Positions 1 to 64,000 of a stretch of DNA of 64,000 bases are shown piece by piece. The notes beneath the pieces were generated by a model that saw nothing but the letters and a program-made list of their open reading frames with translations, did no database searches and was not told where the DNA came from. Position 1 is the stretch's first letter. Every line of letters begins with the position of its first letter. The stretch is from Acholeplasma laidlawii (GTDB taxonomy: Bacteria > Bacillota_I > Bacilli_A > Acholeplasmatales > Acholeplasmataceae): assembly GCF_015709225.1 (NCBI RefSeq), contig NZ_JADNRS010000050.1, forward strand, positions 1-64,000, written 5' to 3'. Position numbers and translations under genes: made by a program.

Positions 1-3000
1 TTAGTAGAAATAGAATTTGAAATTAAAAAAGCTGATATCAACGACATAACTATTGAAATATCAAATAGTTTAATAGAAGTAATTCACAACAACAATAATA
101 AAACATGGTCATTAGAAGATGTTAATTCTAATATAGTACTTAAATTTAATGGTCAGACAATTTCTGATAGTGAAGTAGACATATTACATTATAACTTTAC
201 GAACTTAAGCCAATCTATTACTAGCCTTGATTTAACTAACGGAGCAAGCACATTTATTGTAAGAAGTTCAATCAAAGCTATAGAGAGTAGTAACTTTGAA
301 GGAATATACGAAGAAGAAATAGATCATACAGATATTACAATTAAATTAAAATCGGTATTATATAATAACATATGGTATACGATTGAAGATGCTTTGGCAG
401 TTGCGAGGAGTGGCACAGTTGTTGTAGCATTTAATACTGCATTTGCATCAAGCGAAGTGGCTCAAGAGGTATATGGCGGCAATACACAGGATGTTAAAAT
501 GGGTGTTACGTTATTATTGCCTGCAAACAGTAGTCATGAGACAAGCAGAATTAAGGGTGGTACTAGTGGGCGAATCAATCGTACTCAAGGACCATTTATC
601 AAGCTTTCAATGGAAGATGTTGTGCTTGATGTTTTTGGAGAACTAATAGTAAACGCTAAAATAGGATATTCACAACCACAATCCGGTCATGTCGTAGGAT
701 CTGAGTATTCAGAGTTAGAACTTATTGGAAATGCGATTATCAATATTAGAGCGAGTGCAACGTTGAGTGTTTTAGGATTCATTCATGGTGGTCATATATT
801 TGCTGAAGAAAACTCAAAGGTTTATGAAACTATGATTATCAATAATTTCCCAGGCGGAAATGTGGCGCGAGTGACATATGAAGATGTATTACCTTTTAAT
901 CAATATGGCTTGAATCATATTATAAGCACAATAGAGTTTGCATCTGGTGTTGATTATTATGGTGTAGCTTACACATCTATTGAGGGTTTTAATGAGTTTA
1001 TAGATGTTAAAGTTATAGGTGCGTCTACTGATTATATGTTACAATTACTTTCAGGCAAAGTAACTAAATATTTTAGTGAAAGCAGTGGAACGATAGAATT
1101 AGAACTTAATAATGCTGAAGTATCTTTCAATAATATTGAAGTCCCTATAAAATATGTTAACATTATCACCGTCAACATTAATATGAGTACTAAAGACAAG
1201 TATTTACCACTACCTGGTAATTTCAGTGTTAAAGTCTTAAATAATTCCAATATGGTAGTTAATTCAGTAATAGCATTATTGCCAGGATCATCAATATACG
1301 TTGATAATAGTTCAATTGTAACGCTAGGTAAAAATGGTGCTGTATTTACTACACTTGAAGGAGATTATCAATATAATAACAGTGCTGGTCATTATGGTTA
1401 TGGAAGCAGTAATTCCACTTTAAAAAGCACCTATAGATTGGAACCAAACATTATGTATGGACCAAATGATTCTTCTCAAGTAATTGTAAATGGAACAATA
1501 ATTGTCCAAGGTAAAATCTCAGGTACTTTTAGAACGAATGAAAATGCAAAAGTCATATTAATGCCAAGTTCAACAAATCAAATTACAATTAAAGAATTAA
1601 TTTCTATTACTGGATCAGGATTATCTGTATCTGCACAAAAGATTGATAAAACTTATAAATTACTTGATGCACAAGAAAACGATATTAGTAATTTGCCTAA
1701 AGGAATATATACAGTGTCTGATGGTGGTAATACTTGGACGTTAGATAATTCTGAAGCACTAATATATTTCCATTTAAACGGAGGCACAGGAGTACCTAAT
1801 GAACTTCATATTGATTTATTTAATTTTGACCCAAATCAATCAATATATATACCAGAACATGATTCAAAAGTATTTTCTGGATGGTTTGTTGACGAAGAAC
1901 TAACAATTCCATATGTAAATTTAGCAACATTTGAAGATGAATTGCATCTATATGCAAAATACTTGAGTGAAAATGACATAAATATAATGCTTGAGTCAAA
2001 TAAAGAATCACAAACTGGAGCTGGTGATATTATATTTACAGCAACGGTAAAAGATGTTGGGGGTAATAGTATAGCTAATTTAAAAGTTAATTTTATGGAA
2101 GGTACAACCCTAAAAGGCTCTGGAATAACTAATCAATTTGGTCAAGTTGCACACACATATAAGGCAACAAATGATAATAAGACTATTAAATTGGTAGCAA
2201 GTCTTGATAAATATCCAGATACAAAAGATGAAAAATCAGTAAAAGTGACTAAAAGTAGTAGTAGTAGTCCATTCTTATACTCTGTAGACTCAGCTGGAAA
2301 CCTTCATTTCGAACACGAACCAATTTCACTTTCAATGTTAAAAGTATTAGAATCATCAACATATGGAACGCTAAGATTGTTGGAAGACATTGATGGAAAA
2401 TACTATATTCAAGTAATTGAAGAAGGCACATCCATAACCATGTTAAATGGAGCTAATTTATTCTATTTTGATTATGAAGAAAATAACGAAATTATAGATT
2501 TCTTTATCGATGTTTATGGAAATCCATATAGTATTAAGGAAAGAATAACTCCAAATACATTTACTGATCATAAAGGAATATCTTACTTAGATCAAGTGTT
2601 GGCAAAAGATGGTAATTATGCAACGCTAGTAGAAAATTCTCAAGATTTATTAGCTTATTACTACATGACATTTAATAGACCAAACACCAACAACGCCAAA
2701 TTTATGATTAGTTTACAAGATAATAGTATTAGCAATGGTAAAAACACAACTGAAATTTATAGTCAATTGTTGAGTTCATTTAATGCACATCGTAATTTAT
2801 GGTGGTTTGATCAAATCTTAATGAACAACTCAGATGATGCACAAGTAGTTAAAAACTTATTTGATTCATTATTAGTAAATGTAGAAGTTTGGGATGGTAA
2901 CAAATGGATTTATAAAGGCTCAATTCAAAGAGGATCATACTTACTAGAAGAATTCTTGCTTGTATTAGACTTAGAAGGAATTAACACCGAAGAATTAAAT

Positions 3001-3498
3001 GTAAGACTACAATTGCCAGGTAAAGCACACTATATAATTGATAGCGTAGCTGTTGATTATTCTGAAAATATTGAGTTTTCTTATGGTGCAATGACACTAG
3101 AATCAGCAATGTTAAATAATGGATTAAATGTATATTCATTAGTTGTTAATGACTCTGACAATCAATATGTATCGTTAAGTTATAAAGATGCAGTAGAATT
3201 AGCATTTACAGCGCCAGAACTACAAGAAGGATTTACAAGAAGATTTGGAGTCGAAGTAAGTGGATATATTTATCCATCAGAGACAACTATATATGATGAT
3301 TTAGAGGAATTAATGATAGGTAAAACCTTTGAAGAAATTAAACAAATTATTATTGATTCAGGTAGACAAGATTTAATTGATGATATACCATTAGTTGAAG
3401 AGTTTTATTACACTGTGTTACATATAGGAAGTCAAGATTTAGAAATAATTCTAGATATCTTATTCAGTGATAACAATCCACCTGGAGAGGACGATTAA
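1..3498 (+). CDS. Large beta-rich surface/exported protein (5' end outside window)
   Basis: The frame is open from base 1, so the gene starts upstream; 1165 codons are visible. An InlB-type (Listeria-Bacteroides) repeat lies around visible residues 585-655, with the typical FHLNGGTG start and FSGWFVDEELT core. An invasin-like Ig domain follows at about 660-750 (IIFTATVKDVGGNSI ... NQFGQVAHTY). The earlier half is Asn/Ser/Gly-rich with beta-helix-like repeats. The C terminus is acidic (NNPPGEDD) and has neither an LPxTG motif nor a membrane segment, so any anchor or signal must be at the unseen N terminus. It ends directly at the ATG of the ABC ATPase and is probably co-transcribed with it. 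The role is inferred as surface exposure or adhesion; no enzyme motif was seen. Confidence 0.75.
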   Translation, partial: LVEIEFEIKKADINDITIEISNSLIEVIHNNNNKTWSLEDVNSNIVLKFNGQTISDSEVDILHYNFTNLSQSITSLDLTNGASTFIVRSSIKAIESSNFEGIYEEEIDHTDITIKLKSVLYNNIWYTIEDALAVARSGTVVVAFNTAFASSEVAQEVYGGNTQDVKMGVTLLLPANSSHETSRIKGGTSGRINRTQGPFIKLSMEDVVLDVFGELIVNAKIGYSQPQSGHVVGSEYSELELIGNAIINIRASATLSVLGFIHGGHIFAEENSKVYETMIINNFPGGNVARVTYEDVLPFNQYGLNHIISTIEFASGVDYYGVAYTSIEGFNEFIDVKVIGASTDYMLQLLSGKVTKYFSESSGTIELELNNAEVSFNNIEVPIKYVNIITVNINMSTKDKYLPLPGNFSVKVLNNSNMVVNSVIALLPGSSIYVDNSSIVTLGKNGAVFTTLEGDYQYNNSAGHYGYGSSNSTLKSTYRLEPNIMYGPNDSSQVIVNGTIIVQGKISGTFRTNENAKVILMPSSTNQITIKELISITGSGLSVSAQKIDKTYKLLDAQENDISNLPKGIYTVSDGGNTWTLDNSEALIYFHLNGGTGVPNELHIDLFNFDPNQSIYIPEHDSKVFSGWFVDEELTIPYVNLATFEDELHLYAKYLSENDINIMLESNKESQTGAGDIIFTATVKDVGGNSIANLKVNFMEGTTLKGSGITNQFGQVAHTYKATNDNKTIKLVASLDKYPDTKDEKSVKVTKSSSSSPFLYSVDSAGNLHFEHEPISLSMLKVLESSTYGTLRLLEDIDGKYYIQVIEEGTSITMLNGANLFYFDYEENNEIIDFFIDVYGNPYSIKERITPNTFTDHKGISYLDQVLAKDGNYATLVENSQDLLAYYYMTFNRPNTNNAKFMISLQDNSISNGKNTTEIYSQLLSSFNAHRNLWWFDQILMNNSDDAQVVKNLFDSLLVNVEVWDGNKWIYKGSIQRGSYLLEEFLLVLDLEGINTEELNVRLQLPGKAHYIIDSVAVDYSENIEFSYGAMTLESAMLNNGLNVYSLVVNDSDNQYVSLSYKDAVELAFTAPELQEGFTRRFGVEVSGYIYPSETTIYDDLEELMIGKTFEEIKQIIIDSGRQDLIDDIPLVEEFYYTVLHIGSQDLEIILDILFSDNNPPGEDD

Positions 3499-4245
3499 AT
3501 GCTCGAAATTACAAACTTAACTAAAACTTACAAAGGTACTAAAAAACCTGCAGTAAATAATATTAGTTTAAGCCTTAAACCCGGAGAAATATTCGGGTTT
3601 TTAGGCTTAAACGGTGCTGGGAAATCAACAACATTTAAATGTGCAACAGGTATTCAAACATTTGAAGAAGGAACAATTTTAATTAATGGATTTGATATTG
3701 AAAAAGATCCTTTAAATGCGAAACAATCCCTTGGATATATTCCTGATAATCACGCAACTTTTGAAGAACTAACAGGTCTTGAATATATAAACTTTATGGC
3801 AGATGTCTATAAGGTATCTGAGGAATTAAGAAAGATAAGAATTAATCGGTTTGCAGAGATGTTTAATATGGAACATGCATTAAATACGGTTATTAAAGCA
3901 TATTCTCATGGGATGAAACAAAAGATAGCTATTATGGGTGGAATCATCCATTATCCAAAGCTTTGGATATTGGATGAACCACTAGTAGGGCTTGATACTT
4001 TTTCAATGGATGAAATTATGGCTTTTATGAAAGAGTATGCAAAAGACGGTAATACAATTATTTTTTCTTCACATATTATGGCATTAGTTAAAGAACTATG
4101 CGAGCGGGTTGCAATTATCGATCACGGTGAGATTAAAGCGTTATTTGAAAAACCTGAAGATATTGCAATTATTGATAAACATTTTAAAGAAATAGTGGAT
4201 AGATATGGTAATAACGTTAATAAAGAATCACTTCAAAAGAAGTAA
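3499..4245 (+). CDS. ABC transporter ATP-binding protein
   Basis: A cytoplasmic ATPase subunit of 248 residues. Walker A is GLNGAGKST (residues 36-44), the signature is the SHGMKQ variant (near 135), Walker B is LWILDEP (near 155), and the switch histidine is in SSHIM. The SHGMK signature is typical of EcsA/YtrB/DrrA-like exporters with ABC-2-type permeases. The start follows the previous stop without a gap, with GGAGAGG at 3484-3490 as ribosome binding site. The permease gene begins inside its 3' end, so the two almost certainly form one transporter. Substrate unknown; placement among exported proteins suggests export or envelope work. Confidence 0.92.
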   Translation: MLEITNLTKTYKGTKKPAVNNISLSLKPGEIFGFLGLNGAGKSTTFKCATGIQTFEEGTILINGFDIEKDPLNAKQSLGYIPDNHATFEELTGLEYINFMADVYKVSEELRKIRINRFAEMFNMEHALNTVIKAYSHGMKQKIAIMGGIIHYPKLWILDEPLVGLDTFSMDEIMAFMKEYAKDGNTIIFSSHIMALVKELCERVAIIDHGEIKALFEKPEDIAIIDKHFKEIVDRYGNNVNKESLQKK

Positions 4246-5857
4246 ACCGAGATTAAATAATATAAATACTAAAAATATCTTAGGATTAATACTGTTAGGG
4301 ATACTATCAGTATTAATCTTAGGAATTTTTGGCTATATTTTACTTTTATTAACACAAACATTTGCAAGATTAAGATTACCTGATGTTTATTTAAAAACGG
4401 TATTTTTTATTCTTTTAGGTGTTTTAACAATCTATGAAGTATTTAATATAATTAAGCAATTATATCAATCAAAAGATAATCATATTTATTTAAAATTACC
4501 AATAGAAAAAGAAAAAATATTTTTATCTAAGATTATTTATATCTATTTAAGACAATTATTAATCTCATTCGTCTTTTTATTTGCTACTGCGGGAATATAC
4601 GGGTTTGTAGAAACTGATATTACAATTTTTTATTTTTTTAGATTAATAATAATTGCCATTATTATTCCGTTTTTATCATTAATTCTTGCAAGTCTACTAT
4701 CAATACCAGTTTCATTTATTATGGGATACATTAGAAAAAACAAGTTTTTACTAATTGCAAGTATTACAATTGTTATTGGTGCATTCTTTATTGTCTATAT
4801 CCAGTTTATTAATGTTGTCCTAAATTTCATTGATTTAACTAGTGCATCATCATCACCAATAATTGATCCATTAATAATTGAAAATTTAAGAGCATCGACA
4901 AATAATCTTTATATAAGTTCATTGTTTTATAATTTATTAATGAATCAATCGTTTATTCAAAGCTTATTAATCTTAGTATTAGTTTTAGGGGCATTAATGA
5001 TAGGCGTTTATTTCTTATTGAAATATTTTTATTTTAAAGCTTTGAATAAAGAGAATGAAAGAATTGATGTTGAAATAAAAAAAGATATAAAATTAAATAA
5101 ACCAGTTATAGCAATCTTTAAAAAAGAATTGATTACTTTAACTAGAAATCCTGATTATGCTTTCCAGGCTGTTGTTTTAAATGTTTTAATGCCAATCTTT
5201 ATCTTTTTAACAATTAGACTAACATATAGAGCAGGAGAGGCAACAGTAGGTAGAGAAATAGTTCCTGGTATTACATTACTAACTGTTTTAGTATTTATCT
5301 TACTTACTAATAGTTTTCAAGGGATGATTATTAGTAGAGAAAAAGAAGCGCATTATATTACTAAAATTATTCCAGTAAAGATTATTCATCAATTGTTTGC
5401 TAAAATTGGATTTGGTTATATATTGAATTTCTTAATGACAATAGTTACGATAACTATTGTCACTAGTATGCAATATATAACTCTAATGGAAGGAATTGTA
5501 ATATTTATATTAAGTATTATCTTTTCTACGGGATATACACTGACATTAGTCACATCTGATTATGAAAATCCCCAACTAACAAGTAATGAAGGTGGCTTTG
5601 AAGAGGGTTTAAATATGTATAAAACATTGTTTGTAGGTCTTTTCTTAGCGATTATAGTAGGAGTAGTCTTTAGTGTTACACCGTTTATTAGAAAGTTATT
5701 TTTATCTCAAAGAGTTTTTGAATTTTTCGGACTTTTTGTTATTAAATTAGATGCAAATAAAATTAATTATTTATTATATGGTGCAATTGTATTGATTCTA
5801 CTTATTTATATGATTATAAGTATAATAAGAATTAGAAAGGTGGCTAATAATAAATGA
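4205..5857 (+). CDS. ABC transporter permease (about 10-12 membrane segments)
   Basis: A 550-residue integral membrane protein with hydrophobic segments throughout, including a pair near residues 25-75, a cluster at 105-205, one near 255-280 and a C-terminal group at 400-545. A soluble charged stretch lies at about 285-310. Length and layout fit the large putative ABC exporter permeases of Bacillota that pair with EcsA-like ATPases; the exact family is an inference. It overlaps the ATPase gene by 41 bases, and its stop overlaps the next ATG (ATGA at 5854). The ATG at 4205 has a weak ribosome site, so translational coupling to the ATPase is likely. Confidence 0.85.
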   Translation: MVITLIKNHFKRSKPRLNNINTKNILGLILLGILSVLILGIFGYILLLLTQTFARLRLPDVYLKTVFFILLGVLTIYEVFNIIKQLYQSKDNHIYLKLPIEKEKIFLSKIIYIYLRQLLISFVFLFATAGIYGFVETDITIFYFFRLIIIAIIIPFLSLILASLLSIPVSFIMGYIRKNKFLLIASITIVIGAFFIVYIQFINVVLNFIDLTSASSSPIIDPLIIENLRASTNNLYISSLFYNLLMNQSFIQSLLILVLVLGALMIGVYFLLKYFYFKALNKENERIDVEIKKDIKLNKPVIAIFKKELITLTRNPDYAFQAVVLNVLMPIFIFLTIRLTYRAGEATVGREIVPGITLLTVLVFILLTNSFQGMIISREKEAHYITKIIPVKIIHQLFAKIGFGYILNFLMTIVTITIVTSMQYITLMEGIVIFILSIIFSTGYTLTLVTSDYENPQLTSNEGGFEEGLNMYKTLFVGLFLAIIVGVVFSVTPFIRKLFLSQRVFEFFGLFVIKLDANKINYLLYGAIVLILLIYMIISIIRIRKVANNK

Positions 5858-7617
5858 AAAAGATTTTAATTTTATTCTTACTATCTTTCCCAATTATCAT
5901 TTTTACAATCGTTACTTTAACTTCTAGTGTAATTGCATATTATGTACCGCTAGCAGTTGAAGGTATTGAAATGATCGAAGGATCTGATATTGCTGATAAT
6001 GATGTTGGAACAACTCATAATTTAGAATTTCAAATATTACCAGCTAACGCTCGTAATATGTCATTTGAAATTAGAGATGAAAATGACTACTTAATTGTTG
6101 ATTATAATCAAGGTGAAACAATTGTTTATAATAATTTACCTGATCATATTATTGAAATATCAGGTGAGACATTATTCATTCAAAATGGTAGAGTTAATTT
6201 AAATGTAAAAACTAATAATATTGGTTTTACAAGACTTACGATAATTACCAAAGATGGTAATTACCGTATTAATAGCGATATTATGGTTTTAGATAGTAAT
6301 GCTGATCCAACTGAAATTCAAGGGGTTGTCTTAGACTATAATAAAACTAATGAGGATTATTTATTTGGTAATAAAAATGAGATAGTGGTAGGATTTACTT
6401 ATTTTCCTAAACGTGCAATTAATGCTTCATCTGAAGATGAAACATTAATTAATGAAGCGTTAAGGGAAAATGCAAAAATTCTTCAATTTAATTCAACTAG
6501 AGGAAGACTATCTAATCTAAAGATTAGCGATACTGATTATGGTAGGGGAGAAATTACAATTGCTTCAAATAGTCAAACATTTGAAGGGATGATGACAATT
6601 GAAATATTAATTAATAAGTTAGTTAAATATGAGTTTAATGTTAAAAATGGTTATAATATATATAATGAAGATGACCTATTCGCTAATAATAGTACTGGGG
6701 CTAATTTGTTTTTATTAAATCATATTAAACTTAATAAAACAATTGTTTTTAGAAATGGGACTAATCTTTATGGAAATTACTTTCAAATTGACCATAGTAA
6801 TCTTTTAGAGTATAATGAAAGAGATGAAAATGGCAAGGTATTAAATGTAGGTAAAAAAGCTATTACATTTATTGGCCATAATAGTGGTTTACATCAAGTT
6901 CACATAATAGGTGCTCTTGATGAAAACCAACAACCATATGAAAATATTGTTAATGTTGGAATGGATGCTCAAGGAACTAACGATAAATATATGGTAGTTA
7001 ATGATGTAATTATTGAAAATGGCCGTTATAATTTATCAGTTAGAGGAAAAATTAATAGTCTAGAAGATGATATGACTTTATTTGATTTAGATAAGATTAA
7101 CTTAATTGGTGCATATTTTGCATCTCTTGAAATTGATAACCACCAACATACAGCAACATATTCATGGGCTACAGAAGTTAATATTTCAAGATTAAACATT
7201 GGTTATACCGCAATTGGCGTTTTAGTTCAAAATAATCGTAATAGTAATCCAGGAAGTAAGATTAATTTAATTGAAAAAGAAGGAATTCAAGCAATTACAT
7301 CAACTTCATGGCGTAACTTAGATGATGCAACTGGCGCTTTAAGTGCAAATAACTTCGGCTATATTATGAATGAGTTAAAATCCGAACAATATAGTGATGT
7401 TTACTATAAAGAAGGAAAGAATTATTATGTTAACCCTGTAATTATGTTACGAGGTGGTGGGAGAAATAGAAGTGAAATTAACTTTGAAAATGATTCTACC
7501 ATAGATGATTTAATTATGAAGGAAAGAGTTCCTAAAGGAATGATTGAAGTTGGTATTGTGGGTGGAACCCATCCATTTGTTATATATTTATTAAATCCAA
7601 AATATTATAAGGAGTGA
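5854..7617 (+). CDS. Membrane-anchored exported protein, beta-helix-like
   Basis: A 587-residue protein with a strong hydrophobic segment at residues 4-29 (ILFLLSFPIIIFTIVTLTSS) and no lipobox cysteine, so it is either an uncleaved signal anchor or has a signal peptide. The exported part begins with an Ig-like region (about 35-145). It continues with repeated short beta strands such as TIVFRNGTNLYGNYF and VVNDVIIENGRYNLSV, which look like a right-handed beta-helix (pectate-lyase-like fold). No catalytic motif was recognised. The ATG overlaps the permease stop and has GAAAGGTGG upstream. Translational coupling to the ABC genes suggests a shared process. Confidence 0.8.
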   Translation: MKKILILFLLSFPIIIFTIVTLTSSVIAYYVPLAVEGIEMIEGSDIADNDVGTTHNLEFQILPANARNMSFEIRDENDYLIVDYNQGETIVYNNLPDHIIEISGETLFIQNGRVNLNVKTNNIGFTRLTIITKDGNYRINSDIMVLDSNADPTEIQGVVLDYNKTNEDYLFGNKNEIVVGFTYFPKRAINASSEDETLINEALRENAKILQFNSTRGRLSNLKISDTDYGRGEITIASNSQTFEGMMTIEILINKLVKYEFNVKNGYNIYNEDDLFANNSTGANLFLLNHIKLNKTIVFRNGTNLYGNYFQIDHSNLLEYNERDENGKVLNVGKKAITFIGHNSGLHQVHIIGALDENQQPYENIVNVGMDAQGTNDKYMVVNDVIIENGRYNLSVRGKINSLEDDMTLFDLDKINLIGAYFASLEIDNHQHTATYSWATEVNISRLNIGYTAIGVLVQNNRNSNPGSKINLIEKEGIQAITSTSWRNLDDATGALSANNFGYIMNELKSEQYSDVYYKEGKNYYVNPVIMLRGGGRNRSEINFENDSTIDDLIMKERVPKGMIEVGIVGGTHPFVIYLLNPKYYKE

Positions 7618-7622
7618 TTGTA

Positions 7623-9668
7623 ATGCGTAAAATAGTATTAAGTTTATTGATTATGTTTTCATTTGTACTTGTTGCATGTGAAGAGATTACTGATGATTAC
7701 AACAAAGCAAAAGAACCTTCGATTGAGTTAAAAGTAGAGGGTGAGTTAACGCAAGCATATGAAGAAAATGAAGATTTAGAGGATGTTAGTTTCGAAATTG
7801 TTTTTAAACAATTTACTGAAAATAACATTAATATGGAAGATGTTGAAATTAATTGGTTTATTAGAAACCAATTAATTGAAGAGCATTCTAATAAAACTAA
7901 TATTACTCAAATAGTTAATTCACCTGGTGATATTAATGTTAGAGTTGAAGTTAAGTTTGTTTTTGAAGAAAGAGCTAAAACATTAGAAGCAGATTCATTA
8001 ATAAGAGTTATTAAAACTGCAACTAATATTTTAGTTACTAATAGCATTGATGATGCTAATCACCGAATTTCAGTAAAATTAGGTGATAATAATGAAGTTG
8101 AATTTACAGGAAGAATTACTGGTAATTTAAAACATAGTGTCATTAAATGGGTAATTCAAAAACAAACATCAGGCGAACCAGAAATATATCGTGAGTTTGA
8201 AGTTGATGATTTAGAAAATTTAGGTGGTATTGGTAATACTAACTTTACTTATAAGTTTGATAAGCCAGGCTCATACATTGTATTCCTTCAAACCGGTGAA
8301 GGTATTTCACAAGATGCTAATAGATATATTAGTAATTCAACTCATATTAATGTTGGATACGGCCAGTTTGAATTAAGTACTGAAGACGAAAAGGTCTTAA
8401 GTACAAATGATGGAATTACTAATCGCGTTTTAAAAGTTAATCCCCTAGATGAAGGTTTAGTTGGCGAAGGTGAATACGAATGGTATTTAAATGGTGAAAA
8501 ACTAATTCATACAGGTTTAACATTCACACATGAAGATGCTACTTTGGGTGGGTATTTATATCAAGTAGTATTTAATCCGGCAGATGATTTAATAGTGCCA
8601 CTTAAAACTGATCCGTTATTAATTATTAACGGGGTAGAAGTTTCAAATGAAACTGAAATGTTAACTGAGTTAAGTAAAAAAACAGAAGCGTTAATTTTAA
8701 CAAATGATATTGAATATACTAATGAAGTTGACTCACTAAACCTAAAATATCCAGTAACTATTTACGGAAATGGTCATACATTATCAAGTAAAGAAATCTC
8801 TATATTTATTAGTGTTACATCTAATAATGTTTATTTATCAAATATGACAATAGTAAGAGCTAATAGATATAACTTAATGTTTACAAGAGTTGATAATGGT
8901 TACTTAGAAGATATTAAAGTAGATGAACTTGGTGGCGGAAGTAATCCTAATGATTTCTTATCTGGTGATTTTGGATCAGGTGTATACATTAATAAATCAG
9001 AAGTTGTTGTAAATAACATTGAATTTATTAGTGGTGGACTTGTAGGAATTAGAATTGATAATGATTCAAGTGGAACATCAAAAAAGGCAAGTTTAGAATT
9101 AATTGGTGAATTTAAATATAATTCTGAAGACCCATTATTCTTACCAATTGGTAGTGGTAAGAGTTCTAGAGAAGGAGTTGAAGTAATTGCTACAGGTTTT
9201 GATTACTTTGCACTTCCAGCTGGACAAATTACAATTAGAAGATGGGATAATCAAGGTGATCCGGTAACTTGGGAAATTTATGACCAAGAAAAAACCGAGT
9301 ATCAATCAGGTGAGTTCTTAGACTTATTTGGAATTGGTATTAATGTTGATATTGGATTCTTAGGACTTGAGATTTCTAATGCGGAAGGCTTAATGTTTGT
9401 TAAGATGTATATTTCAATGTTTAAAGAATTTGGTACACTTGAAATAACAGATTTGGAAGATGAAGTCTTAAACACATATTATATTGTTGGTGAAACTGAT
9501 GAAGTTGTTTATGGTTTAGATAAACTAGTTTATTCAAATACAAAAGAATTAAATGTTGATAATCAAGTAGAGCCTAAACTACCTACTGAACCAGGTCAAT
9601 ATAAAATTAAAATATATATTAGTGATGAATTCTATTTAGGTAGTGTATTTATTACAATAACTGAATAA
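7623..9668 (+). CDS. Lipoprotein, beta-helix-like exported domain
   Basis: The N terminus MRKIVLSLL...FVLVACEE is a lipoprotein signal with lipobox LVAC, so the mature protein should begin at that cysteine. The ATG at 7623 is chosen because AAGGAG at 7609-7614 sits 8 bases ahead; a GTG at 7614 would extend it by three residues but lies on the ribosome site. The body has PKD/Ig-like segments and a stretch around residues 335-480 of beta-helix-like strands (VTIYGNGHTLSSK, NVYLSNMTIVRANRYN), resembling the preceding protein. It is the last gene of the ABC/surface-protein run; a terminator follows at 9748. Function unknown. Confidence 0.85.
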   Translation: MRKIVLSLLIMFSFVLVACEEITDDYNKAKEPSIELKVEGELTQAYEENEDLEDVSFEIVFKQFTENNINMEDVEINWFIRNQLIEEHSNKTNITQIVNSPGDINVRVEVKFVFEERAKTLEADSLIRVIKTATNILVTNSIDDANHRISVKLGDNNEVEFTGRITGNLKHSVIKWVIQKQTSGEPEIYREFEVDDLENLGGIGNTNFTYKFDKPGSYIVFLQTGEGISQDANRYISNSTHINVGYGQFELSTEDEKVLSTNDGITNRVLKVNPLDEGLVGEGEYEWYLNGEKLIHTGLTFTHEDATLGGYLYQVVFNPADDLIVPLKTDPLLIINGVEVSNETEMLTELSKKTEALILTNDIEYTNEVDSLNLKYPVTIYGNGHTLSSKEISIFISVTSNNVYLSNMTIVRANRYNLMFTRVDNGYLEDIKVDELGGGSNPNDFLSGDFGSGVYINKSEVVVNNIEFISGGLVGIRIDNDSSGTSKKASLELIGEFKYNSEDPLFLPIGSGKSSREGVEVIATGFDYFALPAGQITIRRWDNQGDPVTWEIYDQEKTEYQSGEFLDLFGIGINVDIGFLGLEISNAEGLMFVKMYISMFKEFGTLEITDLEDEVLNTYYIVGETDEVVYGLDKLVYSNTKELNVDNQVEPKLPTEPGQYKIKIYISDEFYLGSVFITITE

Positions 9669-9747
9669 GTAAAAATTAAGGCTCTTTAGAATATTTTAGG
9701 GTTTGAGTAAATCAAGCTATGGAAATTCTTAGGGTTTCATGAAAACG

Positions 9748-9775
9748 AAAGAACCGGAAATCCGGTTCTTTTTTT
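9748..9775 (+). terminator. Rho-independent terminator of the surface-protein/ABC run
   Basis: An 11-bp perfect stem (AAAGAACCGGA with TCCGGTTCTTT, two-base gap) runs directly into a T stretch. It lies 80 bases after the lipoprotein stop. Confidence 0.9.
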
Positions 9776-9828
9776 GTTAATTAAGAAATTCTATATCACG
9801 TATTTCTATGGTTTACCATAGCCAAAAT

Positions 9829-9846
9829 AACCCTTCCACGAGGGTT
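9829..9846 (-). terminator. Terminator-like hairpin behind the - strand micro-ORF
   Basis: On the - strand the stem AACCCT/AGGGTT with a six-base loop is followed by ATTTT. It lies 17 bases beyond the stop of the zinc-ribbon micro-ORF at 9864, the position expected for the terminator of a former - strand gene. Confidence 0.5.
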
Positions 9847-9863
9847 GGATATAAATTTAATTT

Positions 9864-9965
9864 CTATTTGAATATAGTTTTAAATCTATCGTAATCTTCA
9901 ATGACACTTAATCCATCTTTTCCACATGTAGGACATGTGAACCAACCATCCTTATATCTTATCAT
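9864..9965 (-). pseudogene. Zinc-ribbon-like micro-ORF, probably the tail of a decayed gene
   Basis: A - strand frame reads a 33-residue peptide from ATG with the knuckle WFTCPTCGKDG and ends at TAG. Only one CPxC pair is present, so a complete zinc ribbon would need a partner. The frame stays open only a few codons above the ATG, and no clear Shine-Dalgarno site is seen. The downstream hairpin at 9829-9846 suggests this is the preserved 3' end of a lost gene. It could also be a genuine tiny gene; low certainty. Apart from this peptide and the two hairpins, the 9669-10011 gap shows nothing recognisable. Confidence 0.3.
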
Positions 9966-10011
9966 AAGAAGGATTCTTACTCTTTGTGTCTACTAAACTA
10001 TACTAACATCA

Positions 10012-10695
10012 ATGGATACTAATGGTATTTGGATTCCACTAAGGGAGTTTGATGCAAGGACAATGTTTCAAGATAAAGATGTTTTAATCAACTATTTCTC
10101 CGAGATTGATTTTCTGTCAAAAGCATTTAGATTCATAGTTGAAACAAATCAAGTTCAAAATGACAATAATCGTGGTAGAGTAGTCATTGGAGATATAAGA
10201 GTTATTAGAAATCACACTCATACTTACCATTCACCGTATATTTCAGTAGGAGATGCAGGACATTTGTCAACGTGCTCATTAGGATCTAAAGTTACAAACT
10301 TTAATATAGGGGATAAAGTATTTGGTGACTTGTCAGTTCAAAAGTTCGGCGGTTATGCAGAGTATGCGAAGGCAAATCAAAAAAGTATATATCATACACC
10401 AAATAATATGGATTTAAAAGAAGTTGCCGGTTTACCTATGTGTGCTTCTACCTCTCTCATAGCCATAGATAAAGTTAAGCTCAAAAAGATTGATCATATA
10501 TTAGCGTATGGTGCATCAGGTGCAGTAGGATATACTTTATCTCAAATACTTACTTACGAGGGTTATAAAGTAACACTTGTCGCAAGTAAGAGACACCATA
10601 GTTATTTATCTAAACTCAAACCTATGAGTATTATGGACTACAATGTTCCTGATTTTAAATTAGAAAACGATAAATATGACGTAATATTGCAGTAA
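10012..10695 (+). pseudogene. Zinc-type dehydrogenase/quinone oxidoreductase, 5' part, chimeric and frameshifted
   Basis: From about residue 90 (GSKVTNFNIGDKVFGD) the frame matches medium-chain dehydrogenases/quinone oxidoreductases: a GGYAEYA segment, then the Rossmann nucleotide motif YGASGAVGYTLSQIL (about 164-178). The first 85-90 residues do not look like the catalytic domain of that family, which normally opens with a substrate-domain barrel, and they were not recognised. The frame stops at TAA 10693 in the middle of the Rossmann domain, and the family sequence continues in the -1 frame (ILAVNGYQP...). No good ribosome site precedes the ATG. The evidence fits a decayed, possibly rearranged gene. 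Confidence 0.7.
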
Positions 10696-10721
10696 ACGGA
10701 TATCAACCAATTAAAAGCTAT

Positions 10722-11015
10722 ATGAAAGTCCTGAAGGAAAAAGGTAAGCTTGCTATTATTGGCGGAGATTTCAGGCAAATTAATGATGCAATGTTTAAAG
10801 GGCTTTATTATGCAATATTTAGAGGCAAAAAGGCTATAAGTATCATGAGTAAATCAACGCCTAAGACTTTAAAGAAAATTAAGGAACTTGTTGAAGATAA
10901 TAAGCTACATCAATTTATCGGAAGTATCTATTTGTCAGCTCATATTAAAGATGCTTATATAGATTTTAAAGATGCAAAAGTGATGGGAAAGATTATTATT
11001 GAGATGCCTAAATAA
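10722..11015 (+). pseudogene. Zinc-type dehydrogenase, 3' part after the frameshift
   Basis: This frame supplies the missing C-terminal half of the nucleotide domain and the final barrel strands: MKVLKEKGKLAIIGGDF, then a basic segment, and the terminal AKVMGKIIIEMPK typical of quinone oxidoreductase C termini. The frame is open upstream to GCA at 10689, so homology continues directly across the break at about 10690. The ATG at 10722 is only the first in-frame start, without a ribosome site. A net loss of one base (or gain of two) in the ATATTGCAGTAAAC stretch explains the split. Confidence 0.7.
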
Positions 11016-11104
11016 AACAAGTGTGCACCATTGCTTCGTTGATAACTTGATGAATTTATGCTATATTTATACTATATACCAAGTAAAGAATTGAGAAAAT
11101 ACAG

Positions 11105-11665
11105 ATGCATATTAAGACAATAGAAAACTATCAACCCAAAAATGAACAAGAAGCAATAGATAAAAAGGCAATGTTAGAATTTGCTAGAAATAATGATGAT
11201 GCACTATTTAGGACAAACCTTATTGCTCATTTTTCAAATTCGGCAATTGTTTTAAATAAAACATTAGATAAAGTATTATTTGCTAACCACCTTATATATA
11301 AATCTTGGGGCTGGATTGGTGGACATAATGACGGTAATCCTGATTTTTTAGAAGTATTATTAGAAGAGGTAACAGAAGAAACAGGAGTTAAGAAAGTTAG
11401 GCCACTGTTTCATGAACCTGTGGCATTAGATAACATCTTAGTTCATAACCATATAAAACGGGGTGTATATGTGGGTGACCACATTCATATGAATTTGACC
11501 TATTTACTTATAGCTGATGAAGATGAGAAACTAGTTATAAAGGCTGATGAGAATAGTGGTGTTAAGTGGTTTGATTTAGATGATGTTCTAAATCATGTTA
11601 CTGAAGAGCGTATGATATATATCTACCAGAAATTACTTTCTTATATAAAAACACTTAATAAGTAA
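11105..11665 (+). CDS. Nudix hydrolase-like protein
   Basis: A 186-residue cytoplasmic protein whose central segment GGHNDGNPDFLEVLLEEVTE (from about residue 77) followed by ETG aligns with the Nudix box of the GGHADG-type subgroup. The metal-binding EExxEE core is kept (EEVTEETG), but the first Glu and the Arg of the canonical pattern are Pro and Glu, so the activity is uncertain. Nudix proteins hydrolyse nucleoside diphosphate derivatives; the substrate here cannot be told. It stands alone between the dehydrogenase remnant and a symporter, with a hairpin terminator just downstream. The ATG has only a weak AATTGAGAAAA ribosome site. Confidence 0.8.
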   Translation: MHIKTIENYQPKNEQEAIDKKAMLEFARNNDDALFRTNLIAHFSNSAIVLNKTLDKVLFANHLIYKSWGWIGGHNDGNPDFLEVLLEEVTEETGVKKVRPLFHEPVALDNILVHNHIKRGVYVGDHIHMNLTYLLIADEDEKLVIKADENSGVKWFDLDDVLNHVTEERMIYIYQKLLSYIKTLNK

Positions 11666-11692
11666 AAATCACAATATTTAACACGAATACAT

Positions 11693-11722
11693 AAAGCAGT
11701 TAATATCTAACTGCTTTTAAAA
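11693..11722 (+). terminator. Terminator after the Nudix gene
   Basis: A 10-bp stem AAAGCAGTTA/TAACTGCTTT with a five-base loop is followed by a short T-rich tail, 28 bases after the stop. Confidence 0.7.
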
Positions 11723-11799
11723 TGCCTTTTATTGGAGCTTAAGGAAACTGTATAGTAATATATTTCTATATCGAAATAATTAGTGAAAGAGGGATACAC

Positions 11800-13158
11800 A
11801 TGTTTGATAATTATTTAATAGATTCATGGCAAAAAGGCGTACTGTACTTAACTACATTAGTAGTCATAGCGCTTATTTTCTTTACAGGTAAGAAAAAGTT
11901 AAAATTTAGTTTAAGAGTGATCATTGGGATGACTCTAGGCATACTAGTAGGATTTTTATTTGGTCCAACTACAACTACCATTAATGGTCAAGAAACAACA
12001 ATTGTTGCAACAATAAGACCGATTGGACAACTTTATTTAAGATTAATCCAAATGGTTGTTGTACCTCTTGTTTTAACGGCTGTAATAAAGAGTTTTACAT
12101 CACTTGAGACAATGCAAAAACTAAAGAGCATTGGTATTAAGTCTTTCTTCTGGTTACTTATAACAACAACTATTGGTGCGGCTATTGGATTCTTATTTGC
12201 ATATATACCAGGATTGGGTAGTAATTTTGAACCAATTGGTGAATATGTAAGAGAAATTACGCCAATAGAAACAGTTATCTTAAATTTCTTCCCTAACAAT
12301 ATTGGTGCAGCTTTATCTGGTAATGTTGCATTACCCGTAATTGTGCTTGCATTATTTGTTTCAGTGGCAATCATTGTTGAAAATGTAAGACATCCAGAGC
12401 GCACTAAGGCTTTTATTGACTTTAATAATTCACTAAATACTATTATGACAAGAGTAACAAAGTTTGTTATTAAATTAACACCTTATGCGGTATTTTCATT
12501 TATGGCTTATGCTGTGGGTAGAAGTAATATAGAAACATTGAAACAACTAGGTTTATATATTGCGTTAATATATGGCGCATTAATCTTTCATTTTATATTT
12601 GTTCAAATGCTTTTACTAAAGATTATGAAAGTATCACCAATCAAGTTTGTTCAAAAATTCTCTCCTGCAATGTTTTTAGCGTTTACCTCTCAAAGTAGTT
12701 ATGGTACCTTACCAGTTACTATGGAGTCCTTAACAAAACGTGTCGGGGTATCTGATCGTATTGCAAACTTTGTTGGACCATTAAGTGCTAATATAGGTAT
12801 GAATGCTTGTGGAGGGATTTTCCCAGCGATGGTAGCAGTATTAACAGCAAATGCTTATGGTATTCCTATAGGACCAGTAGAGTTCATATTACTTTTAGTG
12901 ATCACAACCATTTCAGCAATAGGAATAGCTGGTGTTCCAGGTATTGCAACCATTGCTGCAGCAGTAGTTTTATCAGCTCTGGGCTTACCAATTGATGGTA
13001 TTGCTTTAGTTATTGCAGTAGATCCTCTAATTGATATGGGACGTACACTAATTAATGTTACTGGTGCTGGTGTTGCAGCAACTATCGTTGCCAAAACAGA
13101 AAATGAATTAAATTATGACATCTTAAACAATAAAGAAGAAGTTGTATTAAGTGAATAG
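11800..13158 (+). CDS. Dicarboxylate/amino acid:cation symporter (DAACS family)
   Basis: A 452-residue polytopic membrane protein of the GltP/DctA/SstT family. The re-entrant loop signature is visible as AFTSQSSYGTLPVTMESL (about 287-305), with the second serine-rich/GVPG region (GIAGVPGIATIAAA, about 370-384) and the NxxxDMGRT-like transport motif (DPLIDMGRTLINVTG, about 407-421). Family members import glutamate, aspartate, dicarboxylates or neutral amino acids with Na+ or H+. It is a single gene preceded by GAGGGA and closed by a terminator at 13172. The substrate is not predictable from the motifs. Confidence 0.9.
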   Translation: MFDNYLIDSWQKGVLYLTTLVVIALIFFTGKKKLKFSLRVIIGMTLGILVGFLFGPTTTTINGQETTIVATIRPIGQLYLRLIQMVVVPLVLTAVIKSFTSLETMQKLKSIGIKSFFWLLITTTIGAAIGFLFAYIPGLGSNFEPIGEYVREITPIETVILNFFPNNIGAALSGNVALPVIVLALFVSVAIIVENVRHPERTKAFIDFNNSLNTIMTRVTKFVIKLTPYAVFSFMAYAVGRSNIETLKQLGLYIALIYGALIFHFIFVQMLLLKIMKVSPIKFVQKFSPAMFLAFTSQSSYGTLPVTMESLTKRVGVSDRIANFVGPLSANIGMNACGGIFPAMVAVLTANAYGIPIGPVEFILLLVITTISAIGIAGVPGIATIAAAVVLSALGLPIDGIALVIAVDPLIDMGRTLINVTGAGVAATIVAKTENELNYDILNNKEEVVLSE

Positions 13159-13171
13159 TTAGAATCCATGA

Positions 13172-13208
13172 AATAATCGATTATAACATGTAATCGATTA
13201 TTTTTTTA
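13172..13208 (+). terminator. Terminator after the symporter gene
   Basis: A perfect 12-bp stem AATAATCGATTA/TAATCGATTATT with a seven-base loop runs into seven T. Being self-complementary, it may also act on the opposite strand. Confidence 0.9.
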
Positions 13209-13256
13209 AAGTGTGAAAGAATTGGAAGGTAAGAAAGTAATAAAACATATTTTAGT

Positions 13257-13285
13257 TTGTTTAATTTGGTGTTATTTGTTATAGT
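13257..13285 (+). promoter_or_regulatory. Promoter of rsmH
   Basis: A -35 TTGTTT (13257-13262), 17-base spacer and extended -10 TGT-TATAGT (13280-13285) lie 18 bases upstream of the ATG at 13304. Confidence 0.6.
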
Positions 13286-13303
13286 ATTTAGAGGTGCTCT
13301 AAT

Positions 13304-14338
13304 ATGGAAGAAAATAAACGCGTAAGAAGAAAAAGATATAGTGGTCTATATCCTAAAAAATATAATGAAAAATACAAAGAAAAAAACCCCGAAAAGTATA
13401 ATGAAACTGTTCAAAAGGTTATAAAAAAGGGTAATACACCTGCAGGTATGCATCGTTCTATTATGGTTGATGAAATATTAGATTTTTTTGATATTAAACC
13501 GGGGCAAGTAGGGATTGACTTGACTACTGGATTTGGTGGACATAGTAAAGAAATATTAAAAAAACTAAATCACACAGGACACTTACATGGAATTGATCAA
13601 GACCCTATTGAACTACCAAAAACAAGAGCTAGACTAGAAAGTTACGGTTTTAGTAAAGATAACTTTACGCTTCATCAATTAAATTTTAAGGATTTTGATG
13701 AAATTGATATTGAAGGCTTTGATTTTATTTTAGCTGATTTAGGTGTATCTTCTATGCAAATTGATAATCCGGAAAGAGGCTTTACATTTAGAGAAGAAGG
13801 TCCTTTAGACCTAAGAATGAATCCGGAAGTTGGTATCCCTGCTTATGTAAGATTACTTGAGATGAGTGAAATAGAAATTGAACATATGTTAATTGAAAAC
13901 GCTGATGAAATTTATGCAAAAGAAATAGCTAAAGAAATTACAAAAGCAAAAATACAAGGTAAGTACATTCAAACTACATTGGATTTACACCATGTTATTG
14001 CATCAGCACTACAAAAGGTTTCGAAAAAAGTATATGAAGAAGAACTAAAAAAAGCATCGAGTAGAACTTTTCAAGCATTAAGAATTGATGTTAACAGTGA
14101 ATATGAAGTATTATTTGAGATGCTTGACAAATTACCGAGTAAATTAAATCCTGGTGGTAAAGTGGCCATTTTATCGTTTCACTCTGGTGAGGATAGGCTA
14201 GTTAAAAAGGCGTTTAAGCAATATTTAAATGATGGTCTATTTAGTATGACAGAAGGTCCAATATTGCCAAGTAAAGAAGAAGTATTTAATAATCCAAGAG
14301 CAAGATCTGCCAAACTAAGGATTGCTATTAAAGGTTAA
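13304..14338 (+). CDS. rsmH: 16S rRNA (cytosine-1402-N4)-methyltransferase
   Basis: RsmH/MraW uses SAM to methylate N4 of C1402 in the ribosomal P site. The SAM fold begins near residue 70 (GIDLTTGFGGHSKEIL), with FILADLGVSSMQIDNPERGF (about 143-162) and the closing segments AILSFHSGEDRLVKKAF and NPRARSAKLRIA. The protein is 344 residues, longer than the usual about 310, because of a 55-residue Lys/Tyr-rich N-terminal extension (KRYSGLYPKKYNEKYKEK...). The gene stands alone with its own promoter rather than heading a division/cell-wall cluster, in line with a wall-less lifestyle. GAGGTG precedes the ATG. Confidence 0.93.
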   Translation: MEENKRVRRKRYSGLYPKKYNEKYKEKNPEKYNETVQKVIKKGNTPAGMHRSIMVDEILDFFDIKPGQVGIDLTTGFGGHSKEILKKLNHTGHLHGIDQDPIELPKTRARLESYGFSKDNFTLHQLNFKDFDEIDIEGFDFILADLGVSSMQIDNPERGFTFREEGPLDLRMNPEVGIPAYVRLLEMSEIEIEHMLIENADEIYAKEIAKEITKAKIQGKYIQTTLDLHHVIASALQKVSKKVYEEELKKASSRTFQALRIDVNSEYEVLFEMLDKLPSKLNPGGKVAILSFHSGEDRLVKKAFKQYLNDGLFSMTEGPILPSKEEVFNNPRARSAKLRIAIKG

Positions 14339-14341
14339 TAA

Positions 14342-14382
14342 AAAACGGTCACTATATCATATGGATATGGTGACCGTTATAT
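14342..14382. terminator. Bidirectional terminator between rsmH and degV
   Basis: A stem AACGGTCAC/GTGACCGTT with an inner TATATC/GATAT pairing lies between two convergent genes whose stops are 45 bases apart. It has T tracts on both strands (TTATATTTT on +, TTTTT on -). Confidence 0.85.
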
Positions 14383-14383
14383 T

Positions 14384-15235
14384 TTACGAATGAATTGAAA
14401 CTGCTATGCCAAGCGCTTCTGGACCAGTGTGGATTGCTAATGCTGGAGTAATATTGGATATAGTGAAGTTTCTGATATGTGGTAGAGCTTCTTTGATTTT
14501 TGATGTGAAAACTTCTAAGTCTAGTTTAGAGTCACTATTCATTAATGAAACATCATAACTTTTACTGTCTTTAACAAATTGGGCAACTTGATGAATTAAT
14601 TCATTAACAGCTTTTTGATAGCCTCTTTGTTTTTTAACTGTATAGTAGATACCTTCATCATTACATGTTATTACTGGTTTTATTTTTAATAAATCAGCAA
14701 CTGTTGCAGATACTAAACCAATACGTCCCCCTTTTTTTAGGTAAACAAGTTTATCAACTGTGAAAAACACTTTCCTGTTTGTTAAGTTATGGTTTATTGT
14801 ATGCACGATGTCTTCAAAGGATTTACCTTCTTCAATCATTTGAAGTGCATCTAATGAACTATAACCACTTGCCATACTAATGTTTTTGGTATCAATAAGT
14901 TCGATAGTTAAACCTTCATAATCTTCGGCAATTTGTCTAATGATATTCATTGTACCACTCAAGCCTTTTGAAATCGGGATACAAATAACATGTGTGAACC
15001 CGTCTTTTTTAATTTGGTCAAAAGTACCTTCAATGTCTTTTGGACTTGGTAGAGAAGTAGTTACTTTTTTATGATCGATGTGACTTAAGACTTCTTTTAA
15101 TGAAATTTCTTTTTTATCAATATATTCTTTACCATCAATAATAATTCTTAATGGAAGTATATATAATGGCTTATTGGTTGAATCTATGTTAATGTCAGAT
15201 CCTGAATCTGCAAGTATTGCGATGTTTTGTTTCAT
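14384..15235 (-). CDS. DegV family fatty-acid-binding protein
   Basis: A 283-residue DegV/FakB-type protein. Such proteins bind a fatty acid and, in Bacillota, present it to the kinase FakA for incorporation of exogenous fatty acids. The N-terminal strand AILADSGSDI, the TTSLPSP segment (about 61-67) and the ISKGLSGTMN and DTKNISMASG loops are family hallmarks. The start is the ATG at 15235, because GGAG lies 8 bases ahead on the - strand; an upstream ATG adds 11 residues without support. It lies 13 bases after the DUF1836 gene, forming an operon, and ends at a shared terminator. Confidence 0.9.
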   Translation of the reverse strand: MKQNIAILADSGSDINIDSTNKPLYILPLRIIIDGKEYIDKKEISLKEVLSHIDHKKVTTSLPSPKDIEGTFDQIKKDGFTHVICIPISKGLSGTMNIIRQIAEDYEGLTIELIDTKNISMASGYSSLDALQMIEEGKSFEDIVHTINHNLTNRKVFFTVDKLVYLKKGGRIGLVSATVADLLKIKPVITCNDEGIYYTVKKQRGYQKAVNELIHQVAQFVKDSKSYDVSLMNSDSKLDLEVFTSKIKEALPHIRNFTISNITPALAIHTGPEALGIAVSIHS

Positions 15236-15248
15236 GTTTGAAACTCCT

Positions 15249-15794
15249 TTATGAATTTTTGATATCAAGTTTTGAAAATAGGTAGCTAGATAGCATGATA
15301 GAAGAAAATGCTATGGTAGCTGTTTTAAGCGGTAGCAAATCAATTGAAACAGGTTTAGAATAATAAGTTATATTAGGTTTTCCTTTTAGTTCACTCACAG
15401 CTGATTGTAGTGACTGTTCTAAAAAGTCAATAAATAAATTATAAGCATCGACTTTACCATAGACAGAAGTTAAATAAGCGATACCCTTATGTACATCATT
15501 TAAGCTACCTACTTGTTTAAGTATAGTAATAGTAATAATAAATGCGATGTGAGATCTTTTATATTTTTTCTTTATGGGTGGTGTCATAATTTTATGTTTT
15601 ACATAGTTATTTATCATTGAAGCTGTAACAAAACTATCTTTGATATCTTCGTGATCGATAAATATATAATCTAAGTGTTGGTTCACATAGTTTATGACTT
15701 GTTCTGAGTATAGTTCAATGTCAGGAAGTTCTTCCCAACGTGGTAACTTTATAAGCTCTATTTTGTCTATCCATGCTTTAATTTCAAAATCCAT
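15249..15794 (-). CDS. DUF1836 domain protein, MerR-like HTH
   Basis: A 181-residue cytoplasmic protein. The DUF1836 core spans roughly residues 15-125: RWEELPDIELYSEQVINYVN, then MINNYVKHKIMTPP and KRSHIAFIITITILKQV. Its helix-turn-helix/wing arrangement resembles MerR-type DNA binders, so a regulatory role is plausible but unproven. It is first in an operon with degV, with GAGGTG ahead of the ATG, and lies divergent from the chromate transporter, so it might regulate one or both neighbours. Confidence 0.8.
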   Translation of the reverse strand: MDFEIKAWIDKIELIKLPRWEELPDIELYSEQVINYVNQHLDYIFIDHEDIKDSFVTASMINNYVKHKIMTPPIKKKYKRSHIAFIITITILKQVGSLNDVHKGIAYLTSVYGKVDAYNLFIDFLEQSLQSAVSELKGKPNITYYSKPVSIDLLPLKTATIAFSSIMLSSYLFSKLDIKNS

Positions 15795-15991
15795 TAAACA
15801 CCTCTATCTAGTTATAATAACTAGGTTACCACGTTTTAAAGACTTTAACAACAACATTGCTTCAATTTCTATATTAAAGTATATCTAATGTAAAAAATAC
15901 ATAAATTAATGCCATTGGTATTTTAATAGATGAACCTTTTTGTATAATGAATATATGTTTAAGCTAAGATAGATAACTTTGAGGATGATAT

Positions 15992-16558
15992 ATGGATAAT
16001 TCACATAAAGTTAAATGGTATATATTTTTATGGGATGTTTTTTTATGTTCAATAGGATCATATGGTGGACCTGAAGCTCACTATGGTGTATTTTCTTCCA
16101 TATTAGTTAATAAGAAAAAATACATTAGCGAAGAAGAACTTACGGAAATGATAGGGTTATATGCACTAGTCCCAGGTCCGAGTAGTAGACAAACGATTAC
16201 AGCCATCGGTTATTATGTTGGTGGTAAATTACTGGCAATCTTAACTTTTCTAGTGTGGGCATTACCTGCAATAATAGTCATGACCTTAATCGGTATGTTT
16301 TTTACGTTTATCGCTACAAATCATGCATGGGAACCGGTACTTATCTATCTATCTGCCGCAGCAGTTTCATTTATTATATATGCTGCAATTACCTTATCTA
16401 AAAAAGTACTAAAATTTAAAATAGATATTATTTTATATGTTGTCATGCTTGTATTAGGTGTATTATTTGCAAATCAATCTATATGGATAGTACCGTTATT
16501 ACTGATACTGGGAGGCTTAAGTTATGTAGTTTTAAAAATTAGTGACAAACGTACATAA
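15992..16558 (+). CDS. chrA: Chromate transporter family (ChrA), N-terminal half
   Basis: A 188-residue membrane protein with the ChrA signatures SYGGPEAHYGVF (about 25-36) and ALVPGPSSRQTITAIGYYVGG (about 61-80), plus five or six hydrophobic segments. Family members expel chromate or similar anions; in organisms like this the physiological substrate is often unknown. The stop TAA at 16556 lies in the same frame as the second half (16604-17173), and the intervening codons read KLEYKPKWLILIIVVV without another stop. A -10 TATAAT at 15943 and GAGGATGATAT ahead of the ATG are visible. Confidence 0.85.
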   Translation: MDNSHKVKWYIFLWDVFLCSIGSYGGPEAHYGVFSSILVNKKKYISEEELTEMIGLYALVPGPSSRQTITAIGYYVGGKLLAILTFLVWALPAIIVMTLIGMFFTFIATNHAWEPVLIYLSAAAVSFIIYAAITLSKKVLKFKIDIILYVVMLVLGVLFANQSIWIVPLLLILGGLSYVVLKISDKRT

Positions 16559-16603
16559 AAACTTGAATATAAACCAAAATGGCTTATACTAATAATTGTT
16601 GTA

Positions 16604-17173
16604 GTGCTAGCACTAGTCAATGAGATTTTAAGTCAAACACTTGATAATTCTATCTTAAATATCTATACCTCATTTTATAGATATGGATATTCTGTGATTG
16701 GAGGTGGACAAATTGTTGTCCCACTGATGATTACTGATTTGGTGAATAATCAATCTATTATCTCTTTAAATGACTTTTTAGCAGGTTATGCAATCGATCA
16801 GGCAATACCTGGTCCGCTATTTAGTTTTGCTTCATTTGTATCTGCAAGATCATTTGATGGTAGTAGTCATAGTTTTGTAGCAGGCATGATTGGTGGGTTT
16901 AGTATTTTCTTGCCGGGTATATTATTAGTGTTTTTCATATTTCCTTTATGGAAGGCTTCAAGAAGGATGCCTTTGATGAAACACTTCTTAACTGGAGTAA
17001 GTATTACTGCAGCCAGTTTGATAGTAATGACAGCGATTAACCAATTACTTAAGTTAGAAGTAGACTATAAGATATACGCTGTTGTAGTGGTTTCAACATT
17101 ATTGCTGTTATCAAAAAAAGTGCCTGCGCCAATCATTATTTTACTTTCGATGTTATTAGGTTTTATAGTTTAG
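16604..17173 (+). CDS. chrA: Chromate transporter family (ChrA), C-terminal half
   Basis: A 189-residue second ChrA-type half with the repeat of the family signature (RYGYSVIGGGQIVVPLM and YAIDQAIPGPLFSFASFV), and five to six membrane segments. It is in frame with the first half across one TAA, and the first hydrophobic segment starts upstream of the GTG at 16604, which has no ribosome site. A bidomain ChrA broken by a nonsense mutation therefore explains the sequence better than an independent start. Alternatives are a natural two-protein transporter with a poor start or readthrough of TAA. It ends 29 bases before the antiporter. Confidence 0.75.
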   Translation: MLALVNEILSQTLDNSILNIYTSFYRYGYSVIGGGQIVVPLMITDLVNNQSIISLNDFLAGYAIDQAIPGPLFSFASFVSARSFDGSSHSFVAGMIGGFSIFLPGILLVFFIFPLWKASRRMPLMKHFLTGVSITAASLIVMTAINQLLKLEVDYKIYAVVVVSTLLLLSKKVPAPIIILLSMLLGFIV

Positions 17174-17202
17174 TTATTTAGATGTTTTGTTAAGGAGATT
17201 AT

Positions 17203-18390
17203 ATGGCATTATTAAGTTTAGGTATTATTTTAATCACGGGATTCTTAGCTGGTATATTATTTGAAAAATTAAGATTACCCAAAATAATAGGTATGATTAT
17301 AGTAGGTATCCTCTTGGGTCCATCTTTTTTAAATAGCATAGATGGTGCTATTTTAGAAATTTCGGGATATTTACGTCAAATAGCTTTAGTGATTATACTT
17401 ACACGTTCAGGTTTATCACTTAATATTGATAATTTGAAGAAGATAGGTCGACCTGCAATCCTCATGTGCTTTGTACCTGCTGTATTTGAGATTGTGGCAA
17501 TCACAATCTTTGCACCAATGCTTTTGGGTGTTAGCTATGTTGAAGCACTACTCATTGGTTCAGTCGTTGCAGCAGTATCTCCTGCTGTCATCATTCCAAG
17601 GATGATCAAATATAGTAAAACAAATTATGGTACAAATAAAAATATACCAGAGCTTATTATGGCAGGATCTTCAGCGGATGATATCTTTGTTATTGTATTG
17701 TTTTATGCATTTCTTGGATTACTTAAAGGAAATACATTAAATACTTGGTCTATGCTTCAAATACCAATATCTATTATATTAGGTGCAATTATTGGCATTG
17801 GTGTGGGACTCGTTATGGTTAAGATTTTTGAAAAACACACCAAAACAATACTATCAAATATACTGATTTTACTTTCTGTATCTTTTATCCTTATAGGTTT
17901 AGAAATACTTATTCAAGATATGATTTCATTTTCCGCTTTAATTAGTATTGTAACTACCGGTATGGTCATATTATTTAAAAATAGAACGATTGCACATGAC
18001 TTAGAAGAAGGTTATCAAAAGTTATGGTTATTCTTTGAGATTTTACTATTTGTTTTAGTGGGTATTTCTGTAGACGTAAATTACGCGATTAGTGCTGGAT
18101 TTATGCCAATTATTGTTTTAATGATTGCACTGGTATTTAGAATGATAGGCGTGTATGTATCCTTATTATTTACCAATCTAAATACTAAAGAAAAAATATT
18201 TTCAATGATAAGTTACATACCAAAAGCGACAGTTCAAGCATCGATTGGTGCAATCGCATTAACTGAAGGCTTAACTGTTGGTAATTTAGTGCTTACTATG
18301 GCTGTTCTAGCCATATTGATTACTGCACCATTAGGTGCTATACTCATGGATAATATGTATAAAAAGTTATTATTCAAATCGGTTTTGTAG
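17203..18390 (+). CDS. Cation:proton antiporter (CPA family)
   Basis: A 395-residue membrane protein with about 12 segments. Family landmarks are the N-terminal FEKLRLPKIIGMIIVGILLGP, the SVVAAVSPAVIIPRM segment (about 127-141) and the ion-binding AGSSADDIFVIV (about 154-165). The paired aspartates fit Na+/H+ or K+/H+ exchangers in which two carboxylates bind cations, but the ion cannot be settled here. No TrkA/KTN regulatory domain is attached. AAGGAG lies 7 bases before the ATG. It probably shares a transcript with the chromate transporter halves. Confidence 0.9.
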   Translation: MALLSLGIILITGFLAGILFEKLRLPKIIGMIIVGILLGPSFLNSIDGAILEISGYLRQIALVIILTRSGLSLNIDNLKKIGRPAILMCFVPAVFEIVAITIFAPMLLGVSYVEALLIGSVVAAVSPAVIIPRMIKYSKTNYGTNKNIPELIMAGSSADDIFVIVLFYAFLGLLKGNTLNTWSMLQIPISIILGAIIGIGVGLVMVKIFEKHTKTILSNILILLSVSFILIGLEILIQDMISFSALISIVTTGMVILFKNRTIAHDLEEGYQKLWLFFEILLFVLVGISVDVNYAISAGFMPIIVLMIALVFRMIGVYVSLLFTNLNTKEKIFSMISYIPKATVQASIGAIALTEGLTVGNLVLTMAVLAILITAPLGAILMDNMYKKLLFKSVL

Positions 18391-18432
18391 ATAATCAGTT
18401 ATGTATAAATATAAAAGCCTTTCATTTATAAG

Positions 18433-18669
18433 TTTGCTGTGTACTGTTATGAACATGATGATAAGTCGATAATAGAAAGAGCTAATAATTTAGTAAAAGA
18501 CATAGAAAACCTAAATAATATGACCAAGGAACTTGGCATAAGTGTATCTATTGGTATTGTAAAAATTACAGATGAAAATAAAGACTACCACAGGTTACTA
18601 AACCTCGGGGATAAATGCATGTATGAATCCAAACAAAAAGGTAAAGGAAACATCACACTTTATGTGTGA
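18433..18669 (+). pseudogene. C-terminal remnant of a GGDEF diguanylate cyclase
   Basis: About 79 codons match the end of a GGDEF domain: FAVYCYEHDD corresponds to the strand directly after the GG(D/E)EF loop, followed by LGISVSIGIV (near residue 50) and GDKCMYESKQKGKG, the usual A-site/C-terminal helix. The catalytic loop and everything before it are gone; an in-frame TAA at 18412 closes the frame upstream. The only start, GTG at 18439, has no ribosome site. A terminator follows at 18675. It is a leftover of a cyclase gene, not a working enzyme. Confidence 0.75.
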
Positions 18670-18674
18670 AATTT

Positions 18675-18705
18675 AAAGGTTATATACTTTATATAGCCTT
18701 TTTTA
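18675..18705 (+). terminator. Terminator after the GGDEF remnant
   Basis: A 12-bp stem AAAGGTTATATA/TATATAGCCTTT (one G-T pair) with a three-base loop runs into a T tract. A second small hairpin TCACAC/GTGTGA overlaps the stop codon just before. Confidence 0.85.
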
Positions 18706-18767
18706 TTTCTATTTAGCAATAAAAATGATACAATATCTTTAATCTAATCAAGGGACAAGATATTATA

Positions 18768-19403
18768 ATGATGCTTCAAAATATAGACCCGTTATTAATT
18801 GAATATTGTGAGAGGAATATTATACCTAAATATAAACTACTTGATTTGGCACATCAACCAAATCATGTCTTTGATGTTATAGAAAAATCGCTTATTATAG
18901 CCAAAGATTATGATGTGAACATTCAAATGATTTATGTTGTTGCGGTATTTCATGATATTGGATTACTTGTGAATAGAAAAACACACCATATAGATGGTGG
19001 TAAGATCTTAAAAGATGATGCATTCATCCAAAACTACTTTACCACAGATGAAATTGTAATCATGAAACAAGCAGTTGAAGATCATAGAGCATCCAATGAT
19101 GATGCACCAAGAACTATTTATGGTAAGATTATTAGTGAAGCAGATAGATTAATCGATCCTGACCAAATCATATTAAGAACCATTCAGTTTAGATTAAGTG
19201 GTTCAAATAGTGAGGATTTCGATGCGATTTATGAGGGTGTAAAAGCGCATCTTATAGATAAGTATGGTCATGGTGGTTACCTAAAACTTTGGCTTAAGAC
19301 AGAACAAAATGAAACACAACTGTCTAAATTAAGAGCCATAATTGATGATGAAGATGAATTATATAAAAAAGCAAAACACATATTTAATACAATAAGAAAA
19401 TAA
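18768..19403 (+). CDS. HD-domain phosphohydrolase
   Basis: A 211-residue cytoplasmic protein. The HD pattern is visible: a His in LAHQPNHVFDVI (about 27-38), the HD pair in VVAVFHDIGL (about 58-67), the HHIDGG histidines (about 73-78), a later EDHR and the last metal Asp in SEADRLI (about 123-129). HD proteins hydrolyse phosphoester bonds, often in nucleotides; the substrate is unknown. The first of two consecutive ATGs is used, with AAGGGA upstream. It is a single gene with a hairpin behind it at 19402. Confidence 0.82.
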   Translation: MMLQNIDPLLIEYCERNIIPKYKLLDLAHQPNHVFDVIEKSLIIAKDYDVNIQMIYVVAVFHDIGLLVNRKTHHIDGGKILKDDAFIQNYFTTDEIVIMKQAVEDHRASNDDAPRTIYGKIISEADRLIDPDQIILRTIQFRLSGSNSEDFDAIYEGVKAHLIDKYGHGGYLKLWLKTEQNETQLSKLRAIIDDEDELYKKAKHIFNTIRK

Positions 19404-19428
19404 CATGGATATAATAAATCCATGTTTA
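19402..19428 (+). terminator. Hairpin overlapping the stop of the HD-domain gene
   Basis: A 9-bp stem AACATGGAT/ATCCATGTT with a seven-base loop and only three following T; a weak terminator at best. Confidence 0.45.
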
Positions 19429-19470
19429 AACATATAAAAAAAGTACTTAAAAGGAGCGTATTTATAAAAA

Positions 19471-20736
19471 ATGAATGATGGCACGATGTACATATTAATC
19501 ATAGTAACAATTATTATATCTGCATTTTTCTCAGCAACTGAAGTGGCTTTTGCTACCTATCATAATCTTCGAATGAAGAATTTAGCAGAGAATGGAAATA
19601 AAAGAGCAAAACTAGTAATTAAACTCAACAGTAATTATGATGTATTTTTGTCAACTATTTTAATTGGTAACAATATCGCAAATATTTTAGGTGCATCACT
19701 TGCGACTTTACTGTTTGTCAAATCATTTGGTAATGATTTAGGTGCGACACTATCGACACTTGTATTTACAGTAATCATCTTAATATTTGGTGAAGTTACT
19801 CCAAAAAGTATTGCTAAAGAATATCCAAATAAATTTGCAATGTTTGCAGCACCGATTGTAAATGTCCTTGAATTTGTATTACTTCCAGTTAATTTTTTCT
19901 TCAAGGTATGGAAGAAAGTACTATCTTATATTGTTAAACCAAACAGTAAAGCTCACTTAAGTGAAGATGAACTCATCATGATTGTTGATGAGGTACAAGA
20001 ATCAGGCGCTATTGATGAATCAAGTGGTACATTAATACGTAGTGCAATTGAGTTTGCTGACTTAGAAGCAGTGGATATTTATACACCGAGAATTGATGTT
20101 GTAGCTGTTTCAACAGCTGCAAACCATGAAGATATATTTAAAGTCTTCAAAGAATCTGGATATTCAAGAATACCTGTATATGAAGAAAATATTGACCATA
20201 TCATAGGTGTCATGAACTATAAAGATTTCTTTATGGTTTTAACAGAAGGTTTTGATATTAAAGAAATTATTAAAGATGTTTTATTTATACCCAAAACTAA
20301 AAAAGTAAAAGATCTATTATTAGAACTTCAACAGTCTAAATCTCATATGGCTGTAGTCATTGATGACTACGGCGGAACAGCTGGTATCTTAACACTTGAG
20401 GATATACTTGAAGAACTTGTTGGAGATATTTGGGATGAACATGATGATATCATTGAAGCAGTTAAGAAGATGAATGATAATCAATACCTCGTTTTAGGTA
20501 ATAGTAGTATTGAAGATTTCTTAGATATTATAGGTTCTAAAGAAGAGCCGAATGTGCTTACAGTCAATGGTTGGGTTGTAGAAAAATTAGGCACACTACC
20601 TCTTGAGGGCAAAACCTATGTAGTTAAGCCGTATACCTTTGAAATTGTTAAAATGGACGGTAAACGCATCGATTTAGTCCAAATTACGATTGAAAAAGAA
20701 GAACAAATTTCACATGATTTGGAAAATAATGAATAA
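19471..20736 (+). CDS. CNNM/CorC-HlyC family membrane protein
   Basis: A 421-residue protein with the family's three modules. A DUF21/CNNM membrane domain covers residues 1-160 with SAFFSATEVAFATYH at the start and four helices. A CBS pair spans about 205-330 (YTPRIDVVAVS ... SGYSRIPVYE; HMAVVIDDYGGTAGILTLEDILEELVG). A C-terminal CorC_HlyC domain follows (about 345-415). Members are linked to Mg2+ or Na+/Mg2+ transport and metal homeostasis; old names call them hemolysins. GGAG lies 13 bases before the ATG, a long spacing. Confidence 0.92.
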   Translation: MNDGTMYILIIVTIIISAFFSATEVAFATYHNLRMKNLAENGNKRAKLVIKLNSNYDVFLSTILIGNNIANILGASLATLLFVKSFGNDLGATLSTLVFTVIILIFGEVTPKSIAKEYPNKFAMFAAPIVNVLEFVLLPVNFFFKVWKKVLSYIVKPNSKAHLSEDELIMIVDEVQESGAIDESSGTLIRSAIEFADLEAVDIYTPRIDVVAVSTAANHEDIFKVFKESGYSRIPVYEENIDHIIGVMNYKDFFMVLTEGFDIKEIIKDVLFIPKTKKVKDLLLELQQSKSHMAVVIDDYGGTAGILTLEDILEELVGDIWDEHDDIIEAVKKMNDNQYLVLGNSSIEDFLDIIGSKEEPNVLTVNGWVVEKLGTLPLEGKTYVVKPYTFEIVKMDGKRIDLVQITIEKEEQISHDLENNE

Positions 20737-20774
20737 TAGTATAGTCAAATGAATCATTATTTGATACAATGAAT

Positions 20775-20998
20775 ATGCAATGATTAAGATGAGTAATTAA
20801 GTACTAATTTTAGAAGAGAATCACTGGATGGTGAAAGGTGATAATTAGGTTTAATGAAAGCTGTCTTAGGAGCAAAAGTATTTCCGGCTATAACGGATTT
20901 GAACATGAGTGCACATAATTATGTGAACTAAGGTGGTACCGCGAATTTTTCGTCCTTAGAAGATTTTATATCTTTTAAGGACTTTATTATTTTTGAAA
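20775..20998 (+). promoter_or_regulatory. T-box riboswitch leader of alaS
   Basis: The conserved T-box AAGGTGGTACCGCG lies at 20930-20943, followed by the terminator stem GTCCTTAGAAGAT.../...ATCTTTTAAGGAC (20952-20982) and a T-rich run. Upstream are an AGAAGAGAA K-turn-like element, a distal GGTGAAAGG loop and a short TCCG/CGGA stem before the T-box. Uncharged tRNA should pair with the T-box, favour the antiterminator, and switch on the synthetase gene. GCT at 20860-20862, after GAAA and before a G, is the best candidate alanine specifier codon; that assignment is an inference. The leader begins between about 20770 and 20790. Confidence 0.93.
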
Positions 20999-21012
20999 GG
21001 AAAAATAGAACT

Positions 21013-23577
21013 ATGAAATATATGACAAGCGAACAAATTAGACAAACTTGGTTAAACTTTTTTAAAGATAAGGGGCATATTATTGAGCCTTCCGCATCAT
21101 TAATTCCTGTAGATGACCCTACACTTTTATGGATTAATGCGGGTGTGGCTCCATTAAAGAAATATTTTGATGGTACAGAAACACCAAAATCAAAACGTAT
21201 TACAAACATCCAAAAAAGTATTAGAACAAATGATATTGATAATGTTGGGAAAACTGCAAGGCACCATACATTTTTTGAGATGATGGGGAATTTCAGTATT
21301 GGTGATTACTTTAAAAAAGAAGCTATAGAATTTGGTTTTGAACTTTTAACGAGTCCGAAATACTTTGATATACCATTAGATAAACTGTATATGACTTATT
21401 ATCCAACCGATCTAGAGGCTAAAAATACTTGGTTAGAGTTGGGTGTCAAAGAAGATCATTTAATCCCTGTTGAAGGTAACTTCTGGGAAATTGGTGCTGG
21501 TCCATCGGGTCCAGATACGGAAATCTTTTTTGATAGAGGCATATCTTATGATTTAAGAGGTCCTGAACTTATCCGTGATGATATTGAAAATGAGCGTTAT
21601 ATAGAAATTTGGAATATTGTATTCTCACAATACAATGCAGATCCTAAACTTAAGAGATCTGAATATAAAGAACTACCAAATAAGAATATTGATACGGGTG
21701 CTGGTTTAGAAAGATTTGCTTGTGTACTACAAGGTACAAAGACAAACTTTGAAACAGACCTACACTATCCAGTTATTCTTAAAGTAGAGTCTTTAAGTGG
21801 TGTAAAATACGATGGGCAAATGGCATTTAAAGTGATCTCTGACCACATTAAAACTTTAGTATTTGCAATCTCTGATGGTGCGAACCTTTCAAACGAAGGT
21901 AGAGGTTATGTATTACGTCGTATTCTACGCCGTGCGGTTAAGTACGGTAAATCTATTGGTTTTGATGCACCGTTCTTGCATTTACTAGTAGATACAGTTG
22001 TTGATATGATGTCAAACTTCTACACAAACTTAAAAGAAACTGCAGTCATTGTTAAGAAAATTATTTTAAAAGAAGAAGAAAAATTCTTTTCAACCATCCT
22101 AGATGGTGAAAAACACTTACTTCAATCCATTAAAGATGGTAAGTTAAGTGGTGAGGATGCATTTAAACTTTATGATACATATGGCTTCCCGATCGAATTA
22201 ACGATTGAATATGCAGAAGAACACGGTATCACTGTAGATATTGAAGGATTTAACGAAGCACTTGAAGTTCAAAAATCACGAAGTAGAGATGCTAGAAAAG
22301 TAACACACTCTATGAAGGGTCAAGATGAGGCTTTATTAAACTTTGATCTACCAAGCGAATTTGTAGGTTATGACTACCTACAAACAGAAAGTAAAGTCAT
22401 CAAAGTATTTGATCAAGGTATTGTATTAGATAAAACACCATTTTATGCAAATAGTGGTGGTCAAATATCTGATACAGGGTCTATTAATGGTTTAGTTGTT
22501 AGAGATGTCATCAAATTACCACATGGTCAACATCTACACTTAATTGAAACAGATGCATTTACTGAAGGTGATGAAGTATTATGTATTGTCAATCAAGATA
22601 AGCGCCAACACATAATGAAAAATCATACAGCGACACACTTACTTAATCAAGCCTTAAAAGATACGTTAGGAAGTCACGTGAAACAACAAGGTTCTTATAA
22701 TGGTGATTTAAAACTAACATTTGATATCAACCATTATGAAACTATCAAAGATGATGAAATTTTAGTAGTAGAAAAAATTGTTCAACAAAAAATAAAAGAA
22801 CAAATTGATGTAGTAACGCGCGTTTTACCAATTGATGAGGCTAAAAAATTAGGTGCAGCTATGCAATTTGGTGAAAAATATGGTGATATTGTTAGAGTAG
22901 TCGATGTAGGATCTTGGAGTATGGAGTTTTGTGGTGGCACACATGTTAAAAACACATCAGACATCAAAAACTTTATGATTACTTCAGTAGAATCTATTGG
23001 TTCAGGTACTTACAGATTTGAAGCAATTACTGGTCAAGTATTATCACAAGTTAAAAAAATAGCTCAAAATTTACTTGAAATGATTCATCAACATATTGAA
23101 AAGATTAAATCACTTGATGAAAATCATGATTTAAATCCATTACCAGAATTAACTGGATCTTATCAAGATATCATCAATCTAAGAGTGTATAATCACTATA
23201 TATCAAATGAATCTAAAGTCGTTGAAAAACAACTAGAAGCTAAATTAATTGATCAAATTATTCTACAAGCAGATACATTTATACCTGAAACAATTGAACC
23301 AACTACCTATATTTATACTGAAAACCTACCGCAGTCATCATTAAAACCACTCATTGATGTCTTATATGATAAAATAAAGGTAGATACTGTTGTCTTATTA
23401 AACATCTCTGAAGACAAGGCAAGTTATTTAGTTAAATCATCAGTAAATGAAGCAAGAAACGTTATTAATGAGTTAAACAAAGTACTTGATGGTCGTGGTG
23501 GTGGTAAACCTGATTTTGCTCAAGGTGGTACACAGGCACTAGACAAGGTAAAAATGCTTTTGAAAGGTAAAAATTAA
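21013..23577 (+). CDS. alaS: Alanyl-tRNA synthetase
   Basis: AlaRS charges tRNA-Ala and edits misactivated serine/glycine. The 854 residues cover the class II catalytic core (LWINAGVAPLKKYF near 40, HHTFFEMMGNFSIGDYF near 84), the tRNA domain, the editing domain with HTATHLLNQAL (about 538) and CGGTHV (about 640), and the C-Ala domain ending GRGGGKPDFAQGG. Size is close to the normal about 870. It is regulated by the T-box leader directly upstream, and starts the classical Bacillota run alaS-ruvX-DUF1292-trmR-...-greA. AAAGGAAAAAT precedes the ATG. Confidence 0.98.
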   Translation: MKYMTSEQIRQTWLNFFKDKGHIIEPSASLIPVDDPTLLWINAGVAPLKKYFDGTETPKSKRITNIQKSIRTNDIDNVGKTARHHTFFEMMGNFSIGDYFKKEAIEFGFELLTSPKYFDIPLDKLYMTYYPTDLEAKNTWLELGVKEDHLIPVEGNFWEIGAGPSGPDTEIFFDRGISYDLRGPELIRDDIENERYIEIWNIVFSQYNADPKLKRSEYKELPNKNIDTGAGLERFACVLQGTKTNFETDLHYPVILKVESLSGVKYDGQMAFKVISDHIKTLVFAISDGANLSNEGRGYVLRRILRRAVKYGKSIGFDAPFLHLLVDTVVDMMSNFYTNLKETAVIVKKIILKEEEKFFSTILDGEKHLLQSIKDGKLSGEDAFKLYDTYGFPIELTIEYAEEHGITVDIEGFNEALEVQKSRSRDARKVTHSMKGQDEALLNFDLPSEFVGYDYLQTESKVIKVFDQGIVLDKTPFYANSGGQISDTGSINGLVVRDVIKLPHGQHLHLIETDAFTEGDEVLCIVNQDKRQHIMKNHTATHLLNQALKDTLGSHVKQQGSYNGDLKLTFDINHYETIKDDEILVVEKIVQQKIKEQIDVVTRVLPIDEAKKLGAAMQFGEKYGDIVRVVDVGSWSMEFCGGTHVKNTSDIKNFMITSVESIGSGTYRFEAITGQVLSQVKKIAQNLLEMIHQHIEKIKSLDENHDLNPLPELTGSYQDIINLRVYNHYISNESKVVEKQLEAKLIDQIILQADTFIPETIEPTTYIYTENLPQSSLKPLIDVLYDKIKVDTVVLLNISEDKASYLVKSSVNEARNVINELNKVLDGRGGGKPDFAQGGTQALDKVKMLLKGKN

Positions 23578-23578
23578 T

Positions 23579-24001
23579 TTGAAATATTTTGGACTCGATT
23601 TAGGTGAAAAATCACTTGGCGTAGCGATATCTGAATCAGGTATCATCGCAAGTAATTTAACCACTATTCGATTTAAAAGCGAGGATTATGAAGATGCTGT
23701 AGAACAACTTCTTAAACTCATTAATCAATATAAAATTGACTGTGTTGTATTAGGTTTACCTAAACACATGAACAATGATATTGGTTTAAAAGGTCAAATG
23801 GCTATTGATTTTAAAACATTATTAGAATCAAAAAGTAACATTCAAGTCATCTTATGGGATGAACGTTTATCTACAAAAACAGCATTAAGAATCTTATCAG
23901 ATAGTAATAAGAAGTATGATAAGCAACGCAACCTAAAAGACGAGGTCGCAGCACAAGTGATCTTACAAAACTACTTAAATTCCAGGGGGAATACATTATG
24001 A
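23579..24001 (+). CDS. ruvX: Putative pre-16S rRNA nuclease / Holliday junction resolvase-like protein
   Basis: A 140-residue YqgF/RuvX protein with an RNase H-like fold: the N-terminal GLDLGEKSLGVAIS, the VVLGLPKHMN segment (about 57-66), the DERLSTKTA motif (about 96-104) and the final KDEVAAQVILQ. Members mature the 5' end of 16S rRNA in E. coli; the resolvase role is older and less certain. It starts at TTG 23579, one base after the alaS stop, with GAAAGG upstream. Its TGA stop overlaps the next ATG. Confidence 0.93.
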   Translation: MKYFGLDLGEKSLGVAISESGIIASNLTTIRFKSEDYEDAVEQLLKLINQYKIDCVVLGLPKHMNNDIGLKGQMAIDFKTLLESKSNIQVILWDERLSTKTALRILSDSNKKYDKQRNLKDEVAAQVILQNYLNSRGNTL

Positions 24002-24264
24002 AAAAAGATAACGAATTAATCATCATTACTGGTGATAAAGAAGAAAAAGCAACTATTTTATTTACTTTCGAAGAAGAAGGTAAAAACTATGTCGTATTTG
24101 AGTTTGATGAAACTGAAGAAGTTTCAGCTGCTCGTTTTGAACCAACACAAGGTGAAGGCATTGGTCAATTAATGGATATTGAAACCGAAGCTGAATGGGA
24201 TTTAGTTGAAAACGTGTTTAACCAATATGAAAAAGATTTAGAAGATGAAGAACTGGAAGATTAG
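23998..24264 (+). CDS. DUF1292 family protein (YrzB-like)
   Basis: A small acidic cytoplasmic protein of 88 residues. The ELIIITGDKEEKATILFTFEE and YVVFEFDETEE segments are the DUF1292 core. Function unknown; it is found next to ruvX in many Bacillota, as here. AGGGGG stands before the ATG, which overlaps the ruvX stop (ATGA), so the genes are translationally coupled. The last 20 bases overlap the methyltransferase gene. Confidence 0.88.
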   Translation: MKKDNELIIITGDKEEKATILFTFEEEGKNYVVFEFDETEEVSAARFEPTQGEGIGQLMDIETEAEWDLVENVFNQYEKDLEDEELED

Positions 24265-24814
24265 TGATTTAAAGTCTTATGCACTGTCAAAAAATATTCC
24301 AATTATTCAAGATGATGCATTAAACTTTATCAAAAACTATATTCAAAATAACAACATCACATCTATATTAGAAATTGGAACTGCCTATGGATATAGTGCA
24401 GTTTCTTTCTCAAGTGAGACTACACATGTAGATACCATCGAAAGAGATAGAGTCCGTTATGAAGAGGCTTTAGAGTGGATTAGTCTACTGGATGCCAATG
24501 TCACACTTTATGCAGAAGACGCATTAACATTTGATGGATTAGAATCTACATATGATCTCATCTTTATAGATGCAGCTAAATCTCAATATGAAACACTATT
24601 TAAAAAATACAGTGCATTATTAAATCCAGGAGGGAGTATTGTTTGTGATAATATTAACTTCCATAATTTAAAGATAGAAACGGTTAAAAATAGGAGTACA
24701 AAAGGGTTACTTAAAAAGTTAGAAAAATTTAAAACTTTTTTAAAAGAAAATGATACTTTTGAAACAACTTTTTTAGATATCGGAGATGGGCTTACAGTGT
24801 CCAAGTTAAAATAA
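24245..24814 (+). CDS. trmR: O-methyltransferase, probably tRNA 5-hydroxyuridine methyltransferase
   Basis: A 189-residue class I SAM methyltransferase of the COMT-like O-methyltransferase family. Motif I is ILEIGTAYGYSAVSF (about 40-54), with VDTIERD (about 62-68), DLIFIDAAKSQYE (about 105-117) and NPGGSIVCDNI (about 127-137). In B. subtilis the gene in this neighbourhood, trmR (yrrM), makes 5-methoxyuridine at the tRNA wobble base. The shared context (alaS-ruvX-DUF1292 before, greA after) supports that assignment; sequence alone supports only the O-methyltransferase class. Confidence 0.82.
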   Translation: MKNWKISDLKSYALSKNIPIIQDDALNFIKNYIQNNNITSILEIGTAYGYSAVSFSSETTHVDTIERDRVRYEEALEWISLLDANVTLYAEDALTFDGLESTYDLIFIDAAKSQYETLFKKYSALLNPGGSIVCDNINFHNLKIETVKNRSTKGLLKKLEKFKTFLKENDTFETTFLDIGDGLTVSKLK

Positions 24815-25434
24815 TGATTGAACAATATACTAAGAATAATCAAACAATTCAATATAAGATTATTTTTAAAACGATTAAACATGTATATTTTAGAAAAAAA
24901 GATGATTATTTTTTGATATCAGCTAATCGCAAAATGAATAAAAAACAAGTACTAAGTATATTAGACAGTCATTTTAATAAATTGGTAGGTTATCAAACGA
25001 AGAAAAGACGTCAGACAACTGAAAAGTTTCAGTTATGGGGCAGTAAACTCAGTGAAGAAGCATTCTTTGATGGGTTAGAAAACACTCAAAAAAACTATGA
25101 AAAAATACTGATTAATAAAACATTTGCTCAAATAAAAATATTTGAATCGCAACTAATAAACGACCTATCTAAACTGAATTTAACACTTAAACCCACCAAG
25201 GTTAAGTTGTTAAAATCAAAATTTGGTTCATGCCAAATTATTAAAAAAGAAATAACAATTAATGCATTTTTAGCCAAAGTAGATCCTATCTATTTGTATT
25301 ATGTACTTTTACATGAGTACTGTCATTTAATAGAAGCAAATCACTCAAGCGCGTTTTATAAATTGCTTGATGTACTTATGGAAAACCATAAAGTGATTCA
25401 AAAGGATTTAAGAAAATATGTTATTACATTTTAG
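24814..25434 (+). CDS. YgjP-like zinc metallopeptidase domain protein
   Basis: A 206-residue protein of the YgjP/DUF45 family. The zinc site is LLHEYCHLIEANHSSAFY (about 169-186), an HExxH with a third ligand downstream, and the preceding KSKFGSCQ and ITINAFLAKVDP segments are typical. Members resemble WSS1/SprT-type peptidases, but their physiological targets are unsettled. The ATG overlaps the previous stop by one base. The rest is basic and lysine-rich. It takes the place where Bacillus has collagenase-type peptidases before greA. Confidence 0.85.
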   Translation: MIEQYTKNNQTIQYKIIFKTIKHVYFRKKDDYFLISANRKMNKKQVLSILDSHFNKLVGYQTKKRRQTTEKFQLWGSKLSEEAFFDGLENTQKNYEKILINKTFAQIKIFESQLINDLSKLNLTLKPTKVKLLKSKFGSCQIIKKEITINAFLAKVDPIYLYYVLLHEYCHLIEANHSSAFYKLLDVLMENHKVIQKDLRKYVITF

Positions 25435-25485
25435 ATAGTCAATTTATGATATAATATAACAAGAAATTAAGGAGATATACATCAA

Positions 25486-25962
25486 ATGGCAAGTAAAAAA
25501 GTATATGAACTTACCCAATCGGGTTTAGATCAACTAAAAGATGAATTAACACATTTAAAAGATGTTAAACGTGTTGAAAACTTAGAAGCTTTAAAAGAAG
25601 CTCGTGAACAAGGTGACTTATCAGAAAATGCTGACTATGATGCAGCTCGTAATGAACAAGCTAGAATTGAAGCACGAATTCTTGAAATTGAAAGCATCTT
25701 AAAAAATGTAAAAATAATTAGAACTAATGATGATTCAACAACTGTAAATATTGGTAAAAAAGTATTACTTCACTTTGTAGAAAAGAACAAAGATGTTGAG
25801 TACCATGTTGTTGGAACCATTGAAGCAGACCCTAAGAATTTCAAGATTTCTATCGAATCTCCATTAGGACGTGCTATCAAGGGTAAAGAAGTTGGAGATT
25901 TAGTACAAATCAAATCTGCAACAAATAAACAATCAAACGTAGAGATTAAAGCAATTAGTTAA
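25486..25962 (+). CDS. greA: Transcription elongation factor GreA
   Basis: GreA stimulates the intrinsic RNA cleavage of backtracked RNA polymerase. The 158 residues show the N-terminal coiled coil (5-75) with the tip motif ALKEAREQGDLSENADYDAARNE kept including its acidic residues, and the C-terminal FKBP-like domain ending SPLGRAIKGKEVGD. Length is standard. AAGGAGATATACATCAA leads to the ATG, and a TATAAT at 25450-25455 is a probable -10 element. The stop overlaps the yqeG ATG (TAATG). Confidence 0.96.
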   Translation: MASKKVYELTQSGLDQLKDELTHLKDVKRVENLEALKEAREQGDLSENADYDAARNEQARIEARILEIESILKNVKIIRTNDDSTTVNIGKKVLLHFVEKNKDVEYHVVGTIEADPKNFKISIESPLGRAIKGKEVGDLVQIKSATNKQSNVEIKAIS

Positions 25963-26510
25963 TGATTAAAGCAAGAAATTTAATTCCTAGCCTATATCAG
26001 GAATCTATAGCAACAATTGATTATGACATGCTTAAAAAGCAGGGTATAACGACTCTGCTTTTTGACTTAGATAATACAATCATTGACTACCATCAAACCA
26101 AACTAACAAGCGAATCGATAGAATTCCTAGCTCACTTAGAAAAAGAATTTAAAGTACTAATTATCTCTAACTCTCATAATAAACGCGTTGATTTTGCAGT
26201 AGGACATCAATTTAGATATGTTTCTTTTGCTAAAAAACCACTTAAAATGGGTTTCAAAAAAGCCTTAAAAATATTAGATTCAACAATTGGTGAAACAGCC
26301 ATGATAGGTGATCAACTCCTAACGGATATTCATGGTGCTAACCGACTAGGTATGTTTAATATATTAGTGGACCCAATAGCTAAAAAGACAGATAAATTAC
26401 CTACTAGAATTAATAGACAACTAGAAAAGTATTTTCTAAAGAAGATTGAAAGAAAGTATCCAGATGAATTTGGGAAAGGATTGAACGTTTATGCCATCAA
26501 ACACTACTAA
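25962..26510 (+). CDS. yqeG: YqeG family HAD phosphatase
   Basis: A 182-residue HAD-superfamily protein (subfamily IIIA). Motif I is LLFDLDNTI (about 32-40), motif II ISNSHN, the Lys is in KKPLKMGF and the acidic motif IV in MIGDQLLTDIHGANRLGM (about 117-134). B. subtilis YqeG is linked to phosphatidylglycerophosphate phosphatase or general sugar-phosphate activity depending on the organism; PGP dephosphorylation would complement pgsA further along this window, but that is inference. It heads the conserved yqeG-yqeH-yqeK-rsfS order and overlaps yqeH by 20 bases. Confidence 0.9.
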   Translation: MIKARNLIPSLYQESIATIDYDMLKKQGITTLLFDLDNTIIDYHQTKLTSESIEFLAHLEKEFKVLIISNSHNKRVDFAVGHQFRYVSFAKKPLKMGFKKALKILDSTIGETAMIGDQLLTDIHGANRLGMFNILVDPIAKKTDKLPTRINRQLEKYFLKKIERKYPDEFGKGLNVYAIKHY

Positions 26511-27519
26511 ATGTATGGGTTGCGGAGTTGTATTACAAACTGAGGATCCAACAAAATTAGGTTATATTCCAAATCATGACCACATCTTTTGTAAAAGTTG
26601 TTACCAGCTGATGCATTATGGAAAAGCCGAAGGTCATAGTCATCCAGATAATTTACCTAATTTTGAAAAGAAATCTTTAATTGTTGTAGTAACATCTCTT
26701 CTTTATTTAGACAGTATGTTAAATTCAGAGGTGAAACGCTTAGGAGATAACTACAAAGTTGTCTACTTAATTAACCAGATTGACCTATTACCTGATGCAA
26801 CTTCTAAGAATTTTTTATTAGGGAAAATTCAGAAAAGTTTTAGATTAAATAGAGTAAGCTATGAAGATATCGTTTTAATGAGTGCGCTAAACCCATATGA
26901 TATCGATCATTTAAAAGGATATCTTAAATCATTTAACTTACCAAATATCTATTTAATTGGACTACAAAATAGTGGTAAAACAACTATTTTTAAGGCATTA
27001 ACTGGTAATAAAGAAGCACTGAGTTTACCAAAGGCTGCTTTAACTCAAACCATGTTACATGCTAAATTTGATCAATTAAACATCTATGACACACCTGGTT
27101 TATATCAAAGTGGTTACCTACATGAATTCTTTGAGTATAAAGATTACAAAGATTTACTCCCACAAAAGCAGTTTAATCCTCGAAACGGTACGCTTAAAAG
27201 TGGACAATCACTCATGATTGGTGGTTTAGTAAATATTAGTGTTCTTAAAGGTGAAACAAAATCTACCTTATATGTATCTGATTATGTGAAACACCATATA
27301 ACAAGTACAGATAATGTAGAAAATATTTTAACTACCGATAATATCTTTAAACTTAAATTTGATAATTATGTGACTAAAGATTACAAGCTTGTTGAAGACA
27401 AAAAATATCAGTTCACACTTGCAGATTTCGGGATTGTTCATATCCTAGGACCTGTCACTATCCAAATAACAACACATCCAAAATTACATGTCACACTTAC
27501 AGAGAGTTTCTTCAAATGA
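26491..27519 (+). CDS. yqeH: Ribosome biogenesis GTPase YqeH
   Basis: A circularly permuted GTPase needed for 30S subunit assembly. The N-terminal zinc finger (CMGCG ... CKSCYQLMHYGK, about 8-45) is followed by G4 NQID (about 91-94), the G5 region, G1 LIGLQNSGKTT (about 155-165) and G3 DTPG (about 201-204), the permuted G4-G5-G1-G3 order that defines the family. At 342 residues it is slightly shorter than the about 365 in Bacillus. The ATG lies inside the end of yqeG. Confidence 0.95.
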   Translation: MPSNTTKCMGCGVVLQTEDPTKLGYIPNHDHIFCKSCYQLMHYGKAEGHSHPDNLPNFEKKSLIVVVTSLLYLDSMLNSEVKRLGDNYKVVYLINQIDLLPDATSKNFLLGKIQKSFRLNRVSYEDIVLMSALNPYDIDHLKGYLKSFNLPNIYLIGLQNSGKTTIFKALTGNKEALSLPKAALTQTMLHAKFDQLNIYDTPGLYQSGYLHEFFEYKDYKDLLPQKQFNPRNGTLKSGQSLMIGGLVNISVLKGETKSTLYVSDYVKHHITSTDNVENILTTDNIFKLKFDNYVTKDYKLVEDKKYQFTLADFGIVHILGPVTIQITTHPKLHVTLTESFFK

Positions 27520-28067
27520 TCGATAAAATAACAGAAGATGTCAGGCTAAAGTATAAAGACAATCCCAAACGATATGAACATATCCTAGGTGTTGTAAAAA
27601 CTGCTGTAAGTCTTTCGTTAAGGTATGGGGTTGATTCCAATAAAGCCTATATTGCAGCAATCTTTCATGATTATACAAAGTATGATGACATAAATAGTCA
27701 AACATCTGTATTAGACATAAATGAAATTAAAGCTTATGAAGATGTACCTGTGATGTATCATGCTTTAAGTGCAGCAGCAATTTTAAAAAATACCTACAAC
27801 ATAGAAGATGAAACCATCTTAAATGCCATTAAATATCATGTATATGGTAGAGTAGGTATGACAACACTGGATAAAATTATACTAATAGCTGATAAAATAG
27901 AACCAACAAGAGATTATCCACTTGTTGATGATTTAAGAAAACTATCACTTGAAAGTTTAGATGAAACCATTAAAGTATATTTAAATGATTTAGTAACAAA
28001 TCCTGAATTGGGATACATTACAAATAAAAAAAACATATTAGAAATAATAAAAAGTATAGGAGAATAG
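27516..28067 (+). CDS. yqeK: YqeK family HD-domain protein (Ap4A hydrolase)
   Basis: A 183-residue HD protein: His in RYEHILGVVKTA (about 19-30), HD in AIFHDYTKYDD (about 48-58), then YHALSAA, IKYHVYGR and ADKIEPTRDYP (about 129-139), all characteristic of YqeK. Bacillota homologues hydrolyse symmetrical diadenosine tetraphosphate, limiting this stress nucleotide. It overlaps yqeH by four bases. The usual genes between yqeH and yqeK in Bacillus (aroE, yhbY, nadD) are absent here. Confidence 0.92.
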   Translation: MIDKITEDVRLKYKDNPKRYEHILGVVKTAVSLSLRYGVDSNKAYIAAIFHDYTKYDDINSQTSVLDINEIKAYEDVPVMYHALSAAAILKNTYNIEDETILNAIKYHVYGRVGMTTLDKIILIADKIEPTRDYPLVDDLRKLSLESLDETIKVYLNDLVTNPELGYITNKKNILEIIKSIGE

Positions 28068-28070
28068 ATT

Positions 28071-28385
28071 TTGCAACTATTACAACAAACCATAGAAATA
28101 TTAGAAAAAATTAATGCACAAGACATTACAGTATATGAATTCTTAGAAAAGAGTCCATTTTATGACTATTTTGTAGTCGCAACCGTCAATGAGCGTGCAT
28201 CCCAAAGTGCGGTCGGTTATTTCAATGAAACCCTTAAATCAAGTATTAAACAAGTAGAAGGTAAAGGACAAACAGGTTGGTTATTAATTGACCTTGGAGA
28301 TGTCGTAGTTCACTTGTTTGGTGAAAAAGATAGAGAGTTTTACGGATTTGATAAACGCTTCATGGAATTAAAAAAGAAAATATAA
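28071..28385 (+). CDS. rsfS: Ribosomal silencing factor RsfS
   Basis: A 104-residue RsfS/Iojap protein that binds L14 and blocks joining of the ribosomal subunits when nutrients are short. Family segments are YDYFVVATVNERASQSAVG (about 30-48), the conserved EGKGQTGWLLIDLGDVVVHLF (about 63-83) and REFYGFDKRF. The start is TTG 28071 with TAGGAGA ten bases ahead and only three bases after the yqeK stop. The next 60 bases contain a hairpin that overlaps the following gene's ribosome site. Confidence 0.94.
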   Translation: MQLLQQTIEILEKINAQDITVYEFLEKSPFYDYFVVATVNERASQSAVGYFNETLKSSIKQVEGKGQTGWLLIDLGDVVVHLFGEKDREFYGFDKRFMELKKKI

Positions 28386-28404
28386 TCTACATAAATAAAA
28401 GTCG

Positions 28405-28448
28405 AAAACCTCCATTATCTATACTATATAGATGAAGGAGGTTTTTTT
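28405..28448 (+). terminator. Terminator-like hairpin that contains the comEA Shine-Dalgarno site
   Basis: AAAACCTCC (28405-28413) pairs with GGAGGTTTT (28437-28445), with an additional TATCTAT/ATAGAT stem inside and a run of seven T (28442-28448) behind. AAGGAGG (28435-28441) in the right arm is the ribosome site of the ATG at 28449. A TATAAT at 28381-28386 could be a -10 element giving a short leader that begins just before the hairpin. Confidence 0.75.
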
Positions 28449-28946
28449 ATGAAGAAAAATGTCATATGGGCAATAGTCTTTTTACTCGTATTTATGTGGT
28501 TGGTGTTTAAACCAGAAAGTAAAGATTTACCTTATTTTAAACATGAAACAGATATGCTTCAAGTAGATATTACCGGTGCTGTTAAAAAGCCTGGAACCTA
28601 TCAAATTACTAGGGGTATGACCTTAGCTTATTTAATTGATCTATCTGGCGGTCTTAAAGAACATGCAGATATATCAAATATCAAATTAGGTAGTATTGTA
28701 ACAAATGCTACATATCATATTCCACACTATCAACTCATTGAAGAAGAGATTATTAAAAAGATTAATTTAAATACGGCTACCTATAGTGAACTCATGTTAG
28801 TACCTTATATTACTGAAAATAGAGCACTTGAAATTCTACTATATAAAAAAGAACATGGTAATTTCAAAAGTTTAGAAGAACTACTTCATGTGAAGGGTAT
28901 TGGAGTACAAACATTTGATAAAGTTAAAATTTATTTTTTTATTTAA
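28449..28946 (+). CDS. comEA: ComEA-like DNA-binding competence protein
   Basis: A 165-residue protein with an N-terminal membrane anchor (residues 5-20), an SLBB domain (MLQVDITGAVKKPGTYQI, about 36-53; SGGLKEHADI near 70) and a C-terminal helix-hairpin-helix pair (INLNTATYSELMLVPYI, about 107-123; LLHVKGIGVQTFDKVK, about 145-160). ComEA binds incoming DNA at the membrane and hands it to ComEC, encoded directly after it and overlapping by up to 47 bases. Its ribosome site is buried in a terminator-like hairpin. Function in this organism is inferred from family and context. Confidence 0.92.
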   Translation: MKKNVIWAIVFLLVFMWLVFKPESKDLPYFKHETDMLQVDITGAVKKPGTYQITRGMTLAYLIDLSGGLKEHADISNIKLGSIVTNATYHIPHYQLIEEEIIKKINLNTATYSELMLVPYITENRALEILLYKKEHGNFKSLEELLHVKGIGVQTFDKVKIYFFI

Positions 28947-30900
28947 GCAGACGTATTTATATTTAATTTTACTTATTATTTTAATACTTACAATGCATTA
29001 TCCTTATATAGGTATAGTACTTATATTATATTTGTATCGAATGAGAAAACATATATCCTGGTTGATTGTATTTTCTATAGCTTTGATCTATTTACTAGGT
29101 TTTTTTACACTTTACCCAATAGAAAAAGATGTGAATCAAAATTTTGTTGTAAGTCATATTGAAGATAAAGAAAGTTATTATCAATACACAGTCACATCAG
29201 GGTTTGATTCATTTCACTTTAATAGTCAGATACAGTATGCATTTGGTGACATTATTTTTATTAAAGGAAGGATAGAAAATTATAGGAAACAAACAGTACC
29301 TGGTGGTTTTGATAGTTTTAAGTATCAACTTGGTAAGGGGATTAAAGGTATCATAAGAATCGATACGATTAGTCTTAAATTCCCTTCAATATTTAGAAAG
29401 ATTAAGTTAAAACCAATACCAATTTTAGATTTGTTTTATGATGATACACTCATTGAAACACAGTATATGTCTCACCTATTTAAATTATCCTCTATTCATC
29501 TTACCTTTTTAATCGCCTTGATGTTTAAATTATTTTATTATCTTGATATCAAGGATACATCAAAATACTTAATTACAGCAATACTTATGGGTGTATCTTA
29601 TGTCATCGGTTTTAGCGTGATTATCTTAAGGATGTGTATTAAATACACCATTAAGTACTTAAATGATGTATTTAATATAGAAATGGATAACTCTAATATA
29701 GAGGTATTAACCTGTTTGATTATACTAATATTTAATCCTTATATCATCTATAATCAAACATTTATTGTAGTATATGTTTTTGTCTTTTATATCGCACTTA
29801 GTTCGAGGGTAACTAAGAAGCATATAAGCTATATCATACCTTTTTTGATTGCACCTTTTTTACTTTTATGGCAAAAAGAAATTAGTTTGATCAGTTTATT
29901 TTTTATTCCGATTATGAGTTTACTCATTAAATATGTATGGGTACCTAGTTTAATTATTGGGTCTACATTACCCTTTATTTCACTAATTGATAATATAGCT
30001 ATATTTATTCAGAAAATAGAGGCGTTTATTGATATTTATGATATTCGTTTCTACCTAATACAACTTAATGGAATCATGTGGATCTTCTATTTTGGTTACA
30101 TCATATTTTTATATGCTGCACCACACAAAAAAGCCTTTTACAGACGTTTTGTATCTCTTTTGGGTATGGTGGTCATCTCTTTTTTACTTACCCTTAAACC
30201 GCTTGAAGATAATGTTATATTTTTAGATGTAGGTCAAGGCGATAGTGCTGTCATATTTAAAGATAATCAAGTTATTGTTGTTGATGCATTTGTAAATGTT
30301 ACAAGTTATTTAAAATATCATTATGTATATACGATTGATTACTTATTTATTACGCATTCTGATTTAGATCATATGAAAGAAGTTGATAACTTACTAGAAA
30401 ACTTTAATATAAAAACAATCGTTGTAAGTGGTTATATGGATTATCCTGTGAAACACCCTAATATATATCGTGTTCGTGAAGGCTTTCTTAATCTTAGCGA
30501 CTCTTTAGGTATCCAGTTACTAGGTCCTACAAAAGACTATCGAAATATAAATGATAATTCTATTGTTTTTAAAATATTTGTTGATGGTTTAAATTATTTG
30601 TTTACAGGTGATATTGGCATTCAAACAGAAAATGATTTAGTTAATATGTATGGTAGATTATTAAAAAGTGATGTTTTGAAAGTACCGCATCACGGCTCTA
30701 ATACTTCAAGTTCAGTTGATTTCTTGTATCATGTGGACCCTTCGATTGCGGTAGTAAGTGTGAGTAAGCGTAATGTATACAATTTACCGAACAAAGAAAT
30801 TATTCAAATATATTGGGATTATGGACTTTATTTACATCAAACTAAAGATTCTGGAAGTCTAAAAATTAAAAACAAAAATTTAATAAACTTTCCACCTTAA
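28900..30900 (+). CDS. comEC: ComEC/Rec2 DNA uptake channel
   Basis: A 666-residue membrane protein. After N-terminal helices comes an OB-like segment (about 75-160, ending RKQTVPGGFDSFKYQLGKGIKG). The polytopic competence domain covers about 185-430, and a metallo-beta-lactamase domain starts at NVIFLDVGQGDSAVIF (about 437) with THSDLDHMKEV (about 486) and VLKVPHHGSNTS (about 591). ComEC conducts single-stranded DNA inward. The start is uncertain: TTG 28900 and TTG 28915 are both within comEA, and no ATG with a ribosome site is present before the first helices. Confidence 0.92.
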   Translation: MEYKHLIKLKFIFLFKQTYLYLILLIILILTMHYPYIGIVLILYLYRMRKHISWLIVFSIALIYLLGFFTLYPIEKDVNQNFVVSHIEDKESYYQYTVTSGFDSFHFNSQIQYAFGDIIFIKGRIENYRKQTVPGGFDSFKYQLGKGIKGIIRIDTISLKFPSIFRKIKLKPIPILDLFYDDTLIETQYMSHLFKLSSIHLTFLIALMFKLFYYLDIKDTSKYLITAILMGVSYVIGFSVIILRMCIKYTIKYLNDVFNIEMDNSNIEVLTCLIILIFNPYIIYNQTFIVVYVFVFYIALSSRVTKKHISYIIPFLIAPFLLLWQKEISLISLFFIPIMSLLIKYVWVPSLIIGSTLPFISLIDNIAIFIQKIEAFIDIYDIRFYLIQLNGIMWIFYFGYIIFLYAAPHKKAFYRRFVSLLGMVVISFLLTLKPLEDNVIFLDVGQGDSAVIFKDNQVIVVDAFVNVTSYLKYHYVYTIDYLFITHSDLDHMKEVDNLLENFNIKTIVVSGYMDYPVKHPNIYRVREGFLNLSDSLGIQLLGPTKDYRNINDNSIVFKIFVDGLNYLFTGDIGIQTENDLVNMYGRLLKSDVLKVPHHGSNTSSSVDFLYHVDPSIAVVSVSKRNVYNLPNKEIIQIYWDYGLYLHQTKDSGSLKIKNKNLINFPP

Positions 30901-30914
30901 TTTTCTATTTAGAG

Positions 30915-30943
30915 TTTCAAAAAGTGTCAAAAAATTGTATAAT
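30915..30943 (+). promoter_or_regulatory. Promoter of holA
   Basis: A -35-like TTTCAA (30915-30920), 17-base spacer and -10 TATAAT (30938-30943) lie 21 bases before the holA ATG. Confidence 0.5.
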
Positions 30944-30964
30944 ATGATGTAAGCGAGGTAATCT

Positions 30965-31912
30965 ATGGAATCCACATATTTATTAGTTGGTCAATCAGCT
31001 TTTTTAATAAACGAACAGATAAAAACATATCAAGAGAAATTTAAACTTGACCAGTTTAATATTGTTAAATTAGATGCACTAGAAACTGAAATTGAAGTGA
31101 TTAATCAAGAACTTCAAACCGTTTCTTTTTTTAGTGATTTAAAAATGGTTGTCATCGAGAACTTAGATGGTTTAACAAGGTATGATGATAAGGTACTATC
31201 TACTTTCTACAAATATTTAGAATCACCAAGTAGTGATATTGTTTTAATATTAACAATTACTGAACTACCAAAGGATCATAATTTGGGTAGTTATCTAGAA
31301 AAATATGCATTTATTGAAACAATTCAATCTTTAGAAGGCGAAACACTCATTTCTTATATTAGAGAGTCATTTCTTAAAGATGCATATCAAATAGAAGATA
31401 AGAGTATACAACTTATTATTGATCGTACTCAAAATGATCTTTTCAGTATTCACCAGGAAATTAGTAAGATTAAAATGTATGCATATGATGAAAAAATTGT
31501 CTTCATAGAAGATGTTGATTTATTAGTGACTAGAAACCTAGAAGACAATATTTTTTCTTTTTCTACTGCATACTTAAAAGGTAATATAAAATCTTATATG
31601 CAAATCTATGATGATTTAGTTACAAATAAAATGCCGTCAAGTACAATATTTAATCATTTATTTAATACAATGAACTTAATTATGCAAACTAAAGATTTAA
31701 TGGAACAAGGATTAAATCAAAAAACACTGGCCGAACAATTAGGTGTATCTAGTGGTAGAGCATACCACTTAATGAAAGAAGCGAAGTTACAAAATAAAAA
31801 AGATTTAGAAAATCTAATTCATGGATTAGCTAAACTAGATGTAGAAATCAAAAGTGGCATAAAAGATGAAAAATTAGGCTTTGAATTACTATTACTAAGG
31901 AGATTAGCATGA
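30965..31912 (+). CDS. holA: DNA polymerase III delta subunit
   Basis: A 315-residue HolA protein: clamp-loader delta opens the sliding clamp. The N terminus TYLLVGQSAFLINEQIK, the FFSDLKMVVIENLDG segment (about 55-69), the LEKYAFIETIQSLEGETLISYI bridge and the C-terminal collar region (SSGRAYHLMKEAK, QLGV) are family features. The usual neighbour in Bacillota is comEC upstream and rpsT downstream, both found here. The AGCGAGGTAATCT upstream provides the ribosome site. Its stop overlaps the exonuclease ATG (ATGA). Confidence 0.93.
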   Translation: MESTYLLVGQSAFLINEQIKTYQEKFKLDQFNIVKLDALETEIEVINQELQTVSFFSDLKMVVIENLDGLTRYDDKVLSTFYKYLESPSSDIVLILTITELPKDHNLGSYLEKYAFIETIQSLEGETLISYIRESFLKDAYQIEDKSIQLIIDRTQNDLFSIHQEISKIKMYAYDEKIVFIEDVDLLVTRNLEDNIFSFSTAYLKGNIKSYMQIYDDLVTNKMPSSTIFNHLFNTMNLIMQTKDLMEQGLNQKTLAEQLGVSSGRAYHLMKEAKLQNKKDLENLIHGLAKLDVEIKSGIKDEKLGFELLLLRRLA

Positions 31913-32592
31913 AACTAGAATATAAAAAAATACTGGTATTTGATTTTGAAACAACAGGACTTACACCGAAAAGAGATAAAGTAATTGAAGTAGGCGCGGT
32001 ATTACTTGAAAAAATAGATGATACCTATGAAATAGTTCAAGAAATTGATTATCTAATCAAACAACAAACACCAATAACAGATTTTATTTCTAATCTTACA
32101 GGTATAACAAATGAAATGTTAGAGCGTGATGGTGTTGAAGAAGAGTATGCATTTAGACAACTAGATAATCTAATTGATGAGGACACACTATTAGTCGCAT
32201 ATAATCTATCATTTGACATAGGTTTTTTAAGTGCACTATATAAAACGTATGTTGCACATAACTTTTTAATACAAAATGACATTTTAGACTGTATGGCAGT
32301 TTATAAAGATAGATATCCTTATCCACATAAACTTGAAAGTGCAGTGTCTAGATTTGGGTTAACAAATAACCAAGCGCATAGAGCAAGTGAAGATGCCAAA
32401 GCTACATTTAAAGTTTTAGAATGTTTAGCAAGTGAAGAAAACAATTTAAAATTATATATTAATGTGTTAGGCTATAATAAAAAATACGCCCTACCAGATA
32501 GAACGTATTTCAAAAAACATATTGAATTAGTAGCACAAGGCTTTAATGGTTACCGCGAAATCGAAAAAAGGGTAATAAAAAACACCATTTAG
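31909..32592 (+). CDS. DnaQ-like 3'-5' exonuclease
   Basis: A 227-residue DEDDh exonuclease. Exo I is FDFETTGL (about 11-18), Exo II is AYNLSFDIGFL (about 98-108), Exo III is HRASEDAKAT (about 157-166). It resembles stand-alone epsilon-like proofreading nucleases and the exonuclease part of PolC, so it may aid replication fidelity or RNA/DNA trimming; the partner is unknown. It overlaps holA by four bases. The end of the gene doubles as terminator region for the convergent rpsT. Confidence 0.88.
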   Translation: MKLEYKKILVFDFETTGLTPKRDKVIEVGAVLLEKIDDTYEIVQEIDYLIKQQTPITDFISNLTGITNEMLERDGVEEEYAFRQLDNLIDEDTLLVAYNLSFDIGFLSALYKTYVAHNFLIQNDILDCMAVYKDRYPYPHKLESAVSRFGLTNNQAHRASEDAKATFKVLECLASEENNLKLYINVLGYNKKYALPDRTYFKKHIELVAQGFNGYREIEKRVIKNTI

Positions 32593-32597
32593 GTGTC
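32573..32597 (-). terminator. Terminator of rpsT, lying in the 3' end of the exonuclease gene
   Basis: On the - strand, GACACC/GGTGTT with loop TAAAT is followed by TTTTATT. The stem covers the exonuclease stop codon (32590-32592). Confidence 0.8.
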
Positions 32598-32599
32598 TA

Positions 32600-32860
32600 T
32601 TATAAGGAGTTTACGAGTCTTGCTAACGCAGATTTATTACGCGCAACAAAGTTCTTGTGGAAAATTCCTTTAGCTTGCCCTTTATCTAACTTTTTATGTG
32701 CAAATGACAATTTAGCTAGTGCAAGATCTTTATCTTTAGCTTCTACAGCTTTTTCAACAGCTTTAACAGCAGTTTTGTATGATGATTTAAATGAAACGTT
32801 TGCTTGATGACGTTTTTCGTTCGTTAAGTTACGTTTGATTTGGGATTTAATATTAGCCAC
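32600..32860 (-). CDS. rpsT: Ribosomal protein S20
   Basis: An 86-residue helical basic protein binding 16S rRNA. Family features are ANIKSQIKRNLTNEKRHQAN at the start, YKTAVKAVEKAV in the middle and GIFHKNFVARNKSALARL at the end. The start is GTG 32860 with GGAGGTG five bases upstream on the - strand; longer versions of the frame upstream run through promoter sequence and are not S20-like. S20 genes of E. coli also use a weak start codon (UUG) linked to autoregulation, so the GTG may matter. The gene is divergent from pgsA. Confidence 0.96.
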   Translation of the reverse strand: MANIKSQIKRNLTNEKRHQANVSFKSSYKTAVKAVEKAVEAKDKDLALAKLSFAHKKLDKGQAKGIFHKNFVARNKSALARLVNSL

Positions 32861-32888
32861 AAATTCACCTCCTAAATAAGCACATATC

Positions 32889-32917
32889 ATTTTACCAAAA
32901 CAAACTAATAAATGCAA
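32889..32917 (-). promoter_or_regulatory. Promoter of rpsT
   Basis: On the - strand, -35 TTGCAT (32917-32912), a 17-base spacer and extended -10 TGG-TAAAAT (32894-32889) lie 28 bases before the GTG start. Confidence 0.7.
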
Positions 32918-32961
32918 TAAGAAATCATATTTATGATAAAATAAATGAGATGAGGGAAAAT

Positions 32962-33549
32962 ATGACAACAGCAAATAAATTAACAATCTTAAGAATATTA
33001 TTAATACCAGTCATGATTATCGTGTTATACATTGATGCACTCGTGATCGATACAGCATTTTTAAACATGACAGTACAGCAAATAATTTTTGCAGTGCTAT
33101 TCATTCTAGCAAGTCTAACAGACTTCCTTGATGGCTATATAGCGCGAAAGTATAACCAAATTACGACATTTGGTAAGTTTTTAGACCCGATTGCAGATAA
33201 AGTTTTAGTATTTACTGCACTGCTTTATTTAATGGTTCAAATGCCTGATAGAGTAGCTATATGGGGTGTAATGGTTATCATAGTAAGAGAATTTTTAGTT
33301 ACAGGTGTTCGACTTATTGCAGTTGAACATGGCAAAGTGATTGCAGCAAGTCACTTAGGCAAATATAAGACTTTAACCACAATGTTAGCAATCATTATGT
33401 TTTTATTTAATGACGTAGGATTAACACTTATCCATCCTAATTTAGTGTGGGTGACCAATATTGTTTATTATATAGCAATATTCTTCACGGTTTGGTCTGG
33501 ATTTGATTATTTATATAAAAATAGAGAGATTATATTGGAAAGTGTATAA
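32962..33549 (+). CDS. pgsA: CDP-diacylglycerol-glycerol-3-phosphate 3-phosphatidyltransferase
   Basis: PgsA makes phosphatidylglycerophosphate, the precursor of phosphatidylglycerol. The 195-residue membrane protein begins TTANKLTILRILLIPVMI and has the CDP-alcohol phosphotransferase motif D-x2-DG-x2-AR-x8-G-x3-D-x3-D as DFLDGYIARKYNQITTFG followed by KFLDPIADK (about 54-80). The ATG at 32962 is preferred because GAGGG sits seven bases ahead; an ATG at 32950 would lie on that site. It is followed by recA, the pgsA-(cinA)-recA order known from Bacillota but without cinA. Confidence 0.95.
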   Translation: MTTANKLTILRILLIPVMIIVLYIDALVIDTAFLNMTVQQIIFAVLFILASLTDFLDGYIARKYNQITTFGKFLDPIADKVLVFTALLYLMVQMPDRVAIWGVMVIIVREFLVTGVRLIAVEHGKVIAASHLGKYKTLTTMLAIIMFLFNDVGLTLIHPNLVWVTNIVYYIAIFFTVWSGFDYLYKNREIILESV

Positions 33550-33606
33550 AATAAAAGTCAAACAGACATTATTACACTACTATACTATAGGAGGAATGAT
33601 TAGTTT

Positions 33607-34602
33607 ATGAGCGATAATAAAAAACAACAAGCACTAGAATTAGCCCTTAAACAAATTGAAAAACAATTTGGTAAAGGGTCAATTATGAAATTAGGTGATG
33701 GTGCTGACCATTCAATAGAAGCAATCCCATCTGGTTCTATAGCATTAGACATAGCATTAGGTATTGGTGGCTATCCTAGAGGAAGAATTATTGAGGTTTA
33801 TGGACCTGAGTCAAGTGGTAAGACAACACTTACTTTACACGCTATGGCAAGTGCCCAAAAGCAAGGTGGTACAGTAGCGTTTATCGATGCTGAGCATGCA
33901 CTTGATCCAAATTATGCGAAAGCTCTTGGTGTGGATTTAGATAATTTAGTGTTATCTCAACCAGATACAGGAGAACAAGCACTTGATATTGCTGAGGCTC
34001 TAATTAAGAGTGGATCTATTGATATGATCGTCATAGACTCTGTAGCTGCTTTAGTACCAGAGGCTGAAATTGCTGGTGATATGTCTGCTAACCATGTAGG
34101 CTTACAAGCAAGAATGATGTCACAAGCAATGCGTAAGATGTCAGGTGTCATCTCGAAATCAAATGTTGTAGCAATTTTTATCAACCAAATTAGAGAAAAA
34201 GTTGGTATCATGTTTGGTAACCCAGAAACAACCCCAGGTGGTCGTGCACTTAAATTCTTCTCATCAGTAAGATTAGAAATAAGACGTGCAGAAGCGATTA
34301 AGCAAGGTAGTGAGATGATTGGTATTAAATCAAACGTCAAAGTTGTCAAGTCAAAAGTGGCACCACCACTAAAAACAGCATCTATTGATATTATGTATGG
34401 TACTGGTATTTCTAGAAGTGGTGAAGTACTTGATCTTTCAGTGGAACTTAATTTAGTCAATAAAAGTGGCGCATGGTATAACATTGGTGAAGAAAAACTT
34501 GGCCAAGGTCGTGACAATGCAAAACAATATTTAGAAGACAAACCAGAACTTCTAAATGAGTTAGAAAAAAAGGTTAGAACGCATTTTAAATTAACAAAAT
34601 AG
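33607..34602 (+). CDS. recA: Recombinase RecA
   Basis: The central homologous recombination protein, 331 residues. Walker A is GPESSGKTT (about 65-73), Walker [10 protein letters not shown]-type ([12 protein letters not shown], about 139-150), loop L1 [20 protein letters not shown] and L2 [20 protein letters not shown], all intact. The acidic C-terminal tail is short. AGGAGG sits 11 bases before the ATG. No LexA-type (GAAC-N4-GTTC) operator is visible upstream, so SOS control is not supported by the sequence. A strong terminator follows at 34635. Confidence 0.98.
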
Positions 34603-34634
34603 AATAATTTACACAAAATGTAATAATACTCAAC

Positions 34635-34664
34635 AAAGTGGTGAAACTATCACCACTTTTTGTT
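34635..34664 (+). terminator. Terminator of recA
   Basis: A 10-bp perfect stem AAAGTGGTGA/TCACCACTTT with a five-base loop and a T-rich run, 33 bases after the recA stop. Confidence 0.92.
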
Positions 34665-34710
34665 TTATTATTTTATAATAGATATAGAGAAAAGTTTTAG
34701 GCGGGCTTGT

Positions 34711-36444
34711 ATGATAAACATAATTAGAAAAACCGGTTGGTTCTTAAAAAAAGAATGGAAAAGTTATACAATGATGTTTGTTTTCCTCATCATTATCGCT
34801 ATTCTAGCATTAACTCCAGCATATGTATTAGGTATTGCAATTGATGTGATTGTATCAAAAGGATTGACTTGGATGAGTCTATCTTTTATTGTTGGTGCAC
34901 TTGTATTAATACCCATTTTTAGATATTTAACATCATTTATCTATAACTATACATCTGCTAAAACAGCACAAAAGTTAGCTTTTGAATTTAGAAAAATTTA
35001 TCTAAAAAAACTCTTTGAAATGGATGCAGAGTTTTATGAAAGATTTCAAAAAGGTGACTTAATATCTAGAGCGACAGCTGACTTAGATATGATTACTATG
35101 GCTGCTACATCTGTACTTGAAGGTATTATTTTTAATATCGGTATCATTATGTTTGCCATTGGTGTTATGGCCTTCACAATCTCTTGGGAATTAACCCTTA
35201 TTTCAGTCACTGTGATGCCAATAGGTATTACCATACTAAATATGATCCGCGTGAAAAAAAGAGGGTATATTAAAATACATAGAGAAATCTATGCAAATAT
35301 GACTGAAAAGATTTTAGAGTCTGTAGAAGGTCAAAAAACTATTCGTGCTTATGTACAAGAAGCAAACGACTTAAAACATCAACATAAAACGATTGATGAA
35401 GATATTAAATCTTGGCGTTATATTATTAATTATGAAAATAGACTAGCGCCGTTATTTGAATCAGTATATGCAATTGCCTATATCTTAGCTTTCGTGTTTG
35501 GTGCACTTTTTATTATTAATCAAAAGATGACACTTGGTGAAATGATCATCTTTATTTCATACATCGGTATTTTATATGGACCAATTATATCTATATCGGG
35601 TGTGTTTCAACATATCAATAATGCCACTGTTGCCATTGATCGTTTTGATGAAATTATGAAGGTTGACCCAAAAGTTAAAAATGAAGATATTCCTGAACCA
35701 ATCATTGACTTTAAGAAGATTGAATTCAAGAATGTAGCTTTTAAATACCCATTAGATGAACGTTATACATTAGAAGACATTAATCTAGTGATCAAAAAAG
35801 GTGAGACAATTGGTGTTGTTGGGCCAACTGGTTCAGGTAAAACTACATTGGTTAGACAACTTTTAAGAGAGTTTAATGTCACAGAAGGTGATATCATTAT
35901 TGATAATAAAAGTATTAAACGCTATAACATTAAGAGTTTAAGAAAAATTGTTGGCTATGTACCACAAACACATATGTTATTTAGAAGAAAAGTAACAGAA
36001 AATATCATGATTGGTAACCCTGATGCAAGTATTGATCAATTAAATTTAGCAATCAAAATAGCAGATTTTGAAAAAGATATTGGATTCTTAACAAATGGTC
36101 TTCAAACACGTGTAGGTGAAGGTGGAACAACTTTATCTGGTGGTCAAAAGCAAAGACTATCGATTGCCAGAGCAATCATCAGAGACCCTGAAATATTAAT
36201 CTTAGATGACTCACTTTCAGCAGTCGATGCAAACACAGAAGAAACCATATTAAAACAACTTAAAACTTACCGTTCAGGTAATACAAATATCATTGTTGCA
36301 CACCGTTTTTCAGCAATTAGAGAAGCTAATCAAATTATTGTTATGGATAAGGGACGTATTGCTGAAATCGGAACACATGAAGAATTGATTCAAAAAGATG
36401 GTTGGTATAAAGCTCAATATGACCAACAAATGAAAATGAAATAG
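34711..36444 (+). CDS. ABC exporter half-transporter, degenerate-site subunit
   Basis: A 577-residue fusion of a six-helix exporter domain (about 1-310) and an ATPase (about 330-577). Walker A is GPTGSGKTT (about 370), the signature LSGGQKQR is canonical (about 476), and Walker B reads LILDDSLSAVD with Asp in place of the catalytic Glu, as in the BmrC/TM287 partner of heterodimeric exporters. H-loop IVAHR is kept. The ATG at 34711 is used since AGGCGGG precedes it, and an earlier ATG lies in the recA terminator tail. It pairs with the next gene, eight bases away. Substrate (drug or lipid) unknown. Confidence 0.93.
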   Translation: MINIIRKTGWFLKKEWKSYTMMFVFLIIIAILALTPAYVLGIAIDVIVSKGLTWMSLSFIVGALVLIPIFRYLTSFIYNYTSAKTAQKLAFEFRKIYLKKLFEMDAEFYERFQKGDLISRATADLDMITMAATSVLEGIIFNIGIIMFAIGVMAFTISWELTLISVTVMPIGITILNMIRVKKRGYIKIHREIYANMTEKILESVEGQKTIRAYVQEANDLKHQHKTIDEDIKSWRYIINYENRLAPLFESVYAIAYILAFVFGALFIINQKMTLGEMIIFISYIGILYGPIISISGVFQHINNATVAIDRFDEIMKVDPKVKNEDIPEPIIDFKKIEFKNVAFKYPLDERYTLEDINLVIKKGETIGVVGPTGSGKTTLVRQLLREFNVTEGDIIIDNKSIKRYNIKSLRKIVGYVPQTHMLFRRKVTENIMIGNPDASIDQLNLAIKIADFEKDIGFLTNGLQTRVGEGGTTLSGGQKQRLSIARAIIRDPEILILDDSLSAVDANTEETILKQLKTYRSGNTNIIVAHRFSAIREANQIIVMDKGRIAEIGTHEELIQKDGWYKAQYDQQMKMK

Positions 36445-36452
36445 GTGTCTAT

Positions 36453-38471
36453 ATGAAACAATTTAAAAAAGTTTGGCGTTATATTAGACGCTATAAAAAG
36501 TTATTAACTATTTCAATCATTAGTATGCTCATTGTTCAAATGCTTGGACTCTTAGCACCACTCATCGTTCGTTCTATTTTAGATGATCAATTAGTAGGGA
36601 TTACAAAACAGTGGTATGAAACAACAGATACCTCGAAAGTGGCATATAAGGGTAATTACTATACTCAAGAATTAAATGATGGTTCACCATTAACCATTGT
36701 TATCGTAAATGGTAAATACCTAGCTATTTTTGATGAAATTGTATCAGGTAACCAACAATTTGTTGCAACTACTGATACAGAAGGACAGTTAACGATTACA
36801 ACCTTTGAAGGGGATGAAGTTGTTTATACTGCACAAATCCTAACGGGTGGTGAGGTGAGTAGTTTTTACGCACCTTTTCTACAACCTATCTTCATATTAT
36901 TAAGCCTATTAATCCTTAGATATGTATTTCATATATTATTTTTATTTATTCAACGTATTACAACTGCCTACATCACGACAAATGTTGTCAGAGATGCAAG
37001 AAAAGATGCGGTTAGAGCACTTCAAAATATGCCGATGTCCTATTTTGAATACGAACCAGCTGGTAAAATAGCAAACCGTATCATCACGGACGTCAATGGT
37101 ATGATCAATTTATTTTCAACTTTAATGAATTTAGTATTTAACTCATTTTTATCCGTCATCTTTGCATATATAGGAATGTTCTATCTAGACTCAACTCTTG
37201 CACTATTTACATTTATCTTATTCCCGTTAATCTATATTTGGTTAAAAGTATTTATTAGAAATTTAAATGAGATAGCTCAAAAAGTATCAGAATCAGCTTC
37301 CATGATTACTGCACAGTTAAATGAAATTATTAATGGTATTAACGTGCTTCAAATCTTTAACTACCAAGAACAAACAGAAAAAGAATTTGAAATCACTTCT
37401 AATATATTTAGAAGTGAACAACTCAAAGAACAACGACTTCACTTATCGATTGGTTGGAATATGATTCGTCTACTTGGTTTTTTAGTTACTGCATTTATTA
37501 TTGCATATTTTGGATTCCAAAGCCTAACTGTTGGTACCTATGTTATGACTGCAGGTACAATTTATGCATACAATGATTTCTTATCTCGTTTGATGGAACC
37601 AGTTGGTGTGTTATTTAGAGAGTTTGGTAATTTACAACTAGCCCTTGTAAGAACAGATCGCATATTTACGATAATTGATGCTGAACAAGAAGATGATAGT
37701 TTTGAAGAAATTGAAAGATTTAAAGGTAAAATCGAATTTGAAAATATCACCTTTGCATACTCAAAAGATGCCCCTGTATTAAAAAATGTGAGTCTTAATA
37801 TCGAAGAAGGTTCTATGGTAGGTATTGTAGGACATACTGGAAGTGGAAAATCAACAATGATGAATCTATTACTAAGATTTTATGACTTTAAAGATGGTGA
37901 TTCAGGTAAAATCTATATTGATGATGTAGACATTCAATCTTACTCAAAACGTACCTACAGAAACCATATTGGCATGATTTTACAAGATCCAATGATTTAT
38001 AAAGGTACTATAGCAAGTAATGTAAAATTTGGCCAAGATGTAACTGATGAAGAAGTAGAAAACGTACTTCGTGAAATTGGTGGTGGACCAATGATTGATA
38101 AATTACCAGAAGGTATTCATCAACCACTTTATAGAGGTGGTAGTAATTTATCTGTTGGAGAAAAACAATTAATTAGTTTTGCAAGAGCGGTAATTCATAA
38201 CCCTGCTATCTTAATTATGGATGAGGCAACTGCAAATATTGATACTGAAACGGAAAGTCTTATTCAAACAGCCCTTAATAAGGTAAAAGAAGGACGTACA
38301 ACGATTGTAATTGCACATAGATTATCTACAATTAAACATGCAAATAAAATTGTAGTATTAGATAATGGTTTTAAAGTTGAAGAAGGCACACATGATCAAT
38401 TGCTTGAACTTGATAAGCAATATGCACACATCTATAAATCACAAATGAACGTTAAAATAGAAAACGTCTAA
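36453..38471 (+). CDS. ABC exporter half-transporter, consensus-site subunit
   Basis: A 672-residue partner of the preceding gene. Between the first two helices sits an about 95-residue soluble insert (about 43-140, rich in Thr/Tyr and predicted outside the cell). The ATPase has Walker A GHTGSGKST (about 461), signature LSVGEKQL (about 567) and Walker B LIMDEATANID with the catalytic Glu present, so this subunit supplies Walker B of the active site. Together they match BmrCD/TM287-288-like heterodimers. A strong terminator follows at 38475. Confidence 0.93.
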   Translation: MKQFKKVWRYIRRYKKLLTISIISMLIVQMLGLLAPLIVRSILDDQLVGITKQWYETTDTSKVAYKGNYYTQELNDGSPLTIVIVNGKYLAIFDEIVSGNQQFVATTDTEGQLTITTFEGDEVVYTAQILTGGEVSSFYAPFLQPIFILLSLLILRYVFHILFLFIQRITTAYITTNVVRDARKDAVRALQNMPMSYFEYEPAGKIANRIITDVNGMINLFSTLMNLVFNSFLSVIFAYIGMFYLDSTLALFTFILFPLIYIWLKVFIRNLNEIAQKVSESASMITAQLNEIINGINVLQIFNYQEQTEKEFEITSNIFRSEQLKEQRLHLSIGWNMIRLLGFLVTAFIIAYFGFQSLTVGTYVMTAGTIYAYNDFLSRLMEPVGVLFREFGNLQLALVRTDRIFTIIDAEQEDDSFEEIERFKGKIEFENITFAYSKDAPVLKNVSLNIEEGSMVGIVGHTGSGKSTMMNLLLRFYDFKDGDSGKIYIDDVDIQSYSKRTYRNHIGMILQDPMIYKGTIASNVKFGQDVTDEEVENVLREIGGGPMIDKLPEGIHQPLYRGGSNLSVGEKQLISFARAVIHNPAILIMDEATANIDTETESLIQTALNKVKEGRTTIVIAHRLSTIKHANKIVVLDNGFKVEEGTHDQLLELDKQYAHIYKSQMNVKIENV

Positions 38472-38474
38472 TAA

Positions 38475-38533
38475 AAAAATCCTTTTGGTTAAGTCTCAAG
38501 TTCGAGATTAGATGCCAAAAGGATTTTTATTTT
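38475..38533. terminator. Bidirectional terminator after the ABC exporter
   Basis: A 14-bp stem AAAAATCCTTTTGG/CCAAAAGGATTTTT with an inner TCTC/GAGA stem between convergent genes; T runs on both strands. Confidence 0.92.
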
Positions 38534-38541
38534 AAAATTAT

Positions 38542-39183
38542 TTATTCAGTTTCTATTTGACTCGCCGGTGTTAAGTCACCGAGATATGTCTTGAAGTAAT
38601 GTGTCACTGTCTCTTCTTGATCGAGTGCTAGTTCAATATGATATACAACTTCTACATATAGATAAGGTGCATCAACGTTAACAAACCATAATGGTGATTG
38701 AGGTAATATGTGGTTAAATGATATTTTTCTATTTGTACCAAATGTATTTGTAAGTGGTATGGTAGTCACTGCAGATTTAGCATTGATCCATTCTGCTTGA
38801 ACCACAAATTTTACAGTTAATTCGTGAATATGCTTACCAGACTTCACTTCTTGACGTGCCTTGAATGTATAGTGACCATTGGTATCATCATAATATTCAG
38901 GAACTAACATATCCATAAGTTTAATTTGGATAAGTAATTCATCGGTTTCTAAATTAATGATTTCATGATTTGATTCATCTTCGGTTGTGATGAAAGTTGA
39001 TTGAAACTGTGATACGTTATTGCCATCAAAATCAACATTTTTATATTTTAGATAATCCCCTAAATATAGTGCGATGACAAATGTGACGGGTATAATGACT
39101 ATAAATGCAAATAGTATGAGTTTTAGTCGATATTTTAATAACCATCTTCCGAATTTAGAATTTGGTGTATGCTTAGGTACCAT
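38542..39183 (-). CDS. Hypothetical membrane-anchored protein
   Basis: A 213-residue protein not recognised as a known family. A basic N terminus (PKHTPNSKFGRWLLKYRLK) precedes one hydrophobic segment at about 22-42 (LILFAFIVIIPVTFVIALYL), with the remaining about 170 residues outside and beta-rich. There is no lipobox. AAGGAG lies 10 bases before the ATG on the - strand and a TATAAT-like -10 is seen at about 39218-39223. It stands alone between an ABC exporter and rny, and shares their bidirectional terminator. A type II anchored extracytoplasmic protein is the most that can be said. Confidence 0.75.
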   Translation of the reverse strand: MVPKHTPNSKFGRWLLKYRLKLILFAFIVIIPVTFVIALYLGDYLKYKNVDFDGNNVSQFQSTFITTEDESNHEIINLETDELLIQIKLMDMLVPEYYDDTNGHYTFKARQEVKSGKHIHELTVKFVVQAEWINAKSAVTTIPLTNTFGTNRKISFNHILPQSPLWFVNVDAPYLYVEVVYHIELALDQEETVTHYFKTYLGDLTPASQIETE

Positions 39184-39351
39184 ATATGTCTTTCTCCTTA
39201 TAACGTTTACTTAAGTGATATTATACTATAGAAATGTTAGATTTAAAAACATTTATAAGTTTTTCTTAACATCAAAATCTATGAATCGTAATATTTAAAA
39301 GTAAATGCTCGTTTATGAAAATATTTAATCACTTCTATATCGTGTTTTTCA

Positions 39352-39380
39352 TTGACTATAAAATGAAATCAAGTTATAAT
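39352..39380 (+). promoter_or_regulatory. Promoter of rny
   Basis: A near-consensus promoter: -35 TTGACT (39352-39357), 17-base spacer, -10 TATAAT (39375-39380). It leaves a leader of about 75 bases before the ATG, including a small GTAC...GTAC hairpin. The rest of the 39184-39462 gap shows nothing else apart from the - strand promoter region. Confidence 0.8.
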
Positions 39381-39462
39381 AAATTAAGTACTTTATGTAC
39401 GAAACTAATTTTTGATTATTATTCAAATAAAAAGTTAAAACTAAATATGGAGGTTTAAAGAG

Positions 39463-41055
39463 ATGTTTGACATAATGTTTAATGTTGACACTCCTGCATT
39501 AATTACCTTCATTTTGCTAATCGTCGTAGGTGCCCTTGGTGGTGCGTTGGTGGGTTATTTCATTCGTGTAGCTCAACATGAAAAAAGTTTACGCTTGGCT
39601 AGAGAAGAAGCTGAACGTATTATTGAAGACGGAAAAAAAGAAGCTGATAGAACTAAAAGAGAGATGGTTTTTGAAGCTAAACAAGAAATTTTAACGTTAC
39701 GTAAAGAATTTGATGAAGATATTAAAGATCGCCGTCAAATCGTCATGAATCTTGAAGAAAAAGCAACTCAACGTGAGAATGCTTTAAACCAAAGATCACA
39801 ATATTTAGATAAACGTGAAATCGGTCTGGACGCTAAAGAAGAAAGACATAACGAACGTAAAGAACAACTTGATATCCAATATAGCAAAGTGGAAGAATTA
39901 ATAAAGGAACAAGAGGAGAAACTCAGTTCTATTTCAGCGTTGTCAAGAGAGCAAGCTCGTGAATTGATAATGGCTCAAGTAAGAGATTCTATCTCGAATG
40001 AAATTGCAGCTTATATTAGAGATGAAGAAGATAATGCAAAATCTATTGCTCAAAATAAGAGTAAAGAGATATTATCACTTGCTATGCAAAAATATGCAGC
40101 TGAAACTACATCTGAACGTACAGTTACAGTTGTTGAAATACCAAATGAGGACATGAAAGGTCGTATCATTGGTAAAGAAGGAAGAAATATTAGATCACTT
40201 GAGGCTCTCACTGGAGTGGATCTAATTATTGACGATACACCAGAAGCAGTCGTTTTATCTGGTTTTGACCCTGTAAGACGTGAAGTTGCAAAACGTGCTT
40301 TAACGATACTAGTTCAAGATGGTAGAATCCATCCGGGACGTATTGAAGAAGTTGTTGAACGTGCCAGAACAGAAATTGACATGTTCATCCGCGAAGCTGG
40401 TGAAGAAGCAGTATTTAAAACTGGTGTAGGTAAAGTACATCCAGATATTATTAAACTCTTAGGACGTATGACATTTAGAACATCCTATGGTCAAAACGTA
40501 TTGAAACACTCAATTGAAGTAGCCTTCCTAGCAGGAAAATTAGCTGCTGAAATTGGTGAAAATGAAATGCTTGCACGTCGTGCTGGTTTATTCCATGATA
40601 TTGGTAAAGCAATTGACCACGAGGTAGAAGGTTCACACGTATCTATCGGTGTTGAACTTATGTCTAGATATAAAGAACCTAAAGAAGTTATTGATGCAAT
40701 CGCATCTCACCATGGTGATAGTGAACCAGAATCAATTATTGCAGTATTAGTTGCAGCAGCTGATGCTTTATCTGCAGCGCGTCCAGGTGCAAGATCTGAA
40801 TCTATGGATTCCTACATGAAACGTTTAACTCAATTAGAAGAAATTTCTAATGATGTTACCGGTGTTGATAAAGCTTATGCTATCCAAGCTGGTCGTGAAG
40901 TACGTGTCATGGTATTACCTGATAAAGTAGATGATTTAGGATTGATTAATATTGCACGCACAATCAAAGAAAAGATTGAAGCACAAATGACATATCCTGG
41001 AACCATCAAAGTTACAGTTATTCGTGAAAAACGAGCAACGGATGTAGCTAAATAA
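39463..41055 (+). CDS. rny: Ribonuclease Y
   Basis: The membrane-bound endoribonuclease that starts mRNA decay in many Bacillota. The 530 residues show an N-terminal membrane helix (about 8-30), a long charged coiled coil (35-165), a KH domain (about 205-275, with [16 protein letters not shown]), and an HD domain ([38 protein letters not shown] at about 377-378). The C-terminal domain ends [16 protein letters not shown] lies before the ATG. Adjacency to ymdB is the same as in B. subtilis. Confidence 0.97.
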
Positions 41056-41070
41056 AATAAAGTTTAATGT

Positions 41071-41096
41071 AAAGAGGCAATTTTGCCTCTTTTTCA
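41071..41096 (+). terminator. Terminator of rny
   Basis: A 10-bp stem AAAGAGGCAA/TTGCCTCTTT with a two-base gap runs into further T. It ends 15 bases before the ymdB ATG. Confidence 0.9.
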
Positions 41097-41110
41097 TATA
41101 TAATAGATGT

Positions 41111-41881
41111 ATGAAAATATTATTTATTGGTGATATCTATGGTGATCCTGGTATAGATTACTTATTAGAAAATATCACATACCTAAGACAAACATACCAA
41201 CCTAATTTAATCATAGCAAATGCAGAAAATTCTGCAAATGGACGGGGTATTAATAAAAAGATATATAAAAAGCTTATGCAAGCTGGTATATCACTTTTAA
41301 CAATGGGTAACCATACATGGAAAAACCCTGAACTTAAAACTTTTATTGAAGACAGTAACATTATTCGACCAATTAATGACGGTTCAAATTTAGGTAGTGG
41401 TTACAAAATTATGAACTATAATGGTCAAAAAGTATTGGTGATCAATGCACTTGGAAAAGCCTTTATGAATGAAGATTATGAACCGCCATTTATAATGGTT
41501 AAAGAAGTTTTGGATAGAGAAATTTATGATTACGCACTGTTAGATTTTCATGCTGAAACGACCTCTGAAAAAATTGCGATGGCATATTTTTTAGATGGTA
41601 AAGTTGATATGATGGTAGGCACACATACACACATTCAAACAAATGATGATCGATTACTTGATAATGGTACACTCTATTTAACAGATGTAGGTATGACAGG
41701 TCCACTAGAAGGTGTCATTGGTGTTAAAAAAGAAATCATCATCGATAGATTTATTCATGGTCAAAGTAGACCAAATGAAGTAGCACTCGGTAGACGTCAG
41801 TTAAATGCTTGTTTATTTACTTTAAGTCCTACAAAGAAAATAGAAAAAATACATTTAGAGGAAACTCATAAATTAGTTTAA
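41111..41881 (+). CDS. ymdB: YmdB-type metallophosphoesterase
   Basis: A 256-residue binuclear metallophosphoesterase of the TIGR00282/YmdB family; B. subtilis YmdB hydrolyses cyclic nucleotides and affects RNase Y-related and biofilm decisions. Metal ligands are visible in FIGDIYGDPG (start), NAENSANGRG (about 36-45), TMGNHTW (about 64-70), LDFHAETTSEK (about 148) and VGTHTHIQT (about 174). It follows rny as in Bacillus. There is no Shine-Dalgarno site: a TATAAT ends six bases before the ATG and just behind the rny terminator, suggesting a leaderless transcript. Confidence 0.94.
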   Translation: MKILFIGDIYGDPGIDYLLENITYLRQTYQPNLIIANAENSANGRGINKKIYKKLMQAGISLLTMGNHTWKNPELKTFIEDSNIIRPINDGSNLGSGYKIMNYNGQKVLVINALGKAFMNEDYEPPFIMVKEVLDREIYDYALLDFHAETTSEKIAMAYFLDGKVDMMVGTHTHIQTNDDRLLDNGTLYLTDVGMTGPLEGVIGVKKEIIIDRFIHGQSRPNEVALGRRQLNACLFTLSPTKKIEKIHLEETHKLV

Positions 41882-41927
41882 AGGTTATATTAAGGCATTA
41901 TTTGACTTGTAAGACTTACTCAAATGT

Positions 41928-41957
41928 TTGTTTTTATAAATTGTTATATGTTATAAT
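41928..41957 (+). promoter_or_regulatory. Promoter of the SAP-like membrane protein gene
   Basis: A -35 TTGTTT (41928-41933), 18-base spacer and extended -10 TGT-TATAAT (41952-41957), followed by AAGGGGGAA as ribosome site before the ATG at 41991. Confidence 0.65.
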
Positions 41958-41990
41958 TAAACTAGTCTATATGATAAGGGGGAATTTTTT

Positions 41991-43877
41991 ATGGCAGTAT
42001 TCAATAAAGAGGGTTTGTTTGTTACAAAAAAAGGGAAATACCAAGTAGATGACTTGGTCACTAAGTTAAGTTTCGTATCAGGAACTTATTTAGTTGATTT
42101 TTTACAATCTATTGGTTTAACTTTACCGCGTAAATTACGCATGAATGTTTTATTCAAAGTTTTAAAAGAACCTGTTGAGCGTACAATTGAGGAAAGAAAG
42201 TCACTTGCCGATGAAATGGGTTATAGATTAACATGGTTTAGTAAGTTTACGGATACACAATTAGTAAACTTATTAGAATGGTATAAATCGACATCCTTAG
42301 GCAATCTTTATCTCACCGGTTTCTGGAGAGATTTTTTAGACTACATCGTTGTTAAAGGTGTATCGGATAGTGATATTGATAGGTTATTTACAGAAGCTGA
42401 TAATGCAATTAAAACCAACAAACGCTCACTTACTCTAGACTTCAATAAAGCTTTAAATGCTGTTTTATATGATGAGAACGGAGAAATTGATGGTGTAACA
42501 CAAGCTCAATTTAGACTGGTTACTTATGAAGCAACCACTTTAACTGAGCTAAGAGGTATTGGTGAAAAGTATAACGCACCAATTCCAAAGCGCTTAAAGA
42601 AAAATGAAATGCTTCAAGTGATTTTGGATAAATTAAAAGAACGCAATGAGCTTACGCCTGAACTTGAAAAGAAATTAAAAACTCAAAATATTATTTTACT
42701 TGAAAGATTTGCTAAAGATCATGACATCAAAGTTTCTACAGAACTTAAAAAAGAAGAGATTATTGAATTTATTCTTTCAAATGCAGAAGAAACTAAGTCG
42801 ACATATTTCGTACCACAGTCTCAAGAAGTATACGAAAATCTTGATGAACCAGTAGTTAAAAAGGAAGCACCTAAACCAGAAGTTAAAATTGAACCAGTGG
42901 TTGAACCTAAACCGGTGATTATTGAACCTACTATGACGCCGAATGTTGTCGTAAACTCAGATGTCATTGATTATAGACCTCAACTTGATAAACTAACTGA
43001 AGCTTTTAACAGATTAGCTGAAAGTTTCAAAGATAAAGAATTTAGTGTTAACATTGAAAATTCAATTAAACCTGAATCTGTGGTTGTTCAAGAACCTGTT
43101 ATTAGAGAAGAACAAGTCGTTAGACCACAACCAACGAATATGATGGTGAATCAAGAAGCACTTATTCAAGAACTATTAAGAGAAGATGATTCTGACGCAC
43201 CAGAACTTGATTCTGAAAAACCATTTGATATTGATGGTAAGATTATAACCAAAGAATTCAAATACAAACGAGGATTCGGCGTATTTGCAGCATTATTATC
43301 ATTAGTTTTTGCAGTATTATTTGCTTGGCTTTACCTACTTTCATTTGGTCTACTTGTTGCACCATTCTTAGTGAAAGCTAACCAAATGGTCAATGATTTA
43401 GATGCTACTATGAAACTAGTAGTTAATTATGGAACCATTGTACTTGCACTAATCAACATATATGCCTTCATTATACTTTTAAGAAAACCTTCTAAGCAGT
43501 CACTTAAAGTCTTAGGATTTATTACACTATTCACAGGGTTTATTATTACAGGATTATTCGTGTTTGCATCTATTGGAACAAAAGTTCAAGTTATAGAACA
43601 AAAAGAAGAAACTGAAATAACTAAATTAACTGAAGCTATAAAGAAAATGAGTCATCCTGATCATAAGCGTAAGGTAAAAAAATCACGTGGGTTCATGTTT
43701 GGCTTATTAGCATTTATTACATTTGTGCTTTTAGTATTTATAGTTTTCTATGGCATTTGGAGATTAGAATTCACTTATGGATATGAAAATATACCATTTA
43801 TAGGACCATTATTAAGAGATTACATCATAGAACCACTATTTGGTTCTGCGCATGATATGTCACAATATTATGTATAA
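41991..43877 (+). CDS. Multi-pass membrane protein with SAP-like repeats
   Basis: A 628-residue protein of no recognised family. The soluble N-terminal part contains three segments of the same helix-extended-helix shape as SAP/Rho-N domains: about 33-59 (LVDFLQSIGLTLPRKLRMN), 182-218 (LRGIGEKYNAPIPKRLKKNE) and 228-265 (LERFAKDHDIKVSTELKKEE). A Pro/Glu/Val-rich linker follows (about 275-400). Four hydrophobic segments lie at about 430-463, 479-499, 507-530 and 567-592. SAP-like modules often bind nucleic acid, so a DNA- or RNA-membrane tether is conceivable; this is inference. It has its own promoter between ymdB and mutS. Confidence 0.75.
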   Translation: MAVFNKEGLFVTKKGKYQVDDLVTKLSFVSGTYLVDFLQSIGLTLPRKLRMNVLFKVLKEPVERTIEERKSLADEMGYRLTWFSKFTDTQLVNLLEWYKSTSLGNLYLTGFWRDFLDYIVVKGVSDSDIDRLFTEADNAIKTNKRSLTLDFNKALNAVLYDENGEIDGVTQAQFRLVTYEATTLTELRGIGEKYNAPIPKRLKKNEMLQVILDKLKERNELTPELEKKLKTQNIILLERFAKDHDIKVSTELKKEEIIEFILSNAEETKSTYFVPQSQEVYENLDEPVVKKEAPKPEVKIEPVVEPKPVIIEPTMTPNVVVNSDVIDYRPQLDKLTEAFNRLAESFKDKEFSVNIENSIKPESVVVQEPVIREEQVVRPQPTNMMVNQEALIQELLREDDSDAPELDSEKPFDIDGKIITKEFKYKRGFGVFAALLSLVFAVLFAWLYLLSFGLLVAPFLVKANQMVNDLDATMKLVVNYGTIVLALINIYAFIILLRKPSKQSLKVLGFITLFTGFIITGLFVFASIGTKVQVIEQKEETEITKLTEAIKKMSHPDHKRKVKKSRGFMFGLLAFITFVLLVFIVFYGIWRLEFTYGYENIPFIGPLLRDYIIEPLFGSAHDMSQYYV

Positions 43878-43892
43878 AATAAGGAAGTAAAC

Positions 43893-46418
43893 ATGTCAGA
43901 TATTTCTAAATACACACCTATGATGCAACAATACTTAAAAATTAAAGAAGACTACGCAGATGCGATAGTCTTTTTTAGACTTGGTGATTTCTATGAAATG
44001 TTTTTTGATGACGCCATTACTGCATCCAAGGTTTTAGAAATAGCTCTTACAAAAAAAGAAGCTGGTCAAACCGTTCCAATGTGCGGTGTTCCACATCATG
44101 CTGCAAAAGTTTATATTCAAAAACTTATCACTAAAGGCTTTAAAATAGCAATTGTTGAACAAACATCAGAACCTGGTAAGGGTTTAGTTGAACGCGAAGT
44201 CGTTCAACTCATTACTCCAGGTATGATTATTGATGATGATATTCTGCCTAAGAATGAATATAATTTTATTGGATCTGTTTCTTTATCAGAATATGGATAT
44301 ATATTAAGTTATGCAGATATTTCAACGGGTGATACATTCATCTTAAATGGTCTAACAAAACAAGCTTTAACGGATGAAGTATCCAATTTAAAACTCAAAG
44401 AAATTGTTTTAACAAACACTTCGGATACTTACTTGTTAAACTTTTTTAAACAAGAAAATATTTTAGTGTCCATCTATACGAACCAAGAAGTTCAGAATAC
44501 TAGAATTGTAAGAAACTTAAAAGAAAAACATCTTAAAGAAGCAGGTTCTTTATTAATTAATTACTTAGAAAAAGAATCTAAACTTGATTTATCTCACTTG
44601 ATGCCGTTTGAAAGTGTCATCATCGATCAGTATATGAGACTTGATTATCAAGTCTTAAATCACTTAGAGTTAACAGAGTCCTTAACAGGTAACATTAATT
44701 CTACCTTGATTCAGTGGATTGATAAAACATCCACTGCAATGGGTTCTAGATTACTTAGATATGAATTAACACATCCTTTAAAAGATAAAGCATTACTCGA
44801 AAAAAGATATGATTACATTGAAGCATTTACACAATTTGAACCAAGAAATAGACTAGAATCGATATTAGAACAAGTTTATGACTTAAATAGATTAGTGGGA
44901 CGTGTTTCAAGTAACCAAACACACGCAAGAGATTTAGTTCAACTTAAAACAACGCTTAGCCTTATTCCAGAGTTTAAAGAAGTTTTATCCTCATTTAATA
45001 ACCCACTTATTGATGAAATGAATGACAAGGTTGATGTTTTTGAAACTTTATTTACATTACTGGATGCATCCATTGAAAACGAACCACCCTTAACGATTAA
45101 AGAAGGTGGCATCATTAAAGATGGATATGATGAAACTTTAGATGAATTTAGAAGTATTGCTAAAAACGGTGATTTATGGCTAGAAAAATTTGAAAAAGAG
45201 GAAAAAGAACGTACCGGAATTAAGAATTTAAAGGTAGGTTATAACCGCGTATTTGGATATTTTATTGAAGTATCCAAAGGTAATATTCCATTTATTCAAG
45301 ATGAGTTTGGTTATATTAGAAAACAAACACTAGCTAATGCAGAACGTTATATTACAGAAGATTTAAAAAATGCAGAAAATAAGATTTTATCTTCTAAAGA
45401 TAGAGCGGACAAATTAGAGTATGAAATATTTAATCAAATCAAAGAAACTGCTAAAACTTATACTCATGAACTTCAATTACTAAGTCAAATTATTGCCTCA
45501 GTTGATAAATATATTAGTTTATCAAAAGTAGCAGAAATGTATAAATATGTAAGACCAAAACTCAATCATAACCGGATTGTAGATATAGAAGATGGACGTC
45601 ACCCGGTTGTGGAACAGCATGTGGAGTTCATTAAAAACCATATTCACATGAAACCAAGTGAAATATTTATTTTAACTGGTCCAAACATGAGTGGTAAGTC
45701 GACATATATGCGTATGTTTGCAGTGATAACTGTTATGGCTCAAACGGGTATGTTTGTGCCAGCTACATCTGCAAATCTACCGATATATGATGCAATATTT
45801 ACACGCATTGGTTCAAGTGATGATATTTCAGGTGGTAAGTCTACATTTATGGTTGAAATGGTTGAGGCAAATGATGCACTCACCTATGCAACAGAAAACT
45901 CACTTATTTTATTTGATGAAATAGGAAGAGGTACTGCAACCTATGATGGTCTTGCACTTGCTCAGGCGATGATTGAGTATGTACATACCCAAATCAAAGC
46001 TCAAATGATGTTTTCAACTCATTATCATGAACTTACTAAATTATCAGAAAAACATGATCTTATAACTAACTTACACGTTAAAGCTATCGAACAAAAAGAC
46101 CATATGGTATTCCTACACCAAGTTGAACTTGGTTCATCTGATAAATCCTATGGTATTCAAGTAGCAGCCCTAGCACATCTACCTGATCCTGTGATTAAAC
46201 GTGCGAAATACTTACTTAAAAAGTTAGAAAAAGATGGAAAAGGTATTGACCATAATCTATTTATGTTTGAAGAAAAAGTAGAACTTGGTCAAATTATACC
46301 GCATGATGTTCAAGATTTATTGAACCACATCAATGACTTGGATATTAATCAAATGACACCGCTTGATGCATTGATTAAATTAAAATATCTACAAAGTTTA
46401 AGTAAAGATAAAAAATAA
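43893..46418 (+). CDS. mutS: DNA mismatch repair protein MutS
   Basis: MutS recognises mismatches and small loops. The 841 residues carry the mismatch-reading Phe-x-Glu in GDFYEMFFDD (about 32-41), the connector and lever domains, and the ATPase with Walker A GPNMSGKSTYMR (about 598-609), a signature-like DISGGKSTFMVEM, and Walker B LILFDEIGRGTATYDG (about 671-686). The C-terminal clamp-interaction/tetramer tail is present but short. AAGGAAG precedes the ATG. It starts the run mutS-mutL-miaA-aroK-aroQ-efp. Confidence 0.98.
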   Translation: MSDISKYTPMMQQYLKIKEDYADAIVFFRLGDFYEMFFDDAITASKVLEIALTKKEAGQTVPMCGVPHHAAKVYIQKLITKGFKIAIVEQTSEPGKGLVEREVVQLITPGMIIDDDILPKNEYNFIGSVSLSEYGYILSYADISTGDTFILNGLTKQALTDEVSNLKLKEIVLTNTSDTYLLNFFKQENILVSIYTNQEVQNTRIVRNLKEKHLKEAGSLLINYLEKESKLDLSHLMPFESVIIDQYMRLDYQVLNHLELTESLTGNINSTLIQWIDKTSTAMGSRLLRYELTHPLKDKALLEKRYDYIEAFTQFEPRNRLESILEQVYDLNRLVGRVSSNQTHARDLVQLKTTLSLIPEFKEVLSSFNNPLIDEMNDKVDVFETLFTLLDASIENEPPLTIKEGGIIKDGYDETLDEFRSIAKNGDLWLEKFEKEEKERTGIKNLKVGYNRVFGYFIEVSKGNIPFIQDEFGYIRKQTLANAERYITEDLKNAENKILSSKDRADKLEYEIFNQIKETAKTYTHELQLLSQIIASVDKYISLSKVAEMYKYVRPKLNHNRIVDIEDGRHPVVEQHVEFIKNHIHMKPSEIFILTGPNMSGKSTYMRMFAVITVMAQTGMFVPATSANLPIYDAIFTRIGSSDDISGGKSTFMVEMVEANDALTYATENSLILFDEIGRGTATYDGLALAQAMIEYVHTQIKAQMMFSTHYHELTKLSEKHDLITNLHVKAIEQKDHMVFLHQVELGSSDKSYGIQVAALAHLPDPVIKRAKYLLKKLEKDGKGIDHNLFMFEEKVELGQIIPHDVQDLLNHINDLDINQMTPLDALIKLKYLQSLSKDKK

Positions 46419-46425
46419 GGATTTA

Positions 46426-48138
46426 ATGATGAAAAATATAGCCATTATGGATATGGCGCTTGCCAATACAATTGCAGCTGGTGAAGTCGTTGAACGTCCT
46501 GCATCAGTAATCAAAGAATTAGTAGAAAATGCAATTGATGCAGAAGCCAAAAACATAAGTATAGAAGTTCATAATATGGGACTGGAATCCATCAGCGTAA
46601 CAGATGATGGAAGTGGTATGACGAAAGAAAATCTTCATAAAGCTTTTCTTAGACATGCTACGTCAAAGATATTTAAAATATCAGATTTAAATGATATCAG
46701 ATCCCTTGGTTTTAGAGGTGAGGCACTCCCCTCTATTTTATCTGTATCCAAAATTGAGATTATGTCTAGAACAGACGCTGGCGATGGGTACTTTTTAAAG
46801 TTAGAAGATTCTAAGGTTGTTGATGAAGGTATCGCAGTTTTAAATAAGGGAACTAAAATAATTGTTAAAGAACTCTTTTATAATACACCTGCACGCTTTA
46901 AGTATATGAAATCTGAATATTCAGAAAAAAATGCTATCTCAGAAATATTTGACAAACTAGCACTTTCACATCCAACGATTAGTTTTAAACTTTATATGGA
47001 TAATAAATTAGTAAAATCTACATTAGGCAATAACCAAATGAATCAACTCATAGAAGCAATCTATGGTAAAAAGACTACTGAAGGAATTAAAGTATTATCT
47101 ACATATCTAGGTAAGATTAAAGTGGATGCTTATTTAGTAGATCCTAAATTTGTTCGTTCTAAACGAAGTGATATCAACATCTTTATTAATCAAAGATATA
47201 TTAAAAACTATGTTATTAGTCAAAGTATCATTGATGGATACCAAACATTTTTAATGACAAACAAATATCCATTATGCTTACTATATATTACATTAGACCC
47301 AAGTTTAGTGGATGTAAATGTCCATCCTCAAAAGATGGAAGCTAAACTTGCTAACGAGCGTATGTTTGCATATCAACTAGCACCAGAGATAAGAAAAACC
47401 TTAGAATCCGGAAATATGCCAATTAGACAATCAATTACTGAAGTTAGAAAAGATTTATTTAAACCAACTATTATTGATATCTTTGATTTTGTTAAACAGG
47501 AAGACTCACCAGAACAGTTGTTTGAATTTAATGAGGCACCAGCAGTCGAACCGCTTATTGTAGAAACTGAAAAATTGCCACATTTAGAGTACATCGGAAC
47601 ACTTTCAGGTACTTATTTACTGTATCAAAATGATCAAGGCCTTTTCTTAATGGATCAACATGCTGCTGCAGAACGTATCCGTTATGAATATTATGAAGAT
47701 AAAGTCGGTGCCTTAAAAAGTGATTACTATGAACTCTTAGTCGCGAAAGATTTACACATTACTGAACAAGATGCGTTAATTTTACATACACATCGCCATT
47801 TATTAAAACACATTGGATTTGAGTTTGATAATGCTAGTGTTGTAAAACACCCAACATGGTTACGTGAAAATGAACTGGATAAAGCAGTTCATGCTTTAGT
47901 GGATCAACTTCAAGATAATGGTAAAATTGATCTTAAGATATTAAGAAATCAACTTGCTAAAGATATTGCATGTAAAGGTGCGATTAAAGCAAATCAACAA
48001 CTATCCCTGCAAGAAATTAATAAATTAGAAAATGATTTAAGACAGTGTAAAAATCCGTATACCTGCCCACATGGACGTCCTGTATTAATTAAACTTTCTA
48101 ATCAAGATATTGAGAAAATGTTTAAACGTATTGTATGA
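46426..48138 (+). CDS. mutL: DNA mismatch repair protein MutL
   Basis: MutL links mismatch recognition to strand incision. The GHKL ATPase is intact: VVERPASVIKELVENAIDA (about 22-40), DDGSGM (about 60-65) and SLGFRGEALPSI (about 91-102). The C-terminal domain has the endonuclease motif DQHAAAERIRYE (about 410-421) plus ACKGAI and CPHGRP, so this MutL should nick DNA itself, as expected in organisms lacking MutH. At 570 residues its linker is somewhat short. Two ATGs in tandem (46426, 46429) follow AAGG; either may be used. It overlaps miaA by four bases. Confidence 0.97.
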   Translation: MMKNIAIMDMALANTIAAGEVVERPASVIKELVENAIDAEAKNISIEVHNMGLESISVTDDGSGMTKENLHKAFLRHATSKIFKISDLNDIRSLGFRGEALPSILSVSKIEIMSRTDAGDGYFLKLEDSKVVDEGIAVLNKGTKIIVKELFYNTPARFKYMKSEYSEKNAISEIFDKLALSHPTISFKLYMDNKLVKSTLGNNQMNQLIEAIYGKKTTEGIKVLSTYLGKIKVDAYLVDPKFVRSKRSDINIFINQRYIKNYVISQSIIDGYQTFLMTNKYPLCLLYITLDPSLVDVNVHPQKMEAKLANERMFAYQLAPEIRKTLESGNMPIRQSITEVRKDLFKPTIIDIFDFVKQEDSPEQLFEFNEAPAVEPLIVETEKLPHLEYIGTLSGTYLLYQNDQGLFLMDQHAAAERIRYEYYEDKVGALKSDYYELLVAKDLHITEQDALILHTHRHLLKHIGFEFDNASVVKHPTWLRENELDKAVHALVDQLQDNGKIDLKILRNQLAKDIACKGAIKANQQLSLQEINKLENDLRQCKNPYTCPHGRPVLIKLSNQDIEKMFKRIV

Positions 48139-48977
48139 AAAAAGTCATTTGTATTGTGGGACCTACAGGTAGTGGGAAGACTGCACTCTCTGTAAAACTT
48201 GCCAAATCATTAGGTGCTGAAATTATTAATGGTGATAGTGTAAGTATTTATAAAAAACTAGACATTGGCTCAGCTAAGATAACACCTGATGAAATGGATG
48301 GTGTAAAACATCATTTAATCAGTCATGTTGCCTTAGATGAACCCTATACAGTTTATAATTTTCAACAAGATGTTCGTAGGCTAATTGATCGTATAGATAG
48401 ACCATTTATCGTAGGTGGTAGTGGCTTATATGTTAAGTCCTCGCTATATAACTATGAATTCGAACAACAAGATAACATTGAATTTCCAAACATTAATGAA
48501 ATGATTGAAGTTATTAGAAAAACAGATCCTGATGTTGAAATAGATCTAAATAATCCTAGACGTATTGAATCTGCATATAGAACGATTATCCATGGCCAAA
48601 AGCGAAGCGATAAAATAAGAAAGAATGAACCACTCTATGACATCTATTTAATTTATTTAGATTTGGATAGAAATATCTTAAAAAAGAGACTGGAAACCAG
48701 ATTAGATCTAATGATTGAAAAGGGATTTATTGAAGAGACTAAATCTTTAATCAACTATGATTTAAATATCATAGGCTACCGTGAAATTAAAGAGTATCTA
48801 AATGGCATGACCGATTTAGATACTGCTAAAGAAAAGATTATTACTGCAACAATGAGATTTGCTAAAAGACAAAAAACATGGTTTATCAATCAAATGAAGC
48901 CTAAAGTATATAATGCTTTAAGTCCTGATTTGCTAGATGAGTGTTTAAAAGACATCAAAGAATTTTTTGGAGTATAA
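48135..48977 (+). CDS. miaA: tRNA dimethylallyltransferase
   Basis: MiaA adds the isopentenyl group to A37 of tRNAs reading U-starting codons. The 280-residue protein shows the P-loop GPTGSGKTAL (about 8-17), AEIINGDSVSIYK (about 27-39; the usual DS[MV]Q(VI)Y has Ser-Ile-Tyr here), VGGSGLYVKS (about 95-104) and the IGYREIKEYL motif (about 214-223). It is rather short compared with about 310 residues, lacking some of the tRNA-gripping insert. It is translationally coupled to mutL. Confidence 0.94.
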   Translation: MKKVICIVGPTGSGKTALSVKLAKSLGAEIINGDSVSIYKKLDIGSAKITPDEMDGVKHHLISHVALDEPYTVYNFQQDVRRLIDRIDRPFIVGGSGLYVKSSLYNYEFEQQDNIEFPNINEMIEVIRKTDPDVEIDLNNPRRIESAYRTIIHGQKRSDKIRKNEPLYDIYLIYLDLDRNILKKRLETRLDLMIEKGFIEETKSLINYDLNIIGYREIKEYLNGMTDLDTAKEKIITATMRFAKRQKTWFINQMKPKVYNALSPDLLDECLKDIKEFFGV

Positions 48978-48981
48978 AGTT

Positions 48982-49473
48982 ATGAATATATATTTAATAG
49001 GTATGCCAGGAAGTGGTAAAACCACATTAGGTAAAAAGTTAGCAGTAGAACTTAATAAGACATTTATCGATTTGGATCAATATATTGAGGAAAAATATTT
49101 ACTTTACATTGATGAAATATTTGGAATGTATGGTGAAGAAAAATTCAGAGAAATTGAAACTGAAAGTCTAAAAGATTTTATTGGTAAAGACTATGTCATT
49201 TCAACCGGTGGTGGTATAGTTATGAAGAAGGCAAATAAAGCCTTGATGGATGGTCTTAAAATTTATATTAATACACCGATTGAAACGATAGAAAAAAGAT
49301 TAAAATCTAGTTATGATAGACCTTTATTAAAATCTATGACCTTAGAAGAAATTTATGATATTAGATTTTTGAAATATCAAGGGTTTGCTGATAAAATAGT
49401 ATCAAACAGTGATGATATAACAAAAGCTGTTTCAGATTTAGTTAAAATCGTCACGGATTGGAAAAATAAATGA
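48982..49473 (+). CDS. aroK: Shikimate kinase
   Basis: A 163-residue P-loop kinase that phosphorylates shikimate: IYLIGMPGSGKTTLGKKLA (start), the shikimate-binding DLDQYIEEK (about 32-40) with the downstream FREIE, STGGGIV (about 74-80) and the lid region YDRPLL (about 113-118). The ATG at 48982 is chosen since TTGGAG lies nine bases ahead; the frame is open a little upstream. Its partner aroQ overlaps the stop. No other genes of the shikimate pathway appear in the window. Confidence 0.93.
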   Translation: MNIYLIGMPGSGKTTLGKKLAVELNKTFIDLDQYIEEKYLLYIDEIFGMYGEEKFREIETESLKDFIGKDYVISTGGGIVMKKANKALMDGLKIYINTPIETIEKRLKSSYDRPLLKSMTLEEIYDIRFLKYQGFADKIVSNSDDITKAVSDLVKIVTDWKNK

Positions 49474-49898
49474 AGATAGTTGTTGTTCATGGACCTAATT
49501 TAAATATGTTAGGAAAAAGAGATGCAAATCATTATGGTTTAATGACACTTGATGACATCAATCACCTTATTCAAAATACATTTCCTAAAGTAGACTTTGA
49601 ATTTTTTCAAAGTAATCATGAAGGTGCAATCATTGATTTTCTTCAACAAACAACATGTGATGCTATTGTAATTAATGCAGGTGCATATACACATACCTCG
49701 ATTGCTATTAGAGATTGTTTAGAAATAATTAAGGTAATTAAAGTAGAGGTTCATTTATCAAACATTTATGAACGAGAAGCATTTAGAAGGACAAATTATA
49801 TAAAAGATGTGGTAAATCAAACATTTTTTGGTAAAAAAGAGCAGTCTTATATCGATGCAGTTACTTATATACTTGAAAAAAACAGTAATTTCGAGTAA
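49470..49898 (+). CDS. aroQ: 3-Dehydroquinate dehydratase, type II
   Basis: A 142-residue type II dehydroquinase converting 3-dehydroquinate to 3-dehydroshikimate. VHGPNLNMLGKRD (about 5-17), the catalytic Tyr in HYGLMTLDDI (about 21-30), FFQSNHEGAIIDFLQ (about 46-60), NAGAYTHTSIAIRD (about 72-85) and EVHLSNIYEREAFR (about 95-108) are all intact. It overlaps aroK by four bases and is followed by efp, the aroQ-efp neighbourhood common in Bacillota. Confidence 0.95.
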   Translation: MKIVVVHGPNLNMLGKRDANHYGLMTLDDINHLIQNTFPKVDFEFFQSNHEGAIIDFLQQTTCDAIVINAGAYTHTSIAIRDCLEIIKVIKVEVHLSNIYEREAFRRTNYIKDVVNQTFFGKKEQSYIDAVTYILEKNSNFE

Positions 49899-49931
49899 AC
49901 TATATAAGGTTTTACAAAGGAGAATATAAAA

Positions 49932-50489
49932 ATGGTATCTACAAGTGATTTTAAAACAGGCTTAACAATCGAAGTTGACGGCCAAATCTATGTAATATTA
50001 GACTTCCTACATTCTAAAACAGCTAGAAGTGGTGCGCTAATTAATACAAGATTACGTAATCTACGTACAAAAAACATTCAAGAAATAACTTTCAAATCTG
50101 GTGATAAAGTTGAACGTGCTATTATCGACCGCATTAAGATGCAATACTTATATGCATCAGGTGACATACACGTATTCATGAATATGGAAACTTATGAACA
50201 AATCGAAGTTGATAAATCTCAAATCGAATACGAACTTAATTTCTTATATGAAAGTTTAGAAGTTGAAATCAATTTTTACGGCACAGAAATTATTGGTGTA
50301 AACTTACCTGAAAAATTAGTATTAGAAGTCAAAGAAACAGTACCTGGTGTTAAAGGTGATACAAAAACTAACGCAATGAAAGATGCTTATTTAGCGTCTG
50401 GATACTTAGTTAAAGTGCCAATGTTCATTGAAACTGGTGAAAAGATCATCGTGAATACAACTGAAGGTACTTACGTTTCAAGAGCGTAA
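49932..50489 (+). CDS. efp: Elongation factor P with Arg32 loop
   Basis: EF-P rescues ribosomes stalled at polyproline. The 185 residues cover the KOW-like, OB and C-terminal domains (ending [17 protein letters not shown]). The functional loop reads [12 protein letters not shown] (27-38): counted without gaps against the usual Bacillota HVKPGKGAAFVR, Lys32 is Arg, Pro30 is Thr, Gly31 is Ala and Gly33 is Ser. The lysine-modifying systems therefore could not act on this position. Arg32 is the residue rhamnosylated by EarP in Pseudomonas, but no earP is seen in the window. AAAGGAG precedes the ATG. Confidence 0.96.
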
Positions 50490-50508
50490 TTTATATTTAT
50501 GAAGATAG

Positions 50509-50531
50509 AAAGACCGTTAGTGTCTTTTTAT
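50509..50531 (+). terminator. Short terminator after efp
   Basis: A six-bp stem AAAGAC/GTCTTT with a seven-base loop followed by TTATTTT; weak but well placed. Confidence 0.5.
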
Positions 50532-50554
50532 TTTGAAACAAGTAGATTTTAGGG

Positions 50555-50583
50555 TTAAAATTATAAGCTAAACATGCTATAAT
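50555..50583 (+). promoter_or_regulatory. Promoter of the rluB-type gene
   Basis: An extended -10 TGC-TATAAT (50578-50583) with a poor -35 TTAAAA 17 bases upstream; the ATG lies 15 bases further on with AAAGGTG between. Confidence 0.55.
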
Positions 50584-50598
50584 ATTAAAGGTGAAAAT

Positions 50599-51315
50599 AT
50601 GGAAAGATTATCAAAAGTCATTGCTCAGGCTGGGTTTGCATCCAGACGTAAAGCAGAAAATTTAATTACAGAAGGTAAGGTTAAGGTTAATGATGAAATC
50701 ATTAATGTTTTAGGTTATAAAGTTAGTCCTAAAGATATCATTACTGTTGAAGGCAAACCCTTAGTCAAAGAACCTTTAGTATACTATTTACTAAATAAGC
50801 CTACTGGTTATCTTTCTACAACCGCTGATATACATAAGCGTCGTAACATTTTAGACCTTATTTTAAAAGAAGATCAAAATGTTCGTTTATTTCCAATCCA
50901 TAAACTTGAGTATGATACATCTGGTTTATTACTTGTAACAAACGATGGTGAGTTAACAAAGAAATTAACAAACCAAAGCGAAAGTATTCAAAAAGAATAT
51001 GTTATACGTACTAAAGGTATCATGATTAAAGAGCGAATCCGTGAAATCAAACGCGGTGTTAAGGTTGAAAACAAAATTATCAAACCAGTTGATATAGCAA
51101 TTGTTGAACTTGATAAAGCACATCAATCAACATTAGTTAAAATGATAATAACCAATGAATCAGCGAAAGAATTAAAAACCATGTTCAAGCAACTTGGACA
51201 TGAGGTTAAAAACATGACACGTATTAGATTTGACAGTCTAACACTTGAAGGTGTTAACCGAGGAAGTTATAGAAAATTGAAAGCTCATGAAGTAAAATAC
51301 TTATATCGTAGTTAA
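50599..51315 (+). CDS. rluB: Pseudouridine synthase, RluB/RsuA family
   Basis: A 238-residue rRNA-modifying enzyme. An S4 RNA-binding domain (MERLSKVIAQAGFASRRKAE..., 1-60) is followed by the RsuA-type catalytic core with PIHKLEYDTSGLLLVTNDG (about 97-115), where the Asp is catalytic, and MFKQLGHEVKNMTRIRF near the end. Members modify 23S position 2605 (RluB) or 16S position 516 (RsuA); the neighbourhood before cmk, as in other Bacillota, favours RluB but does not prove it. Confidence 0.9.
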   Translation: MERLSKVIAQAGFASRRKAENLITEGKVKVNDEIINVLGYKVSPKDIITVEGKPLVKEPLVYYLLNKPTGYLSTTADIHKRRNILDLILKEDQNVRLFPIHKLEYDTSGLLLVTNDGELTKKLTNQSESIQKEYVIRTKGIMIKERIREIKRGVKVENKIIKPVDIAIVELDKAHQSTLVKMIITNESAKELKTMFKQLGHEVKNMTRIRFDSLTLEGVNRGSYRKLKAHEVKYLYRS

Positions 51316-51370
51316 CTTATGATATTAAATCTACTTTGTGGTATAATAAAATGTAGTGTGGAGGAATTTT

Positions 51371-52039
51371 ATGGCAGGATTTAAAGTGGCCATTGATGGT
51401 CCCGCAGGTAGCGGTAAATCATCAATTAGCAAAAATATAGCGCACAAACTAGGTATGACCCATATAGATACGGGTGCCATGTACCGAGCAGTCACCCTTT
51501 TAGCCATCGAAAATCAAATTGATATGAATGACGAGTCTCAATACCATTTTCTAGAGGACGTTCATATAACCTATAAAGATGATCACATCTATATAGGTGA
51601 CCGTATTGTTGAAAAAGAAATTCGTTCTAAAGCGGTCACCGACCATGTGTCACTTGTCTCAAGTTTTCCTTATGTGAGGAAAAAGTTAGTTGAAATACAA
51701 CAAAAACTTGGCGAAACTAACAATATCATTATGGATGGCAGAGATATTGGTACAGTTGTCTTACCAGATGCAGACTTAAAAATATTTTTAGTTGCTGATG
51801 TAAGAGAACGTGCTAAGAGGAGACAACAAGATAAACAAAATCAAGGCTATGAAGTAGATATCGAAAAGTTAATTGATGAAATAACTAGAAGAGATCAACT
51901 AGACTCACAAAGAAAAATATCACCACTTAAAAAAGCAGAGGATGCAATCGTGGTAGACTCGACACATATGACATTGCAACAAACAGTTAAAAAAATAATA
52001 GAGCTGATACAGTCAGCAAAAGGAGTAATCAATGAATGA
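51371..52039 (+). CDS. cmk: Cytidylate kinase
   Basis: Cmk phosphorylates CMP/dCMP. The 222-residue protein shows the P-loop IDGPAGSGKSSISK (about 8-21), the HIDTGAMYRAVTLL motif (about 32-45), MDGRDIGTVVLPDADLKIF (about 124-142) and the lid RERAKRRQQD. The ATG at 51371 is used because GGAGG ends six bases ahead; an ATG at 51356 lies upstream of that site. An extended -10 TGG-TATAAT at 51342-51347 gives it a promoter. It starts the cmk-S1-der-gpsA-hup block and overlaps the S1 gene by eight bases. Confidence 0.96.
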   Translation: MAGFKVAIDGPAGSGKSSISKNIAHKLGMTHIDTGAMYRAVTLLAIENQIDMNDESQYHFLEDVHITYKDDHIYIGDRIVEKEIRSKAVTDHVSLVSSFPYVRKKLVEIQQKLGETNNIIMDGRDIGTVVLPDADLKIFLVADVRERAKRRQQDKQNQGYEVDIEKLIDEITRRDQLDSQRKISPLKKAEDAIVVDSTHMTLQQTVKKIIELIQSAKGVINE

Positions 52040-53444
52040 TTTTATAATCCCTAAAAAAGGACAAATTATCGAAGGTGAAGTTTTTCAAGTAAAGAAAAAT
52101 TATGTACTTTTAGACATTAACGCAGCAACAGAGGGGACTATCTATGCTGAGTACTTTGACAGACCTGCACCTGAAGATCTGAGAAAAGTTATCAAAAAAG
52201 GCGATAAAGTACGCGCTAAGGTAGAAAAAATAAGTGAAGATGATCGTTCATCTTTAATCATGTTATCTAGATTACCACTTTTACATGAAAAAAATATGGA
52301 AAAAATTCAAAAAGCTTTTGATGAAAAGTTAGAAATTGAAACTGTTGTCAAAGCAGCTAATGATAAAGGTTTAGTATTAAATTTTGAAGGTATTGAATTA
52401 TTCTTACCATACTCATTATTAGATTTCGAATTAAAAGATCAAAAAGATAAGCTTATTGGACAATCATTAGTTGTATTAATTGAAGAGTTTAAATCAGATC
52501 GTAAACGTCCTAAATTAATTGCAACTAGAAAACCTATTTTTGAAGCACATCGTCAAGAAGAACAACAAAAACGTCAAGAAGCACGTAAAGAGGAATTAGA
52601 AACAATTACAACTGGTGCTGTATTAGAAGGTGTTGTTGAATCCTTTGAAACGCACGCTGCATTTGTGCGTTTTGAACATGTATCAGGTATGTTACGTATT
52701 TCCCAAGTATCACATCATAGAATTGATAAAATTGAAGATGTGTTAGAAATCGGACAAAAAGTTGAAGTTAAAGTGATTAAAAAAGAAGGTAACCGTCTAG
52801 ATTTATCTATGAAGGCTTTACAACCTACACCATATGAAGCATACTTAAAGGCTCACAAAGTTGGAGAAACAGTAAAAGGTAAAGTGGTATCTAAATTACC
52901 ATTTGGTATTTTAGTGGAACTTGATCGTGATGTGAAAGGTTTACTTCATAAGAGTGAATATTCATGGAATCCTCAATCTAATTTTGATGCATACATCAAA
53001 ATTGATGATGAAATCGAAGCAGTGATTTTATCTAAAGATGCTAAGAAAGAAAGAATTTCACTTTCTAAGAAAGTATTAGAAGACAATCCATGGGCTAAAC
53101 TTAACTTAAGAGTTGGTCAAGATATTGAAGTACGTATCGAAGAAGTTACAAAAGAAGAAGTTAAAGTATCTTTTGAATCCGTTGATGGCATCATTGCAAA
53201 AAATGAAGCACATAACGATCCAAAAGTGAATATTGATGAGTATTACCAAGTTGGTGATACTGTTAAAGCTAAAGTGATTGAATTTAATAAACAAAACTGG
53301 GTATTGAAATTATCTGTTAAACGTTTATTGAACTTACAAGAACGCCAAGAATTTGAAAAATATATGGGTGACGCTGATGAAGCAGAAAGCCTAACACTAG
53401 GTGACATATATTCAAATTTAGGCAAAGATAAAAAGAAGAAATAA
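52032..53444 (+). CDS. rpsA: S1 RNA-binding domain protein (ribosomal protein S1-like)
   Basis: A 470-residue protein built of S1/OB repeats: about 9-78 (GQIIEGEVFQVKKNYVLLDI), a divergent second at about 92-160, about 192-262 (GAVLEGVVESFETHAAFVRF), about 277-347 (GETVKGKVVSKLPFGILVEL) and a fifth at about 362-430. Such proteins, YpfD in Bacillus, resemble the first repeats of E. coli S1 and assist translation initiation to a variable degree. The position between cmk and der is the classical one. Confidence 0.9.
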   Translation: MNDFIIPKKGQIIEGEVFQVKKNYVLLDINAATEGTIYAEYFDRPAPEDLRKVIKKGDKVRAKVEKISEDDRSSLIMLSRLPLLHEKNMEKIQKAFDEKLEIETVVKAANDKGLVLNFEGIELFLPYSLLDFELKDQKDKLIGQSLVVLIEEFKSDRKRPKLIATRKPIFEAHRQEEQQKRQEARKEELETITTGAVLEGVVESFETHAAFVRFEHVSGMLRISQVSHHRIDKIEDVLEIGQKVEVKVIKKEGNRLDLSMKALQPTPYEAYLKAHKVGETVKGKVVSKLPFGILVELDRDVKGLLHKSEYSWNPQSNFDAYIKIDDEIEAVILSKDAKKERISLSKKVLEDNPWAKLNLRVGQDIEVRIEEVTKEEVKVSFESVDGIIAKNEAHNDPKVNIDEYYQVGDTVKAKVIEFNKQNWVLKLSVKRLLNLQERQEFEKYMGDADEAESLTLGDIYSNLGKDKKKK

Positions 53445-53472
53445 AAAAATATAATATAAAGAAGGTTTTAGG

Positions 53473-54789
53473 ATGCCATTTACTGTAGCAATCGTCGGTC
53501 GTCCAAACGTCGGCAAATCATCACTGTTTAATCGTATAATTGGTGAAAGGTTTTCGATCACGGACGATGTAGCGGGTGTCACAAGAGACCGTATCTATGC
53601 TCAAGCAGAGTGGTTAACTAAACGATTTAGTCTAATAGACACTGGGGGCATCGATATAGGTGATGCCCCTTTTTTAACTCAAATTAAACACCAAGCAGAA
53701 ATAGCAATGGATGAAGCAAACGTCATTATTTTTGTTGTTGATGGCTTAAGTGGTTTAACAGATAGTGATTACTATATTGCAAAACTACTTTACAAGACAG
53801 ATAAACCTGTCATTGTTGCTGTTAATAAAATAGATGATATTGTACACGCCCATAATGCTTTTGAGTTTTATGCACTTGGATTTGGTGATCCAATTGCAGT
53901 ATCCAGTCACCATGGTATTGGTGTCGGTGATTTATTAGATAAAACATTAAGTTACATGGTTGAGGAAGAAAAAGTGCATGAAAAAGGAATTATTTCTTTT
54001 TCAGTTCTAGGTCGCCCAAATGTTGGTAAGAGTTCATTAGTTAACGCCATTATTGGTGAAGACCGTGTTATTGTCTCAGATATTTCTGGTACAACCACAG
54101 ATGCAATTGATACAACATTTACAAAGGATAAACAAAAATATACGATTATTGATACTGCTGGTATTAAAAAACGTGGTAAGGTATACGAAAACTTAGATAA
54201 GTATTCTGTATTACGTGCCATGACTGCACTTGAACGTAGTGATATTGCACTACTTGTACTCGATGCAACAGCAGGTATTCAAGAACAAGACGGACACGTT
54301 GCTGGCTATATTATGCAGTATATGCGTGGATGTATTATTGTCGTTAACAAATGGGATTTAATTGAAAAAGATAGTAAGACAATGAAGAAGTTTGAAACTG
54401 AAATCCGTGAAACGTTTAAGTTTTTACCTTATGCTCCGATTGTCTTTGTTTCTGCTAAAGAAAACCAAAGAGTTCACACAATATTCCCTGTATTAAGAGA
54501 AGTATATGAAAACTTCACAAAACAATTACCTACCAAACTTGTCAACGATACTTTATATGATGCTGTAGCAATGAATCCACCTGCTATATTCAATCATGGT
54601 AAAGCAAACTTCTCATATGCAACACAGGTAGATACAAAACCACCTACGATTGCCATTTTCGTTAACGATCCAGTTTTTATTCATTTTAGTTATGAACGAT
54701 ATCTACAAAATCAGTTTAGAGATAATTTTGAATTAACGGGTACACCGTTAAAATTCGTCTTTAGAAAGAAGGATAACTATGAAGATTAG
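53473..54789 (+). CDS. der: Ribosome biogenesis GTPase Der (EngA)
   Basis: Der is a tandem-GTPase needed for 50S assembly. The first G domain shows GRPNVGKSSLFNR (about 8-20), DTGG (about 56) and NKID (about 117). The second shows LGRPNVGKSSLVNA (about 178-191), DTAGI (about 227) and NKWD (about 294). A KH-like domain (about 350-438) closes it, with the NDPVFIHFSYERYLQNQFR segment. Size is standard. AAGAAGG precedes the ATG; its end overlaps gpsA by 11 bases. Confidence 0.98.
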   Translation: MPFTVAIVGRPNVGKSSLFNRIIGERFSITDDVAGVTRDRIYAQAEWLTKRFSLIDTGGIDIGDAPFLTQIKHQAEIAMDEANVIIFVVDGLSGLTDSDYYIAKLLYKTDKPVIVAVNKIDDIVHAHNAFEFYALGFGDPIAVSSHHGIGVGDLLDKTLSYMVEEEKVHEKGIISFSVLGRPNVGKSSLVNAIIGEDRVIVSDISGTTTDAIDTTFTKDKQKYTIIDTAGIKKRGKVYENLDKYSVLRAMTALERSDIALLVLDATAGIQEQDGHVAGYIMQYMRGCIIVVNKWDLIEKDSKTMKKFETEIRETFKFLPYAPIVFVSAKENQRVHTIFPVLREVYENFTKQLPTKLVNDTLYDAVAMNPPAIFNHGKANFSYATQVDTKPPTIAIFVNDPVFIHFSYERYLQNQFRDNFELTGTPLKFVFRKKDNYED

Positions 54790-55774
54790 TGTAATTGGTG
54801 GCGGTTCTTGGGGAACTACACTTGCTCAAGTACTAACTGATAATGGACATGAAGCATTGATTTATGATGTCAATCCGGAAGCAGTTAAAAAGATTAACAA
54901 TAATATCCATCCATTTTTTGATAATAAGATTACCGGCATTCGTGCCACATTAGATTTGAAAGAGTCTATTGATTATGCTGATTACATTTTACTTGCAGTT
55001 CCTACTAAGTTTATTCGTGACTCCTTAAGAGAAATTAATAAACTAGCAACTAGAAAACTGTATTTTATTAATGTGTCTAAAGGAATTGAACCTGTAACAC
55101 TTAAACGTGTTTCAGAAATTGTTACTGATGAAATTAATCCGGATTTACTGGGTGCTTACGCAGTATTGACAGGTCCATCACATGCTGAAGAAGTTATTGA
55201 ACGAAAACTTACAGTATTAACTGCTGCAAGTGATGTGGAATGGTTTAGAAAAAGTGTTCAACAACTATTTTCTAATAAAAGCTACTTACGTGTTTACACA
55301 TCAGATGATCTTATTGGTTGTGAAGTTGGTGGTGCAATCAAAAATGCTATTGCTATCGTATCTGGTATGATGACGGGTTATGGTTTAGGAGAAAATGCAC
55401 GTGCCGCATTAATTACACGTGGAATCCTAGAAATTGTACGTGTTGTTGTTCACTATGGTGGTAAAAAAGAAACTGCTTTTGGTCTAACAGGTATTGGAGA
55501 TTTGATTGTAACAGCTTCAAGTTATAATTCTAGAAACTTTAATGCAGGTTTAAAGATAGGTCAAGGTACACCAGTTGAACAAGTTTTGAGTGAATCTAAG
55601 ATGGTTGTAGAAGGTGTTCGCGCAATCCAAGCAGCAAAAGATTTATGTCTTCAAACAGGTATTGAGTTACCAATCATTGAAATCACTTATGAAGTTATTT
55701 TTAACCACATGAGTGTCAAAGAAGCGATTCAAAATCTATTAACCAGAGAGTTAAAAGAAGAAGTTATTGCTTAA
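54779..55774 (+). CDS. gpsA: Glycerol-3-phosphate dehydrogenase [NAD(P)+]
   Basis: GpsA reduces dihydroxyacetone phosphate to glycerol-3-phosphate for phospholipid synthesis. The 331 residues begin with the Rossmann motif VIGGGSWGTTLAQ (about 4-16); VLTGPSHAEEV (about 136-146), the catalytic Lys in CEVGGAIKNAIAI (about 181-193), and GLTGIGDLIVTASSYNSRNF (about 244-263) are all present. It fits with pgsA elsewhere in the window. GAAGGA lies before the ATG inside der. A terminator follows at 55797. Confidence 0.97.
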   Translation: MKISVIGGGSWGTTLAQVLTDNGHEALIYDVNPEAVKKINNNIHPFFDNKITGIRATLDLKESIDYADYILLAVPTKFIRDSLREINKLATRKLYFINVSKGIEPVTLKRVSEIVTDEINPDLLGAYAVLTGPSHAEEVIERKLTVLTAASDVEWFRKSVQQLFSNKSYLRVYTSDDLIGCEVGGAIKNAIAIVSGMMTGYGLGENARAALITRGILEIVRVVVHYGGKKETAFGLTGIGDLIVTASSYNSRNFNAGLKIGQGTPVEQVLSESKMVVEGVRAIQAAKDLCLQTGIELPIIEITYEVIFNHMSVKEAIQNLLTRELKEEVIA

Positions 55775-55796
55775 ATTTAAAGACTAATTTAAATAT

Positions 55797-55856
55797 AATA
55801 CTCCGTAAAATATTGACCCACTAGATGGATGCAATTCGTTTTACGGGGTATTTTTA
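55797..55856 (+). terminator. Terminator after gpsA
   Basis: A long-arm hairpin: ATACTCCGTAAAA (55798-55810) pairs with TTTTACGGGGTAT (55839-55851), one mismatch position, followed by TTTTT. The 28-base loop is unusually long. Confidence 0.7.
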
Positions 55857-55931
55857 TGCTTAAAATGAGAACATTTATGACGAAAAAATAGAATTATTAC
55901 AAATTATTACAAAAATAGAATGTATTAATCG

Positions 55932-55960
55932 TTGTATAAAGCGATTTATCATGTTATAAT
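55932..55960 (+). promoter_or_regulatory. Promoter of hup
   Basis: -35 TTGTAT (55932-55937), 17-base spacer and extended -10 TGT-TATAAT (55955-55960), 27 bases before the ATG; AGGAGG is the ribosome site. Confidence 0.75.
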
Positions 55961-55987
55961 CATAATATCTTAATAGGAGGATTAAAA

Positions 55988-56260
55988 ATGAACAAAACTG
56001 AATTAGTTGTATTAGTTGCCGACAAAGCTGAAGTTACTCAAGTTATAGCTGAAAAAGTCGTTAACTCGTTTGTAGATGTCGTTACAGAAACTCTTTCTAA
56101 AGAAGAAAAAGTAGTTGTTACGGGATTTGGTACTTTTGAAGTACGTAATCGTGTTGCACGTCGTGGTAAAAACCCACGAACTGGTGAAGAAATTATTGTC
56201 CCAGCACAAAAAACACCTGCTTTCAAAGCTGGTAAATTGTTAAAAGACGCAGTTAAATAA
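55988..56260 (+). CDS. hup: HU-type DNA-binding protein
   Basis: A 90-residue nucleoid protein that bends DNA non-specifically. The dimerising helices (1-45) are followed by the signature GFGTFEVRNRVARRGKNPRT (about 46-65) and the DNA arm ending FKAGKLLKDAV. Lys/Arg content and length are standard. It ends the classical gpsA-hup order of Bacillota, with its own promoter and a strong terminator at 56340. Confidence 0.97.
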   Translation: MNKTELVVLVADKAEVTQVIAEKVVNSFVDVVTETLSKEEKVVVTGFGTFEVRNRVARRGKNPRTGEEIIVPAQKTPAFKAGKLLKDAVK

Positions 56261-56339
56261 CCTTTTAATAGAATCTATGAGCAACGTGAGACCAGCTCAA
56301 ACATCTATAAGTTAATCTTTTAGAAATCATAGTAAATAG

Positions 56340-56376
56340 GTACACCTCTAAGTACAACTTAGGTGTACTTTTTTTT
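56340..56376 (+). terminator. Terminator of hup
   Basis: GTACACCT...CTAAGT pairs with ACTTAG...GTGTAC, with a short bulge, and runs into eight T. Confidence 0.88.
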
Positions 56377-56448
56377 GAAACTAGTTTGAATCACTTTATT
56401 TTAGGAAATAGTATATAATATATTTGAAGGAATAGGAGGTTTTTAATC

Positions 56449-57399
56449 ATGGATTTATTTAAATTTGCATATGATAATGATGTATCTAGTCTTCAGAAGC
56501 ATATCGATTTTATAGGTATTAAAGACCAAAGAGGTAAGGGGTTACTTTATCATGCAGTATTAGGCAGTAGTATGGATGTTATTGATTATTTATTAAATCA
56601 AGAAATTGATTTAAATACAAAAGATCAATTAGGTGAAACTGCACTTTTTGATTGTGCCAGAAAAGCTAAATTAAATATTGCTAAAAAACTACTCTCGAAA
56701 TATGCACGTGTAGATATCAAGAATAACCGTGAAGAAACAGTTTTACATTTGGCAGCTCATAAGGGTAATCTAGATATGGTTAAATTACTGCTTGAGTATA
56801 AAGCTGATCCAAAAGCAAAAAACATTGAAGATAGACTACCTGTTCACTATGCAATACTTGCAGGACATATAGATGTTGTTATATATCTTTTAGAATATGC
56901 TAAGACTTCATACTTTCATCTAGACAGTAATAAAGATTCATTTTTACATTATGCTGCTAGGACAACCAATGTTTCAATGGTAGAACACTTTCTAGAACAC
57001 AAATTAGACCCTAATTTATTAAATGACCACTTTGAAACACCACTTTTTAACGCCGTTCGATTTGGTCAAAAAGAAATTGTTCAACTTTTATTAAAGTATG
57101 ATGCTTATGTTGAAATATACAATAGACGTTATGAAACACCATTAAATCTCGCAAAAATCAATGATGACGTCGTTGTTTACGAACTATTAAAAGAATGGCA
57201 GTTATCACCTGCTTATACGAATTTACTAAATGAACAAATACTTACACTAGCGGTATTAAATAGAGATCACTTAAAACTTAGAACACTCATTGATAATGGC
57301 TATTTATTAAAAAAAGATAGATTAAAGCAAAACGCTTTTCATTATGCACAACACTATAAATTAAGTGCATGCGTGAATGTCCTTAGACAACTTATTTAA
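56449..57399 (+). CDS. Ankyrin-repeat protein
   Basis: A 316-residue protein made almost wholly of ankyrin repeats: at least seven units, clearest at about 32-64 (GKGLLYHAVLGSSMDVIDYLL), 65-97 (GETALFDCARKAKLNIAKKLL), 98-130 (EETVLHLAAHKGNLDMVKLLL), 131-163 (LPVHYAILAGHIDVVIYLL), 170-200 and 201-232 (FETPLFNAVRFGQKEIVQLLL). No signal peptide or membrane segment, so it is presumably cytoplasmic and binds a protein partner. AGGAGG precedes the ATG; it is a single gene closed by a bidirectional terminator. The partner is unknown. Confidence 0.92.
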   Translation: MDLFKFAYDNDVSSLQKHIDFIGIKDQRGKGLLYHAVLGSSMDVIDYLLNQEIDLNTKDQLGETALFDCARKAKLNIAKKLLSKYARVDIKNNREETVLHLAAHKGNLDMVKLLLEYKADPKAKNIEDRLPVHYAILAGHIDVVIYLLEYAKTSYFHLDSNKDSFLHYAARTTNVSMVEHFLEHKLDPNLLNDHFETPLFNAVRFGQKEIVQLLLKYDAYVEIYNRRYETPLNLAKINDDVVVYELLKEWQLSPAYTNLLNEQILTLAVLNRDHLKLRTLIDNGYLLKKDRLKQNAFHYAQHYKLSACVNVLRQLI

Positions 57400-57408
57400 A
57401 AACTAAAC

Positions 57409-57440
57409 AATAATAGCAGCCGATTTGGCTGCTATTATTT
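57409..57440. terminator. Bidirectional terminator between the ankyrin and CPBP genes
   Basis: A perfect 13-bp stem AATAATAGCAGCC/GGCTGCTATTATT with a five-base loop between convergent genes; T-rich on both sides. Confidence 0.92.
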
Positions 57441-58643
57441 TTATAAAACATAAAGTAAGAACATAGACATTAAAACAGATATTAAATTATAACCCATATG
57501 CGCAATGATCGGTATGACAATATTTTTTTTATTTATCATATAAATATAACCAAATATAAATCCACCTGCAATATATGGTAGGCTACTTATAATCACCATT
57601 CCAATATCACCTGTAAGAATTTCAGTAGAGATGTGGATTAAACCAAAGACTAATGAAGAAATAACAAGTGCCCAGTTTTCGTTTTTAATTAAACCAAAGA
57701 ATGATTTTCTGAATACTAACTCTTCAACAATAGGCCCAATCACAACAGCAGTAATGATCATTAAATTAAAGTAAGGTGACTTTAACATTAAATTAATTGC
57801 TAATTGATTTGCAGATACCTGTTCTGGAATTTGAAACATTGTAGATATCGCCATTACAACAATACCAACAGCAATATTACCACCAAACATGTAAAGAATA
57901 CCAATACCAGATTTTGCTAAAACTGTGCCAACATTTTCATTGTCTACCTTTAATAAATTGAGGTCTCCAATTAAAATTGGTTTAGAAATGATTACCATCG
58001 GAATTGCAATAATCAACATTATTGTAAACGCGAATATTGCATTTAAAGCTACTGTTGGGACGGAACTTTCTCTAGTTAACTCGATAATATTATCTACAGA
58101 AGAACCAGCCACTAGTGTGGAAACATCATCATAGGGTATATGGAAGTTAATTTTAGCGTTATTAGGCCATTTTTTTATGTTTCCATCCATGATATCATTG
58201 AGCACCGATGCCTTCAATGAATAGGTGTAAACATCGCCTTCTAAGACGGAATCAAAGAAGTCAGTATTTGTAATAAAGGTTGCTGAAGCGTGAACATAAA
58301 TAACATGGGTACCATCTGCTCCAACTGGTAGTAAAAATGATTCATAACCGGAATCAAGATTTTCAAAATTAACTGGATCAACAATCAGTAATCCATTGAC
58401 ATCATTGACTGCATTAGTAATTGCATATTCACTAGCGTTCACATCTTGAAAGAAAAAGTCGATATCAGTTAATGCGACTAAAATAAATATAGAAAGAATA
58501 ATTGGTAGTATCATATACGCTAAGTATAAGAATAGATTATTTCTATAAATTTTTTGTAATTTTGGATCTACTTCACCCTTGTTCTTTTGATCTTCGTGAA
58601 TTTCTTTAAATTCATTTTCTATTTCATCTAAATGGTCATACAT
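57441..58643 (-). CDS. CPBP-family intramembrane glutamic endopeptidase
   Basis: A 400-residue membrane protein of the CPBP (CaaX protease/bacteriocin processing, Abi) family. Catalytic motifs are IVEELVFRKSFF (EExxxR, about 305-312), VFGLIHI (about 334-340) and HMGYNLI near the end. Ahead of this stand a charged cytoplasmic N terminus (1-35), one helix (about 36-60) and an about 145-residue extracytoplasmic domain (about 61-205) of unknown fold that is not part of the family core. Substrate unknown. AGGAGAT precedes the ATG on the - strand. Confidence 0.88.
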   Translation of the reverse strand: MYDHLDEIENEFKEIHEDQKNKGEVDPKLQKIYRNNLFLYLAYMILPIILSIFILVALTDIDFFFQDVNASEYAITNAVNDVNGLLIVDPVNFENLDSGYESFLLPVGADGTHVIYVHASATFITNTDFFDSVLEGDVYTYSLKASVLNDIMDGNIKKWPNNAKINFHIPYDDVSTLVAGSSVDNIIELTRESSVPTVALNAIFAFTIMLIIAIPMVIISKPILIGDLNLLKVDNENVGTVLAKSGIGILYMFGGNIAVGIVVMAISTMFQIPEQVSANQLAINLMLKSPYFNLMIITAVVIGPIVEELVFRKSFFGLIKNENWALVISSLVFGLIHISTEILTGDIGMVIISSLPYIAGGFIFGYIYMINKKNIVIPIIAHMGYNLISVLMSMFLLYVL

Positions 58644-58751
58644 GTGCTTATCTCCTCGACATATTTAATAAATCTATTATACTAGAAATCCATTAGTTAT
58701 CATAATAATGATATAATTATATATATAATTTTTAAAGAGGTAAGTGGATGT

Positions 58752-59354
58752 ATGGAAATAATATTTGCATCAAATAATCATCATAAGTTCATAGAGATGG
58801 AAAATATTTTAAAACCACATCAGATCACTTTATTAAAAGACTTTCAAATAGATGAAAAAGAAATTATAGAATCTGGATTAACCTTTGAAGCAAATGCACA
58901 GATTAAAGCATTAGCATTTGCTAAAAAATTTAATCAAATTGCAATTGCGGATGATTCGGGTATCATTATAGAAATGATAAGTCCCCTACCTGGAATTTAC
59001 TCTAAAAGGTATAGTGGATTAGGTGATAATGTAAATAATACAAAAGTCTTAGATATACTTAAAAGTAAGGAGAATCGTCAAGCAAGATTTGTATGTGCGA
59101 TTGCAATTGCATTTCCAGATGGTAAAATATTTACATACGTTGGCAACATGTTAGGCAAAATAGCTTTAAACTTAAAAGGGGATATGGGATTTGGTTATGA
59201 TCCAATTTTCATACCGGAAGGTAAGCAAGAAACACTAGGAGAATTAGGTTCAACTTATAAAGATGAACATTCGCATAGAAGACATGCTTTGAACAACTTT
59301 TTGGAGGCTAAAGATGAAATTATTGATTACTGGCGATATACATGGAAGAAATGA
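58752..59354 (+). CDS. rdgB: XTP/dITP pyrophosphatase (HAM1/RdgB)
   Basis: RdgB clears deaminated purine triphosphates. The 200-residue protein starts IIFASNNHHKFIEM, with the GLTFEANAQIKA segment (about 39-50), AIADDSGIIIE (about 61-71), GIYSKRYSG and the base-binding GDMGFGYDPIFIPEG (about 140-154), and ends HRRHALNNF. GAGG lies 11 bases before the ATG, a long spacing. The YfcE-type gene overlaps its last 41 bases, the same pairing as Bacillus ysnA/ysnB. Confidence 0.95.
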   Translation: MEIIFASNNHHKFIEMENILKPHQITLLKDFQIDEKEIIESGLTFEANAQIKALAFAKKFNQIAIADDSGIIIEMISPLPGIYSKRYSGLGDNVNNTKVLDILKSKENRQARFVCAIAIAFPDGKIFTYVGNMLGKIALNLKGDMGFGYDPIFIPEGKQETLGELGSTYKDEHSHRRHALNNFLEAKDEIIDYWRYTWKK

Positions 59355-59760
59355 TATACTTGAAAAAGTATTGAAACAAGAACCTACATTTGATTTACAT
59401 CTAAATACAGGTGATTTAGGTTTAGATTTACAAACTATTGAAAATGCTAAAATGATAGCTGTTAAAGGTAATACAGATTATTACCTAGATTTACCGACCG
59501 AAAGAATGATTGCATTTAAAGGTCTAAAAATATTACTTACACATGGTCATCTTCAAAATGTGAAGTATGGTTTAAATGAATTAATCCTAATGGCCAAAGA
59601 AATGGATGCCGATATCTGTATATTTGGTCATACGCATGACGCATTTTATAGAAGTATTGATAATATTATATTTATAAACCCAGGTGCCCTGACCGGACAA
59701 AAAATTAAGACATACGCAGTATATGAAAAAGAGAAAGTGAGCATCGTAAATGTTGATTGA
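59314..59760 (+). CDS. YfcE/MJ0936-family metallophosphodiesterase
   Basis: A 148-residue calcineurin-like phosphoesterase. Ligands are in TGDIHGRND (about 6-14), NTGDLG (about 31-36), VKGNTDY (about 50-56), LTHGHLQN (about 74-81) and FGHTHDAF (about 99-106). Relatives hydrolyse phosphodiesters and are sometimes regulators of RNA turnover; substrate not predictable. GGAGG lies inside the rdgB end seven bases ahead of the ATG. The next gene overlaps by 11 bases. Confidence 0.92.
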   Translation: MKLLITGDIHGRNDILEKVLKQEPTFDLHLNTGDLGLDLQTIENAKMIAVKGNTDYYLDLPTERMIAFKGLKILLTHGHLQNVKYGLNELILMAKEMDADICIFGHTHDAFYRSIDNIIFINPGALTGQKIKTYAVYEKEKVSIVNVD

Positions 59761-60631
59761 AGATAAGATCGTAGAAATAGCCAAAAAAGTATTTCAAGTA
59801 GATGAAATAGATGTAAAAGTAGATTCAAGGTTTAAAGGTGGTATGAGTAACTACACCTACTTGGTCTATATCAAAGAACTACCTTATGTCATAAGAATTA
59901 TTGGTGATGGTGGTGAAGCTTTAGTTAAACCAAGTATTGAAAAAAAGCATATTCAGCAAGCAAAATTTTTAAATCTTAACTCAGAAGTGGTTTACTTTGA
60001 TTCTAAAACAGGTGTTAAAGTCTCTAAATATGTAGAGGGTACACCGTTATCTGTTGCTATGGAAGAAACGGATTATCCATTAGTAGCTAATGCATTAAAA
60101 CAACTTCATCAAGCTAAATTACCTGGTGAGGATTATGGATTGAAAGAACGATTAAGAAGATATGAAAAACTTCTTAAAAAAGAGCCATCAACAACTTATT
60201 ATGAACTTAAGATGCAATGGCTTAAATTATATGACACCTATTTTTCTAAGTTACCTAAAGTGCTTTGTCACGGTGATGCACAACGTTCTAATTTAGTAAA
60301 ATCAGGCGATAAAATCTATTTATTAGATTGGGAGTTTTCTGGATTAAATGATCCGTATTATGATATAGCATCATTCGGAAACATGGATTTTAAAGATGCT
60401 GAAAAATTATTAGGTTATTATCTGGAACGTACACCATCTGCTTTTGAACTTGCACATATTCGTTTTTATAGAATGTATCAAGTGTTACAATGGCATATTG
60501 TGGCATCTTATAAGCATGAAATTAATTTATCAGAAAAACTTCATCTAGATTTTGAGACGATTGCAGGCAAGTATTTAAGTTTAGCAGGACACTTTTTAGA
60601 ACAACTAAAGGGAATTGAGCAATTCAAGTGA
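59750..60631 (+). CDS. Choline kinase-like/aminoglycoside phosphotransferase family protein
   Basis: A 293-residue cytoplasmic kinase-fold protein. The nucleotide lobe has FKGGMSNYTYLV and YVIRIIGDGGEAL; the catalytic loop is VLCHGDAQRSNLV (about 176-188) and the metal-binding motif LLDWEFSGLNDPYYDIA (about 196-212), the LicA/choline-ethanolamine kinase pattern. Substrates may be choline, ethanolamine or a related alcohol for lipid head groups; this is inferred. The ATG is inside the preceding gene, and its stop overlaps the GTG start of the next gene (GTGA). Confidence 0.87.
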   Translation: MLIEDKIVEIAKKVFQVDEIDVKVDSRFKGGMSNYTYLVYIKELPYVIRIIGDGGEALVKPSIEKKHIQQAKFLNLNSEVVYFDSKTGVKVSKYVEGTPLSVAMEETDYPLVANALKQLHQAKLPGEDYGLKERLRRYEKLLKKEPSTTYYELKMQWLKLYDTYFSKLPKVLCHGDAQRSNLVKSGDKIYLLDWEFSGLNDPYYDIASFGNMDFKDAEKLLGYYLERTPSAFELAHIRFYRMYQVLQWHIVASYKHEINLSEKLHLDFETIAGKYLSLAGHFLEQLKGIEQFK

Positions 60632-63600
60632 AAGATATATTAAAACTTCAGCCAAGCCAAGAATCGGTAGCTGAAATATTAAATTTTATAGAACATAAGA
60701 CATTAACTGTTTTGGAACACCAAACAGTTTTTATCCATTTGATGAAAACCTATTATGCTCTAAAGGCGTATCCAATTGTATTAAATGAGGGTATGGCATA
60801 TCATGAAAAATTGATCCAACAAAATCAAAATACTGAACTAGAAGTACTTTATGAACTCATTTATTTATCTGCTTTAAGCTTAGAAAAGTACGATATTGCC
60901 TATGCCTATATTCAATATCGTAGAGAAGTACTACCAGTAAATAAAAGATATCTAGCAGATTTAAATTTGGTCGAATTTAAAAAGATTACGCACCAAAATT
61001 ACACTGAAGATATTGAAAGATTATTACAAGATACATTACCTAATGATATTAAATTATCGTTATTGAAAGATCTTTTAGTTAATTACTTAAATCAAAATGA
61101 ACCGAATAAAGCAATTACTTTAATGGCTGAACTTAAAAGATTAGACTATGAACAATCTTATATACCACTATATTTAAAAACGCTCTTACAATTAAATCAA
61201 TATTCGGAAGCTAAATTAATCGCAAATCAATACCGTCAAGATAAAAGACATGAAATGTCTGCGTTTATGACGCTTTTAGAAGTTTATGTACATGAAAAGG
61301 ATTCACATAGACTAGCAATCCTAGATGGTGACTTTAGTGAGAAAATCGAATTAGAATCACCTGAGTTTAGATTGAAAGCTTATGAGTTATTCATGAATTT
61401 TTATGAGGAAATTAAAAATAAATTTCTTTATGACAACTATGCTAAAAAGTTAAAAAATCTACAAAAAGAACTAAAGAAGCAAAAGAAAAATGAATCTGTT
61501 ATAGATGAAAAGAAAGATTCTGGCATTAAAGTCACGGATCATCAAGTAAGTATTACCCCTAAAGTTTTAGAAATTAAGGAAAATATCTATCACATGGATG
61601 CCTTAATTGAACTCTTTGGGTATGCCCATCAAATCCATGATAACAAACACTATCGAGAATATTTAAGACTCTTTTTTATGCGTGTATCTGAAGTGGTAGA
61701 TGCAACAGACTTTATCGTCTTTACGAGTAAAGATGATATGCTATATCATTATAAAAAAGAAAGACTCTATGATAAGGAATTGATACCTCAAAGTTATTAT
61801 GACACCATCATTCATGATGTCTTAAAAGATGGTCAAGAGCGTTTTGGTACTCCAAAATCATTTATGGATTCTAAAAATATATTAACTGGTAAACCATATG
61901 ATGATAGTGTCGGCTATATTTATAGTTTTGCACTTTATGATTTAGGTGCTTTCATGGTGTATCTAAAAGACGAAATACAAGATCCAGGAACCTTTTTTGA
62001 CCTTTTTAAAGGTATTTCAACCATTATCTATGGAAGTTTAAAGGATGAAGAAAAAATAGGGAATATTCGTACTGAAAATACGTTTTTAAGACATATCCTA
62101 GACTCAAACTTAATGAATCTACGTATCATGACAAATCATCAATCAACCTATAATATCGCAAGTCAAAAACTACTTAATGTAGATAGTCACTTACCATTTG
62201 AATTGTTTTTAAGAAATCTAGGAGTTCATGAGGTTAAAACTTACGAACAATCTGTTCAAAGATTATTTGAAAAAGCAGGTTTAATGGATGTAGTCACTTA
62301 CGTTTATTTAGATAAACAAATTAAGGAAAGACTTGTTTCAATCGCAACTAAAGATGAGATTCATGTGATTTCTATCTTTGATGATATCACTCATATATAT
62401 GATGAACGTAAAAAACTTATTGAAGAGGCAACAGTTGATTTTGAAACATCATTACTTAACTTAAATGCACTACATAATAATTTTGAAAAGTATATTCAAG
62501 ATAAGGGATCATTTTTGCTGATTTCATTTAATGAATCCATCCTACCAATCTATGGAAGTGATATTACATTAAAGTTCTTTAAAGAATTTGGTCAACGCAG
62601 TCAAAAGTTCTTTGAAGATGGTACTGTTTACCGATATGGTACAAATCAATTATTCGTATATATACCGATGAATGATATACGTAGTGTAACTAGATTATTA
62701 AAAGCCTACATCAAATACTTGAATGACACAGAATCAGTAGTTATTAGCTATGAGCAATTCGAACCTAAGATTGCAGTTATAAGATATCCTGTAGTTACTG
62801 AAGAAAAACTACCAAGTAAGATATTTAGATATTTAGAATTATCCCTAGATTATTTAAAAAGAAAAGCAGATAATGAGTCTTATATATTCTATGAACATTC
62901 TATCTATGAAAATGAAGTCTTTGAACAACAAGTCATTAACTACTTAAATCAAGCTATAGAAACCAATCAACTCTCACTTGCTTTTGAGCAAATAATTGAT
63001 TTAGATAGGAATATAATTTGGCAGTATGAATCTGATATTATATTAGAAAATATTGCAGTAGATAGTAAATACTTACACGCAATTGCTAAAAAACGTAATC
63101 GTTTAGAAGCATTAGAGCACCATCATATTAAAATGGTCTGTGAGTTTTTACATACACTTGAAAAAGAAACAACAAAACTAATTAAGATCACTATTCCAGT
63201 TTCTAAAGAAACATTTACAAGTATAGATTTTAATCCGTATATATTTGGCTTATTCCATGAGTATAATATACCTTTTGAATTTATTCGTTTTAAAGTCAAA
63301 GGTGACAATTTAAAAATTAATCAACACCTTAACCAAATATCAGAACTTGAAAATGCTGGTATTGGACTAGATACTACATCTGTCGAAACAGCGCTTTCCT
63401 ATCCGTTTAATGCACTTCATATAGATTTTAAATCTACAGACGATAAATGGAGTCAATACATTCAAAGCATGCACCAATTATTCTTAAGACATCAAATGGC
63501 AGTTATCGTTAGAGAAGTTAAATCAGCAGAACATAAAGAAATACTTCAAAGTCTAGGGATTAAATACATCCAAGGTGATATGTATAAACCAATTACTGCA

Positions 63601-63648
63601 GATAGACTATTTATAAAAATAAAAGGAAATAGTTCAAATGACAATTGA
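60628..63648 (+). CDS. TPR/GAF-like/PAS-like protein with degenerate GGDEF and EAL domains
   Basis: A 1006-residue cytoplasmic protein starting at GTG 60628. Helical TPR-like repeats fill about 20-270, and a Lys-rich coiled coil follows (about 270-300). A GAF-like domain lies at about 330-475 and a PAS-like domain at about 490-600. A GGDEF fold begins with DFETSLLNLNAL (about 601), but its catalytic loop is YGTNQLF (about 667). The EAL domain (about 770-1000) has IWQYESD where active enzymes have FEAL(L/V)R. Both catalytic sites are lost, so c-di-GMP turnover is unlikely; binding or scaffolding is possible. It is co-transcribed with the kinase upstream. Confidence 0.85.
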   Translation: MKDILKLQPSQESVAEILNFIEHKTLTVLEHQTVFIHLMKTYYALKAYPIVLNEGMAYHEKLIQQNQNTELEVLYELIYLSALSLEKYDIAYAYIQYRREVLPVNKRYLADLNLVEFKKITHQNYTEDIERLLQDTLPNDIKLSLLKDLLVNYLNQNEPNKAITLMAELKRLDYEQSYIPLYLKTLLQLNQYSEAKLIANQYRQDKRHEMSAFMTLLEVYVHEKDSHRLAILDGDFSEKIELESPEFRLKAYELFMNFYEEIKNKFLYDNYAKKLKNLQKELKKQKKNESVIDEKKDSGIKVTDHQVSITPKVLEIKENIYHMDALIELFGYAHQIHDNKHYREYLRLFFMRVSEVVDATDFIVFTSKDDMLYHYKKERLYDKELIPQSYYDTIIHDVLKDGQERFGTPKSFMDSKNILTGKPYDDSVGYIYSFALYDLGAFMVYLKDEIQDPGTFFDLFKGISTIIYGSLKDEEKIGNIRTENTFLRHILDSNLMNLRIMTNHQSTYNIASQKLLNVDSHLPFELFLRNLGVHEVKTYEQSVQRLFEKAGLMDVVTYVYLDKQIKERLVSIATKDEIHVISIFDDITHIYDERKKLIEEATVDFETSLLNLNALHNNFEKYIQDKGSFLLISFNESILPIYGSDITLKFFKEFGQRSQKFFEDGTVYRYGTNQLFVYIPMNDIRSVTRLLKAYIKYLNDTESVVISYEQFEPKIAVIRYPVVTEEKLPSKIFRYLELSLDYLKRKADNESYIFYEHSIYENEVFEQQVINYLNQAIETNQLSLAFEQIIDLDRNIIWQYESDIILENIAVDSKYLHAIAKKRNRLEALEHHHIKMVCEFLHTLEKETTKLIKITIPVSKETFTSIDFNPYIFGLFHEYNIPFEFIRFKVKGDNLKINQHLNQISELENAGIGLDTTSVETALSYPFNALHIDFKSTDDKWSQYIQSMHQLFLRHQMAVIVREVKSAEHKEILQSLGIKYIQGDMYKPITADRLFIKIKGNSSNDN

Positions 63649-64000
63649 AAAAGCAATCGATAACTTAGCGTTTGATGCAAAAATTAGAGCTGAAAGCAGT
63701 ATAGCTGCTTTAAAGTATGTTGACTTAATGATTGAAGATTTTAAAGTCAGAGATGCATCCAGTAAAGCAGATATTTTACTGGATGTATTTGGACTACTTC
63801 AAGGGCTGTTTGTAGCTATTGATGCGCTATATCAACTCTCTTTTACAGCGACTAAATATAAGTACCATGTCAATATCAATCAAAATAGAAACTTAAGACA
63901 ATTAAAATATTTACGTAATGATATTGTAGGACACCCAACAAATAGAAACTACGAAGATGGATCATTTGGATTTTCTGTCATTATTGAAGACGAAATTACA
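63638..64000 (+). CDS. HEPN-like helical protein, 3' end outside window
   Basis: An ATG at 63638 with AAAAGGAAA upstream opens a frame that stays open to the window end (121 codons). The visible product is helical (MTIEKAIDNLAFDAKI...) and carries YLRNDIVGHPTNR near residue 94, which resembles the Rx4-6H motif of HEPN-type ribonucleases. It overlaps the preceding GGDEF-EAL gene by 11 bases. The assignment rests on one motif and helical character; the C terminus is unseen and no toxin or nucleotidyltransferase partner is visible. Confidence 0.6.
   Translation, partial: MTIEKAIDNLAFDAKIRAESSIAALKYVDLMIEDFKVRDASSKADILLDVFGLLQGLFVAIDALYQLSFTATKYKYHVNINQNRNLRQLKYLRNDIVGHPTNRNYEDGSFGFSVIIEDEIT

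Follow-up and report, generated by a model that had tools for sequence, protein, structure and literature searches.

Genomic context of gene X

The DNA analyzed here, referred to as the window, is a stretch of 64,000 nucleotides of Acholeplasma laidlawii (contig NZ_JADNRS010000050.1). Between ymdB (41111-41881) and mutS (43893-46418), an open reading frame with an ATG start is located at positions 41991-43877 of the forward strand, as the initial annotation had proposed; it encodes a protein of 628 amino acids, and we named it X. A genome search identified X as a single-copy gene in its own genome. The protein is composed of a conserved N-terminal domain (residues 1-275, positions 41991-42815), delimited by AlphaFold2 modelling, the family profile and dN/dS and predicted to lie on the cytosolic side, followed by a Glu/Val/Pro-rich linker recognized by its composition (residues 276-428, positions 42816-43274) and by four hydrophobic segments detected with the Kyte-Doolittle scale (43281-43748), all on the forward strand. 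This architecture is new, built from known modules, and in the open-access literature, judged from titles and abstract openings, no paper describing X was found. A chance or spurious open reading frame was ruled out by the matches to X in 57 of the 88 genomes of the family and by the whole-gene dN/dS of 0.142. A phage origin was also considered and rejected: a scan of viral_contigs found no relative, and the PHROG matches over the domain were short and located mainly on the module stretches described below.

The gene neighbourhood was surveyed in 80 chosen stretches, taken from the family, order and class matches, together with the window; they contain 82 X genes, which are related to each other and are not independent. 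X is located in the rny/mutS locus in 67 of the 82 cases, and in many lineages the gene order is rny-ymdB-miaB-ymcA-X-mutS-mutL, a block that ranks among the best conserved in the class. The neighbours were identified by their Pfam matches (Radical_SAM/UPF0004/TRAM of the MiaB type, Com_YlbF for the ymcA product, RNase_Y_N/KH/HD, and YmdB), and MutS by TIGR01070. The 67 locus copies are directly followed by mutS (61), miaA (3), another gene (2) or a contig end (1), and directly preceded by ymcA (37), miaB (8), ymdB (7) or other genes or a contig end (15). An open reading frame of 213 amino acids without a Pfam match (38542-39183 of the window, reverse strand), divergent from rny, is found beside rny in most loci of the family.

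The initial annotation had also assigned a strong promoter to X. A promoter-like sequence, TTGTTT and TATAAT separated by 18 nt and with an extended TG, was read by eye and then checked at positions 41928-41957 of the forward strand, ending 33 nt before the start codon of X. The word "strong" could not be retained, as this sequence is absent from the list of a generic consensus promoter scan and its -35 element matches at 3 of 6 positions. Promoter-like sequences are, however, conserved upstream of X: the mean score of 81 stretches was 9.33, compared with 6.35 when each stretch was resampled 20 times with a first-order model, and scores of at least 11 were reached by 13 of the 81 stretches (16%), compared with 1.9% in the resampled sequence. 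The gap between ymcA and X is 32-180 nt, and that between X and mutS is mostly 6-33 nt (15 nt in the window). On account of these gaps and of the enrichment of promoter-like sequences before X, X probably leads a mutS-mutL transcript, to which mutS of the window would also belong.

Sequence analysis of the helix-extended-helix modules

Three repeats of one helix-extended-helix (HeH) pattern had been noticed in the soluble part of the protein. We located them at residues 26-66 (m1, positions 42066-42188), 178-220 (m2, 42522-42650) and 228-268 (m3, 42672-42794), all on the forward strand. The whole X protein matched the Pfam family Rho_N (PF07498) over two stretches with 26.2 bits, the cut-off being 24.9. 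When the modules were cut out and analyzed alone, Rho_N was matched by m2 (E 8.3e-5) and m3 (E 9.9e-4), and no Rho_N model matched m1, whose kinship to m2 and m3 is detectable by profile comparison only. Using profiles built from 109 family sequences and 40 column-shuffled controls per pair, hhalign gave scores of 37.0 for m2 and m3 (P 2.7e-9; best shuffled control 14.3), 22.9 for m1 and m2 (P 6.6e-6; 12.0) and 16.7 for m1 and m3 (P 3.5e-4; 12.2); an additional control pair, h80-h100, is void, as its two segments overlap. Since the three scores exceed those of all column-shuffled controls, we consider the three repeats real and m1 a diverged copy. The motif originally given for them, P/S.RLKK.E....IL, describes m2 and, loosely, m3, but not the diverged m1.

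A comparison with the SAP, Rho_N and LEM families placed Rho_N first. It was matched at E up to 0.1 in all 46 relatives scanned, and a member from family f19 reached E 5.9e-12. Many relatives are under the Rho_N cut-off (e.g. 24.5 and 17.8 bits). Matches to other families were weaker: HeH (PF12949)/LEM-type matches in 8 of the 46 relatives (best E 0.021), and, among more distant members, SAP_new25 in L172 (E 0.0061) and a weak match to Ish1. Also among these, m2 of a member from family f16 is similar to the C-terminal region of the PHROG that bears the name endonuclease VII (E 4.1e-8). The profile matches support the assignment of the X modules to the HeH superfamily, with Rho_N rather than SAP as the best family. 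What X has in common with Rho_N is the profile match of m2 and m3 and the helix-extended-helix arrangement in the models; it differs from Rho_N proteins in that its three modules are part of a larger helical domain that is joined to a membrane anchor, and no match to the Rho ATPase over its cut-off was found in X. A similarity of X to AmaP (NCBIfam, E 0.11) was dropped as too weak. The only other Rho_N module found in the genome of X is that of ribosomal protein S2, an RNA-bound protein (contig C43, L199:571-1611), whose Lys/Glu/Ala/Val-rich C-terminal extension ends in Rho_N (E 2.8e-9).

Between X and its closest orthologue (L002), the single pair from which dN/dS was calculated, the value was 0.075 for the conserved domain, 0.024 for m2 and m3 together and 0.28 for m1, compared with 0.21 for the linker, 0.175 for the membrane part and the above-mentioned 0.142 for the whole gene. 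Residues K193, P199, R201 and K204 of m2 are near-invariant, and the near-invariant lysines 204 and 254 occupy the equivalent place of m2 and m3. The net charge is +3 in m1 (mean of the family +2.6), +2 in m2 (+2.6) and -2 in m3 (-0.1), and for the whole domain the protein of the window has a net charge of 0, the mean of the 109 members being -2.2. The middle part (residues 67-177; charge -5 in the window, mean -6.1) looks like a protein surface, because it is acidic and contains conserved aromatic residues.

Predicted structure of the conserved domain

Residues 1-285 were modelled by AlphaFold2 from 46 sequences with a pLDDT of 90.9 and a pTM of 0.82. As assigned by DSSP, the model contains the expected helix-extended-helix arrangement at all three places, residues 31-68 (helices 31-40 and 47-68), 184-217 (helices 184-193 and 204-217) and 234-264 (helices 234-243 and 254-264). 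When residues 164-273 were modelled alone (pLDDT 83.4, pTM 0.60), the elements of m2 and m3 were unchanged.

Foldseek searches of the solved structures with the domain model or the two-module model gave no match at E <=0.001. In VIA, the best match of the domain model was to Tex (model residues 203-247; Z 5.6 with an rmsd of 1.5 A over 44 residues), and that of the two-module model had a Z of 4.3 (rmsd 3.0 A over 48 residues); for these predicted models, such Z values are too low to name a structural relative. No SAP, LEM or Rho chain was present among the fold matches listed, which excludes nothing. A profile search of the PDB sequences with the whole domain gave nothing up to E 1. With m2 and m3, two designed repeat proteins were obtained (8.2e-5 and 3.8e-4), their scores being sums of many tiny matches, none of which passes alone, and also chain 1jjr (E 0.25), the SAP region of Ku70. 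We do not claim a new fold for the modelled domain.

Linker and membrane anchor

The linker had been described as rich in Pro and Glu. Its 153 residues include 22 Glu and 15 Pro, and Val (19) is also abundant; both its length and its content differ strongly among the X relatives. It is followed in X by the hydrophobic segments 431-449, 477-495, 507-525 and 568-586, which correspond to the four membrane helices originally proposed. Among 109 distinct members, some of which are open reading frames ending at contig edges, one hydrophobic segment after residue 250 was found in 88, four in 8, two in 2 and none in 11. The four-segment form is restricted, among these 109 members, to the window's genus (8 of 8).

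In all of the 88 single-segment members, Lys and Arg are more numerous on the N-terminal than on the C-terminal side of the segment (mean 5.1 vs 0.4), and this excess places the conserved domain inside the cell, in agreement with the membrane attachment of the modules that had been suggested for X. In the window's genus, the loop between segments 3 and 4 contains 7-14 Lys/Arg, so that segment 3 may not cross the membrane fully. The four hydrophobic segments are thus present, but once the charges are counted, four regular crossings fit poorly. By its position and the preceding Lys/Arg cluster, segment 4 corresponds to the single anchor of the other genera. A conserved C-terminal tail motif was also considered and dropped, as a loose pattern was found in 34 of 108 sequences and a stricter one in 18.

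Ten relatives, picked mainly for their long linkers, were analyzed for linker domains: Flg_new (List_Bact_rpt, the Listeria-Bacteroides repeat) was found in three and five Big_3 Ig-like domains in one (L009:616-2409, L011:1501-3372, L042:107-2836 and L108:7001-8932). Flg_new and Big_3 domains are usually found outside the cell, and their presence is odd for a stretch that the charges place inside. Either these repeats act as nothing but spacers, or some members of the family cooperate with surface proteins. Extra X copies adjoin Flg_new-repeat proteins, away from mutS, in genomes G018 and G019 (L059:2830-4227, L061:1340-5099 and L062:3313-6526), whose MutS matches are sub-cut-off only. A further extra copy (L183:2976-7335) is preceded by a signal peptidase gene of the S26 type and by several small proteins that look exported.

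Distribution of X and co-occurrence with neighbouring genes

Of the 31 family genomes without a match to X, 29 belong to the reduced genus g11, and the other two are incomplete (80% and 69%). In the order, the domain profile matched 119 of 160 genomes, one of them with a weak partial match in g11, and in the class 101 of 395 genomes, including other families, a few of these matches being partial; in a phylum-wide draw it matched 75 of 392 genomes, many of them with partial Rho_N matches. X is a gene conserved in the majority of the genera of this bacterial order. No match to X was found in genera g17, g19 and g21.

In the same 160 genomes of the order, RNase Y was found in 154, Com_YlbF in 110 and a MutS1-type match in 131 (over the cut-off in 121). 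All 8 genomes of the window's genus contain X and none contains Com_YlbF (YlbF/YmcA), and Com_YlbF is kept without a match to X in g17 (3 of 3). In family f23, X and RNase Y are present in 5 of 5 genomes examined, MutS matches being sub-cut-off only, and X is still located beside rny and miaB after the loss of mutS; in g7, X is present as diverged copies (2 of 2), and no MutS1 match exceeds the cut-off. On the other hand, MutS1 is found without a match to X in genomes of g17 and g21, and g11 keeps RNase Y in 28 of 29 genomes, with neither Com_YlbF nor MutS1. As co-occurrence is broken both ways, X is neither an obligate Y-complex subunit, ruled out by the Com_YlbF-free genomes with X and the Com_YlbF-bearing ones without it, nor a dedicated mismatch-repair or MutS subunit, ruled out by X without over-cut-off MutS1 in f23 and MutS1 without X in g17 and g21.

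Possible function of X

SAP/Rho_N-type modules of other proteins often bind DNA or RNA, and HeH folds also serve protein binding. In SAP domains the binding side is the loop before the second helix. We consider it most likely, with a probability of about 0.5, that X holds nucleic acid at the membrane; the modules, the predicted fold, the anchor with its orientation, the conservation and the gene order come from the computations, and both the ligand and the tether function are what we infer. X is predicted to be anchored in the membrane, its N-terminal domain staying in the cytosol, and a flexible linker would present the three HeH (Rho_N/SAP-like) modules at the inner membrane face; basic m1 and m2 (with K193, P199, R201 and K204) and constrained m3 would bind RNA or DNA, which would thereby be kept near the membrane. 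Nucleic acid binding is made plausible by the Rho_N family and the conserved basic residues, and is weakened by the overall neutrality of the conserved domain. The sequence comparisons and models that argue for a tether comprise the Rho_N matches in 46 of 46 relatives, their strength in the f19 member, the endonuclease VII match of m2 in f16 and the HeH arrangement in a confident model; K204/K254, the low dN/dS of m2 and m3, the orientation in 88 of 88 members, the locus of RNA and DNA genes and the Rho_N module of S2 also point in this direction. Arguing against it are the domain charge of 0 and its negative family mean, the charge of -2 in m3, the lack of a significant fold match and the surface-type linker domains, as well as the use of HeH folds in protein binding.

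The most probable alternative is a protein scaffold, in which the HeH modules would keep another protein at the membrane and make no contact with nucleic acid. The neutral or negative domain, the acidic m3 of the window, the surface-like middle part and the linkers with Big_3 or Flg_new repeats are consistent with it. Against it stand the basic charge of m1 and m2 (each with a mean of +2.6) and the near-invariant Lys/Arg just ahead of the second helix, in the loop by which SAP domains bind. We regard a scaffold as possible, although somewhat doubtful.

Two narrower versions of nucleic acid binding were also weighed. The modules could bind chromosomal DNA and fix the nucleoid to the membrane, perhaps in a link with mismatch repair. 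The position of X directly before mutS in 61 of 67 loci, mostly with the short gap given above, its own promoter-like sequence and the weak HeH and Ish1 matches would fit this. In the Heh1/Heh2/LEM proteins of the inner nuclear membrane, a HeH module, a disordered linker and membrane segments follow each other in this order, which is also that of X, the module being on the inner side in both. However, the best family of X is Rho_N and not SAP, the domain is electrically neutral, and the persistence of X without over-cut-off MutS1 in f23 (5 of 5) and g7 (2 of 2, diverged copies) indicates that X is not a dedicated MutS partner; we think DNA tethering unlikely. X differs from the Heh1/Heh2/LEM proteins by its three modules, in the absence of a nuclear envelope and of evidence of common descent. 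That X might be their convergent bacterial counterpart, in which an array of several HeH modules on a disordered tether would attach either the nucleoid or nascent transcripts to the membrane, is similarly a speculative proposal with the odds against it. If true, such a counterpart would exist in wall-less and related bacteria. Little is known of how wall-less bacteria position their chromosomes and transcripts at the membrane, and as a putative nucleic acid tether X is a candidate for this role that can be tested directly in harmless laboratory species.

Alternatively, the Rho_N modules could bind transcripts and present them to RNase Y, by analogy with RHON1, which shares the Rho_N module with X and differs from it in being soluble. 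RHON1 is a chloroplast RNA-binding protein that works with the major endoribonuclease RNase E (PMC7154860) and not with RNase Y, and the processing of transcripts requires the Com_YlbF factor, the ymcA product, together with RNase Y (PMC10470536). The link of X to RNase Y, which the initial annotation had made, is solely one of gene neighbourhood: the rny-ymdB-miaB-ymcA-X order is found in many lineages, ricA (ymcA) of the RNase Y specificity complex RicA/RicF/RicT immediately precedes 37 of the 67 locus copies of X, and in f23 X stays beside rny and miaB with mutS lost. X itself is not a Com_YlbF protein, and the window's genus keeps it without Com_YlbF; transcription of X probably starts at a promoter of its own and continues into mutS; and g11 keeps RNase Y without X. 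Moreover, since nearly all genomes of the order have RNase Y, its joint presence with X says little. An RNA-specific helper of RNase Y appears to us the least probable of these proposals, and the broader reading, nucleic acid held at the membrane, is preferred.

Also at odds with such a helper, genome G115 has rny, ymdB, miaB, ymcA, mutS and mutL in the usual sequence together with another open reading frame, of 178 amino acids, and no X; the E-values for X in loci of this type were obtained by searching very small sets without a filter and were read as absence.

At the usual place of X, genome G127 contains a lipoprotein-like open reading frame of 437 amino acids. Genomes of family f2 without X likewise contain a lipoprotein-like open reading frame of about 440 amino acids after ymcA (L207:3496-4809 and L212:5265-6623), located directly before mutS in L207.
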